Source: Prevotella denticola (lineage in GTDB: Bacteria > Bacteroidota > Bacteroidia > Bacteroidales > Bacteroidaceae). From it: DNA of 64,000 bases. Under the pieces are notes generated by a model. It saw only the letters and a program-made list of their open reading frames with translations. It did not search any database and was not told where the DNA came from. The position numbers and the translations under genes are program-made. This document shows, one piece after another, positions 1 through 64,000 of this stretch (its first letter is position 1; every line of letters begins with the position of its first letter). The stretch covers positions 434,501 to 498,500 of the forward strand of contig NZ_UGTM01000001.1 in the NCBI RefSeq assembly GCF_900454835.1, given 5' to 3'.

Positions 1-47
1 CTGAATATATAACAAAACAAGGATATTCACCTGAAAATATAAAAGCT

Positions 48-1490
48 ATGGGCATTTGTTTTTTGAAGATAAACATAGCACTCGTCATTCTTTTTGGCTT
101 TTACAAGCTAATATTTTCGAGTGACACCTTTTTTTCTTGGAAAAGGGCAGCACTGATGGGAATGTATGTCGTTGCGGTTTTGGTACCGGGACTGAATTGT
201 TCTTATTGGTTGAACAAGAGCGTTAGGGTGGTTTCCATGGCTAACGAATATGCCGATATTATTCTTCCCATTGTGACCATTACGCCGGGTGATAACGGTT
301 CATTTGACTGGGAGACTTTCGCCATGACGGCTTATAGCATGGTAGTCGCTGTGTTGTTGTTGCGCCTTCTTTGGCAGTTGTCTGCAATTGTCCTGCTAAA
401 GCGTAAGTGCAAGACGGCGGAAGTGTGTGGCATAAACGTCTATCTGTTAGAAGGGGATGAGGGTCCCTTCTCATTCTTCCACTGGATATTTCTGAATCCA
501 ATGAGACACAGCCTGCTGGAGCTGGACGAGATAATCGCACATGAGCGGGCACATTGCAGACAGCTCCATTCCCTTGACATTCTCTTTGCAGAGCTGTTTG
601 CCATTGTCTTCTGGGTCAATCCATTTGCCTGGCTGCTGAAGCGTGAAGTGAGATTAAACCTGGAGTTTCTTGCTGATAATAACGTCCTGGCAGGAGGGCG
701 AGACAGCAAGGAGTACCAATACCACCTGTTGGGATTGGCTTATAGAAAGAATGTAGCTACAATATCAAATAATTTTAATGTCTTACCCCTTAAGAAACGT
801 ATTAAGATGATGAACAAGAAACGAACCAATGGAGTAGCAAAAGCAAAGTATGTACTCTATGTCCCGTTGGCTGTAATGTTGCTTGCTGTGAGTAACATAG
901 AGATTGTGGCACGCGAAATCGCCAGTGCAACAACTAACGGATCTGCAACCGCAGTGAGTGTTAACAAGCAAGTATCCAAGCCATTGATGGTTCAGAAAGA
1001 AAAGCCAATGGTGGTTGAGAAGAGTAATGCGGATTTGCCTGTCGGGAAAGAAGAGAAATCAGAGACGGAGGATGCTGTACCATTGACAGCGGAGGCAGAA
1101 GCCCCCGCAGTGGAGAATGAGGAGGCAGCCACGGAAGCATTTGAAGAGGAGCAGACAGATCAGAAGCAAAAGGAAGGAGCCCGAAAGGTCTATACTGTAT
1201 CCGAAGAAATGCCTTCGTTTAATGGGAGTGTCAATACATGGCTGGTACAGAACATGAAATATCCTGTTGATGCAGCACGCAATAAGGAACAGGGGACCGT
1301 GATTGTGAAATTCATCATAACAGCCCAGGGTGAGGTGAAGGATCCTGTCATCGTGCGTTCAATATCTCCGTCACTTGACAAGGAGGCACTGCGTGTGGTT
1401 TCTGTAATGCCGAAATGGAATCCAGGGAAAAACAAAGGAAAGTTTGTAGATGTGTACTACTGTATTCCTATTCGGTTTAAACTGAACTGA
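48..1490 (+). CDS. M56 (BlaR1-like) membrane peptidase with C-terminal TonB domain
   Basis: Membrane metallopeptidase of the BlaR1/MecR1 family, expected to sense an envelope signal and cleave a BlaI-type repressor, which would be encoded just left of the window. Seen: N-terminal hydrophobic segments (residues ~5-25, 35-55, 95-120), zinc motif HERAH at residues 165-169 followed by a downstream ELFAIVFWVNPF helix and FLADN, a membrane segment near 265-285, then a low-complexity Glu/Ala-rich linker and a C-terminal TonB-type domain (VKFIITAQGEVKDPVIVRS, residues ~390-480). The frame is open to base 3, but the MGxxF start matches the family, so the gene is probably complete. The TonB-like tail is common in Bacteroidetes M56 proteins. 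The substrate is unknown. Confidence 0.85.
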   Translation: MGICFLKINIALVILFGFYKLIFSSDTFFSWKRAALMGMYVVAVLVPGLNCSYWLNKSVRVVSMANEYADIILPIVTITPGDNGSFDWETFAMTAYSMVVAVLLLRLLWQLSAIVLLKRKCKTAEVCGINVYLLEGDEGPFSFFHWIFLNPMRHSLLELDEIIAHERAHCRQLHSLDILFAELFAIVFWVNPFAWLLKREVRLNLEFLADNNVLAGGRDSKEYQYHLLGLAYRKNVATISNNFNVLPLKKRIKMMNKKRTNGVAKAKYVLYVPLAVMLLAVSNIEIVAREIASATTNGSATAVSVNKQVSKPLMVQKEKPMVVEKSNADLPVGKEEKSETEDAVPLTAEAEAPAVENEEAATEAFEEEQTDQKQKEGARKVYTVSEEMPSFNGSVNTWLVQNMKYPVDAARNKEQGTVIVKFIITAQGEVKDPVIVRSISPSLDKEALRVVSVMPKWNPGKNKGKFVDVYYCIPIRFKLN

Positions 1491-1502
1491 AACGAGTGGA
1501 AT

Positions 1503-1551
1503 CGATTTCTATGAGGCCGGGCTGTCCGGCTGACGGGTCTCATGGAAATCG
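1503..1551 (+). terminator. hairpin between M56 gene and TPR gene
   Basis: Inverted repeat CGATTTC (1503-1509) / GAAATCG (1545-1551), with inner ATGAG/CTCAT pairing, lies between the two genes. No clear T-run follows, so it may be an attenuator or an mRNA-stability hairpin rather than a full terminator. Confidence 0.4.
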
Positions 1552-1594
1552 TCTTACAATTTGATGTGCCTTAACTTTAAACAGATCCTGCACT

Positions 1595-2536
1595 ATGCGG
1601 AAATTCATAATATGCCTTGTGATTTTATCCGGTATCCCCCTGTATGGTATGTCCCAGAATTATAAAAGGGATATCGAGAGAGGAGATAGCTGTATGGGAG
1701 TGTATGATTACTATAATGCTCTTTCATTTTACAGGCAGGCGCAGGTGCAGCGTGATGATCACGTTGTCAGAATGAAACTCGCCGACTGTTATTATCATCG
1801 TACATCGTATCAGCAATGTGCAAATCTCCTGCGGGCAGTCCCTGTGGACACGTTGACCCACGAAGCACTCAGGGAATTGTATTATTCGCTTGGTGCAACC
1901 CGGAGAATCGCCATGCAGGTCTTCTATGGAATGACACTGGTGGAACGGTTCCCGAGGGACAGCCATGTTATAGCCGATCTTATCGGCGTACTGTTGAGTC
2001 AGGATTATAACAGGCCCGAAATGGCAGTCATGTATGGCGAGCAGTACTGTAAGACGGACTCTTTCAATACGGAAGTCAATCGTTCCTTGGGGGAAGCGTA
2101 CTTCATAGAGCGAAAGTTCACACAGTGTATTGATACTTATAGACGGGTGTTTGCTGCCGGTGACACGACTTATAATTCGCTCTATTATACAGCAGGAGCA
2201 TTTGAGTATATGGAGAATCTTGACTCTGCCGTGTATTATTTCACCAAGGCTGTAGAAATGAATCCCAAGATGGCTGTCGGCAACTACAGGTTGGGTATTG
2301 TGGAGAATAAGCTCGGACGATTTGATGCTGCCCTTATACATTTGAAAACTGCTGCAGAACTTTATGAACCCAGCAAGCCGCTCATGTTTGTTATTTACAA
2401 GAACATGGGAGATGCAAAGTATTGTCAGAAAAACTTCAAGGAGGCTTATCTCTACTGGGGATATGCACTGGCTTATAATGAAGATAAAGAACTGACGGAG
2501 AAACGCATTGCATTGAAGAAGCAATTGAAATTATAA
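1595..2536 (+). CDS. exported TPR-repeat protein
   Basis: 313-residue protein with a signal peptide (RKFIICLVILSGIPLYG, then MSQ). The rest is a run of helical tetratricopeptide-like units: YDYYNALSFYRQAQ near 30, FIERKFTQCIDTYRRVFAAG near 170, ENLDSAVYYFTKAVEMNPKMAVGNYRLGIVENKLGRFDAALIHLKTA at ~205-250, and QKNFKEAYLYWGYALAYN near 285. TPRs mediate protein-protein contacts, and no catalytic motif is visible. It follows the M56 gene by about 100 bp in the same direction and may be its periplasmic partner, which is inference from position only. Confidence 0.8.
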   Translation: MRKFIICLVILSGIPLYGMSQNYKRDIERGDSCMGVYDYYNALSFYRQAQVQRDDHVVRMKLADCYYHRTSYQQCANLLRAVPVDTLTHEALRELYYSLGATRRIAMQVFYGMTLVERFPRDSHVIADLIGVLLSQDYNRPEMAVMYGEQYCKTDSFNTEVNRSLGEAYFIERKFTQCIDTYRRVFAAGDTTYNSLYYTAGAFEYMENLDSAVYYFTKAVEMNPKMAVGNYRLGIVENKLGRFDAALIHLKTAAELYEPSKPLMFVIYKNMGDAKYCQKNFKEAYLYWGYALAYNEDKELTEKRIALKKQLKL

Positions 2537-2582
2537 CTTGTAAAAGAAGGATTGCGGATGTTGCCGGGATGAGAGTAATTTG

Positions 2583-2739
2583 CAGTTGGAGAAGGACTGT
2601 ACTCTCCAAAAGCAAACAGAACTTATTGAATCAGGATGGGCTTACTTTCCCAGGAACTTTTCCAAAAGCAATGCGGAATTGTCAATTTAAAGGAGATTCC
2701 ACATGGGAAATTATGCTGTTTAAGTTTTATCGGACAGCA
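2583..2739 (-). repeat. truncated copy A of GCTGTCCGRTAA MITE-like repeat
   Basis: Partial copy of the dispersed repeat seen complete at 13708-14024 and 21927-22237. It keeps one terminus (TTATCGGACAGC, 2727-2738, the reverse complement of the GCTGTCCGATAA end) and the adjoining blocks (ATGCGGAATTGTCAATTTAAA and ATGGGAAATTATGCTGTTTAAG regions), and lacks roughly the distal half. A short open frame at 2569-2778 is produced by the repeat and is not called as a gene. Confidence 0.75.
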
Positions 2740-2762
2740 ATGACAAAAAATAATCTATTTGT

Positions 2763-2793
2763 TTTGCATTTCATTTGATTTAGTGTATCTTTG
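2763..2793 (+). promoter_or_regulatory. Bacteroidetes-type promoter
   Basis: TTTG (2763-2766), 19-bp spacer, TATCTTTG (2786-2793) matches the primary-sigma consensus TTTG-N19-TAnnTTTG. The expected start site falls at or within a few bases of the ATG at 2799. Confidence 0.75.
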
Positions 2794-2798
2794 TGGCT

Positions 2799-3419
2799 AT
2801 GAATGCACAAGAAGCACAGAGCATTAAATGGAGTGAGAACATCATCATCGTGGACGGCGACTATATAGACCGTGTCGCTTTCGACCTCATCGTGAATTTT
2901 GAACGGATGCTGGACCGCCGTATTCCTGCCGCCGACTTCAGTCAGTGGGTGGTTGACGTTGCGCTTGACGGACGGTTGCGCCCCGGTAATCATGAGACGC
3001 AGGTGGTTCTTCTGCATGATAAGAAGAATCAGAAATTAGAGAATTTCGCTCCTTCTTCTTACGGTAACGAACTCAACGGGCAGGCATTCAGGGATGCCAG
3101 ACTCGGTGAGTTTATCATCAACAGCATTGCTACAGGTGATGAAAACACAACGAAGGATGCAGTTCTGCTTGACCTCTTGAAAACGCTTTGCAACCATGGA
3201 GAAGTAAGGCGAATCATGATTGTGCCCGATGCAGAGGATGGGGCATTGCTTCATTCAATAAAGCACACTTTGAATGATGTTGATGATGAACTGAAGCACA
3301 TCACGTTATTTGCTATGCAGCCCATAGAATGCGGTAACTTCAGACAAGCAATATTGGGGTATTCAATACTGAATGCGATGGGAATTTCTTCTGCGGAAAT
3401 AGACAGCAAGATAAAATAA
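2799..3419 (+). CDS. conserved hypothetical protein, DUF6621-like
   Basis: 206 residues from the ATG at 2799 (an in-frame GTG at 2793 lies inside the -7 box and is unlikely). Soluble, with no signal peptide or membrane segment. Begins with IIIVDGDYIDRVAFDLIVNFERML, contains VVLLHDKK, and a central IMIVPDAEDG strand. It resembles the Bacteroidetes family I recall as DUF6621, whose function is unknown to me. It lies 13 bp upstream of the carboxynorspermidine synthase gene in the same direction and is probably cotranscribed. The mRNA appears to be leaderless or nearly so. Confidence 0.7.
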   Translation: MNAQEAQSIKWSENIIIVDGDYIDRVAFDLIVNFERMLDRRIPAADFSQWVVDVALDGRLRPGNHETQVVLLHDKKNQKLENFAPSSYGNELNGQAFRDARLGEFIINSIATGDENTTKDAVLLDLLKTLCNHGEVRRIMIVPDAEDGALLHSIKHTLNDVDDELKHITLFAMQPIECGNFRQAILGYSILNAMGISSAEIDSKIK

Positions 3420-3432
3420 TAAATAAGACATA

Positions 3433-4671
3433 ATGGGAAAAGTTTTAATGATTGGTGCAGGTGGCGTTGCTACTGTAGCCGCTTTTAAGATTGTCCAGAA
3501 TCAGGACGTGTTTACGGAGTTCATGATTGCCAGCCGTCGCAAAGAGAAATGTGACGCACTGGTCAAGGCTATTCATGATAAAGGGTATAAGGCTGATATC
3601 AAGACTGCACAGGTTGATGCAGATGATGTTGAGCAGTTGAAGGAACTCTTCAATTCATTCAAGCCTGAGCTGGTTATCAATCTTGCACTGCCTTATCAGG
3701 ACTTGACGATTATGGACGCTTGTCTGGCTTGCGGTTGTAACTATTTGGATACAGCCAATTACGAACCAAAGGATGAGGCACACTTCGAGTACAGCTGGCA
3801 GTGGGCTTACAAGGACAAGTTCGAGAAGGCGGGCTTGACAGCTATCCTCGGTTGTGGTTTCGATCCGGGAGTTTCGCAGGCTTATACGGCATACGCAGCA
3901 AAGCATCACTTTGATGAGATTCACTATCTTGATATTGTAGACTGCAACGCTGGTAACCATCATAAGGCATTTGCAACGAATTTCAATCCAGAGATCAATA
4001 TCCGTGAAATCACTCAGAAGGGACTTTACTATGAGAATGGAAAATGGATTGAGACAGAGCCATTGGCTGTGCATCAGGATTTGACCTATCCGAACATCGG
4101 CCCCCGTGACTCTTATCTCATGCACCACGAAGAACTGGAGTCGCTGGTGAAGAATTATCCTACCATCAAGCGTGCCCGCTTCTGGATGACATTCGGCAAG
4201 CAGTACCTTACTTATCTTGACTGCATCCAGATTCTTGGCATGAGCCGTATTGATGAGATTGAGTATGAAGCACCATTAGCAGACGGCTCTGGCAAGACAG
4301 CGAAGGTTAAGATAGTGCCTTTGCAGTTCTTGAAGGCTGTATTGCCTAACCCACAAGATCTCGGTGAGAACTATGATGGTGAGACCTCTATTGGCTGCCG
4401 TATTCGTGGTATCAAGGATGGTAAGGAACAGACTTATTACATCTATAACAACTGCAAGCACCAGGATGCCTATAATGAAACAGGTATGCAGGGTGTCAGC
4501 TATACGACTGGCGTACCAGCAATGGCTGGTGCAATGATGTTCTTCAAGGGTCTTTGGCGTAAGCCCGGAGTCTGGAATGTGGAAGACTTCGACCCAGATC
4601 CATTCTTGGAGGTACTCAATAAGCAGGGCTTACCTTGGCACGAAGAGTTTGGTGGTGATTTAGAACTATAA
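3433..4671 (+). CDS. carboxynorspermidine synthase (saccharopine dehydrogenase family)
   Basis: 412-residue NADPH-dependent oxidoreductase. By family it condenses aspartate semialdehyde with diaminopropane or putrescine to give carboxy(nor)spermidine, the step before carboxynorspermidine decarboxylase in the alternative polyamine route common in Bacteroidetes. Seen: Rossmann motif MGKVLMIGAGGVATVAAFK at the N-terminus, SRRKEK after beta-2, INLALPYQDLTIMDACLACG, YLDTANYEP, and LGCGFDPGVSQAYTAYAAKH. The length fits the bacterial family. The gene sits between a DUF6621-like gene and a TfoX-N gene (4-bp gap). Saccharopine dehydrogenase proper is less likely because no lysine pathway neighbours occur. 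Confidence 0.85.
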   Translation: MGKVLMIGAGGVATVAAFKIVQNQDVFTEFMIASRRKEKCDALVKAIHDKGYKADIKTAQVDADDVEQLKELFNSFKPELVINLALPYQDLTIMDACLACGCNYLDTANYEPKDEAHFEYSWQWAYKDKFEKAGLTAILGCGFDPGVSQAYTAYAAKHHFDEIHYLDIVDCNAGNHHKAFATNFNPEINIREITQKGLYYENGKWIETEPLAVHQDLTYPNIGPRDSYLMHHEELESLVKNYPTIKRARFWMTFGKQYLTYLDCIQILGMSRIDEIEYEAPLADGSGKTAKVKIVPLQFLKAVLPNPQDLGENYDGETSIGCRIRGIKDGKEQTYYIYNNCKHQDAYNETGMQGVSYTTGVPAMAGAMMFFKGLWRKPGVWNVEDFDPDPFLEVLNKQGLPWHEEFGGDLEL

Positions 4672-4675
4672 GAAG

Positions 4676-4996
4676 ATGGCTTGCTCTTTAGACTTTATTG
4701 AATTTGTCAGTAGTCAGATAGCTGCTGCAGGGACTGTGAGATATAGGAAGATGTTTGGTGGCTACATGGTTTATGTTGACGAAAAGCCTGTTATCATAGT
4801 TTGTGACAATATACCTTATGTCAAAGAACACGAGGCAATTAAATCAATGATGTTATCTGCCGAACGTGGATTCCCTTATGAAGGAGCTAAAGAACACTAC
4901 GTTTTAGATGTTTCAAGGTCTGATTTTGCAGTCAGGGTTGTTAAGACCTTAGCTGAGGTTTTACCCTATCCAAAGAGCAGAAAAAAGAATAAATAA
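4676..4996 (+). CDS. TfoX/Sxy N-terminal domain protein
   Basis: 106-residue protein with the TfoX-N fold: FIEFVSSQIAAAG, then VRYRKMFGGYMVYVDEKPVIIVCDNIPYVK, then the YEGAKEHYVLD strand. It lacks the C-terminal TfoX domain, as stand-alone Bacteroidetes members do, and has a basic tail (PKSRKKNK). In Haemophilus and E. coli the longer protein controls competence. Here the role is unknown, though it sits immediately upstream of recA and four bases after the polyamine gene. Base composition is visibly more AT-rich than most of the window. Confidence 0.8.
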   Translation: MACSLDFIEFVSSQIAAAGTVRYRKMFGGYMVYVDEKPVIIVCDNIPYVKEHEAIKSMMLSAERGFPYEGAKEHYVLDVSRSDFAVRVVKTLAEVLPYPKSRKKNK

Positions 4997-5028
4997 TGTT
5001 TTATCAATTAAAAACAAGATAATAGTAT

Positions 5029-6054
5029 ATGGCAAAAGAAAATACAGGTACGACATCGGCAGCTGAAGGTAAACTGAAAGCTTTGCAGGCTGCAATGTCT
5101 AAGATAGAAAAAGACTTTGGTAAAGGGTCCATCATGCGTATGGGCGATGAGCAAATAGAGAATGTAGAGGTAATCCCAACGGGTAGTGTGGCACTTGACA
5201 CAGCACTCGGTGTGGGCGGTTATCCACGTGGTAGAATCATTGAGATTTATGGTCCAGAGAGTTCTGGTAAGACAACATTGGCTATCCATGCCATTGCTGA
5301 AGCACAGAAGCAGGGTGGTATCGCAGCCTTCATTGATGCTGAGCACGCATTCGATCGTTTTTATGCAGAGAAGCTCGGTGTGGATGTTGACAACCTTTGG
5401 ATTTCTCAGCCAGACAATGGCGAGCAGGCTTTGGAGATTGCAGACCAGCTGATTCGCTCTTCTGCTATTGACATCCTCGTTGTCGATTCTGTTGCCGCCC
5501 TTACTCCGAAGAAGGAGATAGAAGGCGATATGGGCGACTCTGCTGTCGGTCTGCAGGCACGCTTGATGAGTCAGGCTCTGCGGAAACTCACCTCAACTAT
5601 CTCAAAGACCAACACCTGTTGCATCTTCATCAACCAGTTACGTGAGAAGATTGGTGTGATGTTCGGTAACCCAGAGACAACAACGGGTGGCAACGCCCTG
5701 AAGTTTTACAGTTCTGTACGCCTTGATATCCGCCGTGTTACATCTATCAAGGACGGCGATCAGGTGATTGGTAACCAAGTTCGTGTAAAGGTTGTCAAGA
5801 ACAAGGTAGCTCCTCCTTTCCGCAAGGCAGAGTTTGAGATAACCTTCGGTGAGGGAATCTCAAAGATCGGTGAGATTGTCGACCTGGGCGTTCAATATGG
5901 TATCATTCAGAAGAGTGGCAGCTGGTTCAGCTACAACGGTACGAAACTTGCCCAGGGACGTGATGCCACCAAGACAATGATCAAGGATAATCCTGAACTG
6001 GCCGAAGAATTGGAAGGGCTGATAAAGCAGGCTATTGCCGAACAGTCGAAATAA
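5029..6054 (+). CDS. recA: recombinase A
   Basis: 341-residue RecA, the ATP-dependent strand-exchange protein of homologous recombination and the SOS co-protease. Seen: [21 protein letters not shown], Walker [10 protein letters not shown] with Lys81, DAEHAFD, Walker [10 protein letters not shown], the L1/L2 region ([41 protein letters not shown]) and a C-terminal acidic stretch. Length and motifs are canonical. A strong hairpin follows the stop, so recA ends its transcription unit. No obvious LexA box was identified. Confidence 0.98.
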
Positions 6055-6085
6055 GTGAACGGAGAGTGTCGGGAATGTCAATTCT

Positions 6086-6117
6086 GCAGGGCAGACAACC
6101 CGTCTGTCCTGCCGTTT
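6086..6117 (+). terminator. recA terminator
   Basis: Stem GCAGGGCAGAC (6086-6096) / GTCTGTCCTGC (6102-6112), five-base loop, followed by CGTTTTG. It lies 31 bp after the recA stop. Confidence 0.75.
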
Positions 6118-6244
6118 TGTGTCGGATGGTTCCGTGCGCTCTCTTCCTATATGGAACAGTAGTCAGGCATCCATCCATGGATGGCATAGGCGTTGTCTTT
6201 CATCAGTCTCTGCACATAACGTATCCTACCGAACATTGAGACAC

Positions 6245-6356
6245 CCGTTCCCAAGGCTTGGGAATCCTGTTCCCAGGCATCGGGACTTCTGTTCCCAGGC
6301 ATCGGGACTTCTGTTCCCAGGCATCGGGAATCGTGTTCCCGGGTGTCGGTATGACA
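6245..6356. repeat. 22-bp palindromic tandem array, locus 1
   Basis: Five units whose GTTCCC cores begin at 6247, 6269, 6291, 6313 and 6335, exactly 22 bp apart. Each unit has the form GTTCCC-n6-(C)GGGA, an imperfect palindrome; the central three are nearly identical (TTCCCAGGCATCGGGA). It occupies the recA-SNF2 intergenic region (6055-6454), which otherwise holds only the recA terminator. The same family occurs at 18216-18305, 27790-27878 and 47425-47512. Confidence 0.9.
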
Positions 6357-6454
6357 TCTGTTTGCAGGAATGACGGCAGGAACAGTGCTTCTTTCGTGAA
6401 TCCGGCCTTGTCTTTCTTTGCTTAAAGTACCATCATAATTTATTTTTTACTCCC

Positions 6455-9400
6455 ATGTTACCGTTCTCTTCCCTTTCTTCCAATGAGCGTGCGCTTCTTA
6501 TGCTGATGGCTTATTTTTATAGTGACAAGCTTACAGAAGGCAAGCTTAGGAATCTGTCAGCCATGATAATGTCCCCGGCTCTCTTTAAGCAGGTTTTTGT
6601 TTCGTTGAGGAAAAAGAAAGTCTTACGGGAAGAACTTAAATACTATTACAATGGTCCTAAGGTCTACCAGATAGGGAAGGAAATGGTGATACCGGCTGTC
6701 ATCAGTCTTTTCAAGGCGGAAAACAAAAGGCTGTTGACCAGCATCCGTTCCGCTTATAATGCAGAACATAGATATGGTAAACCGGCATCGCTGGTCCGTC
6801 TGACAGCTTATTTTGCTGCGCCGACCGAACCGGAGGCGATAGAGTCGGCTTATGGGCAGACTGTTGATGATTTTTGCAGAAGCTGTTCCGCCCTGCTTTG
6901 TGACAAGGAGTATGCTTCGTTCTTTCAGTCTGTTTCTGACGATGTGTTCTCAGGAATTCTGAATCTCTCTCTCTGTGAAGCTTTGATACAGGATAAGGAG
7001 ATTGACTGGGCTTATCTGAAAGGTCTTGTATCAGACTCCAGGAAGAATACACTGCTTCAGAAGCGCACCCTGGAATCCGTTTTCGCATTCTATTATTATT
7101 TGGGGACCGGTGAATTCTGCATCGATCTTCATAAGTCCATTGTCAATCCTTTCAGTCTCCAGGTAGCAGCCATTGACGCTTTGTACAAAGGCGACAATGC
7201 TTTGGCTTACAAGCTCTACACCAAGGCGATGACGGCGAACAACAAGGTTGCTCCCCAGAAAGGCATCTTCATAAATCCCATTTCAAATTATTATTTCGCA
7301 CTCGCCTCCATCCTGACCAATACAGAGACATCCTTGAAAAAAGTCGAGACGATGATAAAACGGAATGGCGAAAGCTTTTATTCGCCGACTTATTTCCTGG
7401 TATCACCGTTAAAGGCTTATTTCTGTGACAAGTCAGACCCGGAGATTCCCAAGCAGGCCTATGAGAAGCTTTTTGAAAATACAGATATGCGGATGGTACT
7501 CTGGTTGACCTGGAGGCTGTACCGCCGTCTTGGCATTCTCTCTGACAGCGTGTCCAGGCCTCTTGAGAAGCCGAACTGGGCTTACCTGAAGCATGAGGTG
7601 GAAGTTGCGGAAGACAAGTCCTATGCAGGGGAGCTGCATAAGAAATTTGGAGGAGCATCTGTGCTTGGCAGGCTGGAGATAAAGTCGGTATGGCAGCTCC
7701 GGTTGGAAACGCTCATTGCAGAGAGCCGTGAAGATGGTGACAAGGGGAAAAGTGATGATCGTGAGTCAATGCTGGCGTATCTTATCCGTTATGGCATAAT
7801 AGTTCCGATTCTTAAACGAAGGCTGAAGAACGGTGCCTGGTCCGTAGGAAAAGAACTGTCGGTCCGCGAACTGCTCAATCTCAATGATCCCTGTCTGGAT
7901 TCCGTAGATCAGCATATCAAAGAAAGTGTTTCCCCGTGGGAATATAATATTTATGTTGACAAGTATATCTATCTCTTCGTCGACTGCGACCATGTTTACA
8001 CAGGGACTACTTACGACCTGCATCCGGTGACGGTCCACTACGAGAAGCCCTATCTGATCATCGACAAGAGGAAGGACGGTTCCTTCGGTGTCTCAACGAA
8101 TGTCGAAGAACTGGAGAAAGGCGAAAAAGGGTCCTTCTTCTACAGAAAGAATACGGAAACAGACTATTCCGTGTTTATCCCTTCAGCCTTTGAATACAAG
8201 ACTTATAAGAATATTCTTGCGCAGAAGGTTTATCCGGCTGAGGCCGAGCCGCTGCTCATCCAGCTGATTACGGAAATCGGCGGGAAGACCGAGATACATT
8301 CTAATATGGTGGCGGAACTCGGCACTCTGGAGCGTGCTGATGTGCAGCCCTGCATCGTCCTCCGTGTTGTCTCCGCAGCGGACAGCAGCTTTCAGCTTAC
8401 AGCTTCTGTCCGTGCCTCAGACAGCCTCGCCTTTGTCCCGGGGAAAGGAAACATTACTGCAATTGCCGAACGGGACGGAAAGAAATTCCAGCTGGTACGC
8501 AACCTGAAGCAGGAACGGGAGAACATGAAGCAAATCAGCAGGGGATTGTCTGAACTGGACTTCTTTGAAGAGGAGGAATGGATGCCGGAGAGTATTGCCG
8601 AATCGTTGACACTCCCTATCCGGACGATGCTCCCTTTCATCCAGTGGTGCAAGGAACACGAAGATGTCTGTGTGATGGAGTGGGCTGAAGGGTGTAGGAT
8701 AACCTGTCATCCGTCTGTCAGCAGCAGTGCGGCACATATTGCCATTAATCCGAAGAACAACTGGTTTGAGGTGGAGGGCGATATCGAAATCAGCGATGGA
8801 CAGGTCCTCTCGCTGCAGAGACTGCTCGACCTGATGCACCAGAATGCCCGGCAGAAGTATATCCGCATCGGCGACAATGAATTCATCACCATCAGCAGCC
8901 AGCTTTCGCGCATTCTGAAACGTCTCGATACAGTGACAAACGAGAGCCGTTCACATCTGCAGATGGCTCCGACGGCCGTGTCGCTGTTGGGCGACCTGCT
9001 GGACGATGAGACCCTGGACATCCAGTACAACGAGGCTGTAGACGCATTACGCCGTCGTATTGAGGAGAGCAGCAGGCAGGTCCCCGTCGTTCCCAAGACG
9101 TTGCAGGCACAGCTGCGCGACTATCAGGAGGAGGGATTTGAATGGATGTCGAAACTGACAGCATGGGGTGCCGGTGTCTGTCTGGCAGATGACATGGGAC
9201 TGGGTAAGACCGTCCAGACAACAGCCCTTCTGCTTGAACAACAGGAAAAAGGGGCATCGCTGATTGTTGCTCCGGCATCGGTCGTACCTAACTGGTGCAA
9301 TGAGCTCCGGCGTTTCGCACCGACTTTGAATGTAACGGTACTCAATCAGAGCGAGGACCGTTCCAAGGACATAAAGGAAGCCAAGGCAGGCGACATCATC

Positions 9401-10477
9401 ATCATAACGTATGCCTTGCTGAACATCCAGCAGGAAGACCTCACTGCCCGTGAATGGAATGTTGTCTGTCTGGACGAGGCGCATACCATCAAGAATGCCA
9501 ATACGAAGATGTCGAAGGCGGCCATGCGGCTGCAGGCGCAGCGCAGGGTGATACTGACGGGTACGCCTATCCAGAACCATCTGGCAGAACTGTGGAACCT
9601 CTTCCAGTTCATCAATCCCGGACTTCTGGGAAGTGCCGAGCAGTTCAAAAAGAAGTTTATCCTGCCTATCGAGGGTGACAACGACAAGAACCGGCAGAGT
9701 CAGCTCCGTAAACTGATTTCACCCTTCCTGCTGCGGAGAACGAAGAGCGAGGTCATCGATGAGCTGCCGGAGAAGAATGAAATCAAACTGCCTGTTGAAT
9801 TGTCGTCTGACGAAATGGCCATGTATGAAGTCCGCAGGCGTGAAACGGAAGAAAGGGTGCGTGCCAATGTCGGCGACAAGATGAGTACGCTGGCGGAGAT
9901 TACCCGCCTTCGCCAGATGGCGTGCAGCTGTTCGCTGGTCGACAGGAAATGGAAACTCCCCAGCAGCAAGGTGCTTGCTTTCATCGACCTGGCCGAGAGC
10001 CTTGACGAAAGCGGCAACCGTGCTCTTGTCTTCAGCCAGTTCACGAGTTTCTTTGAGGAAGTGAAGCAGGCTATGGACAAGGCGAAGCTGTCTTATCTCT
10101 ACCTTGACGGCAGCACGCCGATGGCTATGCGCGAAAAGCTGGTGAAGGACTTCCAGACGGGCAAGTGTCCCTTCTTCCTGATCAGTCTGAAAGCGGGCGG
10201 ACTCGGACTGAATCTTACGGGTGCAAACTATGTCATCCACCTTGATCCCTGGTGGAATCCGGCTATCGAACAGCAGGCTACCGACCGTGCCTACCGCATC
10301 GGTCAGAAGCAGAATGTGACGGTCTATCATCTGATCAGCCAGCATACCATTGAAGAGAAAATCCTCCGTCTGCACAAGACGAAGCGTAATCTTTCCGACT
10401 CGCTCCTCGAGGGGTCCGACATCGCGCATGCTATGACGCAGGAAGAGCTGCTCGAACTGTTGCAGGACAACAGATAG
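6455..10477 (+). CDS. SNF2-family DNA-dependent ATPase/helicase
   Basis: 1340 residues. The N-terminal ~870 residues are poorly conserved, with no motif I recognise. The C-terminal ~470 carry a complete SNF2/Rad54-type motor: Walker A DDMGLGKTVQT (Lys918), APASVVPNW, DEAH at 1007-1010 (VVCLDEAHTIKN), ILTGTPIQNHLAELWNLFQF, then the helicase C half with VFSQFTSF, LDGSTPM, KAGGLGLNLTGANYVIHLDPWWNPA and ATDRAYRIGQ. Such proteins translocate on double-stranded DNA and remodel bound proteins (for example RapA-like). The partner is unknown. It stands alone between recA and a convergent GntR operon, with no methylase or defence genes nearby that would mark a DISARM-type system. Confidence 0.93.
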   Translation: MLPFSSLSSNERALLMLMAYFYSDKLTEGKLRNLSAMIMSPALFKQVFVSLRKKKVLREELKYYYNGPKVYQIGKEMVIPAVISLFKAENKRLLTSIRSAYNAEHRYGKPASLVRLTAYFAAPTEPEAIESAYGQTVDDFCRSCSALLCDKEYASFFQSVSDDVFSGILNLSLCEALIQDKEIDWAYLKGLVSDSRKNTLLQKRTLESVFAFYYYLGTGEFCIDLHKSIVNPFSLQVAAIDALYKGDNALAYKLYTKAMTANNKVAPQKGIFINPISNYYFALASILTNTETSLKKVETMIKRNGESFYSPTYFLVSPLKAYFCDKSDPEIPKQAYEKLFENTDMRMVLWLTWRLYRRLGILSDSVSRPLEKPNWAYLKHEVEVAEDKSYAGELHKKFGGASVLGRLEIKSVWQLRLETLIAESREDGDKGKSDDRESMLAYLIRYGIIVPILKRRLKNGAWSVGKELSVRELLNLNDPCLDSVDQHIKESVSPWEYNIYVDKYIYLFVDCDHVYTGTTYDLHPVTVHYEKPYLIIDKRKDGSFGVSTNVEELEKGEKGSFFYRKNTETDYSVFIPSAFEYKTYKNILAQKVYPAEAEPLLIQLITEIGGKTEIHSNMVAELGTLERADVQPCIVLRVVSAADSSFQLTASVRASDSLAFVPGKGNITAIAERDGKKFQLVRNLKQERENMKQISRGLSELDFFEEEEWMPESIAESLTLPIRTMLPFIQWCKEHEDVCVMEWAEGCRITCHPSVSSSAAHIAINPKNNWFEVEGDIEISDGQVLSLQRLLDLMHQNARQKYIRIGDNEFITISSQLSRILKRLDTVTNESRSHLQMAPTAVSLLGDLLDDETLDIQYNEAVDALRRRIEESSRQVPVVPKTLQAQLRDYQEEGFEWMSKLTAWGAGVCLADDMGLGKTVQTTALLLEQQEKGASLIVAPASVVPNWCNELRRFAPTLNVTVLNQSEDRSKDIKEAKAGDIIIITYALLNIQQEDLTAREWNVVCLDEAHTIKNANTKMSKAAMRLQAQRRVILTGTPIQNHLAELWNLFQFINPGLLGSAEQFKKKFILPIEGDNDKNRQSQLRKLISPFLLRRTKSEVIDELPEKNEIKLPVELSSDEMAMYEVRRRETEERVRANVGDKMSTLAEITRLRQMACSCSLVDRKWKLPSSKVLAFIDLAESLDESGNRALVFSQFTSFFEEVKQAMDKAKLSYLYLDGSTPMAMREKLVKDFQTGKCPFFLISLKAGGLGLNLTGANYVIHLDPWWNPAIEQQATDRAYRIGQKQNVTVYHLISQHTIEEKILRLHKTKRNLSDSLLEGSDIAHAMTQEELLELLQDNR

Positions 10478-10520
10478 CCGTTTGCTGTCGTCGTACGTCT
10501 GTGAGAAATCCGAATGACAA

Positions 10521-10589
10521 AGAAGCCAAAGGAGGTAGACCGATGTTTTTTATGGCGAACTACATATCGGTCCAGCTCTTTTGGCTTCT
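10521..10589. terminator. bidirectional hairpin between SNF2 and GntR genes
   Basis: AGAAGCCAAA (10521-10530) pairs with TTTGGCTTCT (10580-10589), with an inner ACCGATgt/acATATCGGT pairing. It separates two convergent genes and is the probable shared terminator. Confidence 0.55.
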
Positions 10590-10612
10590 GGGTCTGTTTC
10601 TGAATAAGATTG

Positions 10613-10978
10613 TTACTGCCGTTGAAGTTTTGTCCACTCCTCCTCAATCTCTTCCATGGTGATTCCCAAGAGATTCATTTCACGGAAGAGGGAAGGGAGT
10701 GTCCGGGTGAGAAAGACCTTCCGCCGTACAGTCATGATCTGCTTCCTTGCGCCGGGCGAGACGAAGTAGCCCAGTCCGCGCCGGTTATAGATGATCTCTT
10801 CACGTGCGAGCAGTTCATAAGCCTTCACGGCGGTGTTGGTGTTTACCTGCAGCATGACGGCATACTCCCGGACAGACGGTATGCGGTCGTCGGCTTTATA
10901 GGTTCCAGCAATGATCTCGTCGCATAGGCGGTCGGCCATCTGTTCGTATATTGCCTTGTTATCCTCGAATTTTATCAT
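10613..10978 (-). CDS. GntR-family transcriptional regulator (YtrA type)
   Basis: 121 residues from the ATG at 10978 (a TTG two codons upstream would overlap the previous stop). N-terminal winged helix-turn-helix: KAIYEQMADRLCDEIIAGTYKADDRIPSVREYAVMLQVNTNTAVKAYELL, followed by GLGYFVSPGARKQ. The short C-terminal helical tail, lacking a ligand domain, is typical of YtrA-type GntR proteins, which repress ABC-transporter operons that include their own gene. Last gene of the operon running from 13373, so autoregulation is expected. Confidence 0.88.
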   Translation of the reverse strand: MIKFEDNKAIYEQMADRLCDEIIAGTYKADDRIPSVREYAVMLQVNTNTAVKAYELLAREEIIYNRRGLGYFVSPGARKQIMTVRRKVFLTRTLPSLFREMNLLGITMEEIEEEWTKLQRQ

Positions 10979-10980
10979 GT

Positions 10981-11784
10981 TCAAATGTTTATCCAGCGGT
11001 TATTGATCACTTGCATACGTGTATAGAGTTTGTACGAGCCCCAATACATCAGTATGATTAATGCCCAGCAGACGATGTTGTTGATGATGTGGCACCACAG
11101 TGTGTCTGGTAGATACACAACGTAATCGGTGTTGGTTTGTATCAGGAAAGCGAAAAGCGTAATGCCTGCCAAAACTGAAATTGCGATGATTGTCATTGCC
11201 GCCACGGTCTTCAGCCAAGCCGTCTTGCGGAAGAGCATACCGCCTAAGATGGCAAAGGCATTGGACAGCAGCATGGCCTCCAGCTTTGCCCATAGTGGCG
11301 TGGGACCCGTGTTCATCATTGGGAATTGGGAGAACGCACCGATGAGGGAGGCTCTTCCACCGTGGTGAATCATCATGTTGAGAAGCTGCTGCGCACAGTC
11401 TGCTGCAAGGAATGCCGCCATGATGACAGCAGGAAAGGCGATGGTTACGAGCAGGACCCGTGCGAGGAACTTCTCAAGGTTTGTGGCAGGGAGCATCATC
11501 TCGTTGAGGCGTGACTGCCGGGCTGACAGGTCCTTGATGACCATTGTGGCGATGACGAAGAATGCCACAAGGCAGATGATGCCGATGAAGTTCTGTGCGC
11601 CTGCGAGATTCCATGCCATCTCTTCATGTGAAAGGGCCGTCCAGTAAAAGGGCTGGCTGTTCAGCATGGCGATGATGAAGAAAGTAATGGCAAAGCCAGA
11701 GAAAGTATTGGTCAGTGAGCGGCGTCGTACGAGGATGAGACGGCTCATCACTTTCCCGAAGCGGTTTAAATCAAACTTTTTCAT
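10981..11784 (-). CDS. ABC transporter membrane subunit
   Basis: 267-residue integral membrane protein with about six hydrophobic helices (~30-50, 70-90, 108-130, 165-185, 195-215, 235-255). N-terminus KKFDLNRFGKVMSRLILVRRR is basic and cytosolic. No catalytic motif. Lying in one operon with an ABC ATPase (12552-13373), a GIN-domain lipoprotein and a YtrA-type regulator, it is most plausibly the permease of an ABC-2-like exporter. The substrate is unknown; YtrA-type operons in Firmicutes respond to cell-wall antibiotics, and transferring that here is inference. Confidence 0.75.
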   Translation of the reverse strand: MKKFDLNRFGKVMSRLILVRRRSLTNTFSGFAITFFIIAMLNSQPFYWTALSHEEMAWNLAGAQNFIGIICLVAFFVIATMVIKDLSARQSRLNEMMLPATNLEKFLARVLLVTIAFPAVIMAAFLAADCAQQLLNMMIHHGGRASLIGAFSQFPMMNTGPTPLWAKLEAMLLSNAFAILGGMLFRKTAWLKTVAAMTIIAISVLAGITLFAFLIQTNTDYVVYLPDTLWCHIINNIVCWALIILMYWGSYKLYTRMQVINNRWINI

Positions 11785-11803
11785 GTTTTTCTCTCCTTGT
11801 TCT

Positions 11804-12532
11804 TTATTTCGTTCTTGTTGTGTGGTCTGTGATTCCGCCGTTTCCGGTCACGTTCTGCCGTATAGGCAGGCGTGTCGTACCCGTGAGTTTGATGCCGGCA
11901 TTGCCCGACACGTCGAAGGATGCGGTGTCTGCCCGGTTGAAGTTTATCTCCATTCCGGCGTTGCCGCTGATGTCGAAGGTTGCACGGCGAGCGGTGAGAT
12001 TCTTGAATTTCACGCCTGCATTGCCCGAGAGTTCCATGTCGAGCTGTCCCACTTTCATCCGGTGTACCTTGACGGCAGAGTTTCCATCAATGTTGAGACT
12101 GAGCCTGTCGAACGTTACGGAGTCGGGGAATACCAGCGAGGCATTGCCGTCCTGGCTGATTTTCGTGAGCGTCGGGGAGGTGATATACACCTTGATTGTA
12201 TTGTCTCCCTGATGGGAATGGCCAAAGAAGACGATTTTGTTCGAGCCAGCCTCGTCCGTGCTGTTGACGTTCAGAACGTTGTTCTTCACGCCTATTTTCA
12301 TGCAGTCCAGCAGCTTTTTCTTGCCTTCGAGTCTGACACTGTATTCCTTGCCTTGCAGGAAGTAGACAGCTGTGTTTCCGTTCAGTTCCACGCTATTGAA
12401 GCTGGGGACAGTCATTGTCTTCTTGACGGTCGGGCCGTAGTCGGGCTTCTTCATGATGCAGGAACAGAGCAGCAGCGTGCAGACTGCGATGGACAGAGTG
12501 GCAGTGATGGTCTTGGTGGATGGTTTCTTCAT
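11804..12532 (-). CDS. GIN-domain (DUF2807) lipoprotein
   Basis: 242 residues with a lipoprotein signal (TLSIAVCTLLLCSC, lipobox Cys ~25). The rest is the repetitive beta-rich 'head GIN' domain: FNSVELNGNTAVYFLQG, then alternating ISQDGNASLVF, LNIDGNSAVKV, ELSGNAGVKFKN, DISGNAGMEIN and DVSGNAGIKLTG repeats, a beta-helix-like ladder. Family function is unknown; it is probably an outer-membrane-anchored or periplasmic adhesin-like domain. Encoded between the ATPase and permease of an ABC system, with 20-bp gaps on both sides, so it is likely an accessory of that transporter. Confidence 0.85.
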   Translation of the reverse strand: MKKPSTKTITATLSIAVCTLLLCSCIMKKPDYGPTVKKTMTVPSFNSVELNGNTAVYFLQGKEYSVRLEGKKKLLDCMKIGVKNNVLNVNSTDEAGSNKIVFFGHSHQGDNTIKVYITSPTLTKISQDGNASLVFPDSVTFDRLSLNIDGNSAVKVHRMKVGQLDMELSGNAGVKFKNLTARRATFDISGNAGMEINFNRADTASFDVSGNAGIKLTGTTRLPIRQNVTGNGGITDHTTRTK

Positions 12533-12551
12533 AATAATGTCCTCCTTAGTT

Positions 12552-13373
12552 TTATTTTAGTTTACCTGATGTCACGGCATTGAACAGTAGTTCCAGATTG
12601 ACGGGCGTCTCGCTGTAGCCTTCCTTTCGTCGTGCAATAGTGGCGTTTCCCTGCAGCGACGGTTCGGCATAGAGCACGGTATCGTCCATCTCGGCGGGCT
12701 GACGGATGCTGAAAGTATAATCTGATGTAATCTGTTCTGTAGCGGCATTGAGCAGTATCCGAGATTTGTCAAGGATGAGGATATGGTCCAGCAGCTGCTC
12801 CACGTCATGCACCTGATGGGTTGAGATGACAAGCGAAGAACCTTCGGTCATGTTGCCGGCAACTACCTGCCGGAAGAGTGCTTTGGAAGGAATGTCCAAT
12901 CCGTTGGTGGGTTCGTCCATCAGGATAATCCGGCAGCCTGTTGCCAGGGCAAAGCTCATGTACACCTTCTTTTTCTGTCCCATGGACAGCTGTTTCATGT
13001 CCACTTCTGTCGGCATCTCAAAGTCTGCGAGGCACTTCTTGAGTGTTTCCCTGCTGAACCGTGGATAGAAGTCTTCGTGGATTCTGGTGTAACTTGCCAG
13101 GGTCATGTCGGGCAGGTCGTACTCTTCCGGTACGAGATACAGTTCCTGCAACATCTGCGGGTAACGGCGTGAAGCCGTGAGGCCATCTATCAGGATACTG
13201 CCTTTCTTCGGTTTCAGTAATCCTGCGATAAGATAGAGCAGGGTACTTTTCCCCATTCCGTTCTTGCCCAGCAGTCCGTAGATGCGGCTTTCGCTGAGTT
13301 GGAGCGTCAGCCCCTCAAAAACTCTGTGCTTGTTTCCCGGATAGCTGAAGGTGAGGTCGTTTACTTGAATCAT
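12552..13373 (-). CDS. ABC transporter ATP-binding protein
   Basis: 273 residues; first gene of the ABC/GIN/permease/GntR operon. Walker A GLLGKNGMGKST (~35-46), signature LSMGQKKKV, Walker B CRIILMDEPTNGLD, and H-loop VISTHQVHD. C-terminal ~60 residues beyond the core are variable. By family it drives an ABC-2 export permease, here presumably the 10981-11784 product. Confidence 0.93.
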   Translation of the reverse strand: MIQVNDLTFSYPGNKHRVFEGLTLQLSESRIYGLLGKNGMGKSTLLYLIAGLLKPKKGSILIDGLTASRRYPQMLQELYLVPEEYDLPDMTLASYTRIHEDFYPRFSRETLKKCLADFEMPTEVDMKQLSMGQKKKVYMSFALATGCRIILMDEPTNGLDIPSKALFRQVVAGNMTEGSSLVISTHQVHDVEQLLDHILILDKSRILLNAATEQITSDYTFSIRQPAEMDDTVLYAEPSLQGNATIARRKEGYSETPVNLELLFNAVTSGKLK

Positions 13374-13431
13374 AAGCCATTTCTCTTTTAATTGGGATTG
13401 TTCTTGTATGTTGTATTCCGTATGTTTTCTT

Positions 13432-13449
13432 ATAGTTACTGTGTACTAT
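13432..13449. promoter_or_regulatory. candidate GntR operator
   Basis: ATAGTTACTGTGTACTAT, an imperfect palindrome with ATAGT/ACTAT arms. It lies about 16 bp downstream of the -7 box of the leftward operon promoter, at the expected transcript start. The position suits a YtrA-type repressor acting on its own operon. Confidence 0.45.
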
Positions 13450-13464
13450 ATCAATATTACACTG

Positions 13465-13495
13465 CAAAAGTAGAACAATTATTTGATATTTGCAA
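13465..13495 (-). promoter_or_regulatory. promoter of the ABC/GIN/GntR operon
   Basis: On the minus strand, TTG (complement of 13493-13495), 20-bp spacer, TACTTTTG (complement of 13465-13472) fits the Bacteroidetes promoter. The transcript would have a leader of about 85 nt before the ATG at 13373. Confidence 0.6.
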
Positions 13496-13707
13496 GTCTT
13501 TTGGTCAAAAAAACAAGATGAGAAGCAATATTTCTTTTCCGGCCTCTTTTGTCCGGTCTTCCTTCATGGATAGGTTATACAGGATGTAATGATGATGTAA
13601 CTGATTGAGAGGAACAGATTTGTACGATCTGATAAGATATATGGGAGATGCTGGGAACCTGCTGTTTCTGAATAGATATTAAATAGCCGTTTCATAATTT
13701 CTTCTAA

Positions 13708-14024
13708 TGCTGTCCGATAAAACTCGAACAGCATAATTCCCATGCGTAATTTCTTTTGAACGGACAATTCCGTATGTTTTTCGGGGAGGTAAGCCCCTCT
13801 GGTCAGACAAGTGCTGCCGATACGGTTTTTTACCAGCTACAAGCCGGTCCCATCCCGGCAATATATTGTAAGGTTCGGGCCGTCAACACGGCTGGTGTCT
13901 GCCTGCAACTCCATAGGTGACGGGCATCAGCACATCTGCCGGAAAGGCCGGTTCGTTCCTGTCGCTATCATATACGGCAAGACACTGATGGCTGACTTGC
14001 ACGGGAAATGCTTACCGGACAGCA
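13708..14024 (+). repeat. complete copy B of GCTGTCCGRTAA MITE-like repeat
   Basis: About 317 bp bounded by terminal inverted repeats GCTGTCCGATAA (13709-13720) and TTACCGGACAGC (14012-14023). Its interior aligns along its whole length with the reverse complement of 21927-22237, and the right part with 38750-38944. No coding capacity. The rest of the 13374-14251 gap holds the leftward promoter and operator, and no other feature I can support. Confidence 0.85.
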
Positions 14025-14251
14025 CTGAAATCCTTCCTGTCCGGTTTCTACATTCCCGCCCTCATTCCCCGTCTGTTCTATGACCGGTGGCAAGGAATGA
14101 GGCTGCCGGAGGTGCAGGATATACATCACAAGCAGTCCGGGGCAGACTGGGAGGGGGAGAGCGTGTGGTTGTATCGGACAGGGTAATGGCAGACAAAAGC
14201 AAGGCAGGCGGCGCATTGCTGAGAATATCGGTCAGACAGGTCTCCCGCCTG

Positions 14252-15412
14252 TCAATCCGTCGGTCCGTCTACTTGTCTACCCGACAATTTCCCGACCATG
14301 ATTCTTGCAGCGTTGTCAGGTGCTGTCGCATTGCCCAGCTGCGTGCGTACAAGCTGGTAATCGGCGAGCATACGGTCGCGGCCGGTCTGGCCAGGTAGAA
14401 TCCGATAGAGTTCGTCGGCAATGTTGCGGACAGAGAAACGGTCGGCAAGGAGTTCCTGTACGATTTCCTTGTCGGCAATAAGATTGACGAGGGAGATGAA
14501 ACGTACCTTGATGATATGCTTGAAAGCAAAGTGGATCAATTTAGGAACAGGCGTCTCGTAACAGACAACCTGCGGGACGTTCAGCAAAGCGGTTTCGAGT
14601 GTCGCCGTACCGCTGGTGACGAGGGCTGCTGTGGAGTGGGCGAGAAGTTCGTAGGTCTGCGTCTTCACCATCTTTGCCTCACTGTCACCTAAAAACTTCT
14701 TATAGTAACTTTCAGTGATAGAAGGTGCCGCGGCAATCACCATCTGATAATCTGCAAAGTGGCGTGCCGCCTCGAGCATGGAAGGCAGGTTGTCCTTGAT
14801 TTCCTGCCTTCTGCTTCCTGCAAGGATGGCGATGATGGGCTTGGCAGACAGACCGTTCCGCTGGCAGAATTCGTCCTTTGTCTCCGTATAGACATGGCGG
14901 AAGTTGTCTACCTCTTCGGCTGTCGGGTTGCCGACGTAATGTATTCTGTAATGGTGCTTCTTCTCATAGAAGGACACTTCGAACGGCAGGATGGAGAACA
15001 TCTCCCTCACGTCACGCTTGATAGATTTGATACGCCACTCCTTCCATGCCCATATCTTCGGCGAGATGTAATAGTAGACGGGAATGTCCGTGTTCTTCTT
15101 TACAAACTTTGCAATGCTGAGGTTGAAGCCCGGATAGTCGACGAGGATGACGACATCGGGCTTCCATCGCACAATGTCCTCTTTGCACATCTTCATGTTC
15201 CTGAAGATGACAGGCAGATGGAGCAGTACGGGAACAAAACCCATGTAAGCCAGTTCACGATAATGCTTCACACGTGTGCCGCCAGCTCTGGTCATCAGGT
15301 CGCCGCCAAAGAAACGGAACTCGGCATCAGGGTCGTACTGCCTGAGCGACAGCATGAGGCGTGAGGCGTGCAGGTCGCCTGAGGCTTCTCCGACTATCAG
15401 ATAATACTTCAT
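14252..15412 (-). CDS. lpxB: lipid-A-disaccharide synthase
   Basis: 386-residue glycosyltransferase (GT19) joining UDP-diacylglucosamine and lipid X into the lipid A disaccharide at the inner membrane. Seen: MKYYLIVGEASGDLHASRLM, FRFFGGDLMTRAGG, VVILVDYPGFNLSIAKFVK, YYISPKIWAWKEWRIKSIKRDV, LPFEVSFYEKKH, VGNPTAEEV, LAGSRRQEIKDNLPSML, and TSGTATLETALLNVPQVVCY. All are family hallmarks. It is preceded by surE with a 12-bp gap, the usual Bacteroidetes pairing. Confidence 0.95.
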   Translation of the reverse strand: MKYYLIVGEASGDLHASRLMLSLRQYDPDAEFRFFGGDLMTRAGGTRVKHYRELAYMGFVPVLLHLPVIFRNMKMCKEDIVRWKPDVVILVDYPGFNLSIAKFVKKNTDIPVYYYISPKIWAWKEWRIKSIKRDVREMFSILPFEVSFYEKKHHYRIHYVGNPTAEEVDNFRHVYTETKDEFCQRNGLSAKPIIAILAGSRRQEIKDNLPSMLEAARHFADYQMVIAAAPSITESYYKKFLGDSEAKMVKTQTYELLAHSTAALVTSGTATLETALLNVPQVVCYETPVPKLIHFAFKHIIKVRFISLVNLIADKEIVQELLADRFSVRNIADELYRILPGQTGRDRMLADYQLVRTQLGNATAPDNAARIMVGKLSGRQVDGPTD

Positions 15413-15424
15413 AACATCTGTGAA

Positions 15425-16207
15425 TTAAAGGGATTCCCACGTTTTCATCTTGTCGAGCAGCTCATGGTCGGTCACATCAATTTTCGTCGGTGTGACAGAG
15501 ACATAGTCGTGCTCCAGTGCCCACTGGTCATTGTCGGCTGCTTCGGGTTCGTCGTTGCGGTAATGCCCCGTCATCCAGTAATAGTCGAATCCGCGGGGAT
15601 GACTGCAACGTACAACTTCGTTTGTCCAGCTGCCGAACCCCATGCGGCAGACTTTCAGGCCTGCGAACTTTTCTGTCTTCGGGAAGTTCACGTTCAGGCA
15701 GATTCCTTTCGGCAGTCCCTCGGCAAGAACTTTCCTGACAATGGTTCTTACATAACCGCGCAGATAAGAGAGGTCGGCATTGGGGTCGTAGTCGCAGCTC
15801 GAGAAGGCGATGGACGGAATGTATTTCATGCAGCCCTCATAGGCAATGCCCATCGTCCCGCTGTAATGGTTGTTCACGGAAGAGTTGTCGCCGTGGTTGA
15901 TGCCTCCCAGGATGAGGTCGGGCTTCCGTCCGGTAAAGATCTGGTCCAGCGCCAGCTTCACACAGTCGACAGGTGTCCCTGTACACGACCATACCTCACA
16001 GCCGGGTATGTTGTGGCGTTTCTTCAGCAGCAGGTAGTCAACCACGGAGAAGGCACATGAAAATCCCGAACGGGCAGCCTCCGGCGCACAGACAACAACC
16101 TGGGCGAAGTCGGAGAGGAACGAGACGAGGGTGCGGATGCCGTTGGAGTGGTAGCCGTCGTCGTTGGAGATGAGTATGAGTGGTTTCTTAGAATCCATAA
16201 TCTTCAC
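15425..16207 (-). CDS. surE: 5'/3'-nucleotidase SurE
   Basis: Survival protein SurE, a metal-dependent nucleoside-monophosphate phosphatase. Motifs: LILISNDDGYHSNGIRTL (metal-binding NDDG), VVVCAPEAARSGFSCAFS, GTPVDCVKLAL, and DLILGGINHGDNSSVNNHYSGTMGIAYEG. Two in-frame starts (16207, 16198) are possible; MDSKKPLILIS (16198) is nearer the family norm. First gene of the surE-lpxB unit. Confidence 0.94.
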   Translation of the reverse strand: MKIMDSKKPLILISNDDGYHSNGIRTLVSFLSDFAQVVVCAPEAARSGFSCAFSVVDYLLLKKRHNIPGCEVWSCTGTPVDCVKLALDQIFTGRKPDLILGGINHGDNSSVNNHYSGTMGIAYEGCMKYIPSIAFSSCDYDPNADLSYLRGYVRTIVRKVLAEGLPKGICLNVNFPKTEKFAGLKVCRMGFGSWTNEVVRCSHPRGFDYYWMTGHYRNDEPEAADNDQWALEHDYVSVTPTKIDVTDHELLDKMKTWESL

Positions 16208-16220
16208 TTTGATTTCCGTG

Positions 16221-16228
16221 CAAAAGTA
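16221..16228 (-). promoter_or_regulatory. -7 element for surE-lpxB
   Basis: TACTTTTG on the minus strand (TAnnTTTG consensus), 14-23 bp upstream of the surE start candidates, so the leader is very short. No good -33 match was found. Confidence 0.45.
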
Positions 16229-16271
16229 CGAAAAAAGGTTTATAAAGTCCGCTTGTCTCGTATAAAATATG

Positions 16272-16279
16272 TATCTTTG
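16272..16279 (+). promoter_or_regulatory. -7 element for parA
   Basis: TATCTTTG (TAnnTTTG) 34 bp upstream of the parA ATG, divergent from the surE promoter. A TTG lies upstream, but at a shorter than ideal spacing. Confidence 0.5.
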
Positions 16280-16312
16280 TAGCCTGATAAACGTATTGGA
16301 TTAAATAGAAAA

Positions 16313-17080
16313 ATGGGAAAGATTATTGCACTTGCCAACCAGAAAGGCGGTGTCGGGAAGACAACCACCACTATTAATCTGGCGGCATCCCTGGCAACGC
16401 TTGAGAAGACCGTACTTGTCATTGACGCCGATCCGCAGGCCAACGCATCCAGCGGTCTGGGCGTAGACATCAAGGAGGTGGACTGCTCGCTTTACGAATG
16501 TATCATAGACCATGCAGACATAAAAGATGCCATTTACACCACCGACATAGAGGGGCTGGACATTGTCCCGAGCCACATCGACCTTGTCGGGGCCGAAATC
16601 GAAATGCTGAAGATCAACGGCCGTGAGAAAGTAATGAGCAACCTGCTTGCCTCTGTCCGCGGCGACTACGACTACATACTGATAGACTGCAGCCCGTCGC
16701 TGGGTCTGATTACCGTCAATGCGCTGACGGCAGCCGACTCCGTAATCATTCCTGTGCAGTGCGAATACTTCGCATTGGAGGGAATCAGCAAGCTGCTGAA
16801 CACCATCAAGATCATCAAGAGCAAACTGAACCCGAAGCTGGAGATAGAGGGCTTCCTGCTGACGATGTACGACAGCCGTCTGCGTCTTGCCCGCCAGATT
16901 TACGATGAGGTGAAACGCCACTTCCAGGAACTCGTGTTCAAGGCGGTCATCCAGCGCAACGTGAAACTCTCGGAAAGCCCGAGCCACGGTCTGCCGGTCA
17001 TCCTCTACGATGCCGACTCCACAGGGGCGAAGAACCACCTCTGCCTGGCAAAGGAAATCATCGAAAAGAACAAGGAGTAA
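16313..17080 (+). CDS. parA: chromosome-partitioning ATPase ParA (Soj)
   Basis: 255 residues. Deviant Walker A ANQKGGVGKTTTTINLAA at residues ~7-24, VLVIDADPQANASSGLG, Walker B YDYILIDCSPSLGLITVNAL, and VPVQCEYFALEGISKLL. With ParB and parS sites it segregates the chromosome origin. Chromosomal rather than plasmid context is shown by the RelA/SpoT and DUF5683 neighbours. It is followed by parB after 159 bp. Confidence 0.96.
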   Translation: MGKIIALANQKGGVGKTTTTINLAASLATLEKTVLVIDADPQANASSGLGVDIKEVDCSLYECIIDHADIKDAIYTTDIEGLDIVPSHIDLVGAEIEMLKINGREKVMSNLLASVRGDYDYILIDCSPSLGLITVNALTAADSVIIPVQCEYFALEGISKLLNTIKIIKSKLNPKLEIEGFLLTMYDSRLRLARQIYDEVKRHFQELVFKAVIQRNVKLSESPSHGLPVILYDADSTGAKNHLCLAKEIIEKNKE

Positions 17081-17157
17081 GGTGAGGGAAAAACAGGGAA
17101 TGCAATAAGGAGTGTGGCAAGGAATATGCAAGGCAAAGGCAAGGTTACAGACTGTCA

Positions 17158-17225
17158 TCCCCGTCCGTCCCCGCTCATCCCCGCTTATTATCGCCTATTT
17201 CTGCCCATCATCGCCTATCCCCTAC
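17158..17225 (+). repeat. pyrimidine-rich 11-bp quasi-repeat before parB
   Basis: Strongly C/T-biased stretch built of ATC-CCCGCTC/ATCGCC-like words recurring about every 11 bp between parA and the parB start. It is the reason a longer open frame exists upstream of parB. Function unknown. Confidence 0.4.
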
Positions 17226-17239
17226 AAAAAAACAAAAAC

Positions 17240-18145
17240 ATGGCTGTACACAAGAAATATAACCGCAATGCAAAGACCAACGCCCTCGGGCGCGGACTTG
17301 ACGCGTTGATTTCCACGGAATCAGTAAGCACACAGGGCAGCTCTACCATCAACGAGGTTGCCTTGGACCAGATTGAAGCCAATCCCAACCAGCCGCGCCG
17401 CGAATTCGACCCGGTGGCTCTGGAGGAGTTGGCAAACAGCATACGTGAGCTTGGACTTGTCCAGCCCATCACGCTCCGCCAGACCGATGAGAACCGCTTC
17501 CAGATCATTGCCGGTGAACGTCGCTGGCGTGCCAGCCAGCTGGCCGGCCTGACGGCCATTCCGGCCTACATCCGCACCATCAAGGACGAGAGCGTGATGG
17601 AACTGGCACTGGTGGAGAACATCCAGCGCGAAGACCTGAACGCCATCGAGATAGCCCTTGCCTACGAACATCTGCTGGAGAAGAGCGGCATGACGCAGGA
17701 GCGTGTGGCCGAGCGTGTGGGCAAGAGCCGTGCCGCCATTGCCAATTACCTGCGTCTGCTGAAGCTCCCGGCACAGGTACAGATGGGATTGCAGAAAAAG
17801 GAAATCGACATGGGACACGCCCGTGCGCTGCTTTCGCTGGACAGTCCTTCGCTGCAGCTGAAGCTCTATCGTGAGATTCTGAAGAACGGATACAGTGTCC
17901 GCAAGGTAGAGGAACTCTGCCAGCAGCTCAACAGTGGTGAAGACATCCAGAGTGCCAAGAAGAAGATCGCAGCCCGTACCCGCCTGCCGGAGGAGTTCAA
18001 TCTCCTCAAGCAGCGTCTTTCGGCATTCTTCGACACGAAAGTGCAGATGAGCTGCAACACCAGAGGAAAGGGTAAGATCAGTATTCCGTTTGATTCAGAA
18101 GAAGAGCTGCTGCACATCATGGAGGTGATGGACAAGATGAAGTAG
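17240..18145 (+). CDS. parB: chromosome-partitioning protein ParB
   Basis: 301 residues from the ATG at 17240 (MAVHKKYNRNAKTNALGRGLDALIS), the conserved Bacteroidetes start; the frame is open further upstream through low-complexity pyrimidine-rich DNA that is probably untranslated. Seen: EANPNQPRREFDPVALEELANSI, IAGERRWRASQLAGLTAIPAYIR (CTP/parS-binding box), LVENIQREDLNAIEIALAYEHLL, HTH MTQERVAERVGKSRAAIANYLRLLKLP, and GHARALLSL. It loads on parS and slides as a CTP-dependent clamp. No parS consensus was identified by eye nearby. Confidence 0.96.
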   Translation: MAVHKKYNRNAKTNALGRGLDALISTESVSTQGSSTINEVALDQIEANPNQPRREFDPVALEELANSIRELGLVQPITLRQTDENRFQIIAGERRWRASQLAGLTAIPAYIRTIKDESVMELALVENIQREDLNAIEIALAYEHLLEKSGMTQERVAERVGKSRAAIANYLRLLKLPAQVQMGLQKKEIDMGHARALLSLDSPSLQLKLYREILKNGYSVRKVEELCQQLNSGEDIQSAKKKIAARTRLPEEFNLLKQRLSAFFDTKVQMSCNTRGKGKISIPFDSEEELLHIMEVMDKMK

Positions 18146-18215
18146 GCTCTTCCGGGTTGATGAGAGGACAAGGAATGACTACAAGATGGGCTGCAGGTGC
18201 CGGTCCGGGGGAATG

Positions 18216-18305
18216 GTTCCCAACTGCTCGGGAACATCATTCCCAGCCGTCGGGAACATTATTCCCGACCGTTCGGGAACCGTTGTCCCAACCGACCGGG
18301 AATTT
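18216..18305. repeat. 22-bp palindromic tandem array, locus 2
   Basis: Four units with (G/A)TTCCC or TGTCCC cores at 18216, 18239, 18261 and 18284 (spacing 22-23 bp), each closing with CGGGAA. Same family as 6245-6356. It lies between parB and the DUF5683 gene. Confidence 0.85.
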
Positions 18306-18363
18306 CGCTTCGGCAGTCAGATGGCTGGGAAACGGCGGCTTGTGTTAAGACAAAAGGGTAGTG

Positions 18364-19143
18364 ATGAGATTGAATGGTATAATCCGCAGAAGCCTGATGG
18401 CGGTTGGTGCGCTTGTCAGTATGACAGGCATACAGGCACAGGTACCGCAGCATGACACGATAAGGGTTGTCTATCCGGGCGACTCGGCGGTCGTCGAGGT
18501 GCCTGGTTCACAGGACAAGTACATCGAGGAAAAGGCGATCCTTACGCCGGATGATGAGGGAAGACTCACTTCCGTAATACGGAAGGACAGCACCGGCATG
18601 GTAAGGAAGAAAGGACGCGACTGGACCCGGTGGCGGCCCAGCCCCAAGCGGGCACTGTGGCTGGCACTCGTGTTGCCGGGCGCCGGCCAGGTCTACAACC
18701 GCAAGTACTGGAAGCTGCCGATTTTCTACGGAGGCTTCGTGGGCTGCATCTACGCTATGACGTGGAACAACCAGATGTATCATGACTATGCCCAGGCATA
18801 CATTGACATCATGGACAACGACCCGTCTACACAAAGCTACAACAATTTCCTGCACCTCGGGACGACCATCACCCCGGCCAATGAAGAGCGGTACAAAAGC
18901 ATCTTCAAGCAGCGCAAAGACCGTTACCGCCGCTGGCGCGACCTGAGTGTCTTCACCACCATCGCTGTCTATGCGCTGTCGGTCATCGATGCTTACGTGG
19001 ATGCCTCACTGTCTGATTTCGACATATCGGACAACCTTTCCCTGCATATTGCGCCGACAGTCATCCCCGACAAGCGCATCACGGCATCCGGAACTCCTTT
19101 CCGCTCGTCGGCTATCGGCATTGGCTGCAGCCTGACATTCTAA
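18364..19143 (+). CDS. DUF5683-domain exported protein
   Basis: 259 residues from the ATG at 18364. Signal peptide (RSLMAVGALVSMTGIQAQ). Central segment KRALWLALVLPGAGQVYNRKYWKLPIFYGGFVGCIYAMTWNN is the DUF5683 hallmark with one or two hydrophobic helices. A second hydrophobic stretch is at LSVFTTIAVYALSVIDAYVDASLSDFDIS. Function unknown. In Bacteroidetes it is regularly encoded between parB and relA/spoT, which suggests an envelope or growth role, but that is inference from synteny. Confidence 0.85.
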   Translation: MRLNGIIRRSLMAVGALVSMTGIQAQVPQHDTIRVVYPGDSAVVEVPGSQDKYIEEKAILTPDDEGRLTSVIRKDSTGMVRKKGRDWTRWRPSPKRALWLALVLPGAGQVYNRKYWKLPIFYGGFVGCIYAMTWNNQMYHDYAQAYIDIMDNDPSTQSYNNFLHLGTTITPANEERYKSIFKQRKDRYRRWRDLSVFTTIAVYALSVIDAYVDASLSDFDISDNLSLHIAPTVIPDKRITASGTPFRSSAIGIGCSLTF

Positions 19144-19183
19144 GCAGCGACGCACAGGACTTGCGCCAACCGAACAATAAGCG

Positions 19184-19426
19184 ATGAACCGAAAACGACA
19201 TATAGTACTCTTCCTCATGGCACTACTGGGAACGGCCGGTATTGTCCGGGCACAGCACCAGACGGTTGTTGACAATCACGGAAAGGCTGTCGATGTGCTT
19301 ATTCCCTCCACCGAGGGAATGATGGAAGGATATGTGGTTGCAGACTATTCCGATGCGAAATTTTGGCATGACGGAATGCTGTCGCCGGCACAGCTGGACA
19401 GGCCGCACCTTACCGGCAAGGCGTAA
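19184..19426 (+). pseudogene. small exported protein, possible lytic-transglycosylase remnant
   Basis: 80 residues with a clear signal peptide (HIVLFLMALLGTAGIVRAQ) and then TVVDNHGKAVDVLIPSTEGM before ending in a short tail. In related genomes this slot, between the DUF5683 gene and relA/spoT, holds a LysM/MltD-like murein transglycosylase whose N-terminus has a similar signal peptide plus a short beta segment ending in a P-E-G-M-like turn. The catalytic and LysM domains are absent here. It may be a decayed leftover or a genuine small exported protein. Confidence 0.4.
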
Positions 19427-19482
19427 TGGTACATTAACAAGATTCTTTCACCTTATTGTTATATATAAAGGGAGAATGCACA

Positions 19483-21777
19483 ATGGACAAGGACAATACA
19501 GAAGTTAAGGAAACTGACTATGAGAAGATGGTAGACGATGCCTTCCAGCATCTGATAGACACCTATCTTGCCTCGCGCCACCGGAAGAAGGTGGATATCA
19601 TCACCAAGGCATTCAATTTTGCCCGGCAGGCACACAAAGGAGTGCGCCGGCTGTCGGGGGAACCTTATATCATGCACCCCATCGCCGTCGCCCAGATTGC
19701 CTGTGAGGAGATGGGACTCGGGGCAACGAGCATCAGTGCGGCCCTGCTGCACGACGTGGTGGAAGATACCGACTATACTGTCGAGGACATAGAGAACATT
19801 TTCGGACCGAAGATAGCGCAGATTGTCGACGGACTGACAAAGATTTCCGGCGGCATCTTCGGCGAGCAGGCTTCCGCACAGGCCGAGAACTTCAAGAAGC
19901 TGCTGCTGACGATGAGCGACGACATCCGTGTCATCCTCATCAAGATATGCGACCGGCTGCACAATATGCGTACACTTGCTTCCCAGCCTGCCAACAAACA
20001 GTACAAGATAGCGGGTGAGACGCTCTATATCTATGCGCCGCTTGCCAACCGGCTGGGACTGAACAAGATCAAGACCGAACTGGAAGACCTCAGTTTCCGC
20101 TATGAGCATCCGGATGCATACGCCTCCATCGAGAAGAAACTGGCTTCCACGCAGGCGCAGCGTGACGCGCTTTTCGCAGAGTTCACGGCTCCTATCCGTG
20201 CCGAACTTGACAAGATGGGATTCCAGTATGAAATCAAGGCACGCGTGAAGAGCCCTTATTCCATCTGGAACAAGATGCAGAACAAGCACGTCACCTTTGA
20301 GGAGATTTATGATATTCTTGCCGTACGGATCATTTACAGGCCGAAGTCGCCGGAAGAGGAAATCAACAACTGTTTCCAGATTTATGTGGCAATCAGCCAG
20401 ATTTACAAGAGCCATCCCGACCGTCTGCGCGACTGGGTGAACCATCCCAAAGCGAACGGCTACCAGGCTCTGCACGTGACCCTCATGTCGGCCAAGGGAC
20501 GGTGGATAGAGGTGCAGATTCGTTCCGAGCACATGGATGAACTGGCCGAGCAGGGCTTCGCTGCCCACTGGAAGTACAAGGACGGCGGTGAAATAACCGA
20601 GGATGAAGGCGAACTGAACGAGTGGCTCAGTACCATCAAGGAAATCCTCGACGACCCGCAGCCCGATGCCATGGACTTCCTCGATGCCATCAAGCTCAAC
20701 CTCTTCGCCTCCGAGATCTTCGTCTTTACACCGAAAGGCGAAATCAAGACGATGCCGGCAGGATGTACGGCACTCGACTTTGCCTTCCAGATACACACTT
20801 TCCTCGGCAGTCATTGCATCGGTGCAAAGGTCAACCACAAACTCGTGCCGTTGAGCCACAGGCTCAACAGCGGCGACCAGGTCGAGATTCTGACTTCCAT
20901 GTCGCAGCACGTCAATCCGTCATGGATCAACTTTGTCTCTACGGCGAAGGCCAAGGCGAAGATACAGGCCATCCTCCGCCGCGAGAGCCGTGAGATACAG
21001 AAGACGGGGGAGGAGCAGCTGGCGAAGTGGCTGAAGGCGAACGACCTTGAGATGACCACCTCCGTACTGGACAAGCTCTGTGACTTGCACGATCTTCAGA
21101 AGCATGAGAGTCTTTTCCTTGCTGTCGGCGACAGGACGGTCATCCTCGGCGACACGGATCTGGACGAACTCCGGGGAAAGAAGAAAGGGGAGAAGGCCAT
21201 CTCTGTGAGCAAGTGGCGGCGTTACGTGCCGTTCCTGAAGTCGAATGGGAAGAAAGTGACCGGGCCGGTGGATGCTGACGATACGGCTTCGGCAGAGGGA
21301 CTGATTGTCGTGACCAGGGATTTCAACCGGAAGAAACCGGTCTTCATCAGCGAGGAGAATATCCATCGCTACCTTTTCCCACACTGCTGTCATGCCATTC
21401 CCGGCGATGATATCCTCGGCTATATAGACAACAAGAACCACATCGAAATCCACAAGCGGTCCTGTCCTGTGGCTTCAAAACTGAAGGCGAGCTACGGTAC
21501 GCGCATTCTGGATGCCAAGTGGGATATGCACCGCCGGCTCTTCTTCGATGCGACAGTAGAGATACGGGGTATCGACCGCAGCGGAATGCTGCACGACATT
21601 TCCGATGTGCTTTCCGATCAGCTGGGCATCAACATCCGCAAGATAACCATCTCCAGTGACAACGGCATCTTCGAAGGGACAATCGAGATGCAGGTCTACG
21701 ACCGGAAGGATGTCAAGTTCATCGTAGAAAGCATGATGAACATCAAGGATATGCAGGAGGTGCAGGAGGTGCTTTGA
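19483..21777 (+). CDS. bifunctional (p)ppGpp synthetase/hydrolase RelA/SpoT
   Basis: 764 residues from the ATG at 19483 with AAAGGGAGA as ribosome site; a TTG at 19456 is in frame but less likely. Domains in order: HD hydrolase (YIMHPIAVAQIA, LLHDVVEDTDY, ICDRLHNMRTL, ~60-180), nucleotidyl synthetase (YEIKARVKSPYSIWNKMQ, YDILAVRIIY, NGYQALHVTLMSAKGRWIEVQIRSEHMDELAEQGFAAHWKYK), TGS (FVFTPKGEIKTMPAGCTALDFAFQIH), zinc-finger region (HRYLFPHCCHAIPGDDILGYI) and C-terminal ACT (FDATVEIRGIDRSGMLHDISDVL). Both active sites look intact, so it makes and degrades the stringent alarmone. Confidence 0.95.
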   Translation: MDKDNTEVKETDYEKMVDDAFQHLIDTYLASRHRKKVDIITKAFNFARQAHKGVRRLSGEPYIMHPIAVAQIACEEMGLGATSISAALLHDVVEDTDYTVEDIENIFGPKIAQIVDGLTKISGGIFGEQASAQAENFKKLLLTMSDDIRVILIKICDRLHNMRTLASQPANKQYKIAGETLYIYAPLANRLGLNKIKTELEDLSFRYEHPDAYASIEKKLASTQAQRDALFAEFTAPIRAELDKMGFQYEIKARVKSPYSIWNKMQNKHVTFEEIYDILAVRIIYRPKSPEEEINNCFQIYVAISQIYKSHPDRLRDWVNHPKANGYQALHVTLMSAKGRWIEVQIRSEHMDELAEQGFAAHWKYKDGGEITEDEGELNEWLSTIKEILDDPQPDAMDFLDAIKLNLFASEIFVFTPKGEIKTMPAGCTALDFAFQIHTFLGSHCIGAKVNHKLVPLSHRLNSGDQVEILTSMSQHVNPSWINFVSTAKAKAKIQAILRRESREIQKTGEEQLAKWLKANDLEMTTSVLDKLCDLHDLQKHESLFLAVGDRTVILGDTDLDELRGKKKGEKAISVSKWRRYVPFLKSNGKKVTGPVDADDTASAEGLIVVTRDFNRKKPVFISEENIHRYLFPHCCHAIPGDDILGYIDNKNHIEIHKRSCPVASKLKASYGTRILDAKWDMHRRLFFDATVEIRGIDRSGMLHDISDVLSDQLGINIRKITISSDNGIFEGTIEMQVYDRKDVKFIVESMMNIKDMQEVQEVL

Positions 21778-21926
21778 CATAGCGGCCTCATTCCATCTCT
21801 TTTCCGAATGGGGGAGGAATAGTTTTTTTCGTTAAAAGCATAGACAGAGAATAAGACCGAGGCAGATAATATCCGGCAACTGCCGGCATTATACATCTGC
21901 AGTGACCGAGTCCCGATAAATATCAA

Positions 21927-22237
21927 TGCTGCCTGATGGACATTTGCCGTGCAAGGCAGCCATCAGCGTTATGCCGTATATGATAGCGATAGGAGTGGAA
22001 CGGCCTTTTCTTCAGATGTGCTGATGCCCGTCACATTTTGTGTTGTCGGCAGACACCAGTCGTGTTGACGGCCCGCTCCATGCCATATATTGCCTGGAGG
22101 GGAGCCTGCTTGTTGCCGGAGAAGAGCTGTGCGGGCAGAACTTATCTGAACAGGGGGGCTTTTCCGGAAACGATGCGGAATGGTCAGTTTAAAAGAAGTC
22201 ATGGGAAATCTTGCGGTTTGAGTTTTATCGGATAGCA
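21927..22237 (-). repeat. complete copy C of GCTGTCCGRTAA MITE-like repeat
   Basis: About 311 bp, inverted relative to copy B and homologous along its whole length. Ends GCTGCCTGATGG (21928-21939) and TTATCGGATAGC (22225-22236) are degenerate versions of the terminal repeats. No gene is supported in the 21778-22393 gap, in which this repeat is the main feature. Confidence 0.85.
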
Positions 22238-22393
22238 TCAGATAAACATAAGTGCAGGAAAAGGGAATGTATGGTCTCGGTAAACCATCAGTCCCTCACG
22301 TCAAGCCCATACGCTCTTCACGATAGCCATCTGTGCATTTAACGGAAGGGCCTGGAATATGCCATTTGCCTGTAATCTGTTTTACAGGTAATT

Positions 22394-23062
22394 TCAGATG
22401 TCCTCTTTGAGTATGTATTTCTTTAGATCATCCTCAATGACTTTTGGAACGACTTCTTTTCCCTCATAGGTCTTCATCATCTTACCTTGGTGGATGTATG
22501 CCAGAGTCTCGCAGATATCGGTCAAGGCAGAGATGATGTGAGAGGATATCAGGAATGTGCTTCCCTCTCTCTTTCTTTTGACTATCCAGTCTTTCAGTAG
22601 GATGACACCTGCGACATCCAATCCGTTGAAAGGTTCGTCCATGATATAGAAGTCACACTTCTGCATCATCAGTGCCATGAGCATCAGACGCTTTCTCATT
22701 CCCAAAGAGTATTTCGACGGATAGCTATTCAACGGAAGATGAAACAGCTTGTTGTACTGATTGATTTCTTCACCGGTACACGGAAGATGGGCAGCTTTCA
22801 GGCAGAATTCCAGAAACTCCTTGCTGGTAACCAGCGGGTAAAAGTAAGGCGTATCGGGCAGATAACCTATCCTGCAATGTTCTTCCATGATGACGTTGCC
22901 CTGATAATGTTCCAGGCCCGCAAGACACCTGAACAATGTGCTTTTGCCGGCACCGTTCTCTCCTACGATGCCATACGCTTTACTTTTCTCTAACCGGAGG
23001 GTCATGCCATGAAGGATGACGGACGAGCCGTATTTCTTCCTTATATTGTTTATCTGAATCAT
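22394..23062 (-). CDS. ABC transporter ATP-binding protein (second of double exporter)
   Basis: 222 residues. Walker A GIVGENGAGKSTLFRC (~33-48), signature YSLGMRKRLMLMALMM, Walker B CDFYIMDEPFNGLD, and switch His in FLISSHIIS. Its start overlaps the stop of the membrane gene at 23059-23973, so the two are translationally coupled and probably form one transporter. Last gene of the four-gene leftward operon. Confidence 0.93.
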   Translation of the reverse strand: MIQINNIRKKYGSSVILHGMTLRLEKSKAYGIVGENGAGKSTLFRCLAGLEHYQGNVIMEEHCRIGYLPDTPYFYPLVTSKEFLEFCLKAAHLPCTGEEINQYNKLFHLPLNSYPSKYSLGMRKRLMLMALMMQKCDFYIMDEPFNGLDVAGVILLKDWIVKRKREGSTFLISSHIISALTDICETLAYIHQGKMMKTYEGKEVVPKVIEDDLKKYILKEDI

Positions 23063-23973
23063 GCTGAATATTTGCTGTAGACCATAAAAGATAACAGAAG
23101 GGTGGTGAACGCAGCCAAGGGAATCATCACGGTCTTCATATATCCTATGGCATCGACCATGAACAAAGCTGATAGCACAATCATGATTACAATCGGATTG
23201 TCTATTTTGAAATACCTGATAAGCTCCGACTGGAAAAGAAAGATCGTGGCAAGGATATATATCATGACGACTTCTCCGATAACAAGGGCGTCAGCTTTGT
23301 GTATCAGGAGGATAGCGAAGAAGGGACATAGCAGTGCGAATGTATTCCCGATGGCATATATTGACTGTAAATGAATCATTCTCAAAGGGGAAGAGTAGAA
23401 CATCAGATGGCTCTTCCTGACAGGCTGACAGATGAGGAATCCAAGCAGATATACGAAGAGCAGTAGTGTGGCATAGGTGATATTGATGTTATGGTACAGC
23501 AGCCCCATGCAGGATGCGAATATCCCCAACAGGTAAGGGATAAGCAGCGTCCTCATACTGCCGGCATACTGATAAGAGCCTTTCAGCAGGAAAGGAAAAG
23601 TAAACATTGTGAACTGCAGCCGGGGTCTGGGCAGCATAGGCAGGGCAATCGCTATTGCCAGACACATGAGAAGTGGCAGCCAATAGAGGCGGAGCGCACA
23701 GATAGCTATTAATGGAGTGGAAAGAAGGACATACTCTGCCATCAGCAGCCTCTTCTCACTTCCGTACAATATCTGCAGGAGTTCCCTGTCGCCTCTGCTA
23801 TAATGGAATCCGGCCACGAGAGCGGCATCAACCAGTATGATATTCGTCTGCGGAGCCAATGACAGTATATAGAGCAATAAGCCTGCGACACACAGCAGAA
23901 GGACAGAGATGATTATTCCAAGTCCCTTCATCAGACGGTAAACGATTAGAAGCTGTAATTTCAGGAAATTCAT
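23059..23973 (-). CDS. polytopic membrane protein, ABC-2-like permease
   Basis: 304 residues from the ATG at 23973 (MNFLKLQLLIVYRLMKG); an upstream in-frame start at 24027 would add a basic 18-residue leader. About ten hydrophobic segments, no soluble domain, few charged residues. No family is certain, but the four-base overlap with the downstream ATPase gene and placement beside a second ATPase/permease pair identify it as an export permease. Confidence 0.7.
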   Translation of the reverse strand: MNFLKLQLLIVYRLMKGLGIIISVLLLCVAGLLLYILSLAPQTNIILVDAALVAGFHYSRGDRELLQILYGSEKRLLMAEYVLLSTPLIAICALRLYWLPLLMCLAIAIALPMLPRPRLQFTMFTFPFLLKGSYQYAGSMRTLLIPYLLGIFASCMGLLYHNINITYATLLLFVYLLGFLICQPVRKSHLMFYSSPLRMIHLQSIYAIGNTFALLCPFFAILLIHKADALVIGEVVMIYILATIFLFQSELIRYFKIDNPIVIMIVLSALFMVDAIGYMKTVMIPLAAFTTLLLSFMVYSKYSA

Positions 23974-24069
23974 GTGCTTTGACCGGATAGCAAGGAGTCG
24001 GATTCTACCTTGTCCTTTATGAACCATTACATTGATGAGACCAAGGAGTGAAGCCGCTGCAGGCTGCCT

Positions 24070-24846
24070 TCAGAATTTTGACAGTGAACCGCTTTCTTTA
24101 CTCTTGATGATTAAGAATTTCAGACAGAGATACCCTAAGAGCAAGTATAATCCATCATTGCAGAGAATGACCGTCAGGGTATTCGGTGTCAAAGATGATC
24201 CACGGAGCAACAACTGCTGTATGGCCGCATTCGCCTTTGCAAAGGGAAACAGCAACATGAGTGCTGTCTTGGAAGAGATAAAGACTGCCCCGTAGGTCAG
24301 GATACCAAAGACGATGGAGGATACCATGCTGTAGAATGACGATATGCTCTTGTATTTTAATGCCAGTGAGGCGCACATGATTCCCAGACCTATAAGCGAG
24401 AAGATGGATATGAGAAACAGCGGAAGTACAGAGAGCCATTGAATAAAAAGACCCGCTTGCACGGAAGGGACCAGAAGAACGCAGATAAACAGTGTGAGAA
24501 CGGACTGGATGATGGTAATCACACTTGACACAAGCCCCTTGACCAGAAGTAATGTGAAGAAAGATCTTGAATTGAGATACAGCTGTTCTATTGTTCCCTG
24601 GACAGTCTCCGACACGATGGAATCCACCACGGAGATGAAAGAGTTGTTGGCGATGAGCCAGATCATGAACGAGCAGATAAACGCCCATGTCTTGACCTCC
24701 GGTTTCCCCCGGAGGAGGACATGGGAGAGCAATACCATGAGCACAGCCCAGAAGAGAATATTGAACAGCGTGTTGAATTTATACCTGAAAGCCAATTTGA
24801 TGGATTTGACAAACTCTGCCTTCAAAAGTCCCCAGAAATACATCAT
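24070..24846 (-). CDS. ABC-2 type permease
   Basis: 258 residues with six membrane segments in the ABC-2 pattern: KAEFVKSIKLAFRYKFNTLFNILFWAVLMVLLSH, MIWLIANNSFISVVDSIVSETVQGTIEQLYLNSRSFFTLLLVKGL (the E-x-x-x-G-T-x-E-x-L coupling-helix motif of ABC-2 exporters), then LSVLPLFLISIFSLIGLGIMCASLALKYK. The paired ATPase starts upstream, 6 bp away. Exports an unknown substrate. Confidence 0.85.
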   Translation of the reverse strand: MMYFWGLLKAEFVKSIKLAFRYKFNTLFNILFWAVLMVLLSHVLLRGKPEVKTWAFICSFMIWLIANNSFISVVDSIVSETVQGTIEQLYLNSRSFFTLLLVKGLVSSVITIIQSVLTLFICVLLVPSVQAGLFIQWLSVLPLFLISIFSLIGLGIMCASLALKYKSISSFYSMVSSIVFGILTYGAVFISSKTALMLLFPFAKANAAIQQLLLRGSSLTPNTLTVILCNDGLYLLLGYLCLKFLIIKSKESGSLSKF

Positions 24847-24852
24847 GATGAA

Positions 24853-25761
24853 TCAGTTTAAATAAAAATCTTTTAAGTTCTCTCCTTCTATCTCCACGCT
24901 TGTCACCTCGTGTCCTTCTTGGTTCAGTCTGTCGATTTCCTTGCCCAATAGGAGTGCAGTGGTGAGAAGTCTGATTGTACAATAGAGGTCGTGCCGTTCC
25001 AGAATTTCATATCTGGCGGCCTGTAACTTGTCGATATCAGGATGCAGGATTTTAAGGATGAAAGAGTTGTCGAAGCTTGCTGTATCTTCTTTCCTTTTCA
25101 TGACTCCGTCTTGCAGCTTGAATATCTGCCGGGCGGTGCGTTCTATGAAGTTAAAGTCATGAGAAGTCATGATGATCAATCTGTTTGAAGTGATTTCCGG
25201 GGATGACAGGAAACTGCTCAGCCCGAATGCACTCTCAATGTCCAGTCCAAGGGTCGGCTCATCAAGGAATACGACGGGGGTGTTCATGCTCAGCGCACAG
25301 ATGATGGCGACCTTTTGCTGCATCCCGCGAGACAGATTCTCTACCAGCTGATTCCTTTTGTCGTATAATCCTAATTTGTTGAGGAGTTCCTTGCTCTGAC
25401 TACTTACGGCATTGAACGGGACGCCACGCACGGCGGCGAAATACTTTATGTTTTCCCATGGCGTCAGCTTGTAGTAGATGTTCCGGCTGCCTTCAGACAG
25501 CAGCGCAAAGGTCCTGTTCTTTTCTTCCTTGCTCATTGTCTGGAGGTCTTTCCCGAAATATTCTATCTTCCCCTCTTTATAGTCCAGCAGGTCTGTGCAG
25601 GATCTGATAAAAGTCGTCTTGCCTGCTCCATTCGATCCCAGGATGGCGACAACGCCTTTCTCCAAAACGATATTCACATCTTTCAGGACCTCATTCCCAT
25701 TGGATGAGGTCCTGAAAGTCTTTTTCAAATGATGTACGGAAAGTGCAGTTGTATTATCCAT
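24853..25761 (-). CDS. ABC transporter ATP-binding protein (first of double exporter)
   Basis: 302 residues. Walker A AILGSNGAGKTTFIRS, signature ENLSRGMQQKVAIICAL, Walker B TPVVFLDEPTLGLD, and H-loop LIIMTSHDFNFIE. About 80 C-terminal residues follow the core. First gene of the exporter operon, 74 bp after the dxs-like stop; a GGATAG/CTATCC hairpin (25799-25815) lies in that gap. Two ATPases and two permeases of different sequence in one operon suggest two exporters, or one heteromeric one, often tied to peptide export, though no precursor gene is visible here. Confidence 0.93.
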   Translation of the reverse strand: MDNTTALSVHHLKKTFRTSSNGNEVLKDVNIVLEKGVVAILGSNGAGKTTFIRSCTDLLDYKEGKIEYFGKDLQTMSKEEKNRTFALLSEGSRNIYYKLTPWENIKYFAAVRGVPFNAVSSQSKELLNKLGLYDKRNQLVENLSRGMQQKVAIICALSMNTPVVFLDEPTLGLDIESAFGLSSFLSSPEITSNRLIIMTSHDFNFIERTARQIFKLQDGVMKRKEDTASFDNSFILKILHPDIDKLQAARYEILERHDLYCTIRLLTTALLLGKEIDRLNQEGHEVTSVEIEGENLKDFYLN

Positions 25762-25835
25762 ATATCCCGAGTATTTCTTGCTGAATTTAGTGTTGTGGTG
25801 GATAGGAAAACTATCCAGACGGTTTTTCTGGCTCC

Positions 25836-27596
25836 CTACGAGATGAGTGCCATCACGTCCTCGACAATCTGCTCGTCGAGCAGGCGGTTGTCAGACAGCA
25901 GCTGGTGGAGGTCGAAGCGGTCGTAGAGGTCTTTCTTCACGCCGCCTACAAGCACTTTCATGCCGGACGTGCCGTAATAGGAAGCGATGCGCTCGCCGAA
26001 GCCGCCGTCCTTACTGCCGTCTTCCAGCGTCACGACCAGTTCGTGGCTCTCCTTCAATGCGTCGAGCGTCTCTGCATCCACGGCATTCAGGTAACGGGGG
26101 TTGATGAGCGTCGCATCAATGCCCTTTCCGTCAAGCAGACGGACCACATTCTCTCCTTTCTGATAGAAAGAGCCGGCAGCAATGATGGCCACCTTCTCCC
26201 CCTTGTGCGTTGTTTTGTATCGCGGTTCATAGCCGTACTCCGTGTCGACAGGTTCTGCCGTATGGTTCACCCCGTTGCCCGGTATGCGGATTGCAATGGG
26301 TTTCCTGTCCTGGCAGACGGCCCAGCGAAGCATGGCAAAGTATTCCTCGCACGTAGCGGGGGCAAGGTAGATGAGGCCGGGAATGCTGCACAGCATCGGG
26401 ATGTCGAAGAGGCAGATGTGCGTGATGTCGTTCATCGATGCCGTACCACCCCCTGCCACGTTGATGACTGCCGGGTTGGAGTTGATGCAGAGATCCTGCG
26501 CTATCTGGTCGTAGGTGCGCTGGAGGAAGGTGCTGAACACCGTCCATACAGGATGCAGTCCGCCTTTCGCCATCCCCGAAATCATCGCTACGGCCTGCTC
26601 CTCTGCAATCCCCACATCGATGTGCTGCCGGCCGGCCTCCCGGCGTTTCTGCGGCGTGAAGCCTGCAACCGACGGCGTACCCGACGTGACGGCGACGAAC
26701 CGGCTGTCCTGTTTCATCTCTTGCAGCATCCAGTCGCTGATCAGCTGATCGTAGGACTCGTGTGCAGGCTGCTCCGGACGGCTGCCGTCTGCCACGTTGA
26801 ACGGCATGCTGTAATGCCATGCCTCCTTGTTCTCTACGGCGGGGAAGAAGCCATGTCCCTTCTCGGTGTGGATGTGGACGACTGTCGGCCTGTCCGTGTC
26901 TTTCACACTGCTGAACACCTCGATGAGTTTCTCCACGTCGTTCCCTTCTTCCAGGTATCTGTATTCAAATCCCCATGCCTTGAACCAGTTGTGCCCGCAG
27001 GTGCCGTGGCTTTCGCGCAGGGCACGCAGATTCTTGTAGATACCGCCGTGGTTTTCAGCAATGGACATTTCGTTGTCGTTCACGACGATGATGATGCCTG
27101 TGCCGAGTTCCGATGCCTCGTCCAGTCCCTCGAAAGCCTCACCGCCGGAGAGCGAACCGTCACCGATGACAGCGATGATGTTCTCCTTCGTACCCTTGAT
27201 GTCGCGGGCTTTCTGCAGCCCGGTGGCAAGGCTTACGGAAGTGGAGGTGTGCCCCACCTCGAAGTTGTCGTACTCCGGGCATTCCGCAGGCGATGAATAG
27301 CCGCTGACGGCATCCATCTCTTCCTTATCGCCGAGGAATCCAGACACACGCCCCGTCAGTATCTTGTGCGGATAGCTCTGGTGGCTTACGTCGAATACGA
27401 GCTTGTCTTCCGGTGCGTTGAACACGTAATGCAGGGCGACGGTAGCCTCTACGAAACCGAGGTTCGGCCCTACGTGCCCGCCGTGTCTGCTTACACGGTT
27501 CAATACGGCCTGGCGTGTCTCGTCGGCCACGGTCTTCAAGGCCTCAATGTCCAGTTGTTTCAAGTCGGCTGGCGACTGTATCTTCTCTATATACAT
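25836..27596 (-). CDS. 1-deoxy-D-xylulose-5-phosphate synthase-like thiamine-diphosphate enzyme
   Basis: 586 residues, shorter than the usual ~630. DXS-type motifs: GGHVGPNLGFVEATVALHYVF, FDVSHQSYPHKILTGR, GHTSTSVSLATGLQKA, ThDP/Mg motif GDGSLSGGEAFEGLDEASELG (145 onward) with VNDNEMSIAENHGG, then the pyrimidine-binding half with DVGIAEEQAVAMISGMAKGG and the transketolase C domain (LINPRYLNAVD, VTLEDGS). By homology it condenses pyruvate and glyceraldehyde-3-phosphate for isoprenoid synthesis. The V/N-for-A/S changes in GGHxxxxLG and the reduced length suggest a second, divergent DXS as found in Bacteroidetes; another acyloin-type activity cannot be excluded. Confidence 0.8.
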   Translation of the reverse strand: MYIEKIQSPADLKQLDIEALKTVADETRQAVLNRVSRHGGHVGPNLGFVEATVALHYVFNAPEDKLVFDVSHQSYPHKILTGRVSGFLGDKEEMDAVSGYSSPAECPEYDNFEVGHTSTSVSLATGLQKARDIKGTKENIIAVIGDGSLSGGEAFEGLDEASELGTGIIIVVNDNEMSIAENHGGIYKNLRALRESHGTCGHNWFKAWGFEYRYLEEGNDVEKLIEVFSSVKDTDRPTVVHIHTEKGHGFFPAVENKEAWHYSMPFNVADGSRPEQPAHESYDQLISDWMLQEMKQDSRFVAVTSGTPSVAGFTPQKRREAGRQHIDVGIAEEQAVAMISGMAKGGLHPVWTVFSTFLQRTYDQIAQDLCINSNPAVINVAGGGTASMNDITHICLFDIPMLCSIPGLIYLAPATCEEYFAMLRWAVCQDRKPIAIRIPGNGVNHTAEPVDTEYGYEPRYKTTHKGEKVAIIAAGSFYQKGENVVRLLDGKGIDATLINPRYLNAVDAETLDALKESHELVVTLEDGSKDGGFGERIASYYGTSGMKVLVGGVKKDLYDRFDLHQLLSDNRLLDEQIVEDVMALIS

Positions 27597-27619
27597 TGTT
27601 GTGATTTTATTTCCTGGTG

Positions 27620-27627
27620 CAAAGTTA
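27620..27627 (-). promoter_or_regulatory. -7 element for dxs-like gene
   Basis: TAACTTTG on the minus strand, 24 bp upstream of the start codon; -33 match is poor. It gives a short leader. Confidence 0.5.
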
Positions 27628-27789
27628 CTTTTTTTCTGCTTCAGTGCTATACTCGAAGTCCCGAAAATGCAACTTTCCCTACGTCTTATGGCAAAACCTT
27701 GTCCGGACAGGGAAGTCCTGAGAAGACATTACGTCTTGAGCGGATCGCCCGGAAAGGCTGCCATGTTCTCTCCGGCTACAGATTCCGGA

Positions 27790-27878
27790 TTTCCCGACTG
27801 GCCGGGACGGCCGTTCCCAGGCATCGGGAATCATGTTCCCAAGCACCGGGACATCTGTTCCCGACCGTTTGGGACCTG
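27790..27878. repeat. 22-bp palindromic tandem array, locus 3
   Basis: Four units with TTCCC cores at 27790, 27813, 27835 and 27857 (spacing 22-23 bp), each closing with GGGA. It shares the unit GTTCCCAGGCATCGGGAATC with locus 1. It fills most of the 27597-27901 gap between the RecD-like stop and the dxs-like start. Confidence 0.85.
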
Positions 27879-27901
27879 TGTCGTCTGCCGCAGGATGCCG
27901 C

Positions 27902-29380
27902 TCATTTTCCGGTGTCTGTAGGCTTTGCCACCTGTGTCTCCGGCCAGTTGACAAGATAAAGATGCTCTGTGGCACGGGTAAAGGCAGTGTAGATCCAGTG
28001 GATGTAGTCGGGCGTGAGCATCTCATCGGTCATGTAGCCCTGGTCGAGATAGACGTGTGCCCACTGCCCGCCCTGTGCCTTGTGGCAGGTGACGGCGTAG
28101 CCGAACTTCACTTGCAGGGCGTTGTAGTAAGTGTCCTCACGGACTTTCTTCATGCGGTCGGCCTTCAGCGGTATGTCGGCATAGTCCTCCAGCACATTCC
28201 GGAAGAGCTGCTCGTTCTGTTCATGTGTCAAGGCGGGTGCTTCTGTCGTGAGCGTGTCGAGGATGACTGTCATTTCCTCTTCCTGAGTGTCATAGTCCGG
28301 AAACTCCAGCGTCACATCGGCAAACCGGAAGCCGTGAAGTTCCCGCACGTTGCGGACACGGCGGACAACGGCCCGGTCGCCGTTGGCGATGAAGGTCAGG
28401 GAAGCTGTGGCAGGCATGGAATGCTCTGTTGCTGTTTCCCGAGAGAGGCCGTCCGGCGGAGTCATATACTTGTTCTTCACCACCATCAGCATATCGCCTG
28501 CCGTCAGTTCCTCCTCACGTCCGAGTACCATGTTTCGGATGCCCTGGTTGAAGACGTTGGCACGCCTGTTGGAGCGGGTGATAACCATCGTCTCGTCCAT
28601 ACCTACCTTCGAATAGCTGGAAGCGAGGCTCTCGATGAGTTCGTCGCCGGGGACAATGGAGATGTCGGCAAAGCCTTCGAAGTGTATCTTCGGCAGCTGT
28701 GTAGCTTCATTATGGGTGATCATCCGACGGATGAGGGTGGCGTTGTAGAGAATGCCGGAATCCTGGCTCTGCCGGAGCACCTCGTCCAGATCGCACGTAT
28801 AGACAGCCAGTCCGTAGGCCTGCAGCACATCTGCACGCAGGGCAGGGCTCTCCTCCTCGCCTACAGGTGGCAGCTGTGCCTTGTCGCCCACAAGCAGCAG
28901 ACGGCAGTTGCGCCCGTTATAGACATACTGGATGAGGTCGTCCAGCAGGCATCCGCTGCCGAAGGTCGTATTGCCTGCCGACAGGCTGATCATCGATGCC
29001 TCATCGACCATGAAAAGCCGGTCGCGGAAGAGATTGACATTCAGGTTGAACTTTCCGTCCATACCTGTAAATGCCTTCTCCCGGTAGATAGACCGGTGGA
29101 TGGTGGCAGCCGGCTGACCGGCATTCAGCGAGAACACCTTTGCGGCACGTCCGGTAGGAGCCAGCAGCGATACCCTCTGCTTCAGTTCCTGCATCGTTCG
29201 TACAATGGCGGCGGCCAGGGAGGTCTTTCCCGTACCGGCACTGCCACGGAGAAGCATCACGGAACGCTCGTTACGGTCGGTCATAAAGCGTGCAAAGACT
29301 TCTATGGCGTTCCGCTGGTCGTCGGTAGGAACGAAACCGAAGTTCCGCAGAACCCTGTATGTTAATTCTTCGTTTATCAT
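27902..29380 (-). CDS. RecD-like ATP-dependent DNA helicase
   Basis: 492 residues from the ATG at 29380 (MINEELTYRVLRNFGFVPT); an in-frame ATG at 29431 would add 17. Superfamily 1B helicase: LLRGSAGTGKTSLAAAIVRTM (Walker A), LLAPTGRAAKVFS, MVDEASMIS (motif II, DEAS), LLLVGDKAQLPPVGEEESPALR, VITRSNRRANVFNQGIR, and C-terminal UvrD-C-2 box YAVTCHKAQGGQWAHVYLDQG with YTAFTRATEHLYLV. Similar stand-alone RecD2/AAA_30 proteins occur widely in Bacteroidetes without RecBC. The role is DNA repair or processing by inference. Confidence 0.9.
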   Translation of the reverse strand: MINEELTYRVLRNFGFVPTDDQRNAIEVFARFMTDRNERSVMLLRGSAGTGKTSLAAAIVRTMQELKQRVSLLAPTGRAAKVFSLNAGQPAATIHRSIYREKAFTGMDGKFNLNVNLFRDRLFMVDEASMISLSAGNTTFGSGCLLDDLIQYVYNGRNCRLLLVGDKAQLPPVGEEESPALRADVLQAYGLAVYTCDLDEVLRQSQDSGILYNATLIRRMITHNEATQLPKIHFEGFADISIVPGDELIESLASSYSKVGMDETMVITRSNRRANVFNQGIRNMVLGREEELTAGDMLMVVKNKYMTPPDGLSRETATEHSMPATASLTFIANGDRAVVRRVRNVRELHGFRFADVTLEFPDYDTQEEEMTVILDTLTTEAPALTHEQNEQLFRNVLEDYADIPLKADRMKKVREDTYYNALQVKFGYAVTCHKAQGGQWAHVYLDQGYMTDEMLTPDYIHWIYTAFTRATEHLYLVNWPETQVAKPTDTGK

Positions 29381-29486
29381 CTCTGTTATTCCGGAATCAA
29401 GGAAGCTGGAGGTGAAGGATGTCTGTTTCATTGATTGGACTTCCTCTGCCGTTAAATCATATTTTGAAAGAAATATATTCTGTTTA

Positions 29487-29494
29487 CAAATTTA
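29487..29494 (-). promoter_or_regulatory. -7 element for RecD-like gene
   Basis: TAAATTTG on the minus strand, upstream of both candidate starts (29431, 29380). No convincing -33. The rest of the gap to 29788 holds only the lacZ terminator. Confidence 0.4.
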
Positions 29495-29670
29495 CATAAA
29501 AAAAGTGGATTATATGCCAGTCTGTTGAATAATGCCTCTTTTTCTGCAGAGAAATACGTTTCGCCGGTTCTGTCTCCATCATCTGCGCATGAAAACAGAA
29601 AGATACAGGGAGAGTTGACAATGCTCATATATGGACAGAAGTCCGGCGGTAGGAAGTAACTGTAAAAACA

Positions 29671-29715
29671 AAAACAGCCATATCTCTGCAGCGGATGCAT
29701 TGATATGGCTGTTTT
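29671..29715 (-). terminator. terminator after beta-galactosidase gene
   Basis: Perfect 14-bp inverted repeat AAAACAGCCATATC (29671-29684) / GATATGGCTGTTTT (29702-29715) with a 17-base loop, 74 bp downstream of the beta-galactosidase stop. T-rich ends on both strands. Confidence 0.75.
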
Positions 29716-29788
29716 AATGCCTTTCAGGTTACAGAAGTCTGTTTATTCTGTAGGGGTGGTTTCTGTGGCGGATTGTCTTGTGAAAGAT

Positions 29789-33085
<3,297 letters not shown>

Positions 33086-33127
33086 CTAAAACAAACAGCA
33101 TATATAACAAATATTACCTATTATAAT

Positions 33128-35863
33128 ATGACTGGACATAATTTCATTACCCATACGATTGTTTGCTGCTTTTTGATGCCGGTTTCTTCTGTTGTGGCAA
33201 ATGCCCAAAGACAACACAAGCCACATATTACGGTTCAGAAGCCACTGCCGTTCCACGTCAATGACACGCTTCCCGTCATCGGGTCGATAGCGAAAATCGG
33301 AGAGAAACAGATGAACAAAGGTCTGGTCAGTTCGGCGCTCGACGCTTTGTCCGGACAGGCTGTGGGCGTGAATGTCGTCACGAACGGACAGGACCGTATG
33401 GCCATGCTGACAAGCGTGCGTGTGCGTGGTACTACCTCTCTTACCGGCGGCAACGACCCGCTGGTCATCATTGATGGAGTGTCTTCCGACCTGGCCACCT
33501 TGTCTACCATTTATCCGGCCGACATCGAGAGCTTTACCATTCTCAAGAATGCCTCCGAGACGTCCAAGTACGGTTCGCGGGGTGCGTCGGGTGTCATCGA
33601 GGTAAGGACGAAGCGCGGCAAGGGCAGCAAGTTCCAGATCTATTATGACGGGATAATAGGTTTCGAACACGTATATAAACGTCTCCGAATGCTGAATGCG
33701 GCCGAGTATGTCAGTGCAGCAAAGGCATTGGGACTGGACTATGTAGACAAGGGATTTGACACTGATTTCCAGAAGGAGGTGGTACGGACAGGCTTTGTCA
33801 ATACACATCATGTTGCTTTCAGCGGTGGAAGTGAGAAGTCGAACTACCGTGCTTCGCTGGGTTATATGCGGGGACAGACGGTAATCAGGAACAAGGACTA
33901 CAGTAATTTCACGGCAAAGCTGGACATCTCGCAGCTTGCCTTTGACGAGAAGCTGAAGATTGACTTCGGGGTCTTCGGGGCTTCCCAGCAGGATGACAAG
34001 ATATACGACCTCCAGATGCTTGCCTACTCCACAGCGGCAATGAATCCCACCATGGCTTTCGGTAAGATCGGAGACGGCTGGCAACGCAACGGCAACTCCT
34101 CGCAGATAGCATCCCCCGCACCCTTGCTCCTGGAACGCAACGACGAGAAGAACCTTACGTTCAACACGCATCTGCAGCTGTCCCTGCAACTGGGACACGG
34201 ACTGCAGCTTTCTACCTTAGGCTCTTACTCCTATACCTCGACGGAGAATGCGAAATTTGCTCCTACATGGGTGTGGGCGCAGGGCATGGCATACCGGGGA
34301 GAGCGGAAGACGGAAGAAATGCTGGGGAGTATCTCCCTCGACTGGAAACGGCACTGGGGCATACACGACCTCTCTGCCACCCTGCTTGCTGAATACCAGA
34401 AAAAGAAGATGGCTGCTTTCTGGACACAGGTGAAAGGACTTACCAGCAACAGCTTCGGCTACGACAACCTCGCTGCAGCATCCGACCGTCCTTACGGAGG
34501 AACAGGCAGCAGCTATGCAGACCCTGGACTTGCCTCCTTCATGGGTACTGTTACCTATACGCTTCTCGACCGCTATACGCTCAATCTGACGACCCGTACC
34601 GACGGTTCATCGATGGTGGGCAAGAGCCATACCTGGGGAGTCTTCCCTTCCGTTTCGATGACTTGGAACATGAAGAGGGAACGGTTCCTCAACAGCTGCA
34701 AACCGGTCAGTCTGCTTGACCTGCGAACGGGCTACGGCCGTTCCGGCAACCTCGGGGCCATCAGTTCCTATCTGACCATGAAACAGTTTGTTCCAGCCGG
34801 TCTGGTTTCCTACAATGGTACGCCGACCGTAACGATGGGAACGCTGCGCAACAGCAATCCTGACCTGCGGTGGGAGATACGAAGCACTTTCAACCTCGGT
34901 GTTGACCTCGGCCTGTTCAGCAACCGGGTGCTGCTTACGGCAGAGTGCTACTATTCCAAGACGACCGATATGCTCTACGAGTATGATGTGCCCGTACCGC
35001 CTTTCTCCTTCAACAAGCTCCTGGCCAACATCGGTTCGATGTCGAACACCGGTTTCGAGCTGGGCATCGGGGTCGTGCCGGTCTCGAAGAAGGACATGGA
35101 ACTCAACGTCAATGTCAATATGTCCTGGCAGAAGAACAAGCTGCTCTCGCTGAACGGAAGGTGCAACGGCAGGGAGATGACCGCATCGGACATTACGGCC
35201 ATCGGAGGCATGAACGGCGCCGGCTTCCACGGCGGCAACAGCGACATACTGTACCAGATTGTCGGCCAGCCCCTGGGCGTGTTCTATCTTCCTCACTGCA
35301 AGGGAATCGTTGACAACGGGCACGGACACTACAAATACGACATCGCCGACCTGAACGAGGACGGCGTGATCGACCTCAGCGACCATGGCGACCGCTACAT
35401 TGCGGGACAGGCCACGCCGAAGATGACGCTGGGCTCCAATATCAGCTTCCGCTACAAGAACTTCGACATCTCGCTGCAGATGAACGGAGCTTTCGGCCAT
35501 AAGATCTTCAACGGGACGGCGCTGTCCTACCTGAACATGTCGAACTTCCCCGACTATAACGTGCTGGCGGAAGCTCCCGGGCGCAACATCGTAGACCAGA
35601 ACGTGACCGATTACTGGTTGGAACGTGGCGACTATCTGAACTTCGATTATCTCGCCATCTGCTGGAACGCCCCCGTCAGGAGCAAGTACATCAGTTCCCT
35701 GCGCTTTTCGTTCAACATCAACAACCTCGCTACCATCACTTCCTACAGCGGACTGACGCCGATGATCAACAGTTATGTGGTGGACAATACGCTGGGTATA
35801 GACGACAAACGCACCTATCCTCCTTACCGCACTTACTCCATCGGAGTGAGCATCAAATTTTAA
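33128..35863 (+). CDS. SusC/RagA-family TonB-linked outer membrane protein
   Basis: 911 residues from the ATG at 33128; the frame is open further upstream, but that part is promoter DNA. Signal peptide (FITHTIVCCFLMPVSSVVANAQ), then directly a plug: VSSALDALSGQAVGVNVVTNG, TSVRVRGTTSLTGGNDPLVIIDGV, SFTILKNASETSKYGSRGASGVIEVRTKRG, then a beta-barrel ending in TYSIGVSIKF with a terminal aromatic. The usual N-terminal carboxypeptidase-regulatory-like domain (~80 residues) is missing. It imports an oligosaccharide with the SusD partner 32 bp downstream. Confidence 0.92.
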   Translation: MTGHNFITHTIVCCFLMPVSSVVANAQRQHKPHITVQKPLPFHVNDTLPVIGSIAKIGEKQMNKGLVSSALDALSGQAVGVNVVTNGQDRMAMLTSVRVRGTTSLTGGNDPLVIIDGVSSDLATLSTIYPADIESFTILKNASETSKYGSRGASGVIEVRTKRGKGSKFQIYYDGIIGFEHVYKRLRMLNAAEYVSAAKALGLDYVDKGFDTDFQKEVVRTGFVNTHHVAFSGGSEKSNYRASLGYMRGQTVIRNKDYSNFTAKLDISQLAFDEKLKIDFGVFGASQQDDKIYDLQMLAYSTAAMNPTMAFGKIGDGWQRNGNSSQIASPAPLLLERNDEKNLTFNTHLQLSLQLGHGLQLSTLGSYSYTSTENAKFAPTWVWAQGMAYRGERKTEEMLGSISLDWKRHWGIHDLSATLLAEYQKKKMAAFWTQVKGLTSNSFGYDNLAAASDRPYGGTGSSYADPGLASFMGTVTYTLLDRYTLNLTTRTDGSSMVGKSHTWGVFPSVSMTWNMKRERFLNSCKPVSLLDLRTGYGRSGNLGAISSYLTMKQFVPAGLVSYNGTPTVTMGTLRNSNPDLRWEIRSTFNLGVDLGLFSNRVLLTAECYYSKTTDMLYEYDVPVPPFSFNKLLANIGSMSNTGFELGIGVVPVSKKDMELNVNVNMSWQKNKLLSLNGRCNGREMTASDITAIGGMNGAGFHGGNSDILYQIVGQPLGVFYLPHCKGIVDNGHGHYKYDIADLNEDGVIDLSDHGDRYIAGQATPKMTLGSNISFRYKNFDISLQMNGAFGHKIFNGTALSYLNMSNFPDYNVLAEAPGRNIVDQNVTDYWLERGDYLNFDYLAICWNAPVRSKYISSLRFSFNINNLATITSYSGLTPMINSYVVDNTLGIDDKRTYPPYRTYSIGVSIKF

Positions 35864-35895
35864 GCATGGTATCTTAACACAAACAACTGTCCCAC

Positions 35896-37530
35896 ATGAA
35901 ATACTTACGCCATACCCTGTTATTTTTAAGTGTTCTGACCCTGATCGGCTGCCTGGACGAGAATGCAAGAGACAGCCTCGACGAAGAGCAGGTCTATACC
36001 TCGGCGAAGGCCGTCTATGTCAATGCTGTCGCCACCTTATATAACTATATTGGAAGCGACAGGGACAGCGAAGGACTGCAGGGCACTTACCGTGGGGTTT
36101 ACGATTACAACACCTTTACAACTGATGAGGCACTGATTCCGATACGGGGCGGTGACTGGTACGACGGCGGTTTCTGGGAGAATCTGTACCTGCATCGCTG
36201 GAAGACTGACGACAAGCCGCTTTACGATACCTGGGTGTATTTTTACAAGGTGATTATCTTCTGCAATGACGGTCTTGCCGTCATCGACAAGTACAGGCAT
36301 CTGCTTACCGATGCACAGTACAGGGCTTACCGGGCCGAGGTCCGTGCCGTCCGTGCCATGTTCTATTTTTACCTCATGGATATGTTCGGCAATGTCCCGC
36401 TGATAACGAGTGTGGACGATACGCCTGGAAACGCCGTCCAGGCCGGCCGGCCGGAGGTATATGGGTTTGTCGTGAAAGAACTGCAGGAGGTTGAACCGTT
36501 GCTTCCTGCCGGCCACAGTAATCTTGAGGGGGCAGACTATGGACGCATGACGCGTTCCGTTGCTGATTTCCTCCTTGCCAAGCTCATGCTGAATGCCGAG
36601 GTATATGCTGATGCCGACTGGACGGACGGACAGCAGCCGGACGGCAGTCAGCTTTATTTTACAGTCGACGGACAGCGGCTGAACGCCTGGCAGGCCTGCA
36701 AGCACTACTGTGACAAAGTGACGGCGGCTGGCTTTACGCTGGCTTCCGACTACCTGAGCAATTTCGCTGTCCACAACGAGAACTCACCGGAAAACATCTT
36801 TATCATCCCGATGGACAAGCATCTCTATAAAGCCCAGTTCCAGTATCTGTTCCGTTCCCGCCACTATGCCCACGGCGGCGCGGTGGGCACTTCCTCTGAG
36901 AACGGGGCCTGTGCGACGCTCTCCACCGTCCACACCTATGGTTATGGAACCGGTACGGTTGACAAGCGGTATGCCTGTAATCTTTATTCTGACACGGTAC
37001 GTGTGAACGGCGAGATCGTCCGGCTGGAGAACGGCGACCCGCTTGTCTATATGCCGCTTGCCGTGGAGGTGAACCTCACGAACAGTCCGTATGTCAAGAC
37101 GGCAGGGGCAAGAATGGCGAAATACGAAGTGGATCCCAATGCCTACAACGACGGCAAGAGTCCGGACAATGACATTGTTCTTTTCCGTTATGCCGACGTC
37201 CTGCTGATGAAGGCTGAGGCCGAAGTGCGCAACGGAGAGAACGGTGATGCCGAGATGAATGCCGTACGCAGCCGCAGCGGAATGGGTTATCGGCCGGCCA
37301 CTCTGGGCAACATCCTTGCCGAGCGGCTCATGGAACTGATGTGGGAGGGGTGGCGGCGCAACGATCTTATCCGCTTTGATCGTTTCCATCGCTCCTACGA
37401 CCAGCGCACGGCACCGGCGACAGAGGCCGACCGGCATACCATCGTCTTCCCGATTCCGGCACGTGTCGTAGACCTCAACGGCAAGCTGGTGCAGAACAAA
37501 GGCTATGAGGCCCGTCCTAAGAGCAAATGA
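35896..37530 (+). CDS. SusD/RagB-family surface lipoprotein
   Basis: 544 residues. Lipoprotein signal LLFLSVLTLIGC (Cys19). TPR-rich SusD fold: YNYIG, YDTWVYFYKVIIFCNDGLAVID, AEVRAVRAMFYFYLMDMFGNVPLI (SusD hallmark), and C-terminal RYADVLLMKAEAEVRNG, MELMWEGWRRNDLIRFDRF, PIPARVVDLN. It caps the SusC barrel and binds glycan. Overlaps the next gene by four bases. Confidence 0.94.
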   Translation: MKYLRHTLLFLSVLTLIGCLDENARDSLDEEQVYTSAKAVYVNAVATLYNYIGSDRDSEGLQGTYRGVYDYNTFTTDEALIPIRGGDWYDGGFWENLYLHRWKTDDKPLYDTWVYFYKVIIFCNDGLAVIDKYRHLLTDAQYRAYRAEVRAVRAMFYFYLMDMFGNVPLITSVDDTPGNAVQAGRPEVYGFVVKELQEVEPLLPAGHSNLEGADYGRMTRSVADFLLAKLMLNAEVYADADWTDGQQPDGSQLYFTVDGQRLNAWQACKHYCDKVTAAGFTLASDYLSNFAVHNENSPENIFIIPMDKHLYKAQFQYLFRSRHYAHGGAVGTSSENGACATLSTVHTYGYGTGTVDKRYACNLYSDTVRVNGEIVRLENGDPLVYMPLAVEVNLTNSPYVKTAGARMAKYEVDPNAYNDGKSPDNDIVLFRYADVLLMKAEAEVRNGENGDAEMNAVRSRSGMGYRPATLGNILAERLMELMWEGWRRNDLIRFDRFHRSYDQRTAPATEADRHTIVFPIPARVVDLNGKLVQNKGYEARPKSK

Positions 37531-38735
37531 GCATATCAATGAGAAGAACTTTCAAGGAACAGCTGCTGCCCATACTGCTTTTCTTCCTGCTGCTCGTCCT
37601 GCCCGATGGGTATGTAGGATGGAGATACCTTCTGCCGTCCCATGTCCTTTGGCCCGGCATTGTCTGGTTTCTGCCGACTGTTGCTACCATCGTAGTCTTC
37701 TATCTCTTCCGTGCAGGGGTCTATCATAATGCACTTCTGCGTGCCTTTACGGCCATTCTTCTCTGTCTCGACCTGCCCAAGCTGCTGTTTGTCCTGTTGC
37801 AGTTCATCCTCCCGCCGGCGGCCGCCCTGCTGTGTGCCGCCGCACTGATAGCCGTCTTCATCTACGGCTTCTTCTTCGGCTGGCGGCGCATTGTTGTCCG
37901 GACGGCAACCTGTGAATCGCCGCTGCTCCCGCAGGCGTTTGACGGTTATCGCATCCTACAGCTGAGCGACCTCCACCTCGGCACTTATCTTCGTAATCCT
38001 GGGTTTATCAGGAAGCTGGTGCGGATAGTCAACGAACAGAATCCTGACCTGGTGGTTTTCACCGGCGACCTGGTGAATGTGCGGGCAGACGAGGTGCTCC
38101 CTTTCCTTGCCGACCTCGGCCGGATAACCGCTCCGGATGGTGTCTACAGTGTCATGGGCAACCATGATTACTGTGAATATGGGATGGAAGCAGCGAATGG
38201 GGACAGGCGCAGCGAACGGAAAGGAGCTTTCGCCAGGGAGCCGGCAGCACAGCGCAACCAGCGTGTACTGGAGTATCTGGAAGAAAAAATCGGCTGGCAT
38301 CTGCTGATGAACCGTCACGTCAGGATTGTTCGCCGCCGTCAGGAAGTCGGAACGGAAGGCTCTGAGTCGATAGCACTTATCGGTGTGGAGAATATCAGCC
38401 GGCCGCCTTTCAAGAGCATGGGCGACCTGGAGAAAGCCATGGAAGGGCTGTCTCCGGGTACGTTCAAGATTCTTCTCAGCCACGACCCTACACACTGGCG
38501 GCGTGGTGTCCTGCACAAGACGGATATAGCCCTCACCCTTTCCGGACACACCCATGCCGGACAGTTGAAGATCGGGCGGTTCTCTCCAGTCAAGTGGGCT
38601 TATCACGAATGGGGTGGGAAATACGTCGAGGACGGCTCTATGCTCTATGTCTCTCTGGGTATCGGAGGTACTGTCCCGTTCAGATTCGGGGCATGGCCGG
38701 AGGTGAATGTAATCAGGCTCATACGCAGACCGTGA
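37527..38735 (+). CDS. membrane-bound metallophosphoesterase
   Basis: 402 residues. N-terminal four-helix membrane region (~10-125, LLPILLFFLLLVLPDGYVGWRYLL through LIAVFIYGFFFGW), then a calcineurin-like phosphoesterase: LSDLHLG (DxH), VFTGDLVN (GD), VMGNHDY (GNHD), LLSHDP and LSGHTHAGQ. All five metal motifs present. Resembles YkoQ/YaeI-type enzymes; substrate unknown (possibly a lipid or UDP-sugar lipid). Translationally coupled (ATGA) to susD, which is unusual for a glycan locus. Confidence 0.88.
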   Translation: MSISMRRTFKEQLLPILLFFLLLVLPDGYVGWRYLLPSHVLWPGIVWFLPTVATIVVFYLFRAGVYHNALLRAFTAILLCLDLPKLLFVLLQFILPPAAALLCAAALIAVFIYGFFFGWRRIVVRTATCESPLLPQAFDGYRILQLSDLHLGTYLRNPGFIRKLVRIVNEQNPDLVVFTGDLVNVRADEVLPFLADLGRITAPDGVYSVMGNHDYCEYGMEAANGDRRSERKGAFAREPAAQRNQRVLEYLEEKIGWHLLMNRHVRIVRRRQEVGTEGSESIALIGVENISRPPFKSMGDLEKAMEGLSPGTFKILLSHDPTHWRRGVLHKTDIALTLSGHTHAGQLKIGRFSPVKWAYHEWGGKYVEDGSMLYVSLGIGGTVPFRFGAWPEVNVIRLIRRP

Positions 38736-38749
38736 GCAGGCATCGCACA

Positions 38750-38944
38750 GCAAAGCAGCATAATCTCCCATACGCAGTCTCTTTTAGCATGGAGCGGGGC
38801 ATCAGCACGGCTGGTGTCTGCCGACAACTCCATACGTGACGGGCGTCAACACGCTTGCAGGAAGGCCGGTTTATTCTCTGTCGAGGTAACATAACAGTAA
38901 GCCACTGATGACCGGTTTACACGAGAAACATTTACCTGACAGTA
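38750..38944 (+). repeat. deleted copy D of GCTGTCCGRTAA MITE-like repeat
   Basis: Aligns with copy B from the AGCATAATTCCCATGCG block, then skips ~110 bp and continues through GCCGTCAACACGGCTGGTGTCTGCC-like sequence to the right end TTACCTGACAGT (38932-38943), a degenerate terminal repeat. It fills most of the gap after the phosphoesterase gene. Confidence 0.75.
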
Positions 38945-38976
38945 TTGGTACAATATGGGCTTGTGTTTTGTTGCAG

Positions 38977-39030
38977 GAGGGACGTTATGGCATGGAATAG
39001 AAAGGTCATGCCATAACGTCCCTCTTTTTG
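38977..39030 (+). terminator. terminator of susCD-phosphoesterase operon
   Basis: Perfect 18-bp stem: GAGGGACGTTATGGCATG (38977-38994) pairs with CATGCCATAACGTCCCTC (39007-39024), 12-base loop, then TTTTTG. Lies between convergent genes. Confidence 0.9.
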
Positions 39031-39049
39031 TAATAGAAGGTGGGTGCTG

Positions 39050-40339
39050 TTACTGCTTGTGATAGCTGTCGAGCTTTGCAAGATAGAACTTTCTGAAGTC
39101 GTCCCACCTATAATAATAAGGTGTGCCGGTGGCAGGCAGCGGCATCGTTGCCTCTTCTTCATTGAGCAGTGCCTTCACAAGGATGTCGGCATTGGGCTTC
39201 CTGGCATTTTTGTAGAAGATAAGCTGTATGTTGGCAGCCATCGGGAAAATGCGCGATCCGATCCACCCTCGTGCCTCAAGACTGTCTACCTGGTTCACTT
39301 GTGCATTGCTGTTGTTGAGGTCGAGCAGGCACGCCAGCGGCATGACCATCGTTTCATGTCCGAAGCGGAGCGTCGCTCCCGGATGCGGAAGGGAAAGACA
39401 CGAGTCGGCCGTGCTGATGATGTTGCGCAGCAGGTTGCGTTGTGAGAAGGGTTGTGTGCCGCCGTTCTGGGGTGCGCCTGCATAGTGGAGATACCACCAG
39501 ACATTGGCACGCTGCCAGAAGCGGTACTGTTCATCGGGGGTGAAGAGGTCGTACAGCGACAGCGAGCGGCGTATCTCGGAGTTCTGGACGATACCTGCCA
39601 GACTGAAGAGGTCGTGTGCCAGCTGCGGCGCATCCACGTTCCGGGCTGCATAGGCTGTGTCATTGAAGAGACGGGACATCAGCGGACGATAGTCCAGATG
39701 CTGTTTTTCCCATTCCTCCATGGTCTTTTTCACCTCGTTATTCTCCTTCCGCCGGGCGAGCTTCTCGTCAGAGAGGTTCATGTAGTACATATCATGTGTA
39801 CTGGCATCGTGACGAATCTGCAGGCGCGGATTGTGGCGGAGGAGTTCCTGAAGCTCATTTTCCATGGACAGGATGCAGCGGATGACGACCGTCGACCGGG
39901 CATCTACCCACACCGGACCGTTGAAGACGGACGGGAAACGCTCGTACATCCGCCGTGCTATCTGCCGGTGCTGCTCTGCACCCAGGGGTGTCAGTTCGCC
40001 CCATCTGTCGTACGATTCTGCCAGCATACGGCGTATCTTCGTTATTGCTTCCTTTCCCTTCCCGGTGAGGACACCTGCCGAGTCGGCCCGCTCCAGTACT
40101 TGCAAGGGGCGGGTGTACTGCTGCTCCCGGATAAGATAGCGTGAACCGTGCCGTCCGTAGTGGGAGATATAAACAGGGGCATAACCTGCCGGAGGCGGTG
40201 TGAGCCTGCCCGAAGGTGCGGGATAGGCAAGATAGTTGCTGGCCGAAAGCTCCGGCCGTGCATTGATTTCCTTTCTGAACGACTGTGCCGACAAATACAG
40301 GGTCGGCAGAAATGACAGCAGGAACAGTAGAAGCCTCAC
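39050..40339 (-). CDS. exported histidine acid phosphatase
   Basis: About 429 residues if translation begins at the GTG at 40339, giving the signal peptide (V/M)RLLLFLLSFLPTLYLSAQ. A longer frame reaches an ATG at 40411, but those 24 residues (SPFGEGLGVR and repeat-derived) precede the signal sequence and come from repeat DNA. Phosphatase motifs: VYISHYGRHGSRYLI (RHGxR, phospho-His), LTPLGAEQHRQIARRMYERFP, and RFGHETMVMPLACLLDL (HE, acid/base). Periplasmic phosphomonoesterase or phytase-like; substrate unknown. Confidence 0.88.
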   Translation of the reverse strand: MRLLLFLLSFLPTLYLSAQSFRKEINARPELSASNYLAYPAPSGRLTPPPAGYAPVYISHYGRHGSRYLIREQQYTRPLQVLERADSAGVLTGKGKEAITKIRRMLAESYDRWGELTPLGAEQHRQIARRMYERFPSVFNGPVWVDARSTVVIRCILSMENELQELLRHNPRLQIRHDASTHDMYYMNLSDEKLARRKENNEVKKTMEEWEKQHLDYRPLMSRLFNDTAYAARNVDAPQLAHDLFSLAGIVQNSEIRRSLSLYDLFTPDEQYRFWQRANVWWYLHYAGAPQNGGTQPFSQRNLLRNIISTADSCLSLPHPGATLRFGHETMVMPLACLLDLNNSNAQVNQVDSLEARGWIGSRIFPMAANIQLIFYKNARKPNADILVKALLNEEEATMPLPATGTPYYYRWDDFRKFYLAKLDSYHKQ

Positions 40340-40371
40340 CCCCAGCCCCTCTCCGAATGGAGAGGGGAGTG
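40332..40371. repeat. left arm of 40-bp perfect inverted repeat (SPFGEG type)
   Basis: AGCCTCACCCCCAGCCCCTC... to 40371; its exact reverse complement is at 40798-40837. Internally it is itself palindromic (CCCCTCTCC-GAAT-GGAGAGGGG). Reads as PLPSPFGEGLGVRL in one frame, a peptide I recognise from repeat-derived spurious proteins of Bacteroidetes. It supplies the GTG start and the purine-rich leader of the phosphatase gene. Confidence 0.9.
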
Positions 40372-40372
40372 G

Positions 40373-40770
40373 AATGTACTGTTTACTGTGGAAGGATATG
40401 GAATGGGACATATAGTTTACTGTGGAAGGATATGGAATGAAATGTAATGTTTACTGTGGAGGGATATGGAATGAGACATATAGTTTACTGTGGAAGGATA
40501 TGGAATGAAATGTAATGTTTACTGTGGAGGGATATGGAATGGGACATATAGTTTACTGTGGAAGGATATGGAATGAAATGTAATGTTTACTGTGGAGGGA
40601 TATGGAATGAGACGTACCGTTTACCGTAGAGGGATATGGAAAGAAATGTACTGTTTACTGTGGAGGGATATGGAATGAGACATACCGTTTATTGGAGAGG
40701 GATATGGAATGAAATGTACTGTTTACTGAGGAGCGGCAAGAAATGTACCGTTTACTGTGGAAAGGAGCAG
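40373..40770. repeat. 34-bp tandem array, about 12 units
   Basis: GTTTACTGTGGAGGGATATGGAATG-type units start at 40381, 40415, 40449, 40483, 40517, 40551, 40585, 40619, 40653, 40687, 40721 and 40750. Ten spacings are exactly 34 bp, the last is 29. Odd and even units differ (ending in GRGACATATA versus GAAATGTAAT), so there is a 68-bp higher-order period. No spacers, so not CRISPR. It separates the phosphatase gene from the C1 peptidase gene. Confidence 0.95.
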
Positions 40771-40797
40771 TAGGCACAGTGGGGGACTCCCGGTGTT

Positions 40798-40837
40798 CAC
40801 TCCCCTCTCCATTCGGAGAGGGGCTGGGGGTGAGGCT
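40798..40837. repeat. right arm of 40-bp perfect inverted repeat
   Basis: Exact reverse complement of 40332-40371. Lies 9 bp after the C1 peptidase stop (leftward gene) and could act as its transcription-end hairpin. A degenerate relative (CCTCATCCCCGGCCCCTCTCC) is at 46032-46052. Confidence 0.9.
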
Positions 40838-40846
40838 GTATACTGT

Positions 40847-42250
40847 TTACTCATCCTCCTGGAACAGCGGATCCTCCGGAACAACCATCACCGGCTTCTG
40901 CTGTGCAGCCTTCAGGATGTCGGCAGGTACATACTTGTTGTCGACCACCAGGCGGAAAGTATATTCATTGAACCAGCGGTTGGTCATGATCAGGCAGCCT
41001 TGCTGACCGTAGGCGGCTCCCCAGGAGTTCTCCACCTTCCACTTCTTCGGCTGACCGTTCCCGTCCAGATCGACCGCCGTGAGCGTCATGGCATGTGTGG
41101 AGCCGCTGTCGAAAGTGGCGATGCGGTCGGCCTTGTCCATGGGGAACGTCGTGCCGAAGAGTGTGGCATAGTCGTAGTTGTCAACGTCCAGATAACCCCG
41201 CTTGCGGTCGAGCTGCTTGCCTACATCATAGCTGGTGTACATCTTCGTCGAGTCTTTCAGCGAGGCGATGGCCATTCTGGCAATCTCCTCCATCGGCAGG
41301 TTGACGTATTTCCAGTTGTGTCCGTCATACGTGTGGCGGTCATATTCAATTTCGTAAGTCTTGTAGTAAGGGCGGCGCGGGTCGTTCATAGCCATGATGA
41401 AAGTCCCGTTGATAGGACCGCCCACGGTCTCCTTGTAGAATTCCTGCGGCGTATAGGTCTTTGCCGGGCCTGTCTGTTTCCCGTTCTTGTCCTTGAAGGC
41501 ATACGTGAAACTCTTCACCGGCTCGCCCAGCGAGAGTGTCAGGATATGGTAGATGCTGGCAAGCATCTCCGTCTTGCGTGCCTTGACGGCTGCCTTCGGC
41601 TTCTTTCCGGCCACCATCCTGCGCAGCTCCAGTCCGTATTCCCGCAGCTTCGACGATACGATTTTCGCCATGCGGGAGGTGTTTTCGGCCGAGTAGGTCT
41701 CCGGCATCGCCTCCATCGGTACGACACCGTACTTCTCTGCCAGGTCGGACAGACCGCAGAATGTACCGCCGTCACTGATCGGGTTCTTGAAGAAGAACTG
41801 CACGCGCGGGTCGTCCAGAGGCTTCCCGGCATTGTCTATCACAGCCTGCAGCATCAGATTGGCCTTCTCCAGCTGGTCGTAGAAGGAGAGGTAGACGTGC
41901 GAATATTCCACTTTCAGCGTGTCTTTGTGCTGGCGGGCAAACTTGGACCGCAGCACGTTCAGTCCCGTGAAGAGCCAGCAGCGTCCTGAACTTTTCTGGT
42001 CTTGTATGCTCTGCTTGGGTGTCTCCACACTGAAGTAGGTGTCTACAGGACCGGCGTTGCGGAAGTTGCGTGCCAGGTTGTCTATGGAGTTTGTCGCAAT
42101 GGCATTGGCCAGTGCACGGTCGGCCGCTGTCGGCCCGGCTTTCCGGATCTGCTGCAGCATCTGTGCGTCAATGCCGCCCTCTTTCGTCTGTGCCTGGAGC
42201 GTGAGCACACAGCCCAGCAGTCCGCAGGCAATTAAGATGTTTCTTTTCAT
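40847..42250 (-). CDS. secreted C1 aminopeptidase (bleomycin hydrolase family)
   Basis: 467 residues, papain-fold peptidase C1B. Signal peptide (RNILIACGLLGCVLTLQAQ). Active-site Cys in IQDQKSSGRCWLFTGLNVLRS (~98), His in FDSGSTHAMTLTAVD, and Asn in WKVENSWGAAYGQQGCLIMTNRWF. The fold order and length match the aminopeptidase C/bleomycin hydrolase family. The signal peptide places it outside the cytoplasm, unlike the classical cytosolic PepC. Confidence 0.93.
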   Translation of the reverse strand: MKRNILIACGLLGCVLTLQAQTKEGGIDAQMLQQIRKAGPTAADRALANAIATNSIDNLARNFRNAGPVDTYFSVETPKQSIQDQKSSGRCWLFTGLNVLRSKFARQHKDTLKVEYSHVYLSFYDQLEKANLMLQAVIDNAGKPLDDPRVQFFFKNPISDGGTFCGLSDLAEKYGVVPMEAMPETYSAENTSRMAKIVSSKLREYGLELRRMVAGKKPKAAVKARKTEMLASIYHILTLSLGEPVKSFTYAFKDKNGKQTGPAKTYTPQEFYKETVGGPINGTFIMAMNDPRRPYYKTYEIEYDRHTYDGHNWKYVNLPMEEIARMAIASLKDSTKMYTSYDVGKQLDRKRGYLDVDNYDYATLFGTTFPMDKADRIATFDSGSTHAMTLTAVDLDGNGQPKKWKVENSWGAAYGQQGCLIMTNRWFNEYTFRLVVDNKYVPADILKAAQQKPVMVVPEDPLFQEDE

Positions 42251-42321
42251 TGTTTTTGTTTTATATTTAAAGGTAAAGGATTGTCTTTTCCCATAATACG
42301 CTTGATTTCATGTTTCCACTG

Positions 42322-42352
42322 CAAAGTTAGCATTATTTTCCTAATACCTTTG
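42322..42352. promoter_or_regulatory. back-to-back -7 elements for C1 peptidase and recombinase
   Basis: Minus-strand TAACTTTG (complement of 42322-42329) serves the peptidase; plus-strand TACCTTTG (42345-42352) serves the recombinase. The elements are 15 bp apart, so the two polymerase sites overlap and may compete. Confidence 0.55.
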
Positions 42353-42391
42353 CAGAAACAGTCAAGAAAACATATAACTGACCAAAACAAA

Positions 42392-43405
42392 ATGATACGT
42401 AGAAAATTTTGTCTGTTCATGGCATGGCTTGGAGTCGAGCGCAAGCAGACGACCTGCAAGACAGGAAGAAGAAAATCCTCCGTCCGTTCCTACACAGCTT
42501 TCGCACGACAGCAGATCCGGATGGCACGGCAGAGGGAGGCTTTCTGTACCGCCCGGAATTATCTTACGGCACTGAACTCTTTTACGGTGTTCTGTCGTAC
42601 AGAGGAGATTACTTTCCCTATGGTGACAGCACAGCGCATGGAGGATTACCAAGCGTGGCTGCGGCATCAGGGTATCTGCCTCAACACCATCTCCTGCTAC
42701 ATGAGGTCGTTGAGAGCCGTTTACAACAAGGGAAAGAGGCAATGCGACAGCAGACGGGGCGACCCTTTCGCAAAGGTGTTCACGGGCAATGCCGTCACAC
42801 AGAAGCGGGCACTGGACAAGGCGACCGTAGACAGGCTGCGGACAGCATCGCCCGAGCGAGGCAGCCGGCAACGGACGGCCCAGCAACTGTTCCTCTTCAG
42901 TCTGTATGCTATGGGGATGGCATTTGCCGATATGGCTTATCTCCGGATGGACGACATCAAAGGCGGGTGCATCATCTACAGGCGGAAGAAGACCGGACAG
43001 ACCATCCGTATCAAGATAGAGCCTTGTATGCAGACCGTCATCGACGAACTGCACCAGGAGGGAAGTACGATGGTGTTCCCACTGCTGGACAGCGACAGAC
43101 CGCACGCAATGCACCGCCAGTGTCAGGCTGCTCTCAAACAGCACAACCGGCAGTTGAAAGCTGTAGCAAGGGAAGCAGGCATCACAGAGAACATCACGTC
43201 CTACATGGCAAGGCATACATGGGCTACCCTTGCTCATGAACGGAACATCCCCATTGCTGTCATTTCAAAGGCAATGGGGCATACCAGCGAAAGGACGACA
43301 AGGATATACATTGCAGAACTGAACAGCGAAATCGTCCATACGGCAAATAAGGAGATAACCGATTGGATAATGGATGCTCCTCTTGCGAAGAGGAGCAGAA
43401 ACTGA
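42392..43405 (+). CDS. tyrosine recombinase, DNA-invertase (Tsr/Mpi-like) type
   Basis: 337 residues from the ATG at 42392, 39 bp after its -7 box. SAM-like N-terminal DNA-binding region (RSYTAFARQQIRMARQREAF..ARNYLTALNSFTVF; YQAWLRHQGICLNTISCYMRSLRAVY), then the catalytic domain: box I region LFSLYAMGMAFADMAYLRMDD, RRKKTGQTIRIKIE, TSYMARHTWATLA (Arg274), AMGHTSERTTRIYI (His297, Tyr306). Matches the Bacteroidetes recombinases that invert promoter segments. Its last codons contain one arm (43377-43395) of an inverted repeat whose partner lies downstream. At box I, Met174 stands where I would expect Arg. Confidence 0.88.
   Translation: MIRRKFCLFMAWLGVERKQTTCKTGRRKSSVRSYTAFARQQIRMARQREAFCTARNYLTALNSFTVFCRTEEITFPMVTAQRMEDYQAWLRHQGICLNTISCYMRSLRAVYNKGKRQCDSRRGDPFAKVFTGNAVTQKRALDKATVDRLRTASPERGSRQRTAQQLFLFSLYAMGMAFADMAYLRMDDIKGGCIIYRRKKTGQTIRIKIEPCMQTVIDELHQEGSTMVFPLLDSDRPHAMHRQCQAALKQHNRQLKAVAREAGITENITSYMARHTWATLAHERNIPIAVISKAMGHTSERTTRIYIAELNSEIVHTANKEITDWIMDAPLAKRSRN
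43377..43395 (+). repeat. inverted repeat IR-L of invertible segment
   Basis: CTCCTCTTGCGAAGAGGAG, inside the last codons of the recombinase. Near-palindromic with an asymmetric GCG centre that gives it a direction. It matches the reverse complement of IR-R at 18 of 19 positions. Confidence 0.88.
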
Positions 43406-43513
43406 CTTGTACGATGTTACGTCCTTGAAATTCAGTGCCTGACGAGAATGTTAAAAATCCTATATGCTATAAAAATAGATGAAATAATAAGTGCCTGTCT
43501 CAAGAAAAAAGTA

Positions 43514-43521
43514 TAAATTTG
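43514..43521 (+). promoter_or_regulatory. promoter -7 element inside invertible segment, ON orientation
   Basis: TAAATTTG (TAnnTTTG consensus) pointing right, toward the surface-protein genes. Transcription would start near 43528 and run through IR-R. No strong -33 was seen. Inversion of 43377-43573 would point it at the recombinase instead. Confidence 0.65.
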
Positions 43522-43554
43522 CAACCGAATTGGATAAATCGGCACTACAAAGTC

Positions 43555-43573
43555 CTCCTCTTCGCAAGAGGAC
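43555..43573 (-). repeat. inverted repeat IR-R of invertible segment
   Basis: CTCCTCTTCGCAAGAGGAC, the inverted partner of IR-L with the central triplet CGC instead of GCG. The arms enclose 159 bp. Confidence 0.88.
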
Positions 43574-43787
43574 GGCTGACCACTAAGGGAATAACCCTAT
43601 AGCAGACAGGAAGGGCTGATGGATAGAGAGCCCCCTGCTGGAAACAACACTTTTCATGTAATGACTGCACGAAAGGTGCAGTCCGTAGTAATATTCCTAA
43701 GGGTGTCTTAATCGTGAGATTAGGGCACTCTGCTTTAAAATACGATTTAGAGAGAGTAAAACAATAAGTAAAATTTAAACGAAAAGA
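43574..43787 (+). promoter_or_regulatory. structured 5' leader of surface-protein operon
   Basis: About 215 nt of noncoding leader after IR-R. Hairpins: GACTGCAC (43663-43670) / GTGCAGTC (43676-43683) with loop GAAAG, and CTTAATC (43707-43713) / GATTAGG (43718-43724) with loop GTGA, flanked by GTG/CAC pairing. Possible post-transcriptional control; no known riboswitch class recognised. Confidence 0.5.
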
Positions 43788-45770
43788 ATGAGACGAATTT
43801 ATGTTTTAGGCATTATGCTCATGACCATCATCATGGCGTATGCCGGTCCGACTAAAGTGATGAAAGGCGATACGCTTGTCATCACGGTGAATGCTGACGG
43901 CGACCTCGCCCTGAGCAATTTCACGGAAGCAGAGAAGGCTGCCACCCATGTGAAGCTGGTTACTGCCAACGGTGTGAGGATTTCGCAGACCGACTGGACG
44001 AACTTCTTCGGTGGGAGCTATACCACTCCACCTTTTTCAAAGATCAAAGACTTAGATCTGGCATTGGCAGACTTTGCTAATGATGAGATGCTTGTCACTC
44101 TGGGGCAGAATTCAAAGTTTCTGAACGGAGGTAAAGTACTTGGTGAACTTGTCCTGCCGGAGAGCATCAAAGAGACCAAGTTCTCGTTTAACGATAATCT
44201 TAGCAAGTGGAGAAGCGTGGTATTCCCCAATGCTACCAAGGATGGGAATAAAGGGACTACGAAGATTGGTGCCAGTGTCTTCTCAGGTACAGAATGGCTC
44301 CATAAGCTGACCATCGGTACAAGTGTAGGGTCTATTGCAGACATGGCTTTTAACAACTGTAAAAACCTCACAATGGTAGATTTCCTGTATGGAGTGAAGA
44401 AGATTGATACCCATGCTTTCTGGGGCTGCACAGGACTGACCAGCATCATTCTTCCTGAAAGTCTCGAAGAGATTGGCTTGGGTGCTTTCGAGAGCTGTAC
44501 GAACCTCACAACTGTGCGCCTTCCGAACTCGCTGAAGACCATCAAACAGGAAGCATTTGAGGGGACTGGACTGAAGACGGTCGTTATCCCTGCCAGTGTA
44601 GAGCACATCGAGCGCCAGGCTTTTGGTGGAACAAATTCTCCACTACAGGATGTGTATGTACTTGGCAGCAAGACAAAAGCAGATTTACAGGCATTCCAGC
44701 CGACTGGTTATACTTATGGTTATTCCTATAATGGGCCAGGTAAGGGCGAGGTCGTGGAACTTTCCCAATTCACAACACAAACCGGTCATTATACCATACT
44801 GCACTATCCAGAGGAGGCCTATGAAAAGTATATCAACAAATACCTTCAGGTGATAGGCACAGATAAGTATGCTGCATCTGGCTATCCTGAATGGGAAAAC
44901 AAATGGGTGGTTGATAAAAACGGCAACAGGTATCCCACACAAGACAATGGCCGTTTTACCAACCCTGGTGGCGACTATGCCGGCTGGAACGAATTCATGC
45001 TCACTGCCAAGCTGAAGGATACGCACAAGGACGAGCGTCTTGTCGAGAGCAAGTGGTATTCCGTCTGCTTCCCGTTCAATCTGACGGAAGAGCAGATCAA
45101 GAATGCCTTTGGTGATGCTACGGAGGTATGCGAGTTCAGCGGTGTGAAGAGCGACAACGACCCGCATATCACCGGCAAGAAATACATTACCTTGCAGTTC
45201 AAGACCGAGGTGAAGGGCATGAAGGCACACCATCCCTACATGATTCACCCGGGTCTTCACCATGCCGAGTACAGTATTATCGTAGGTGTAACCAAAGATA
45301 CTGACGCAGACAACGACAAGTTTGCCAAGAAGCTGAAGGCAGAGAGTGTCAGTCACGAAACGGACGGCGTGAAGTACACCTTTATCGGCAACTACACCGA
45401 GGGCATCAAAGTGCCGATGTACAGCTACTATTATTACTCCGGCAACAATCCGAAGTGGGAGAATGCCTTCTACAAGGCTATGCGCACAGACGTCATATTC
45501 ACCCCGCAGACCGCAGTCGTAGAACTCAGCAGAGACAATGGCGTGTCGGGAGCTGCCAAGCAGGCGTTCTATACACGGAGCATCGATACCGATCCGACAG
45601 GCATCAGCACGCTTCCTGCCGCCGATACCTCGAAGTCGGCCCATCCTTTTGCCGGCCGCAACAACGTCTACAGTGTCTACGGACAGATTGTCCGCCTCGG
45701 TACGACGAACCTCGAAGGACTGCCGGCAGGTCTGTACATCGTGAATGGTAAGAAATACATTGTAAAATAA
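43788..45770 (+). CDS. BspA-like leucine-rich repeat surface protein
   Basis: 660 residues. Signal peptide (RRIYVLGIMLMTIIMAYAG). LRR_5 (BspA/TpLRR) repeats at ~120-300: LHKLTIGTSVGSIADMAFNNCKNLTMVDF, GVKKIDTHAFWGCTGLTSIILPESLEEIGLGAFESCTNLTTVRLPNSLKTIKQEAFEGTGLKTVVIPASVEHIERQAFGG. A long C-terminal region has no assigned domain and ends in VYSVYGQIVRLGTTNLEGLPAGLYIVNGKKYIVK, the Prevotella-type C-terminal sorting/anchoring module (type IX secretion-like). BspA proteins bind host matrix proteins, so an adhesin role is plausible. Expression is expected to be phase variable. Confidence 0.88.
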   Translation: MRRIYVLGIMLMTIIMAYAGPTKVMKGDTLVITVNADGDLALSNFTEAEKAATHVKLVTANGVRISQTDWTNFFGGSYTTPPFSKIKDLDLALADFANDEMLVTLGQNSKFLNGGKVLGELVLPESIKETKFSFNDNLSKWRSVVFPNATKDGNKGTTKIGASVFSGTEWLHKLTIGTSVGSIADMAFNNCKNLTMVDFLYGVKKIDTHAFWGCTGLTSIILPESLEEIGLGAFESCTNLTTVRLPNSLKTIKQEAFEGTGLKTVVIPASVEHIERQAFGGTNSPLQDVYVLGSKTKADLQAFQPTGYTYGYSYNGPGKGEVVELSQFTTQTGHYTILHYPEEAYEKYINKYLQVIGTDKYAASGYPEWENKWVVDKNGNRYPTQDNGRFTNPGGDYAGWNEFMLTAKLKDTHKDERLVESKWYSVCFPFNLTEEQIKNAFGDATEVCEFSGVKSDNDPHITGKKYITLQFKTEVKGMKAHHPYMIHPGLHHAEYSIIVGVTKDTDADNDKFAKKLKAESVSHETDGVKYTFIGNYTEGIKVPMYSYYYYSGNNPKWENAFYKAMRTDVIFTPQTAVVELSRDNGVSGAAKQAFYTRSIDTDPTGISTLPAADTSKSAHPFAGRNNVYSVYGQIVRLGTTNLEGLPAGLYIVNGKKYIVK

Positions 45771-45776
45771 AGGAGA

Positions 45777-46004
45777 ATGAAAACTATGACCGCAATGAAA
45801 CAAACATATCAGCACCCTTACATTGAAGTTTCCTCTATAGAGATGGAGTTACTGCTTACAGCCACTTCTAAAAAAGACCAGTACGACATCGGTTCAGGCG
45901 ATTCCAAGTGGCCGAAGTCGGGCGACGTACACGACGACACCGGCAACGGCCCAGGTGTCTCCGGTGCGAAGGAGCATCAGTCCTACGACTTCTGGGAAGA
46001 CTAA
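45777..46004 (+). CDS. 75-residue hypothetical protein, companion of BspA-like gene
   Basis: Starts 6 bp after the LRR stop, with AAAGGAG spanning the previous stop codon as ribosome site, so it is cotranscribed. Sequence begins MKTMTAMKQTYQHPYIEVSSIEME, a pattern seen in many small Bacteroidetes proteins encoded beside surface genes. The C-terminal half is polar and acidic with Gly/Asp/Ser (YDIGSGDSKW, SYDFWED). No signal peptide, Cys or membrane segment. Function unknown; a short secreted or chaperone-like peptide is possible. Confidence 0.65.
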   Translation: MKTMTAMKQTYQHPYIEVSSIEMELLLTATSKKDQYDIGSGDSKWPKSGDVHDDTGNGPGVSGAKEHQSYDFWED

Positions 46005-46143
46005 GGGGGGAGAAGACACCTCAGCCCAGCCTCATCCCCGGCCCCTCTCCGAACCAACGGTCACTGGCAGAAGGGAAGAAATAGGGAGAGAGGCAGAATG
46101 CAAATGCCTTTCCGGGGTTTTACAGATTGAAAACATCCCAATA

Positions 46144-46193
46144 AGAAAAGCCCATTTCATGACTCCTTTCGGAGTAGGGAAATGGGCTTTTCT
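46144..46193. terminator. bidirectional terminator
   Basis: Perfect 15-bp stem AGAAAAGCCCATTTC (46144-46158) / GAAATGGGCTTTTCT (46179-46193) with a 20-base loop that can itself pair (ACTCC/GGAGT). It lies between the BspA-like operon and the convergent lipoprotein operon. The rest of 46005-46304 is noncoding, with degenerate SPFGEG-type repeat fragments at 46032-46052 and 46260-46300. Confidence 0.85.
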
Positions 46194-46304
46194 TTGCTTT
46201 TTAGAAAATCTCAATTTACAAATTGCGGGCTGTCAGGCCGTCGATTTGTATTTTGCCCCTTTGGGGGATGAGGGGCTGGACCGGGGCTAAAACAGCCGGG
46301 CCCT

Positions 46305-47396
46305 CTACTTTATCGCATTGCCCTTGCTGTCCTTTCTCGACAGCGAGGCGACTTTCACTTCAAAGTCGGCAGTGGTATTGTTGTCGTCTACGAACTTCTT
46401 TCCGTCCCATTTCCTCATCAGCGCAAGTCCGGAGAAAATGGGATAATCACTCTGTTTCATGCTGGCGAACGACACGTCCGTGACGGCATTGTATCCACGG
46501 TCCAGCTTGCTCGGGCGCATCTGGAACATACGGCGTGGGCAGATGGTGATGCAGTCGATGACGTTCTCAAAGGGAATCTCTATCGCATAGAAATCGCCGA
46601 AAGCACTGCTCGTGACGGTAATGTAGTGCAGATAGCCTTTTCCGTCTTTGGTGTCGGCATAGTTCTTCCGGAAGTCCTCGGGTGTCCAGGGCAGTTTTAT
46701 CAAGGCGATGCCGTTGCTCTCCGATATGTTGGAGAACTCGTAGGAAGGACCTATGTTGCCCTTGCTGTCTGTCGATGTGAGAATGGCGTTCAGGTCCGGT
46801 ACATCCGGATTGTTCTTGTGTCCGGGGTCGTAATTGATGTTCGTCCATTCAAAGTCGGCCTTGCTCAGGTCCAGGAAAGCCCCCAGTCCGCCATACATCT
46901 TCAGGTCTTCCCCCTCCAGTTCCGCCTCGAAGCGCGCCTTGTGGTCGATGGCATACTTCGCCACGATGATGGTCTGCCCCGGCTTTACGGGATAGTCATT
47001 GCCCTTTCCGGGGAAATAGGAGATGCCCGCCGCTCCGTAGTAGCGGTTGACGAAGTCGTCCTTCGGGGCGAACTGTATCGCCTTGCTCGGGTCGATGGCA
47101 TTGTCGCACAGAGCCAGTCCGTCCAGGTATTTCACCTCGTCGGTAGGATTGTAAATGGCGATGTACTGGTCGTCGTTGTACATCTGGTTCATGTTCTTCA
47201 TGCCCCATGCCTTTACGTCACGGTACCAGTAATGGCCTACGTAGAACACTTCCTTGATGATAAGGTGGTCCAGCTTCGTCTTTGAGGTGGACTGCTTCAC
47301 GGGCATTTCGTTGCGCGTACAGCTGTCCAGGCCGAATAATATCAAGCCGAGGAGCAGGTATGCGGTCAGTCTCTTTTGTATCATTTGCTTTGTCAT
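46305..47396 (-). CDS. DUF4876-like surface lipoprotein
   Basis: 363 residues. Lipoprotein signal LTAYLLLGLILFGLDSC. Beta-rich mature part resembling a lamin-tail-like domain: LDHLIIKEVFYVGHYW, DQYIAIYNPTDEVKYLDGLALCD, YSYFPGKGNDYPVKPGQTIIVAKYAIDH, SNGIALIKLPWTPEDF. I recall this as the DUF4876 family, found next to TonB receptors. Last gene of the operon that starts with the TonB receptor at 52843. Function unknown. Confidence 0.72.
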   Translation of the reverse strand: MTKQMIQKRLTAYLLLGLILFGLDSCTRNEMPVKQSTSKTKLDHLIIKEVFYVGHYWYRDVKAWGMKNMNQMYNDDQYIAIYNPTDEVKYLDGLALCDNAIDPSKAIQFAPKDDFVNRYYGAAGISYFPGKGNDYPVKPGQTIIVAKYAIDHKARFEAELEGEDLKMYGGLGAFLDLSKADFEWTNINYDPGHKNNPDVPDLNAILTSTDSKGNIGPSYEFSNISESNGIALIKLPWTPEDFRKNYADTKDGKGYLHYITVTSSAFGDFYAIEIPFENVIDCITICPRRMFQMRPSKLDRGYNAVTDVSFASMKQSDYPIFSGLALMRKWDGKKFVDDNNTTADFEVKVASLSRKDSKGNAIK

Positions 47397-47424
47397 ATTC
47401 TTTGATGATTATACGTTTTATTTT

Positions 47425-47512
47425 GTTCCCGACCGTCAGGGAATGCTGTTCCCAGTGCCTGGGAATGCTGTTCCCGATGCCCGGTACAGATGTTCCCGAC
47501 CGGTCGGGAACC
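47425..47512. repeat. 22-bp palindromic tandem array, locus 4
   Basis: Four units with GTTCCC cores at 47425, 47448, 47470 and 47492. The last, GTTCCCGACCGGTCGGGAAC, is a perfect 20-bp palindrome. It lies inside an operon, between two lipoprotein genes, so the transcript will carry the hairpins. Confidence 0.88.
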
Positions 47513-47522
47513 TGCATCCTGT

Positions 47523-48929
47523 CTACAGGAACCAGTTGCCGAAGCCTGATCCGCCGCCGATTCCGTGCGTCTGGACATTCTGTGCAGCCTCCAATGCGTC
47601 GAGCGGCGACAGACCGATTTCGTGTCCTAAGTAGAAGTAGAGCGGGTCGTTGGGGTCGATGGTCGTAGGATCCGTGTCGAAACTGCTGCAGAACACCTTG
47701 ATGGGGATGTTGAACCGGAACAGCTCCTTCCATTCCGAGTCGGCCCCGTACTCCTTCGGCTCGTCCGGGTTGTAGAATTCCGAACAGATGAACGGACTGC
47801 GGAAGACGTAGGTGGAGTGGCGGTTCAGATACTCCTCTTTCGGTATCAGTGCCTTCTTCCCTTTCGGGCATTTCATCACCCGCACGGAGAGATAGAACTT
47901 AGGCAGGAGATAGGACGGACGTGTGTAACGGCCCGCCTCGCCCGTAGCAGGATCCGTACGACGTGTGATTTCCAACGGCCATTCCTGATGGAGGGCATCG
48001 TTCTCGTCGGCCTCGATGTCGAAGTTGAAGTGCCCCTTCAGCCCGACACGGTCCTGGTCGTAAGGTGCGACGGCCCAGTCGGCATCCTCGCGTGTCAGCG
48101 GCGGGAGCAGCCGCTGGTTGAACAGTTCGCGTGCGCCGTCGGCCATGGCATCCTGGATCCATGTGTCACGATAGGTGTACTCGAAGATCTTGGGAGTCAG
48201 GTCGGCCCTTTCCTTCCACGTCTTCGAGTTGGCGAAGTACGGTGACGGAACAGGGGTCGTGTCGACCGTTCCGCCTTTCTTCCAGTCGCCGAACTTGTCC
48301 CTGTTCGGTTTCCACGTCCCGCGGCAGTCCATCACCTCGTAGGGATTCCCCTTGTCGTCCACCTCGCTCACGGTGAAGAATATCTGGTATTCATCCGAGT
48401 GGTTCAGGATGTCATCGTTCATCAGTCTGCCCTCCTTGTTGAAGAAGTACAGGCAGAGTCCCCATCGTTTCAGCTTGCCGCCGATGATGCGGATGTAGTC
48501 AGGTCCCGTCTTCCCGTCGGCTTGTTCCAGATAGGTCACCGTACTCTTCCGCTGCACATCCACCGTCGGCCATTTGCCGGTGTTGTTGTGTACGATGACG
48601 AACTCTTCCTGTTTCCAGGGAGCGTTCTGATAGACAAAGTTGCCGTGCATCAGGGCATCGCCGTGCGAATGTCCCTCCTTGAACATCGCCAGGCAGGTTG
48701 CCCATCCGTTGAAGGCGCCGTCGGGGTCGGGGTTCGCCATGTCGCCGGACACCTTCACTTTCGACAGGCTGTCCACGTAGCGGTCGGCTCCGCTGCGGGC
48801 GACACCCTTTGCGCCCAGCGGGTTCTCATTGTAATCGACGTGTACGTTGCCGAAAACGAAGTCGTCGCACGCCGTGAAGAGCAGGGCGGCAGCCGACAGC
48901 AAAAGAATATTCTTGAATAGCTTGTTCAT
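47523..48929 (-). CDS. lipoprotein of TonB-receptor operon, paralog of upstream gene
   Basis: 468 residues. Lipoprotein signal LLLSAAALLFTAC (lipobox). No named domain recognised. A His-rich segment GHSHGDALMHGN near 80-95 could bind metal. The region PKIFEYTYRDTWIQDAMADGARELFNQ..DRVGLKGHFNFDIEADENDALHQEW aligns with the upstream gene's PEIFTYEYRDTDPVEEELGKLF..DRLGFKGMMQFHRSDIAFQLQ, so the two are diverged duplicates. Probably a surface partner of the TonB receptor. Confidence 0.65.
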   Translation of the reverse strand: MNKLFKNILLLSAAALLFTACDDFVFGNVHVDYNENPLGAKGVARSGADRYVDSLSKVKVSGDMANPDPDGAFNGWATCLAMFKEGHSHGDALMHGNFVYQNAPWKQEEFVIVHNNTGKWPTVDVQRKSTVTYLEQADGKTGPDYIRIIGGKLKRWGLCLYFFNKEGRLMNDDILNHSDEYQIFFTVSEVDDKGNPYEVMDCRGTWKPNRDKFGDWKKGGTVDTTPVPSPYFANSKTWKERADLTPKIFEYTYRDTWIQDAMADGARELFNQRLLPPLTREDADWAVAPYDQDRVGLKGHFNFDIEADENDALHQEWPLEITRRTDPATGEAGRYTRPSYLLPKFYLSVRVMKCPKGKKALIPKEEYLNRHSTYVFRSPFICSEFYNPDEPKEYGADSEWKELFRFNIPIKVFCSSFDTDPTTIDPNDPLYFYLGHEIGLSPLDALEAAQNVQTHGIGGGSGFGNWFL

Positions 48930-48944
48930 CTTCCCAATCTTTTT

Positions 48945-50402
48945 TTACATCAATACTACGTTCTGTCTGTACTGTATGAAGAAGTCGCGGGGCTGCGTAA
49001 GCATACGCCACAGCTGTGCCTTGTCGGCTGCCGGATAGAACCGCTTTACGTCTTCAAAGCACTTGTCTTCTCCGTCTTTCGTGTTCGCTATCACACGGAC
49101 AGAGAGCGGATAGTCAATGTCGAAGCTGTCCCATCCCGGCTGCAGCTGGTTGAAGTCCCACAGGAATCCGTGCTCGCTGTTGTTCGTATTGCAGTATTTC
49201 GCCGGCTTCTCCGACTCTCCTGCGTGCTGCTGCCCCTTGTTCATGATATGGCAGATGCGCACCTGCAGCTGGAAAGCGATGTCCGACCGGTGGAACTGCA
49301 TCATGCCCTTGAAGCCGAGACGGTCCATGTCCGAGCCTACGTCGAGGCTGCGCTTCTGGCGAAGGAAGCCTACCGTGTGGCCGTACCGCTGGCGCGGCGC
49401 TTCGGTATCGGGGTCGGTGAAGTCGTCGTTGTAGGCCTCGGTGAAGAGCTTGCCCAGTTCCTCTTCCACAGGGTCGGTGTCCCGGTATTCGTAGGTGAAA
49501 ATCTCCGGGGTGATCTTGTTCAGCTCCATCGGGTCGATTGTCTTGAAGAGGCGGTAGGTCTTTCCGCCGACTGTGTAAGGCTGCAGAGCTTCCGGTTTCC
49601 CAGACACCTCAATGGCTTTCCAGGCCAGGTCGGCATCAAACGGTACCTGGTTTTTCCCCAGTACGAAGCCGTCAGGGGCATAGATGTTCGAGGTGGAGAA
49701 CTTGGTTGCCGGTTCCGGATTGCCGTCTTTCGCACGGAAGGTATAGCGGTCATAATAAGTAGGCTGTGCCGACAGGGAGCGCGGGTAGGCCATCTGCAGG
49801 CCGCGCACCTGTTGTCCGTGTCCGGCAGAAGTGCTGTCTGCCACCTCCTTGTTCAGCGATGCGTTGCCGATGCCGAAGAAATGCTGGTGAACCAGGAGTG
49901 TCGCATTGTCTTCGTCGGGGATGTTGATGCCCTCCTTGTCCTTTGTGAAAGGATAACCGGAGAACTGGTGGTTGATCAGCATGCCGTTCTGGTCGTAATA
50001 CTTCAGTTCCAGTCCGTAATAGATGTCGTCTGAGGCAATCACGTCGAAGCAGTCGCGCTCGGTCGTGATGGTCATCTGTCCGTCGTCATCCTTGGCTATG
50101 TCAATCTCCTGCATGACAGGGATGGACGTGGCACTGCTGACAAGATGATAGGTGTTGTAGGCCTGTACCGAGTCATTGCCGTCAGGTCCTACGCCGATCA
50201 TGCCGCCTTTGTAACCCATTCTCAGGATGGCATGCACGGCATAGATCTGTTCGTGTCCCTTCACGTCACGTTCGATGGACGAAGGAGGAGCCTGTACAAT
50301 CTTCTTGAAGAAGTCGTCTACCTGGTCGTTGGAGCAGCCTGCGAAGAGCAGTCCTGCAGCCATGACGGCCGACAGAAGCCGTATGTTTTTATGCTGTTTC
50401 AT
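48945..50402 (-). CDS. lipoprotein of TonB-receptor operon
   Basis: 485 residues. Lipoprotein signal LLSAVMAAGLLFAGC. Beta-rich with conserved blocks KGHEQIYAVHAILRMGYKGGMIGVGPDGND, LVHQHFFGIGN, PEIFTYEYRDTDP, DRLGFKGMMQFHRSDIAFQLQVRICHIMNKG, and FDIDYPLSVRVIANTKDGEDKCFEDVKRFYP. No known domain recognised. It lies between the TonB receptor (14-bp gap) and its paralog (15-bp gap), hence cotranscribed. A capture lipoprotein for the receptor is the simplest inference; the ligand may be a metal or a metal complex. Confidence 0.65.
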   Translation of the reverse strand: MKQHKNIRLLSAVMAAGLLFAGCSNDQVDDFFKKIVQAPPSSIERDVKGHEQIYAVHAILRMGYKGGMIGVGPDGNDSVQAYNTYHLVSSATSIPVMQEIDIAKDDDGQMTITTERDCFDVIASDDIYYGLELKYYDQNGMLINHQFSGYPFTKDKEGINIPDEDNATLLVHQHFFGIGNASLNKEVADSTSAGHGQQVRGLQMAYPRSLSAQPTYYDRYTFRAKDGNPEPATKFSTSNIYAPDGFVLGKNQVPFDADLAWKAIEVSGKPEALQPYTVGGKTYRLFKTIDPMELNKITPEIFTYEYRDTDPVEEELGKLFTEAYNDDFTDPDTEAPRQRYGHTVGFLRQKRSLDVGSDMDRLGFKGMMQFHRSDIAFQLQVRICHIMNKGQQHAGESEKPAKYCNTNNSEHGFLWDFNQLQPGWDSFDIDYPLSVRVIANTKDGEDKCFEDVKRFYPAADKAQLWRMLTQPRDFFIQYRQNVVLM

Positions 50403-50416
50403 ATTTTTTCTGTTAT

Positions 50417-52843
50417 TTAGAACTTAAACAATGTTCGTAAGGAGAAGTTCGCCCCACGTTCGTGGGCGTAGTACCTGAAGCGGTCGGTGTACTCCTTGTA
50501 GAGTGCGTTGAGGATGTTCTCTCCGACGACCATGAACTTCAGCTCCCGCTTCTGCGGCAGTCCGATGCGGAACTCCGCCGTGCCGTTCAGCAGGAAGTAA
50601 GCCGGCGGCGAGTCGGGGACGAGGTCTTTGTCCGGGTCGAAGCGTGTCTGTTTCGTGACGTAGATGCCCGACAGCGAGAGCGACGAACGGTACTTGTGGT
50701 CCTTCGTCAGCGGCAGGTCGTAGGTGGCGGAGAGTCCGTAACGGTCGGAGGGCATGAAGGGCAGCCAGTCGTTGTGGGTGATGTTGCGTGCGAACATCCA
50801 TTCGCCCTTGCCCACGAAGGTGAGTCCCTGGACGGGCTTTACCGTCGCCTCGATGTCACCGCCATAGAGTTTCACGTCGTCCTGGTCGTAGATGAACTTC
50901 GGATATTTGCCGCTGGGGTGGTTGTGGAAGCGGTCCTTGCCGGTTCCGATGTGGTCGTAAATGTAGCTGTTGATGCGCTGGAAGAAGAAACTCGGTTCTA
51001 TGGAGAACCATGTGTTGCGGTATTTCGTACCCAGTACGAGCTTGTAGCCGCGTTCACTGGCAAGGTTCTTGTTGCCTACCACCCAGTAGGAACCGTCCTG
51101 CAGGCCGATGGCGTAAAGTTCGTTGATGTCGGGCGGCCGCCATGACCAGCCGATATTGGCACGTGCGTCCCACTTGTCACTGAACTGGTAATGCGTGGCG
51201 AAACTCATCGTGAAGTTGCTGTAGAGCTTGAAGTCATCATAGTAAGTGTAATTGCTCAGGCTGCTGTAGCCGTTCACGGACAGTACCCGGAAGTCGTAGC
51301 GCATACCCAGCGCACACTGCAGCCTGCCGAATTCCGCCTTGTGCAGGAAGTATCCGCCCATGGAAAGGGCAGCGAAGTTGGGCACGAAAGCCGGCTGCTT
51401 GGTGCCGGGATAGTTGAAGTTGGTCTGGTAGGTGTTGGAGAGCCCGGCATCCGTCGTCATCTTCCACAGTTTCCACTTCGCGTGCCAGAGCACATCGAAC
51501 TTGTAGGTCTTCAGCATCAGGTCCTGCACCGGAATCCAGCTCCACTGCGCCTTCTTCCTGTTCTCGAACTCCTGGCGCAGGTTCTCCTGGAACGACAGCG
51601 TGAAGTCGAGCTGATGGTTCTGGCTGATGTTCCATTTCAGCTCCCCTTTCAACGTCACGTGCTGCGACTGCTGGAAAGGAGGCTTGATCTCGTAGGAGAA
51701 GGGCTTGACCGTCTCCGGGTCAGGCCGGCCGTATTCAAAGCGTTTGATCAGCTGTGACAGGTCGGATATCTTACTGGCATAATAGATGCCGCTGCGCTGG
51801 TAATAGATACTCGTGAAGAGGGTCGCCGTCAGTTTCCTGCCCTGATAGCCGGCAAGAGCCGACAGGCTGACGGTGTTGTAGCCGGTGTTGTTCAGCACGT
51901 AGTCGGCCGTATGGTAGTCGCCGCCCTTGGTGTACATTCCGTGCAGTCGCAGACCGAACTTTCTGTAGCCGGTCTCTACGCTGCCCGACCCGCTGAAGCC
52001 GCGTGCATTGGTGTCGTAGCCCATGTTGACGTTTCCGCTGACCTTTACCTTCTTGTTGTCGTAAGGCAATGGGGCATCGTTCAGCAGAACGACACCGCCC
52101 ATGGCACCGAAACCGTAACGGATGCACTCTGCTCCCTTCACCACTTCCACCATGCTCGACCCCGTATAGTCGAGCTCGGGCGCATGATCGGCACCCCAGC
52201 TCTGGCTCTCCAGACGCACACCATTGTTCATCAAGAGAATACGGCTGCTGTGCATTCCCTGTATAACCGGTTTTGCAATTGTGTTTCCCGTACTGATGGA
52301 ACTCACGCCGGGGACGGTCTCAAGCAGTTTCGCCAGGGAGGTAGCCCCACCTTTCTCCAGTGCTTCCTGACTGATGGCCGACGACTGCTGCAACACGCTT
52401 GTATGACGTTTCTGTGCTGTGACGGTCACGTTGTCCAGCAGCTTGGAGTCGTCTTTCAGCTGCAATGTCACGGTGCGGTCGGCTGGTATGACAACGACTT
52501 TCGTCATCGTCTTGTAACCGATATAGGAGACCGTGACTTTTACCCGCTCTGTGGTACGCCGGAAATTGACGACGCAGCGGCCGTCGATGTCGGTGACAGA
52601 AGGATTCGCAACCCCCTCACAATGTACGACGGCACCGATGAGCGGATCCTGTGACTGTTCGGCGACGACCCGGAAGGTAACGGATGATTTGGCATCCTTG
52701 TCCTCTCCGCCGGCAAGTTCCTTCCCATGTGCCGACAGCGATGGGGCAAAGGGTGGCGAGAAGAGGAACAGGGAACAGAAGAGGAGGGCGGAGAAGACGT
52801 GTCTGCCACGCCGCCTTTCATAGTTCAAATTCGATTTGTTCAT
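50417..52843 (-). CDS. TonB-dependent outer membrane receptor
   Basis: 808 residues. Basic N-terminus, signal sequence (FSALLFCSLFLFSPPFAPSLSA), carboxypeptidase-regulatory-like domain ~50-130 (GAVVHCEGVANPSVTDIDGRCVVNF), TonB-box-like DNVTVTAQKR, plug (GGATSLAKLLETVPGVSSISTGNTIAKPVIQGMHSSRILLMNNGVRLESQSWGADHAPELD, VEVVKGAECIRYGFGAMGGVVLL), then a 22-strand-type barrel ending RGANFSLRTLFKF. The plug QGMHSSRILLMNNGVRLESQSWGADHAPELD is close to that of zinc/heme-type receptors such as ZnuD. First gene of an operon with three lipoproteins. Confidence 0.92.
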   Translation of the reverse strand: MNKSNLNYERRRGRHVFSALLFCSLFLFSPPFAPSLSAHGKELAGGEDKDAKSSVTFRVVAEQSQDPLIGAVVHCEGVANPSVTDIDGRCVVNFRRTTERVKVTVSYIGYKTMTKVVVIPADRTVTLQLKDDSKLLDNVTVTAQKRHTSVLQQSSAISQEALEKGGATSLAKLLETVPGVSSISTGNTIAKPVIQGMHSSRILLMNNGVRLESQSWGADHAPELDYTGSSMVEVVKGAECIRYGFGAMGGVVLLNDAPLPYDNKKVKVSGNVNMGYDTNARGFSGSGSVETGYRKFGLRLHGMYTKGGDYHTADYVLNNTGYNTVSLSALAGYQGRKLTATLFTSIYYQRSGIYYASKISDLSQLIKRFEYGRPDPETVKPFSYEIKPPFQQSQHVTLKGELKWNISQNHQLDFTLSFQENLRQEFENRKKAQWSWIPVQDLMLKTYKFDVLWHAKWKLWKMTTDAGLSNTYQTNFNYPGTKQPAFVPNFAALSMGGYFLHKAEFGRLQCALGMRYDFRVLSVNGYSSLSNYTYYDDFKLYSNFTMSFATHYQFSDKWDARANIGWSWRPPDINELYAIGLQDGSYWVVGNKNLASERGYKLVLGTKYRNTWFSIEPSFFFQRINSYIYDHIGTGKDRFHNHPSGKYPKFIYDQDDVKLYGGDIEATVKPVQGLTFVGKGEWMFARNITHNDWLPFMPSDRYGLSATYDLPLTKDHKYRSSLSLSGIYVTKQTRFDPDKDLVPDSPPAYFLLNGTAEFRIGLPQKRELKFMVVGENILNALYKEYTDRFRYYAHERGANFSLRTLFKF

Positions 52844-52844
52844 A

Positions 52845-52995
52845 TACTCAGATGATACTTTTATTTATGTACTCAGATTACATCTTTCACGTATTCAGAT
52901 AGCTTCTTCTACGTACTCAGATTACATCTGTTTCTCGGATTATATTTTTGCTCATGTGCTCAGATTGCATCTTCTGTCTGCTTATTCAGCTTGCA
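52845..52995. repeat. degenerate CTCAGAT tandem repeats in TonB-receptor leader
   Basis: Seven (C/T)TC(A/G)GA(T/C) words at 52848, 52873, 52895, 52917, 52935, 52960 and 52986, mostly followed by TTACATCT, so that most units hold an AGAT-n3-ATCT palindrome. Spacings are 25, 22, 22, 18, 25 and 26 bp. They begin at the receptor's start codon and lie in its transcribed leader. Confidence 0.75.
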
Positions 52996-53024
52996 TTTCT
53001 TTGCTTTCGGACAAGCCCTCTTTC

Positions 53025-53046
53025 TCTCCTGTTGTTGCAGGAGAGG
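53025..53046 (-). promoter_or_regulatory. hairpin in TonB-receptor leader
   Basis: Perfect 8-bp stem CTCTCCTG (53025-53032) / CAGGAGAG (53039-53046), loop TTGTTG, in the ~300-nt leader. Function unknown. No known riboswitch recognised. Beyond the promoter, 53179-53532 shows nothing codable that I would defend. Confidence 0.5.
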
Positions 53047-53147
53047 GAAGACAGGTCCGTATGTTTTACTCAGGTTCAAGACTAAGTCCACAAGGGTTGT
53101 AGATGGAGTCTGTCTTGTCTTTCCAATCTTTTACGATTTCACGGCTG

Positions 53148-53178
53148 CAAAGTTAAAAGAATAAATCGTATTGCACAA
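53148..53178 (-). promoter_or_regulatory. promoter of TonB-receptor operon
   Basis: Minus-strand TTG (complement of 53176-53178), 20-bp spacer, TAACTTTG (complement of 53148-53155). It predicts a start near 53141 and a leader of about 300 nt. Confidence 0.65.
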
Positions 53179-53532
53179 TACTTACTTTTAGTGAAATTGA
53201 GTTTTCTCTGGTGAGTCTTGGCGATTCATCAGCCCGGGGGAACTCCTCCGTCCTTTCCCCAAAAGGAAGGGAAGAGACGGTGTGTGACAATCAGCCCCCC
53301 GGCAGTAATCATTGTGTGGTATTCGCCATGTGTCTGATACGGGTACGGTTCTACGTACTGCATCTGCTTCTTGTAAATACCGATTATAAGGTTCTTTCCG
53401 TTGCGTACATCTCTCTGCCTGGTCCATCGTATAATTTTCTATGGAAAACATTTGCATATCTTGTTTTTTTTTACGAATATTGCAGACGAATATTGTTGAC
53501 TGTTGAAAGTCTTAAAAACTAAAAACAAATCT

Positions 53533-56130
53533 ATGAAGAGAATCCTGCTGAGCCTGCTGCTTGCAACTGTCAGCTTCACCGCCTATGCACAGCATTTCAT
53601 CACTAACACCGCCTTCAGGCAGAAAGTTGAAAATGCGTTCCATGCCAAGATGAAACTGATCGGCATGAAGTTCTATGACACGCACGGCCTACGTGTCTCT
53701 CCCGAAGAGGAAGAGGCACTACATTTCCTGTATGCCTATATGCCCATAGCCGATGCCACGGACTATCCTACGGCTTATCACCTGAACAATGTGCGTACAG
53801 CCCTGCGTACAAGGACGACGATGACTTGGGGCAAGACCGTACCCGAACTGCTCTTCAGGCACTTTGTCTTGCCCATGCGTGTGAACAACGAACCGCTTGA
53901 CAGCTCGCGGGCCGTCTTCTATCGTGAACTGAGCGGGCGGGTGAAGGGCCTGTCCATGAAGGATGCCATACTCGAAGTGAACCACTGGTGCCACGAACGT
54001 GTCACCTATGAGCCTTCCGATGCACGCACATCCTCGCCCCTGCAGTCTATACGGACCGGCCGAGGACGCTGCGGAGAGGAGAGCACGTTCACCGTGGCCG
54101 CCCTCCGTTCCATCGGCATTCCTGCCCGGCAGGTCTATACCCCCCGTTGGGCACATACCGATGACAACCATGCCTGGGTGGAAGCCTGGGCAGACGGGAA
54201 ATGGTACTTCATCGGTGCCTGCGAACCCGAGGCAGTCCTCAATCTTGCCTGGTTCAACGAGCCGGCCTCCCGTGCCATGCTCATGCACACCCGTGCGTTT
54301 GGCGACTATGAAGGCCCGGAGGAAGTGATGCTGCGCACCAGCAACTTCACGGAAATCAATCTTATCGACAACTACGGCAGTACGGCAAGGATTGATTTCA
54401 AGATAGTGGACAGGGAAGGAAAGCCTGTCGATGATGCCCGAGTCGACTTCAAGATCTACAATTATGCCGAGTTTTACACGGCCGCATCGAAATACACGGA
54501 CAGAAAGGGGGAGACCTTCCTCTCCGCTGGCAAGGGCGACATGATAGTCTGGGCATCCAAGGACAACCAGTTCGGATATGCCAAGGCCTCCTTCGGGAAA
54601 GACAAGTCCATCACCATCAGGCTTCTCTATAACGAGAAGAACATTCCCAAGGAGACGGATATGGACATCGTCCCGCCTGCCCAGAACGCTACTCTCCCTT
54701 CCGTGACCAAGGCACAGCGCGAAGAGAATGCACGCCGGCTGGCTTATGAGGACTCCGTCCGCCATGCTTATATCGCCACGTTCCCGACCGAAGAGACAAT
54801 GAAGAACTACCGTTACCCGGCAGCTACACCTTATATAATAAAGGCACGTGGAAACTGGAAGACCATCAAGGCTTTCGTAGAGAAATATGCCGGCAGACAG
54901 GAACGTGCCCTCCGGCTGCTCTCCACACTGAGCGACAAGGACCTGCGGGATATGCCGGTGGACATTCTGGAGGATAACATGAATGCCCGAAGCAGCCAGC
55001 TGTGTCCGCGCGTAGAGAGTGAGATGATTCTTGCCCCCTACAAGAGGTTCTTTGAGAAGGTCTTTGCCAAAGATTCGGCACGCTTCAGAAAGAACCCTGC
55101 CCTGCTGGTGGAATGGATCAGGAAGAACATCCGCATGAATCCCGACGGGCAGGCAATGCGGATTCCGCAGACACCGATAAGCGTATGGAAAAGCCGTATC
55201 ACCGACTGGCGCAGCCGTGACATCTTCTTCGTGGACGTGGCACGCAGTCTGGACATAGAGGCACGCATGGATGCCGTGACAGCGAAGATACAGTACCGTC
55301 AGGGAGGGAAATGGGTAGACGTGGACTTTGAGTCTGAGGCGCAGCAGACAGCCAAGACAGGCAGGCTGGTACTCAACTTCAGGCCTGACGGCTTCCTCGA
55401 TGATCCGAAGTATTACAGCCACTTCACCATCAGCAAGATCGTCAACGGGCGCACCTGGCTGATGACCTTCGACGAAGGACAGCTGGATATGGGAGGCGGC
55501 GCGACATGGTCGAATACTTTCAGGAACGGATCAACGCTTGATGAAGGAACTTACCTCCTCGTCACCGGACAGCGCATGGCAGACGGAAGTGTCCTTGCAC
55601 ACAGCCGTTTCTTCCGTATAGAACCGGGAAAGACGACGACACTGCCGCTCGACATCCGGCAGGAGAGCGAAGGTGTGAAAGTCATCGGTAGTTTCAATAG
55701 TGAGGACCTGTTCGATAAAAACGGTCAGAATGTGTCGATACTGAGCCAGACCGGACGCGGCTACTATGTCCTGGGCATTCTGGGCGTGGGACAGGAACCG
55801 ACCAACCATGCCCTGCACGACATCGAGAAGATGAAGGACAAGCTGGACAAGTGGGGCCGCCCGTTCGTGCTGCTCTTCAAGGACGAGGCGGAGGCACGGA
55901 AGTTCCAGGCGCAGAAGGGCGAGTTCCCGAATCTGCCGGGAAAGACCATCTTCGGTATAGACAAGGACGGCAGCATCCAAAAGGAGATTGCCAGGGAGAT
56001 GAAACTGCACAATGCCGATCAGCTGCCGATATTCATCATCGCCGACACCTTCAACCGGATCGTCTTCCTGTCACAGGGCTATACGATAGGACTGGGTGAA
56101 CAGCTTGTGAAGACAAGCAGCAAGCTGTGA
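53533..56130 (+). CDS. exported transglutaminase-domain protein with thioredoxin-like C-terminus
   Basis: 865 residues from the ATG at 53533 (MKRILLSLLLATVSFTAYAQ signal peptide). Transglutaminase-like core: GRGRCGEESTFTVAALRSIGIPARQVYTPRWAHTDDNHAWVEAWADGKWYFIGACEPEAVLN, with Cys180 and His213 of the triad; the third residue is probably in the GACEPE turn. A carboxypeptidase-regulatory-like segment follows (KIVDREGKPVDDARVDFKIYN), then a helical middle and a thioredoxin-like C-terminal domain (ILGVGQEPTNHALHDIEKMKDKLDKWGRPFVLLFKDEAEA, QLPIFIIADTFNRIVFLSQGY). Periplasmic; probably peptidase rather than crosslinker. Substrate unknown. Confidence 0.88.
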   Translation: MKRILLSLLLATVSFTAYAQHFITNTAFRQKVENAFHAKMKLIGMKFYDTHGLRVSPEEEEALHFLYAYMPIADATDYPTAYHLNNVRTALRTRTTMTWGKTVPELLFRHFVLPMRVNNEPLDSSRAVFYRELSGRVKGLSMKDAILEVNHWCHERVTYEPSDARTSSPLQSIRTGRGRCGEESTFTVAALRSIGIPARQVYTPRWAHTDDNHAWVEAWADGKWYFIGACEPEAVLNLAWFNEPASRAMLMHTRAFGDYEGPEEVMLRTSNFTEINLIDNYGSTARIDFKIVDREGKPVDDARVDFKIYNYAEFYTAASKYTDRKGETFLSAGKGDMIVWASKDNQFGYAKASFGKDKSITIRLLYNEKNIPKETDMDIVPPAQNATLPSVTKAQREENARRLAYEDSVRHAYIATFPTEETMKNYRYPAATPYIIKARGNWKTIKAFVEKYAGRQERALRLLSTLSDKDLRDMPVDILEDNMNARSSQLCPRVESEMILAPYKRFFEKVFAKDSARFRKNPALLVEWIRKNIRMNPDGQAMRIPQTPISVWKSRITDWRSRDIFFVDVARSLDIEARMDAVTAKIQYRQGGKWVDVDFESEAQQTAKTGRLVLNFRPDGFLDDPKYYSHFTISKIVNGRTWLMTFDEGQLDMGGGATWSNTFRNGSTLDEGTYLLVTGQRMADGSVLAHSRFFRIEPGKTTTLPLDIRQESEGVKVIGSFNSEDLFDKNGQNVSILSQTGRGYYVLGILGVGQEPTNHALHDIEKMKDKLDKWGRPFVLLFKDEAEARKFQAQKGEFPNLPGKTIFGIDKDGSIQKEIAREMKLHNADQLPIFIIADTFNRIVFLSQGYTIGLGEQLVKTSSKL

Positions 56131-56153
56131 GATAACCATTTCCCCAAACATCG

Positions 56154-56921
56154 ATGCACATGAAGCGAAGTGATTTTGAGATAGAAGTCTGTGCCAACAG
56201 TGTGGAAAGCTGTCTGGCGGCACAGCGGGGTGGGGCAGACCGTGTGGAACTCTGCATGGGCATCCCCGAGGGCGGCACCACCCCCTCGTACGGCGAGATA
56301 AAGATGGCAAGAGAAGTGCTGACGAAGGCACGGCTGCACGTCATCATTCGGAACCGTGGAGGCGATTTTCTCTATACGGATCAGGAGCTGCGGCGAATGG
56401 CAACGGACATCGACCTTTGCCGTGAGCTGGGCGTGGATGGTGTCGTCTTCGGCTGCCTGACGGCTGAAGGCGACATCGACAGGGCCGCCAATGCGTTTCT
56501 GATGGCGCACGCAAAAGGGATGAGCGCTACTTTCCACCGTGCTTTCGACCGTTGCCGGAATCCCGGAAAGGCCTTGGAAGAGATTGGTGCGCTGGGGTTC
56601 AGCCGAATACTCACTTCCGGACAGCAAGCTACTGCGGAAAAGGGAATTGGACTGCTCCGGCGGCTTAACACGCTGTCCGGAGGGCGTGTGAAGATCATGG
56701 CTGGCTGTGGTGTGAACGAACAGAATATCGCACGTATTTACCGGGAAACAGCTGTCCGTGCCTTTCATTTCTCGGCCCGCGAACCTTTTCCAAGCCGGAT
56801 GATCCATACCAATCCTTCTGTCTATATGGGTGCTAAGGGGGCTGACGAAGATATAGTCATGCTGACAACTGACCGGCGGGTAAGGAATACGGTGGAAGCT
56901 TTGATGGAGGAAAACGCTTAG
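56154..56921 (+). CDS. cutC: CutC family protein
   Basis: 255 residues, TIM-barrel CutC. Seen: EIEVCANSVESCLAAQRGGADRVELCMGIPEGGTTPSYGEI, VIIRNRGGDFLYTDQELRRMATDI, DGVVFGCLTAEGDID, SATFHRAFDRCRNPGKALEEIGALGFSRILTSGQQATAEKGIGLL, and IMAGCGVNEQNI. All conserved blocks intact. Named for copper homeostasis, though its true biochemical role is debated. Starts 23 bp after the transglutaminase stop and may be cotranscribed. An alternative ATG two codons in (56160) is possible. Confidence 0.94.
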   Translation: MHMKRSDFEIEVCANSVESCLAAQRGGADRVELCMGIPEGGTTPSYGEIKMAREVLTKARLHVIIRNRGGDFLYTDQELRRMATDIDLCRELGVDGVVFGCLTAEGDIDRAANAFLMAHAKGMSATFHRAFDRCRNPGKALEEIGALGFSRILTSGQQATAEKGIGLLRRLNTLSGGRVKIMAGCGVNEQNIARIYRETAVRAFHFSAREPFPSRMIHTNPSVYMGAKGADEDIVMLTTDRRVRNTVEALMEENA

Positions 56922-57242
56922 GAAAATGCAGCTGCCCCTTGCAACGGATCGGAAGAAGATATGCCTGTCCGTGTTGCAGGGGGATGATACAGGTATTCTC
57001 GGTATATCAGTTCTTTTTCATGTTGTTTTTCTGTAAGTTTTTTTTCAGCATACTTTTCCTTTCTTCCAAAGACGGAAAGAGGACTTCGTTGTACTTCGGA
57101 TGTCCGCATAAAGCAGCCGGGCTTCGGGATTTTCCATAGCAGAAGAAATGTGTTGATTCAGATTTCGTGTGTCGTCTTTGTATGGATGAAATCTATTCTG
57201 AAGTTGATTGATTTTCAGCTGTTTACATACAGGGTGGTAAAA

Positions 57243-57334
57243 GAGGCCTACTTGCACTGCAAGTAACGCCTGATTGAAGCGCAGGTAAGGCTTGGTTGCG
57301 ATGCAAGTAAGCCTTGCCTGCAATGGAGGTAAGG
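57243..57334. repeat. 22-bp tandem array of TTGC-GCAA palindromes
   Basis: GTAA words at 57263, 57285, 57307 and 57329, exactly 22 bp apart, each ending a unit like ACTTGCACTGCAAGTAA (perfect 7-bp arms, one-base centre) or GGTTGCGATGCAAGTAA. Different sequence from the GTTCCC family but the same plan. Apart from this array, the 56922-57498 gap holds no gene I can support. Confidence 0.8.
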
Positions 57335-57498
57335 GATGGTGAGGTTTCTGCCGGGTGTCGGGACTCCTGCATCCTATGGTCAGTCTGGTTTCCGGAGACC
57401 ATTTACTCGGACAGAAAAGGTGGGACTTCAGACCTTTGTCTACGTATTTGAAAGGAAACGGTTTGTAAAGACCTTTCGGATTCTTATCCCTCTTTTTT

Positions 57499-58197
57499 TT
57501 ATTTCAGCAAGGTCATCTTGTCTGTCAGGGTCTTGTAAATCTCTGGGGAAACCCGCCTGCCACGCAGTGTACGTACACGTGGCATATTGCGGAAAAAATC
57601 ATCCTTTGAGCAGTACCAGGCGTAATGGGCTATTCCATGTGTCCGTGCCAGAGAACCTGCCAGCTTTCCGGCAGCTGACGGATTGACGGAAGAGAGATAA
57701 CAGGCGCCTTCTTTCATCTCCAATGCCAGTACCAGATAGTCCTTGTGCTGTTGTTGCTCACGTGCCTGCAGATTGCGTGTGTTGACGGAGACGGTGATGT
57801 GTCTTCCAAAACGCCGGTTGACCTTTTCCATCATGCTGCGGAAGATGACACCATGCGGAGAGGTGTCTTTCAGTCCCGTGTAGGCAATGGAATAGTGAAT
57901 CATCTCATGGATGAGCACATCGTCTGTCTGCTCTTCCGTGAGTTCATAATAAGTTGAGACGGAAATGGTGTAGTCGTAGTATTTTGTGCGCCCCAGGCTT
58001 GTCTTCCGTTTGCATGCCATCTGTCCCAGACGGGTTCTGGCACGCGACCATCTCAGCCGGGGGACAGGAAGCCGTCCGTCGAAGATGAGGGCATTGTATC
58101 TGTTGAAGCGTTCAAGCAGGCTTCTTCCCTCCGGTGTTCCGCTTGCATCGGGCCGGGAAGAGGAGTCTTGACGGCATATCTTTGAGAAAGAGGACAT
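57499..58197 (-). CDS. SprT-like zinc metallopeptidase
   Basis: 232 residues. N-terminal ~25 residues are disordered, then LLERFNRYNALIFDGRLPVPRLRWSRARTRLGQMACK, the SprT-type beginning, and zinc motif DDVLIHEMIHYSIAYTGLKDTSPHGVIFRSMMEKVNRRFG (HExxH plus downstream His). It lacks the C-terminal zinc ribbon of SprT proper. Possibly acts on DNA-protein crosslinks like Spartan; that is family-level inference. It follows the outer-membrane barrel gene by 31 bp in the same direction. Confidence 0.85.
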   Translation of the reverse strand: MSSFSKICRQDSSSRPDASGTPEGRSLLERFNRYNALIFDGRLPVPRLRWSRARTRLGQMACKRKTSLGRTKYYDYTISVSTYYELTEEQTDDVLIHEMIHYSIAYTGLKDTSPHGVIFRSMMEKVNRRFGRHITVSVNTRNLQAREQQQHKDYLVLALEMKEGACYLSSVNPSAAGKLAGSLARTHGIAHYAWYCSKDDFFRNMPRVRTLRGRRVSPEIYKTLTDKMTLLK

Positions 58198-58228
58198 TGA
58201 GACGGATCTGTTTTTGAAAAGGGTGGTG

Positions 58229-58993
58229 CTATAGGTGGAACCTGTAGCCCAAGGTTATGGCAAAGGTACTGTTCATCACTTCTTTGTCATTGAGATCGTT
58301 CGTGTCGGCAATCTTCGTGACTCCCCACAGATAACGGGCATCCAGCTCTATGTTCTTGTAGCTATAGGAAACTCCTATGGGAATGGCAACGGCATCTTTG
58401 TGGAACTCTTTTTTTATGTTCTGGTCATAATCGCCGAACCTGACAGTCCCATTGATTTTCGTTTCCTGTTTCGCTTTCATGTGAGCACTTGCCAGGTGGT
58501 CCCATTGTACTCCGAGCCTTAAGGCCAGTCCTTTCCACACATGAGCCTGTACGGTTACAGGTACGCTGATGTAACTGAGATAGATTCTGGGACTGGTGAG
58601 ATAGAAGTAGCCCGGGCTGGTGTCCCGGTCGAAATCAATGTGTGCATTCTTGCCCGTGACGATACGCAGGGTGCTTCCGGTAGGACCGGTATAAATTGTT
58701 TCTTGGTCTGGAGTCTGGGTGAAGGTCGTCAGCATGACTGCGTTTTCCTTGGCTCCCTGCATGCTGTAGAAGAGTCCTGCAGAGAGGGAAAAGGTCCGGC
58801 TGAGGCTGTATTCGAGATCTGCGCCGGCGATGAAGCCGGCTTTGGGACCGTACTGGTCGTGGATGGGACAACAGGCGAAGTCGGAGACTGTCATGCCGAT
58901 ACGTGGTGTCAGGGTTAGTCTGCTGTGACTGTTCTGTGCTGCTGCAGTCCAAGGCATGACAAGTGCCGCTGCAAGATAGACGAGCTTCTTCAT
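58229..58993 (-). CDS. outer membrane beta-barrel protein (PorT-like)
   Basis: 254 residues. Signal peptide (KKLVYLAAALVMPWTAAAQ), then alternating amphipathic strands typical of an 8-10-stranded barrel (RLTLTPRIGMTVSDFA, GFIAGADLEYSLSRTFSLSAGLFYSMQGAKEN, LSYISVPVTVQAHVWKGLALRLGVQWDHL, IPIGVSYSYKNIELDARYLWGVTKI) and terminal ITLGYRFHL with a C-terminal hydrophobic pair. General porin-family outer-membrane barrel; function unknown. Confidence 0.85.
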   Translation of the reverse strand: MKKLVYLAAALVMPWTAAAQNSHSRLTLTPRIGMTVSDFACCPIHDQYGPKAGFIAGADLEYSLSRTFSLSAGLFYSMQGAKENAVMLTTFTQTPDQETIYTGPTGSTLRIVTGKNAHIDFDRDTSPGYFYLTSPRIYLSYISVPVTVQAHVWKGLALRLGVQWDHLASAHMKAKQETKINGTVRFGDYDQNIKKEFHKDAVAIPIGVSYSYKNIELDARYLWGVTKIADTNDLNDKEVMNSTFAITLGYRFHL

Positions 58994-59064
58994 TGTTTTG
59001 GATGTTGGATAATATCAGTGTATGGACTTCTTGAGAATTTATGCAGTCTTTGCTGATGATGCTG

Positions 59065-59095
59065 CAAAGTTAGAAAATAAAATTGTAAAAGCAAA
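59065..59095 (-). promoter_or_regulatory. promoter of outer membrane barrel gene
   Basis: Minus-strand TTTG (complement of 59092-59095), 19-bp spacer, TAACTTTG (complement of 59065-59072). An exact match to the Bacteroidetes consensus. Confidence 0.8.
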
Positions 59096-59139
59096 GGCAG
59101 ATATGTGTTTTCCATGGGCAAGGACGTGTTATAAACAAC

Positions 59140-59165
59140 AAAGGCAGGCTTCCCAGCCTGCCTTT
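59140..59165 (-). terminator. terminator of rsfS-ftsH-cdsA operon
   Basis: Stem AAAGGCAGGC (59140-59149) / GCCTGCCTTT (59156-59165), 6-base loop, 64 bp after the cdsA stop. Confidence 0.8.
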
Positions 59166-59228
59166 ATGGGGACTTCTGTCCTTGCTTGATAGAATATTTG
59201 GTATGTCTTTTGGCTGATGGAGTAGGGG

Positions 59229-60098
59229 TCAGCCCTGTATAAGTGTCAATGTATAGAGGTACACCACGGCCGCCGGTATCGCCATGAGTGACGAGTCGAA
59301 ACGGTCGAGCATTCCGCCGTGTCCCGGCAGAATCTTACCGCTGTCCTTAATGCCGAGTGTGCGTTTGAAGAGACTCTCGACGAGGTCGCCCCATGTACCG
59401 AAGATTACGACGACCAGCCCCAGGCCTGTCCATGCCGGAATGTCCAGTATATGGGGGGTAGCACCCATATTGGCAAAATAGCCGATGAAGCCTGCCACGA
59501 CCAGTACGAGGATACCGCCCCCGATGCTCCCTTCCCAGCTCTTTCCCGGACTGATACGCGGGAAGAGCTTGTGTCTGCCGAAGAGCGAACCGCTGACGTA
59601 AGCCCCCGTGTCGTTTGTCCATAGGAAGATGAATACACTTAGCGGAAGCAGGAAGTCGAAGGTTGTCTGTCCCGCTTCATTCTGCTGGAAAGCCAGGATA
59701 TTGATCAGGGAAAAAGGCAGGGCGATATACAGCTGTCCCAGCATGGTGTATGCCCAGCTGTTGACGGGATTCTCATTTTTCAGATACAGTTCTGCAACGA
59801 ACAGGTACATAATTGTCAGTACATAGGGGATGAAGACGATGAAACCCTCTCCAGGAGCCAGCCGCAACCCTGCCGTCGACAGGAAGAAATAGACACCTGC
59901 GATGGTGGAGATGAAACGGTTGACCTTCACGCCTTTGATGTTATTTACCAGCCCTGTGTATTCCCACAAGGCAGCTCCCGTGATGAATGCGAAAAGGACA
60001 ATCAGACTGTAAGGATGGAGGATGCCCAGGACCATGACGGCGACGAAGATGATTCCTGTAATGGCCCTGACAATCAAGTTTTTCTGTTTATCGCTCAT
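59229..60098 (-). CDS. cdsA: phosphatidate cytidylyltransferase
   Basis: 289-residue polytopic enzyme making CDP-diacylglycerol from phosphatidate and CTP, the branch point of phospholipid synthesis. About eight membrane helices. C-terminal CdsA signature region: FLWTNDTGAYVSGSLFGRHKLFPRISPGKSWEGSIGGGILVLVVAG and WGDLVESLFKRTLGIKDSGKILPGHGGMLDRFDSSLMAIP. Complete and canonical. It starts 14 bp after the ftsH stop. Confidence 0.95.
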   Translation of the reverse strand: MSDKQKNLIVRAITGIIFVAVMVLGILHPYSLIVLFAFITGAALWEYTGLVNNIKGVKVNRFISTIAGVYFFLSTAGLRLAPGEGFIVFIPYVLTIMYLFVAELYLKNENPVNSWAYTMLGQLYIALPFSLINILAFQQNEAGQTTFDFLLPLSVFIFLWTNDTGAYVSGSLFGRHKLFPRISPGKSWEGSIGGGILVLVVAGFIGYFANMGATPHILDIPAWTGLGLVVVIFGTWGDLVESLFKRTLGIKDSGKILPGHGGMLDRFDSSLMAIPAAVVYLYTLTLIQG

Positions 60099-60112
60099 AA
60101 CTGTATATTAAT

Positions 60113-62143
60113 TTATAGATCACTGGCTTTGTCGCTCCCTTCACGTGCGATACGTGCTTCGTGCTCCGCCTGGGCTTTCTTTACCTCCTCTGGCATGTCC
60201 TCAAGCTGGGGCTGCGACTTTTCTTCCTGCTCCAGCAGCTCTTGTGTGCGGCTGACCCAGGGACGTTTGCCGAAGATTTTCTCAACGTCTTCGGCCATGA
60301 TGACTTCACGGTCTACGAGGAGCTGTGCCAGCTGATTGTGCCCTTCCTTGTGATCGGTCAGAATCTGTTTTGCACGTTCATACTGTCCGTTGATCATCTT
60401 CAGGACTTCCTCGTCGATCGTCTTGGCTGTCGTATCGGAGTAAGGTTTCTGGAAGCTGTACTCATCATTGTTGTAATAGCAGATGTTCGGCAGCTTGTCG
60501 CCCATGCCCGCATAGGCTATCATGCCATAGGCACTCTTTGTCGCACGCTCGAGGTCGTTCATGGCACCTGTTGAGATATGGCCTGTGAAGAGTTCTTCTG
60601 CTGCACGTCCTCCAAGCAGTGAGCACATCTCGTCCAGCATCTGTTCCTTGGTCGTGATGGGTCGTTCCTCCGGCAGATACCATGCCGCACCGAGTGCCTG
60701 GCCACGTGGGACGATGCTCACCTTTACCAATGGGTCAGCGTGTTCGCAGAACCAGCTGATGGTGGCGTGACCAGCCTCGTGGATGGCGATGGTACGTTTT
60801 TCCTCGGCGGTCATCACCTTCGTCTTCTTCTCCAGACCGCCTACGATACGGTCGACAGCATCGAGGAAGTCCTGTTTTGACACGTCCTTGCTGTTGTGAC
60901 GTGCTGCGATGAGGGCGGCTTCATTGCAGACATTGGCAATGTCGGCACCCGAGAAGCCGGGAGTCTGGCGTGCAAGAAGGTCGATGTCGAGATTCTTCTC
61001 CAGTTTCAGAGGCCGCATATGAACGAGGAAAATCGCCTTGCGTTCTGTGAGGTCGGGCAAGTCCACATGTATCTGCCGGTCGAAACGTCCAGCGCGTAGA
61101 AGTGCCTTGTCGAGCATGTCGACACGGTTGGTCGCTGCAAGAACGATGACCCCCGAGTTGGTCCCGAAGCCGTCCATTTCGGTCAGAAGGGCGTTGAGGG
61201 TGTTCTCACGCTCGTCGTTTCCGCCCATGGCCGGATTCTTCGAACGGGCGCGGCCGACGGCATCAATCTCGTCGATAAAGATGATACAAGGAGACTTCTC
61301 TTTGGCCTGACGGAACACGTCGCGTACGCGGCTTGCGCCGACACCGACGAACATTTCGACGAAATCAGAACCGCTCATGGAGAAGAAGGGTACGCCTGCT
61401 TCGCCTGCGACAGCCTTTGCAAGAAGGGTCTTGCCTGTTCCCGGAGGCCCGATGAGCAGTGCTCCCTTGGGGATTTTGCCGCCGAGGTCGGTATATTTCT
61501 TCGGGTTCTTCAGGAACTCGACAATCTCCTGTACTTCCTGCTTGGCACCTGTCTGCCCAGCGACATCCTTGAAGGTAATACCCATCTCGTTGGCTTTTTC
61601 ATAGAGCTTGGCCTTGGATTTGCCCACGCTGAAGACGCCTCCGCCCCCTCCGGCCCCTCCGCCCATGCGGCGCATGAGGAAATACCAGATACCGAAGAAG
61701 AGTATCCATGGTGCGATAGAACCGAATATGTCGAGGAGGGTGCTGCCGGATTTGTTCTCGTAACTGTAGCTGGCGATTTTCTTCTGCTGTACCGCCTGGT
61801 CGAGGAAAGTCTCCACCTTGTCGACCGATCCGATCTCGACGGTCACGTAAGGAGCTTTTCCCACTTCCTGCGTCCCTTGTCTGAAGATGTCGCGGATATG
61901 GTCAGGACTGACGTACATACGGAGGGTGTTGTCACTTCTGTTGACAACCACTTTCGTGCCGTACCCTTTGGCAATGTATTGCTTGAAGGTGGTGTAGTCT
62001 CTTTCTACGCCGGCACTTGAAGCTATCAGCCCGTTTCCTCCGGCGAAAAACATCACTGTCAGGGCAATGATTACGAATATGTAGAGCCAGTTCATGTTGA
62101 ACTTGGGCATATTCGGCTTGTTGTTTGGAATTGGTTTGTCCAT
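60113..62143 (-). CDS. ftsH: ATP-dependent zinc metalloprotease FtsH
   Basis: 676 residues from the ATG at 62143 ([19 protein letters not shown]); a TTG at 62197 in the same frame overlaps the rsfS stop and is less likely. First membrane helix [16 protein letters not shown], periplasmic domain, second helix [27 protein letters not shown], then AAA domain: Walker A GPPGTGKT (Lys238), [32 protein letters not shown], and protease motif HEAGH (Glu456) with [11 protein letters not shown]. Degrades misfolded membrane proteins and regulatory targets. The operon order rsfS-ftsH-cdsA is a usual Bacteroidetes arrangement. Confidence 0.97.
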
Positions 62144-62193
62144 TTTGATGTCTGGTTTTGTGATATGAAAAGGTCGATTACCAGGTAACTGCG

Positions 62194-62553
62194 TCAATCC
62201 GCATCCGGCAGGCTGGTCAGTTTGGCATCTTCCCAGAGGTGTTCTATGTCGTAGAACGAGCGTGTCTCCGGGAGGAAGATGTGGACGATGACATCCACAT
62301 AGTCAATTGCCACCCACTGGTTGTTGCCGAGTCCCGCACAGTTGACAGGTTTCTCGCCGATAGTCTCGCGGACATAATCGCTCACTGATTCTGCAATGGC
62401 TTCTACCTGTTGTGTGGAGTTACCTTGGCAGATAACGAAATAGCGGCAGATGGTACCGTCGATCCCCGACAGGTCTGCAATAACTATGCCACGACCTTTT
62501 TTATCTTGAATGCCTTTTGTTATCAGTGCTACTAAATTCTTTGTTTCTTCCAT
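62194..62553 (-). CDS. rsfS: ribosomal silencing factor RsfS
   Basis: 119 residues, iojap/YbeB family. Binds ribosomal protein uL14 and blocks subunit joining in slow growth. Motifs: GIVIADLSGIDGTICRYFVICQGNSTQQVEAIAESVSDYVRE, GLGNNQWVAIDYVDVIVHIFLPETRSFYDIEHLWEDA. First gene of the rsfS-ftsH-cdsA operon. Confidence 0.95.
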   Translation of the reverse strand: MEETKNLVALITKGIQDKKGRGIVIADLSGIDGTICRYFVICQGNSTQQVEAIAESVSDYVRETIGEKPVNCAGLGNNQWVAIDYVDVIVHIFLPETRSFYDIEHLWEDAKLTSLPDAD

Positions 62554-62647
62554 TAAGTTACATTATAATCATAAAATTCCAGTTCCTTGCTTTAAGTCGC
62601 ATGATAATGAATTTCCTTGTTCCTTCCATCAAGTTACATGATAATAT
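62552..62647. repeat. three direct repeats upstream of rsfS
   Basis: Words (C/T)AAGT(T/C)(A/G)CAT(T/G)ATAAT at 62553, 62592 and 62629, about 37-39 bp apart, starting at the rsfS ATG. Possibly remnants of duplicated leader sequence. The rest of 62554-62873 holds the tRNA promoter and nothing else I can support. Confidence 0.55.
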
Positions 62648-62809
62648 AGGAATTGCAAAGGTAACGTAAAACAGATGAAGCACAAAATAAATTTGTTTTT
62701 ATTTTGCAGTTCGTTCTGACCGGCTGGGTCGGCAGATGGGCTTTCCCGGGTCTGCGGCATCCATTCAGACTATATTTTTGCAGTTTTTGTGAAAAAAGTC
62801 AGTAGAAGT

Positions 62810-62840
62810 TTTGGCGTTTCAAGAAAAAGCACTAACTTTG
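62810..62840 (+). promoter_or_regulatory. tRNA-Gln promoter
   Basis: TTTG (62810-62813), 19-bp spacer, TAACTTTG (62833-62840), an exact consensus match 33 bp upstream of the tRNA. Confidence 0.85.
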
Positions 62841-62873
62841 CACTCGCAATTCAGAGATGATTTGCAAGTCTAT

Positions 62874-62944
62874 TGGGATATGGTGTAATGGTAACACTAC
62901 AGATTCTGGTCCTGTCATTCCTGGTTCGAATCCGGGTATCCCAA
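62874..62944 (+). tRNA. tRNA-Gln (anticodon CTG)
   Basis: Acceptor TGGGATA / TATCCCA (62937-62943) with discriminator A, D-arm GTGT-AATGGTA-ACAC, anticodon loop TTCTGGT with CTG at 62906-62908, and T-loop GGTTCGAATCC. 71 nt, standard cloverleaf. CCA is not encoded. Confidence 0.93.
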
Positions 62945-62952
62945 CAAGTGAG

Positions 62953-62981
62953 GAGAGTTGATTTTTCAACTCTCTTTTTTT
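62953..62981 (+). terminator. tRNA-Gln terminator
   Basis: Stem GAGAGTTGA (62953-62961) / TCAACTCTC (62966-62974), loop TTTT, followed by a run of seven T. Confidence 0.9.
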
Positions 62982-63027
62982 GTTCTATAAATTATTAAAT
63001 AAAGTGTGTAATATTGATTAAAGAAAT

Positions 63028-63414
63028 ATGAGAAAGACGCTTACAGCCATCTTGGCAGCTTTGGGATTCAGTCTTGGCACAACAGCCCAGAATATCTTTG
63101 AGAATGTGGATGTCAATCATTTTGAACAGTTTGTCAGGTCCGATTCTGTCCAGCTGGTGGATGTCCGTACCCCGAAAGAGTATGCAGAAGGCCATATTGT
63201 CGGAGCCGTAAATATCAACGTGAAGGATTCTGCCTTTCTGACAGCCGCCTTATCCCGGCTCGACAAGGAACGCCCCTGCGCTGTCTATTGCCGTTCGGGG
63301 AAGCGTTCTGCACTTGCCGCCTCGCTTCTTGCCAAGAGAGGCTTTGCTGTCACCAATCTTCTGGGTGGAATCGTTGCCTGGACAGAAGCGAGGAAGGAGA
63401 TTACAAAAGAATAA
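63028..63414 (+). CDS. exported rhodanese-like protein
   Basis: 128 residues. Signal peptide (RKTLTAILAALGFSLGTTAQ). Single rhodanese domain: VQLVDVRTPKEYAEGHIVGAVNINV, VYCRSGKRSALAASLLAKRGFAVTNLLGGIVAW. The active-site loop CRSGKRS holds the catalytic Cys. Transfers sulfur or acts in periplasmic redox; exact role unknown. Lies after the tRNA-Gln terminator. Confidence 0.92.
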   Translation: MRKTLTAILAALGFSLGTTAQNIFENVDVNHFEQFVRSDSVQLVDVRTPKEYAEGHIVGAVNINVKDSAFLTAALSRLDKERPCAVYCRSGKRSALAASLLAKRGFAVTNLLGGIVAWTEARKEITKE

Positions 63415-63428
63415 GCGAGAGACCATTC

Positions 63429-63536
63429 AGAGACCTCTGCAAAATCCCATTTTTCTCAAACAGTACAATTGATTATGGTGAACTACATCTCACTATTCGC
63501 TATAATGTCTCATATGAGAGCTTTGTAGAGGTCTCT
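63429..63536. mobile_element. 108-bp MITE with IS5-type ends
   Basis: Terminal inverted repeats AGAGACCTCTGCAAA (63429-63443) and TTTGTAGAGGTCTCT (63522-63536) match at 14 of 15 positions. TTC flanks both ends, a possible 3-bp target duplication. The termini resemble GAGACCTTTGCAAAA ends of IS5-family elements that I recall from Porphyromonas and relatives. No transposase. Nothing else supported in 63415-63748. Confidence 0.7.
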
Positions 63537-63748
63537 TTCTGTAAGAATCCGTGGGAATCTCTCATAGACAGACAGTTTTCATGCCGTCTTGACTGCATAG
63601 ACGGACGGAAGTGGCAGTATCAATTGACACACTTTCCCCTTTCACAGATATTATCTTACTACATTACTATAAAATAAGGGGAATATAGTGAAAGGGAAAG
63701 GTTGGGCGTTGTAGTCAGAAAGTAGAAATAGCAATTACTACGAACTGA

Positions 63749-64000
63749 CTACATATTACCATGTCTTTGCGGATTCTTCACGGCAACAACAGAAAACAGC
63801 ATCGGTATCTCTCCGCCCTTTCCTGCTATTTTGAATGTTCCATTCTTTCCTGCTGTCATATTTCCGAATAGGTTGAAAGGCGAGTAATCATACTCTCCAA
63901 AGGACTGTATCTGCAAGTTGTTACTGAGTAGGCCATTCAACACTACAGCCAGCCCATGATTCCATGTAACGGTCTTTTGACAATTATCTTTTTCTGAATC
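63749..64000 (-). CDS. C-terminal part of unidentified protein, runs off window
   Basis: The leftward frame is open from base 64000 to the stop at 63749, so only the last ~83 residues are in the window. Visible: VTWNHGLAVVLNGLLSNNLQIQSFGEYDYSPFNLFGNMTAGKNGTFKIAGKGGEIPMLFSVVAVKNPQRHGNM. Beta-like, Gly/Asn-rich, no membrane segment. I do not recognise the family. An extracellular or surface protein is possible from composition only. Confidence 0.5.
   Translation of the reverse strand, partial: DSEKDNCQKTVTWNHGLAVVLNGLLSNNLQIQSFGEYDYSPFNLFGNMTAGKNGTFKIAGKGGEIPMLFSVVAVKNPQRHGNM

Follow-up and report, generated by a model that had tools for sequence, protein, structure and literature searches.

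Does the DNA behind a tyrosine recombinase gene of Prevotella denticola carry a promoter that the recombinase turns around, and if so, which genes does it switch and in which state was it deposited? The window, which is the whole stretch of 64,000 nucleotides analyzed here (contig NZ_UGTM01000001.1, positions 434,501–498,500), contains this recombinase gene, a short inverted repeat enclosing a promoter element, a structured leader, a gene for a leucine-rich repeat (LRR) protein and a small open reading frame (ORF). Judged by comparison with homologous loci, the locus is very probably a self-contained, locally acting phase-variation switch, which consists of a tyrosine recombinase and an invertible promoter and was caught in the ON orientation.

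The Recombinase and Its Putative Recombination Sites

The recombinase gene (42392–43405, + strand) encodes 337 amino acid residues from the ATG at 42392. The polypeptide, a presumed invertase, matches the Pfam families Phage_integrase (E 4.4e-16) and Phage_int_SAM_5 (E 8.4e-15), so that a full-length tyrosine recombinase lies alongside the segment, as in Tsr-type switches and as the initial annotation had placed it. A strict TAnnTTTG element, TACCTTTG, is located upstream at 42345–42352 on the + strand and could drive the recombinase gene. The next-best recombinase encoded in the same genome is 28% identical (E 2.1e-18). The best sequence matches in the PDB were a XerC-like protein, XerA, IntI4 and other integrases. 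In the alignment with the XerC-like protein, the first Arg is replaced by Ala177 and the His of the HxxR motif by Tyr271, while Lys200, Arg274, His297 and Tyr306 match it and do not vary across an alignment of 11 sequences; all six positions are taken to be catalytic ones. None of the 10 other proteins in this alignment (A1) possesses an Arg at the first-Arg position. IntDOT reportedly also lacks the first Arg. Because Ala replaces the first catalytic Arg and no Arg is found there in the 10 relatives, the case for recombinase activity rests on conservation.

The repeat arms at 43378–43395 and 43555–43572 are 18 nt long, 100% complementary and 159 nt apart. Extended by one base each, the left site (43377–43395, + strand) and the right site (43555–43573, − strand) pair at 18 of 19 positions, which agrees with the 19-bp pair enclosing 159 bp that had been annotated. 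The putative invertible segment between them (43396–43554, 159 bp) is delimited on the basis of the family comparison described below. Each arm is a near-palindrome on its own (TCCTCTT-GCG-AAGAGGA), of which the 3-bp centre is asymmetric, reading GCG in one arm versus CGC in the other, again as annotated. An inverted repeat with asymmetric centres around a short segment is thus present at the window locus, as in Tsr-type systems. Its inverted-repeat score is 18. Scores of at least 15 were found in 28 of a first set of 80 loci; dinucleotide shuffling of the 3' regions of these loci gave such a score once in 800 trials. The left site forms part of the recombinase gene close to where the reading frame ends and codes for PLAKR plus partial flanking codons; in the predicted transcript, the right site also forms a hairpin within the 5' leader.

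The exact 15-bp core of the site occurs twice in the whole genome, both times at the window locus. With 2 mismatches allowed, 8 matches were found in the genome versus 10 for a reversed control pattern. Since the matches do not exceed those of the control, no distant target is indicated, and candidate sites elsewhere in the genome were rejected as not above chance. A separate, perfect 40-nt inverted repeat with arms 426 nt apart (40332–40371 and 40798–40837) lies between two leftward genes of the window; it resembles a dispersed GC-rich repeat.

The Predicted Promoter and the Structured Leader

A scan of both strands of 43377–43800 identified only one TAnnTTTG element, TAAATTTG at 43514–43521 on the + strand, in line with the single rightward promoter element of the initial annotation. 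It is the sole one in the segment and faces away from the recombinase gene, which is the ON orientation. This single −7 match, which is identical and in the same sense in a recombinase-free relative (locus L258 of genome G148), suggests a promoter reading out of the segment, as in Tsr-type switches. No clear −33 box was found by eye. A sigma-70-type scan produced two 9-of-12 matches in the leader (43714–43741 and 43746–43774), the total of 4 comparing with a shuffle mean of 4.2.

The leader (43525–43787) has a folding z-score of −5.2, consistent with the structured leader that had been proposed. Between its core (43600–43735, + strand) and L258, 31 consensus pairs are kept in both species, of which 3 are changed on both sides and none is broken. 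A search of 348 genomes with leader model R1, built from the genome of the window and G148, gave matches at E 0.1 or better in 10 genomes, and only these two source genomes scored strongly. No third convincing member was found among the 348 genomes, for which 4 of the 8 weaker matches were viewed: those in G068 (E 4e-6), G247, G170 and G171 seemed by eye to be terminator-like or chance hairpins; the other four weaker matches were in G348, G030, G144 and G304. Of the weak nucleotide matches, which included L233, L234 and L235, that in L233 looked unrelated by eye. No known RNA family was detected at gathering scores in the whole window, the best chance match having an E value of 3. Attenuation by the final leader hairpin was also considered and rejected, as by eye no T-run follows this hairpin in either species.

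The LRR Cassette

The first gene behind the leader (43788–45770, + strand) encodes a BspA-type leucine-rich protein of 660 amino acid residues. It contains an LRR_5 repeat region (Pfam, E 5.2e-33), which bears out its annotation as BspA-like, and by eye it starts with a signal-peptide-like sequence. Its role in adhesion is a guess from its family. Its tail, GLPAGLYIVNGKKYIVK, looks by eye similar to a T9SS type A sorting domain; no match to a curated C-terminal sorting domain model was found at E 0.01 in Pfam or NCBIfam. Of 398 genomes searched, 20 others encode a homolog of the LRR protein (E value of 1e-30 or lower); that of G148 is about 81–82% identical.

The gene is followed by an ORF for an acidic companion peptide of 75 residues (45777–46004, + strand), as annotated, which by its position is probably co-transcribed. 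The window copy has no Pfam or NCBIfam match. In each of the 15 other loci, the homologous LRR gene has an ORF of 62–81 codons behind it, which in 14 of them is similar to that of the window at a tblastn E value of 0.002 or lower (L271, E 0.21). These peptides of 62–81 residues are acidic, start with MK..Y..P and often contain GGPGVSGAK near the end. Similar small ORFs were also noticed behind the LRR genes of L119 and L126. Past the cassette, a hairpin with 24-nt arms (46143–46194) is followed by T-rich sequence and is a possible terminator; the terminator scan did not list it.

No recombinase was found within the stretches of the 15 fetched LRR loci, of which that of L265 extends only ~130 bp upstream; thus, the LRR cassette does not always come with the switch. 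L258 is informative in this respect. Its LRR gene is preceded by the promoter core AAAAAAGTATAAATTTGCAAC, the leader and a single site, CCTCTTCACAAGAGG, at the same place and in the same sense as in the window, and no recombinase was found in its stretch, nor anywhere in G148 at E 1e-40. A candidate for a decayed left site in G148, with the centre GTG near the right place, was rejected, as only ~8 of 15 bases match by eye. Because L258 keeps promoter, site and leader in the same sense without a recombinase, the window most likely shows the promoter in the orientation from which the LRR gene would be expressed, which also supports the original assignment of the ON state.

The same comparison raises the prospect of a fossil switch, in which inversion has ceased in the strain of the window and the promoter is fixed ON, as is apparently the case in G148, which shares promoter, leader and gene with the window and has a single site without a recombinase. 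That the segment is known in one orientation only, from one genome, would fit such a history, but the recombinase ORF is full length and the arms are perfect over 18 bp, which an unused pair would not need, so that we regard it as unlikely. Under the preferred reading of a working switch, the recombinase presumably cuts these sites and both states presumably occur in this strain.

Homologous Loci and Their Putative Invertible Segments

Homologs of the recombinase were found at E 0.001 in 56 of 60 relatives, and in 120 of 398 genomes of the genus at E 1e-40 or lower. The best identity was 45%, and no close copy of the window locus was present among the genomes searched. Together with the window, 140 fetched loci were compared (141 in total), a few of which are from other families of the order. 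Thirteen of these end less than 700 bp past the recombinase and were omitted, leaving 128. It was also noticed that contigs ending soon past such recombinases (13 loci), that of L074 just beyond the site CTCTTTCCAAGAG, might reflect assemblers breaking at mixed orientations.

Inverted-repeat scores of at least 15 were found in the 740 bp at the recombinase 3' end of 51 of the 128 loci, compared with 6 of 136 controls on the 5' side and 2 of 117 controls 1.5–2.2 kb downstream. The other 77 of the 128 homologous loci were without a strong short repeat near the recombinase. Several arms shared the core CTCTT-NNN-AAGAG with varied centres, such as CCTCTTGGGAAGAGG in L069 and CTCTTTCTAAGAG in L075, and the sites of G024 were GTTACTT-NNN-AAGTAAC. 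A set of 56 segments was defined by scores of at least 13; none was dropped, near-duplicate loci were kept in all counts, and repetitive elements (e.g., L068, L139, L112, and L148) were retained. A strict TAnnTTTG element within 75 bp of the edge it faced, mostly at 33–62 bp, was present in 44 of the 56 segments, compared with 200 of 2800 shuffled segments (7%). The element faced away from the recombinase (ON) in 11 segments, including that of the window, toward it (OFF) in 32 and both ways in 1, and was missing in 12. By eye from translations, other segments precede fimbrial, capsule-regulator and defence-like genes.

Homologous segments were also found in opposite orientations. Those of L203 (G104) and L213 (G103) are 94.6% identical over 168 bp when one of them is reversed and 48% identical otherwise. 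The adjoining sequence on the 3' side is 95% identical over 300 bp in the same sense; toward the recombinase, identity is 97% over 96 bp before the 5' side diverges. L213 is without a strict −7 match. L214 is a relative whose arms are the same; its −7 element points away from the recombinase and that of L203 points toward it. More diverged cases of opposite orientation are L203/L214, L174/L176, L075/L187, and L075/L211. Because homologous loci hold their segments in opposite orientations, these comparisons indicate that members of this recombinase family invert DNA in nature. The initial annotation had proposed to compare orientations in related assemblies; such a comparison found opposite orientations in the homologous pair L203/L213, but no close copy of the window segment itself was found. 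Homologous loci, edge-facing −7 elements and opposite orientations in relatives together support its overall reading of the locus as a phase-variation switch.

The same arms may also be read as RNA hairpins, one terminating the recombinase gene and the other belonging to the leader. Their self-complementarity, the hairpin that the right arm forms in the folded leader, its terminator-like appearance on the − strand (5 such sites in the region versus a shuffle mean of 3.7) and the longer lone palindrome of G148 (10-3-10 by eye) would be explained in this way. However, the left arm lies within a gene and is not followed by a T-run on the + strand, the arms are related to each other as an inverted repeat through their asymmetric centres, and in homologous loci such pairs enclose segments that are oppositely oriented between loci; hairpins in place of recombination sites are therefore highly improbable.

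Some other loci displayed additional arrangements. In L075 and L073, the segment is followed by genes that by eye are phage-defence-like, including a large ATPase with GTGKSH and DNA methylases, which suggests phase-variable defence. In L065 (5940–7479, recombinase on the + strand), a pair of oppositely directed SusC-like genes flanks the recombinase gene and inverted repeats of about 40–53 bp are present, an arrangement that resembles by eye a shufflon of outer-membrane receptors.

A Putative Recombination Site Within the Recombinase Gene

The stop codon of the recombinase gene (43403–43405) is inside the invertible segment, 10 bases beyond the left arm, which the initial annotation had not mentioned. 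When the segment was reversed in silico, the recombinase stayed 337 residues long and its last three residues changed, PLAKR-SRN becoming PLAKR-RTL; a reversal one base longer additionally changed an Ala to Gly. As the left site codes for residues close to the C-terminus, a flip would swap the last three residues of the enzyme.

The left arm begins within the recombinase gene in 14 of the 56 segments, and in 15 loci when L126 is included; L126, whose score of 12 is under the segment cut-off, was assigned manually to this class for the tree. Two main groups (SH-aLRT 98) emerged from a quick maximum-likelihood tree, which was built with 140 recombinases (one of the 141 loci was too short). Embedded sites occurred at 15 of these 140 loci, 14 of them within the main group of the window. 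Reversal was computed for 13 embedded loci and altered the tail in 11, the exceptions being L119 and L126. The downstream ORFs of 13 of the 15 embedded loci, including the window, were scanned: five contained LRR_5 (window, L069, L119, L126, and L134), one each was DUF3575, HU-like and NusG-like, that of L124 had sub-threshold matches only, and those of L114, L117, L128, and L163 had none. Among the embedded LRR_5 loci, L069 and L134 have the promoter facing toward the recombinase, and L119 and L126 have it facing away. No opposite orientations were found among the embedded-site loci, where the sole near-identical pair, L124/L128, is in the same orientation.

The following mechanism is proposed. 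The recombinase (42392–43405) would bind two mirror-image sites of about CCTCTT-NNN-AAGAGG, the asymmetric centres of which would fix the sense of exchange, and would invert the 159 bp between them. In the deposited ON state, transcription from the promoter with the −7 element would run rightward through the right site and the leader of ~260 nt to reach the genes of the LRR_5 protein and the companion peptide. In the OFF state, the promoter would read leftward, antisense to the recombinase gene. Each flip would also change the end of the recombinase from PLAKR-SRN to PLAKR-RTL, with the enzyme still at its full length of 337 residues. ON and OFF cells may then make different isoforms of an invertase whose tail each flip rewrites, and it is conceivable, if rather doubtful, that this biases the switch or lets it sense its own state.

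Comparison With Known Switches

Intragenic inversions are reportedly the subject of a 2024 paper. Among the open-licence papers listed, no title or beginning of an abstract described an embedded site of this kind or an inverted LRR promoter. The embedded site is the least familiar part of the switch.

According to reports on Bacteroides fragilis, the tyrosine recombinase Tsr19 (BF2766) lies near the IVp-I promoter, which is bounded by inverted repeats, has a TAnnTTTG −7 element and switches a surface function (PMC4747536; PMC3090145). Similar to Tsr19/IVp-I as described there, the tyrosine recombinase of the window is near an inverted-repeat-bounded promoter with TAnnTTTG. In these descriptions, Tsr19 also acts at a site far away and switches an exopolysaccharide operon locally. 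For the window, by contrast, there is no indication of a second site in the genome, the local target is an LRR_5 gene, and one of the recombination sites lies within the recombinase gene. In gut Bacteroidales, invertible promoters directly downstream of invertase genes with the −7 consensus TANNTTTGY are described in another report (PMC8748976). The promoter of the window is likewise directly 3' of the invertase gene, its −7 element being TAAATTTGC compared with TANNTTTGY (PMC8748976). The targets described for that class are resistance or glycan genes, often tied to conjugative elements, whereas that of the window is an LRR cassette, and the passages of PMC8748976 compared make no mention of a site embedded in the invertase gene.

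The initial annotation had likened the locus to both Mpi and Tsr switches. Similar to the capsule promoters controlled by Mpi, the promoter of the window would switch a surface molecule by inversion. However, Mpi of B. fragilis is a serine recombinase that inverts 13 regions (PMC4747536), while the window enzyme is a tyrosine recombinase for which one local target was found. Because Mpi is a serine recombinase, only the comparison with Tsr fits. The system is a known kind of bacterial switch; less usual are that one site is embedded and that the target is an LRR cassette whose leader is conserved.

The results point to a large recombinase family in one genus, many members of which lie beside a promoter switch of their own. 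LRR proteins are among the targets of this family, to which inspection by eye adds fimbrial, capsule-regulator and defence-like genes. The LRR surface-protein cassette with its structured leader joins the surface functions that are probably phase-variable. The embedded site offers a clean test of self-regulation by such a switch.
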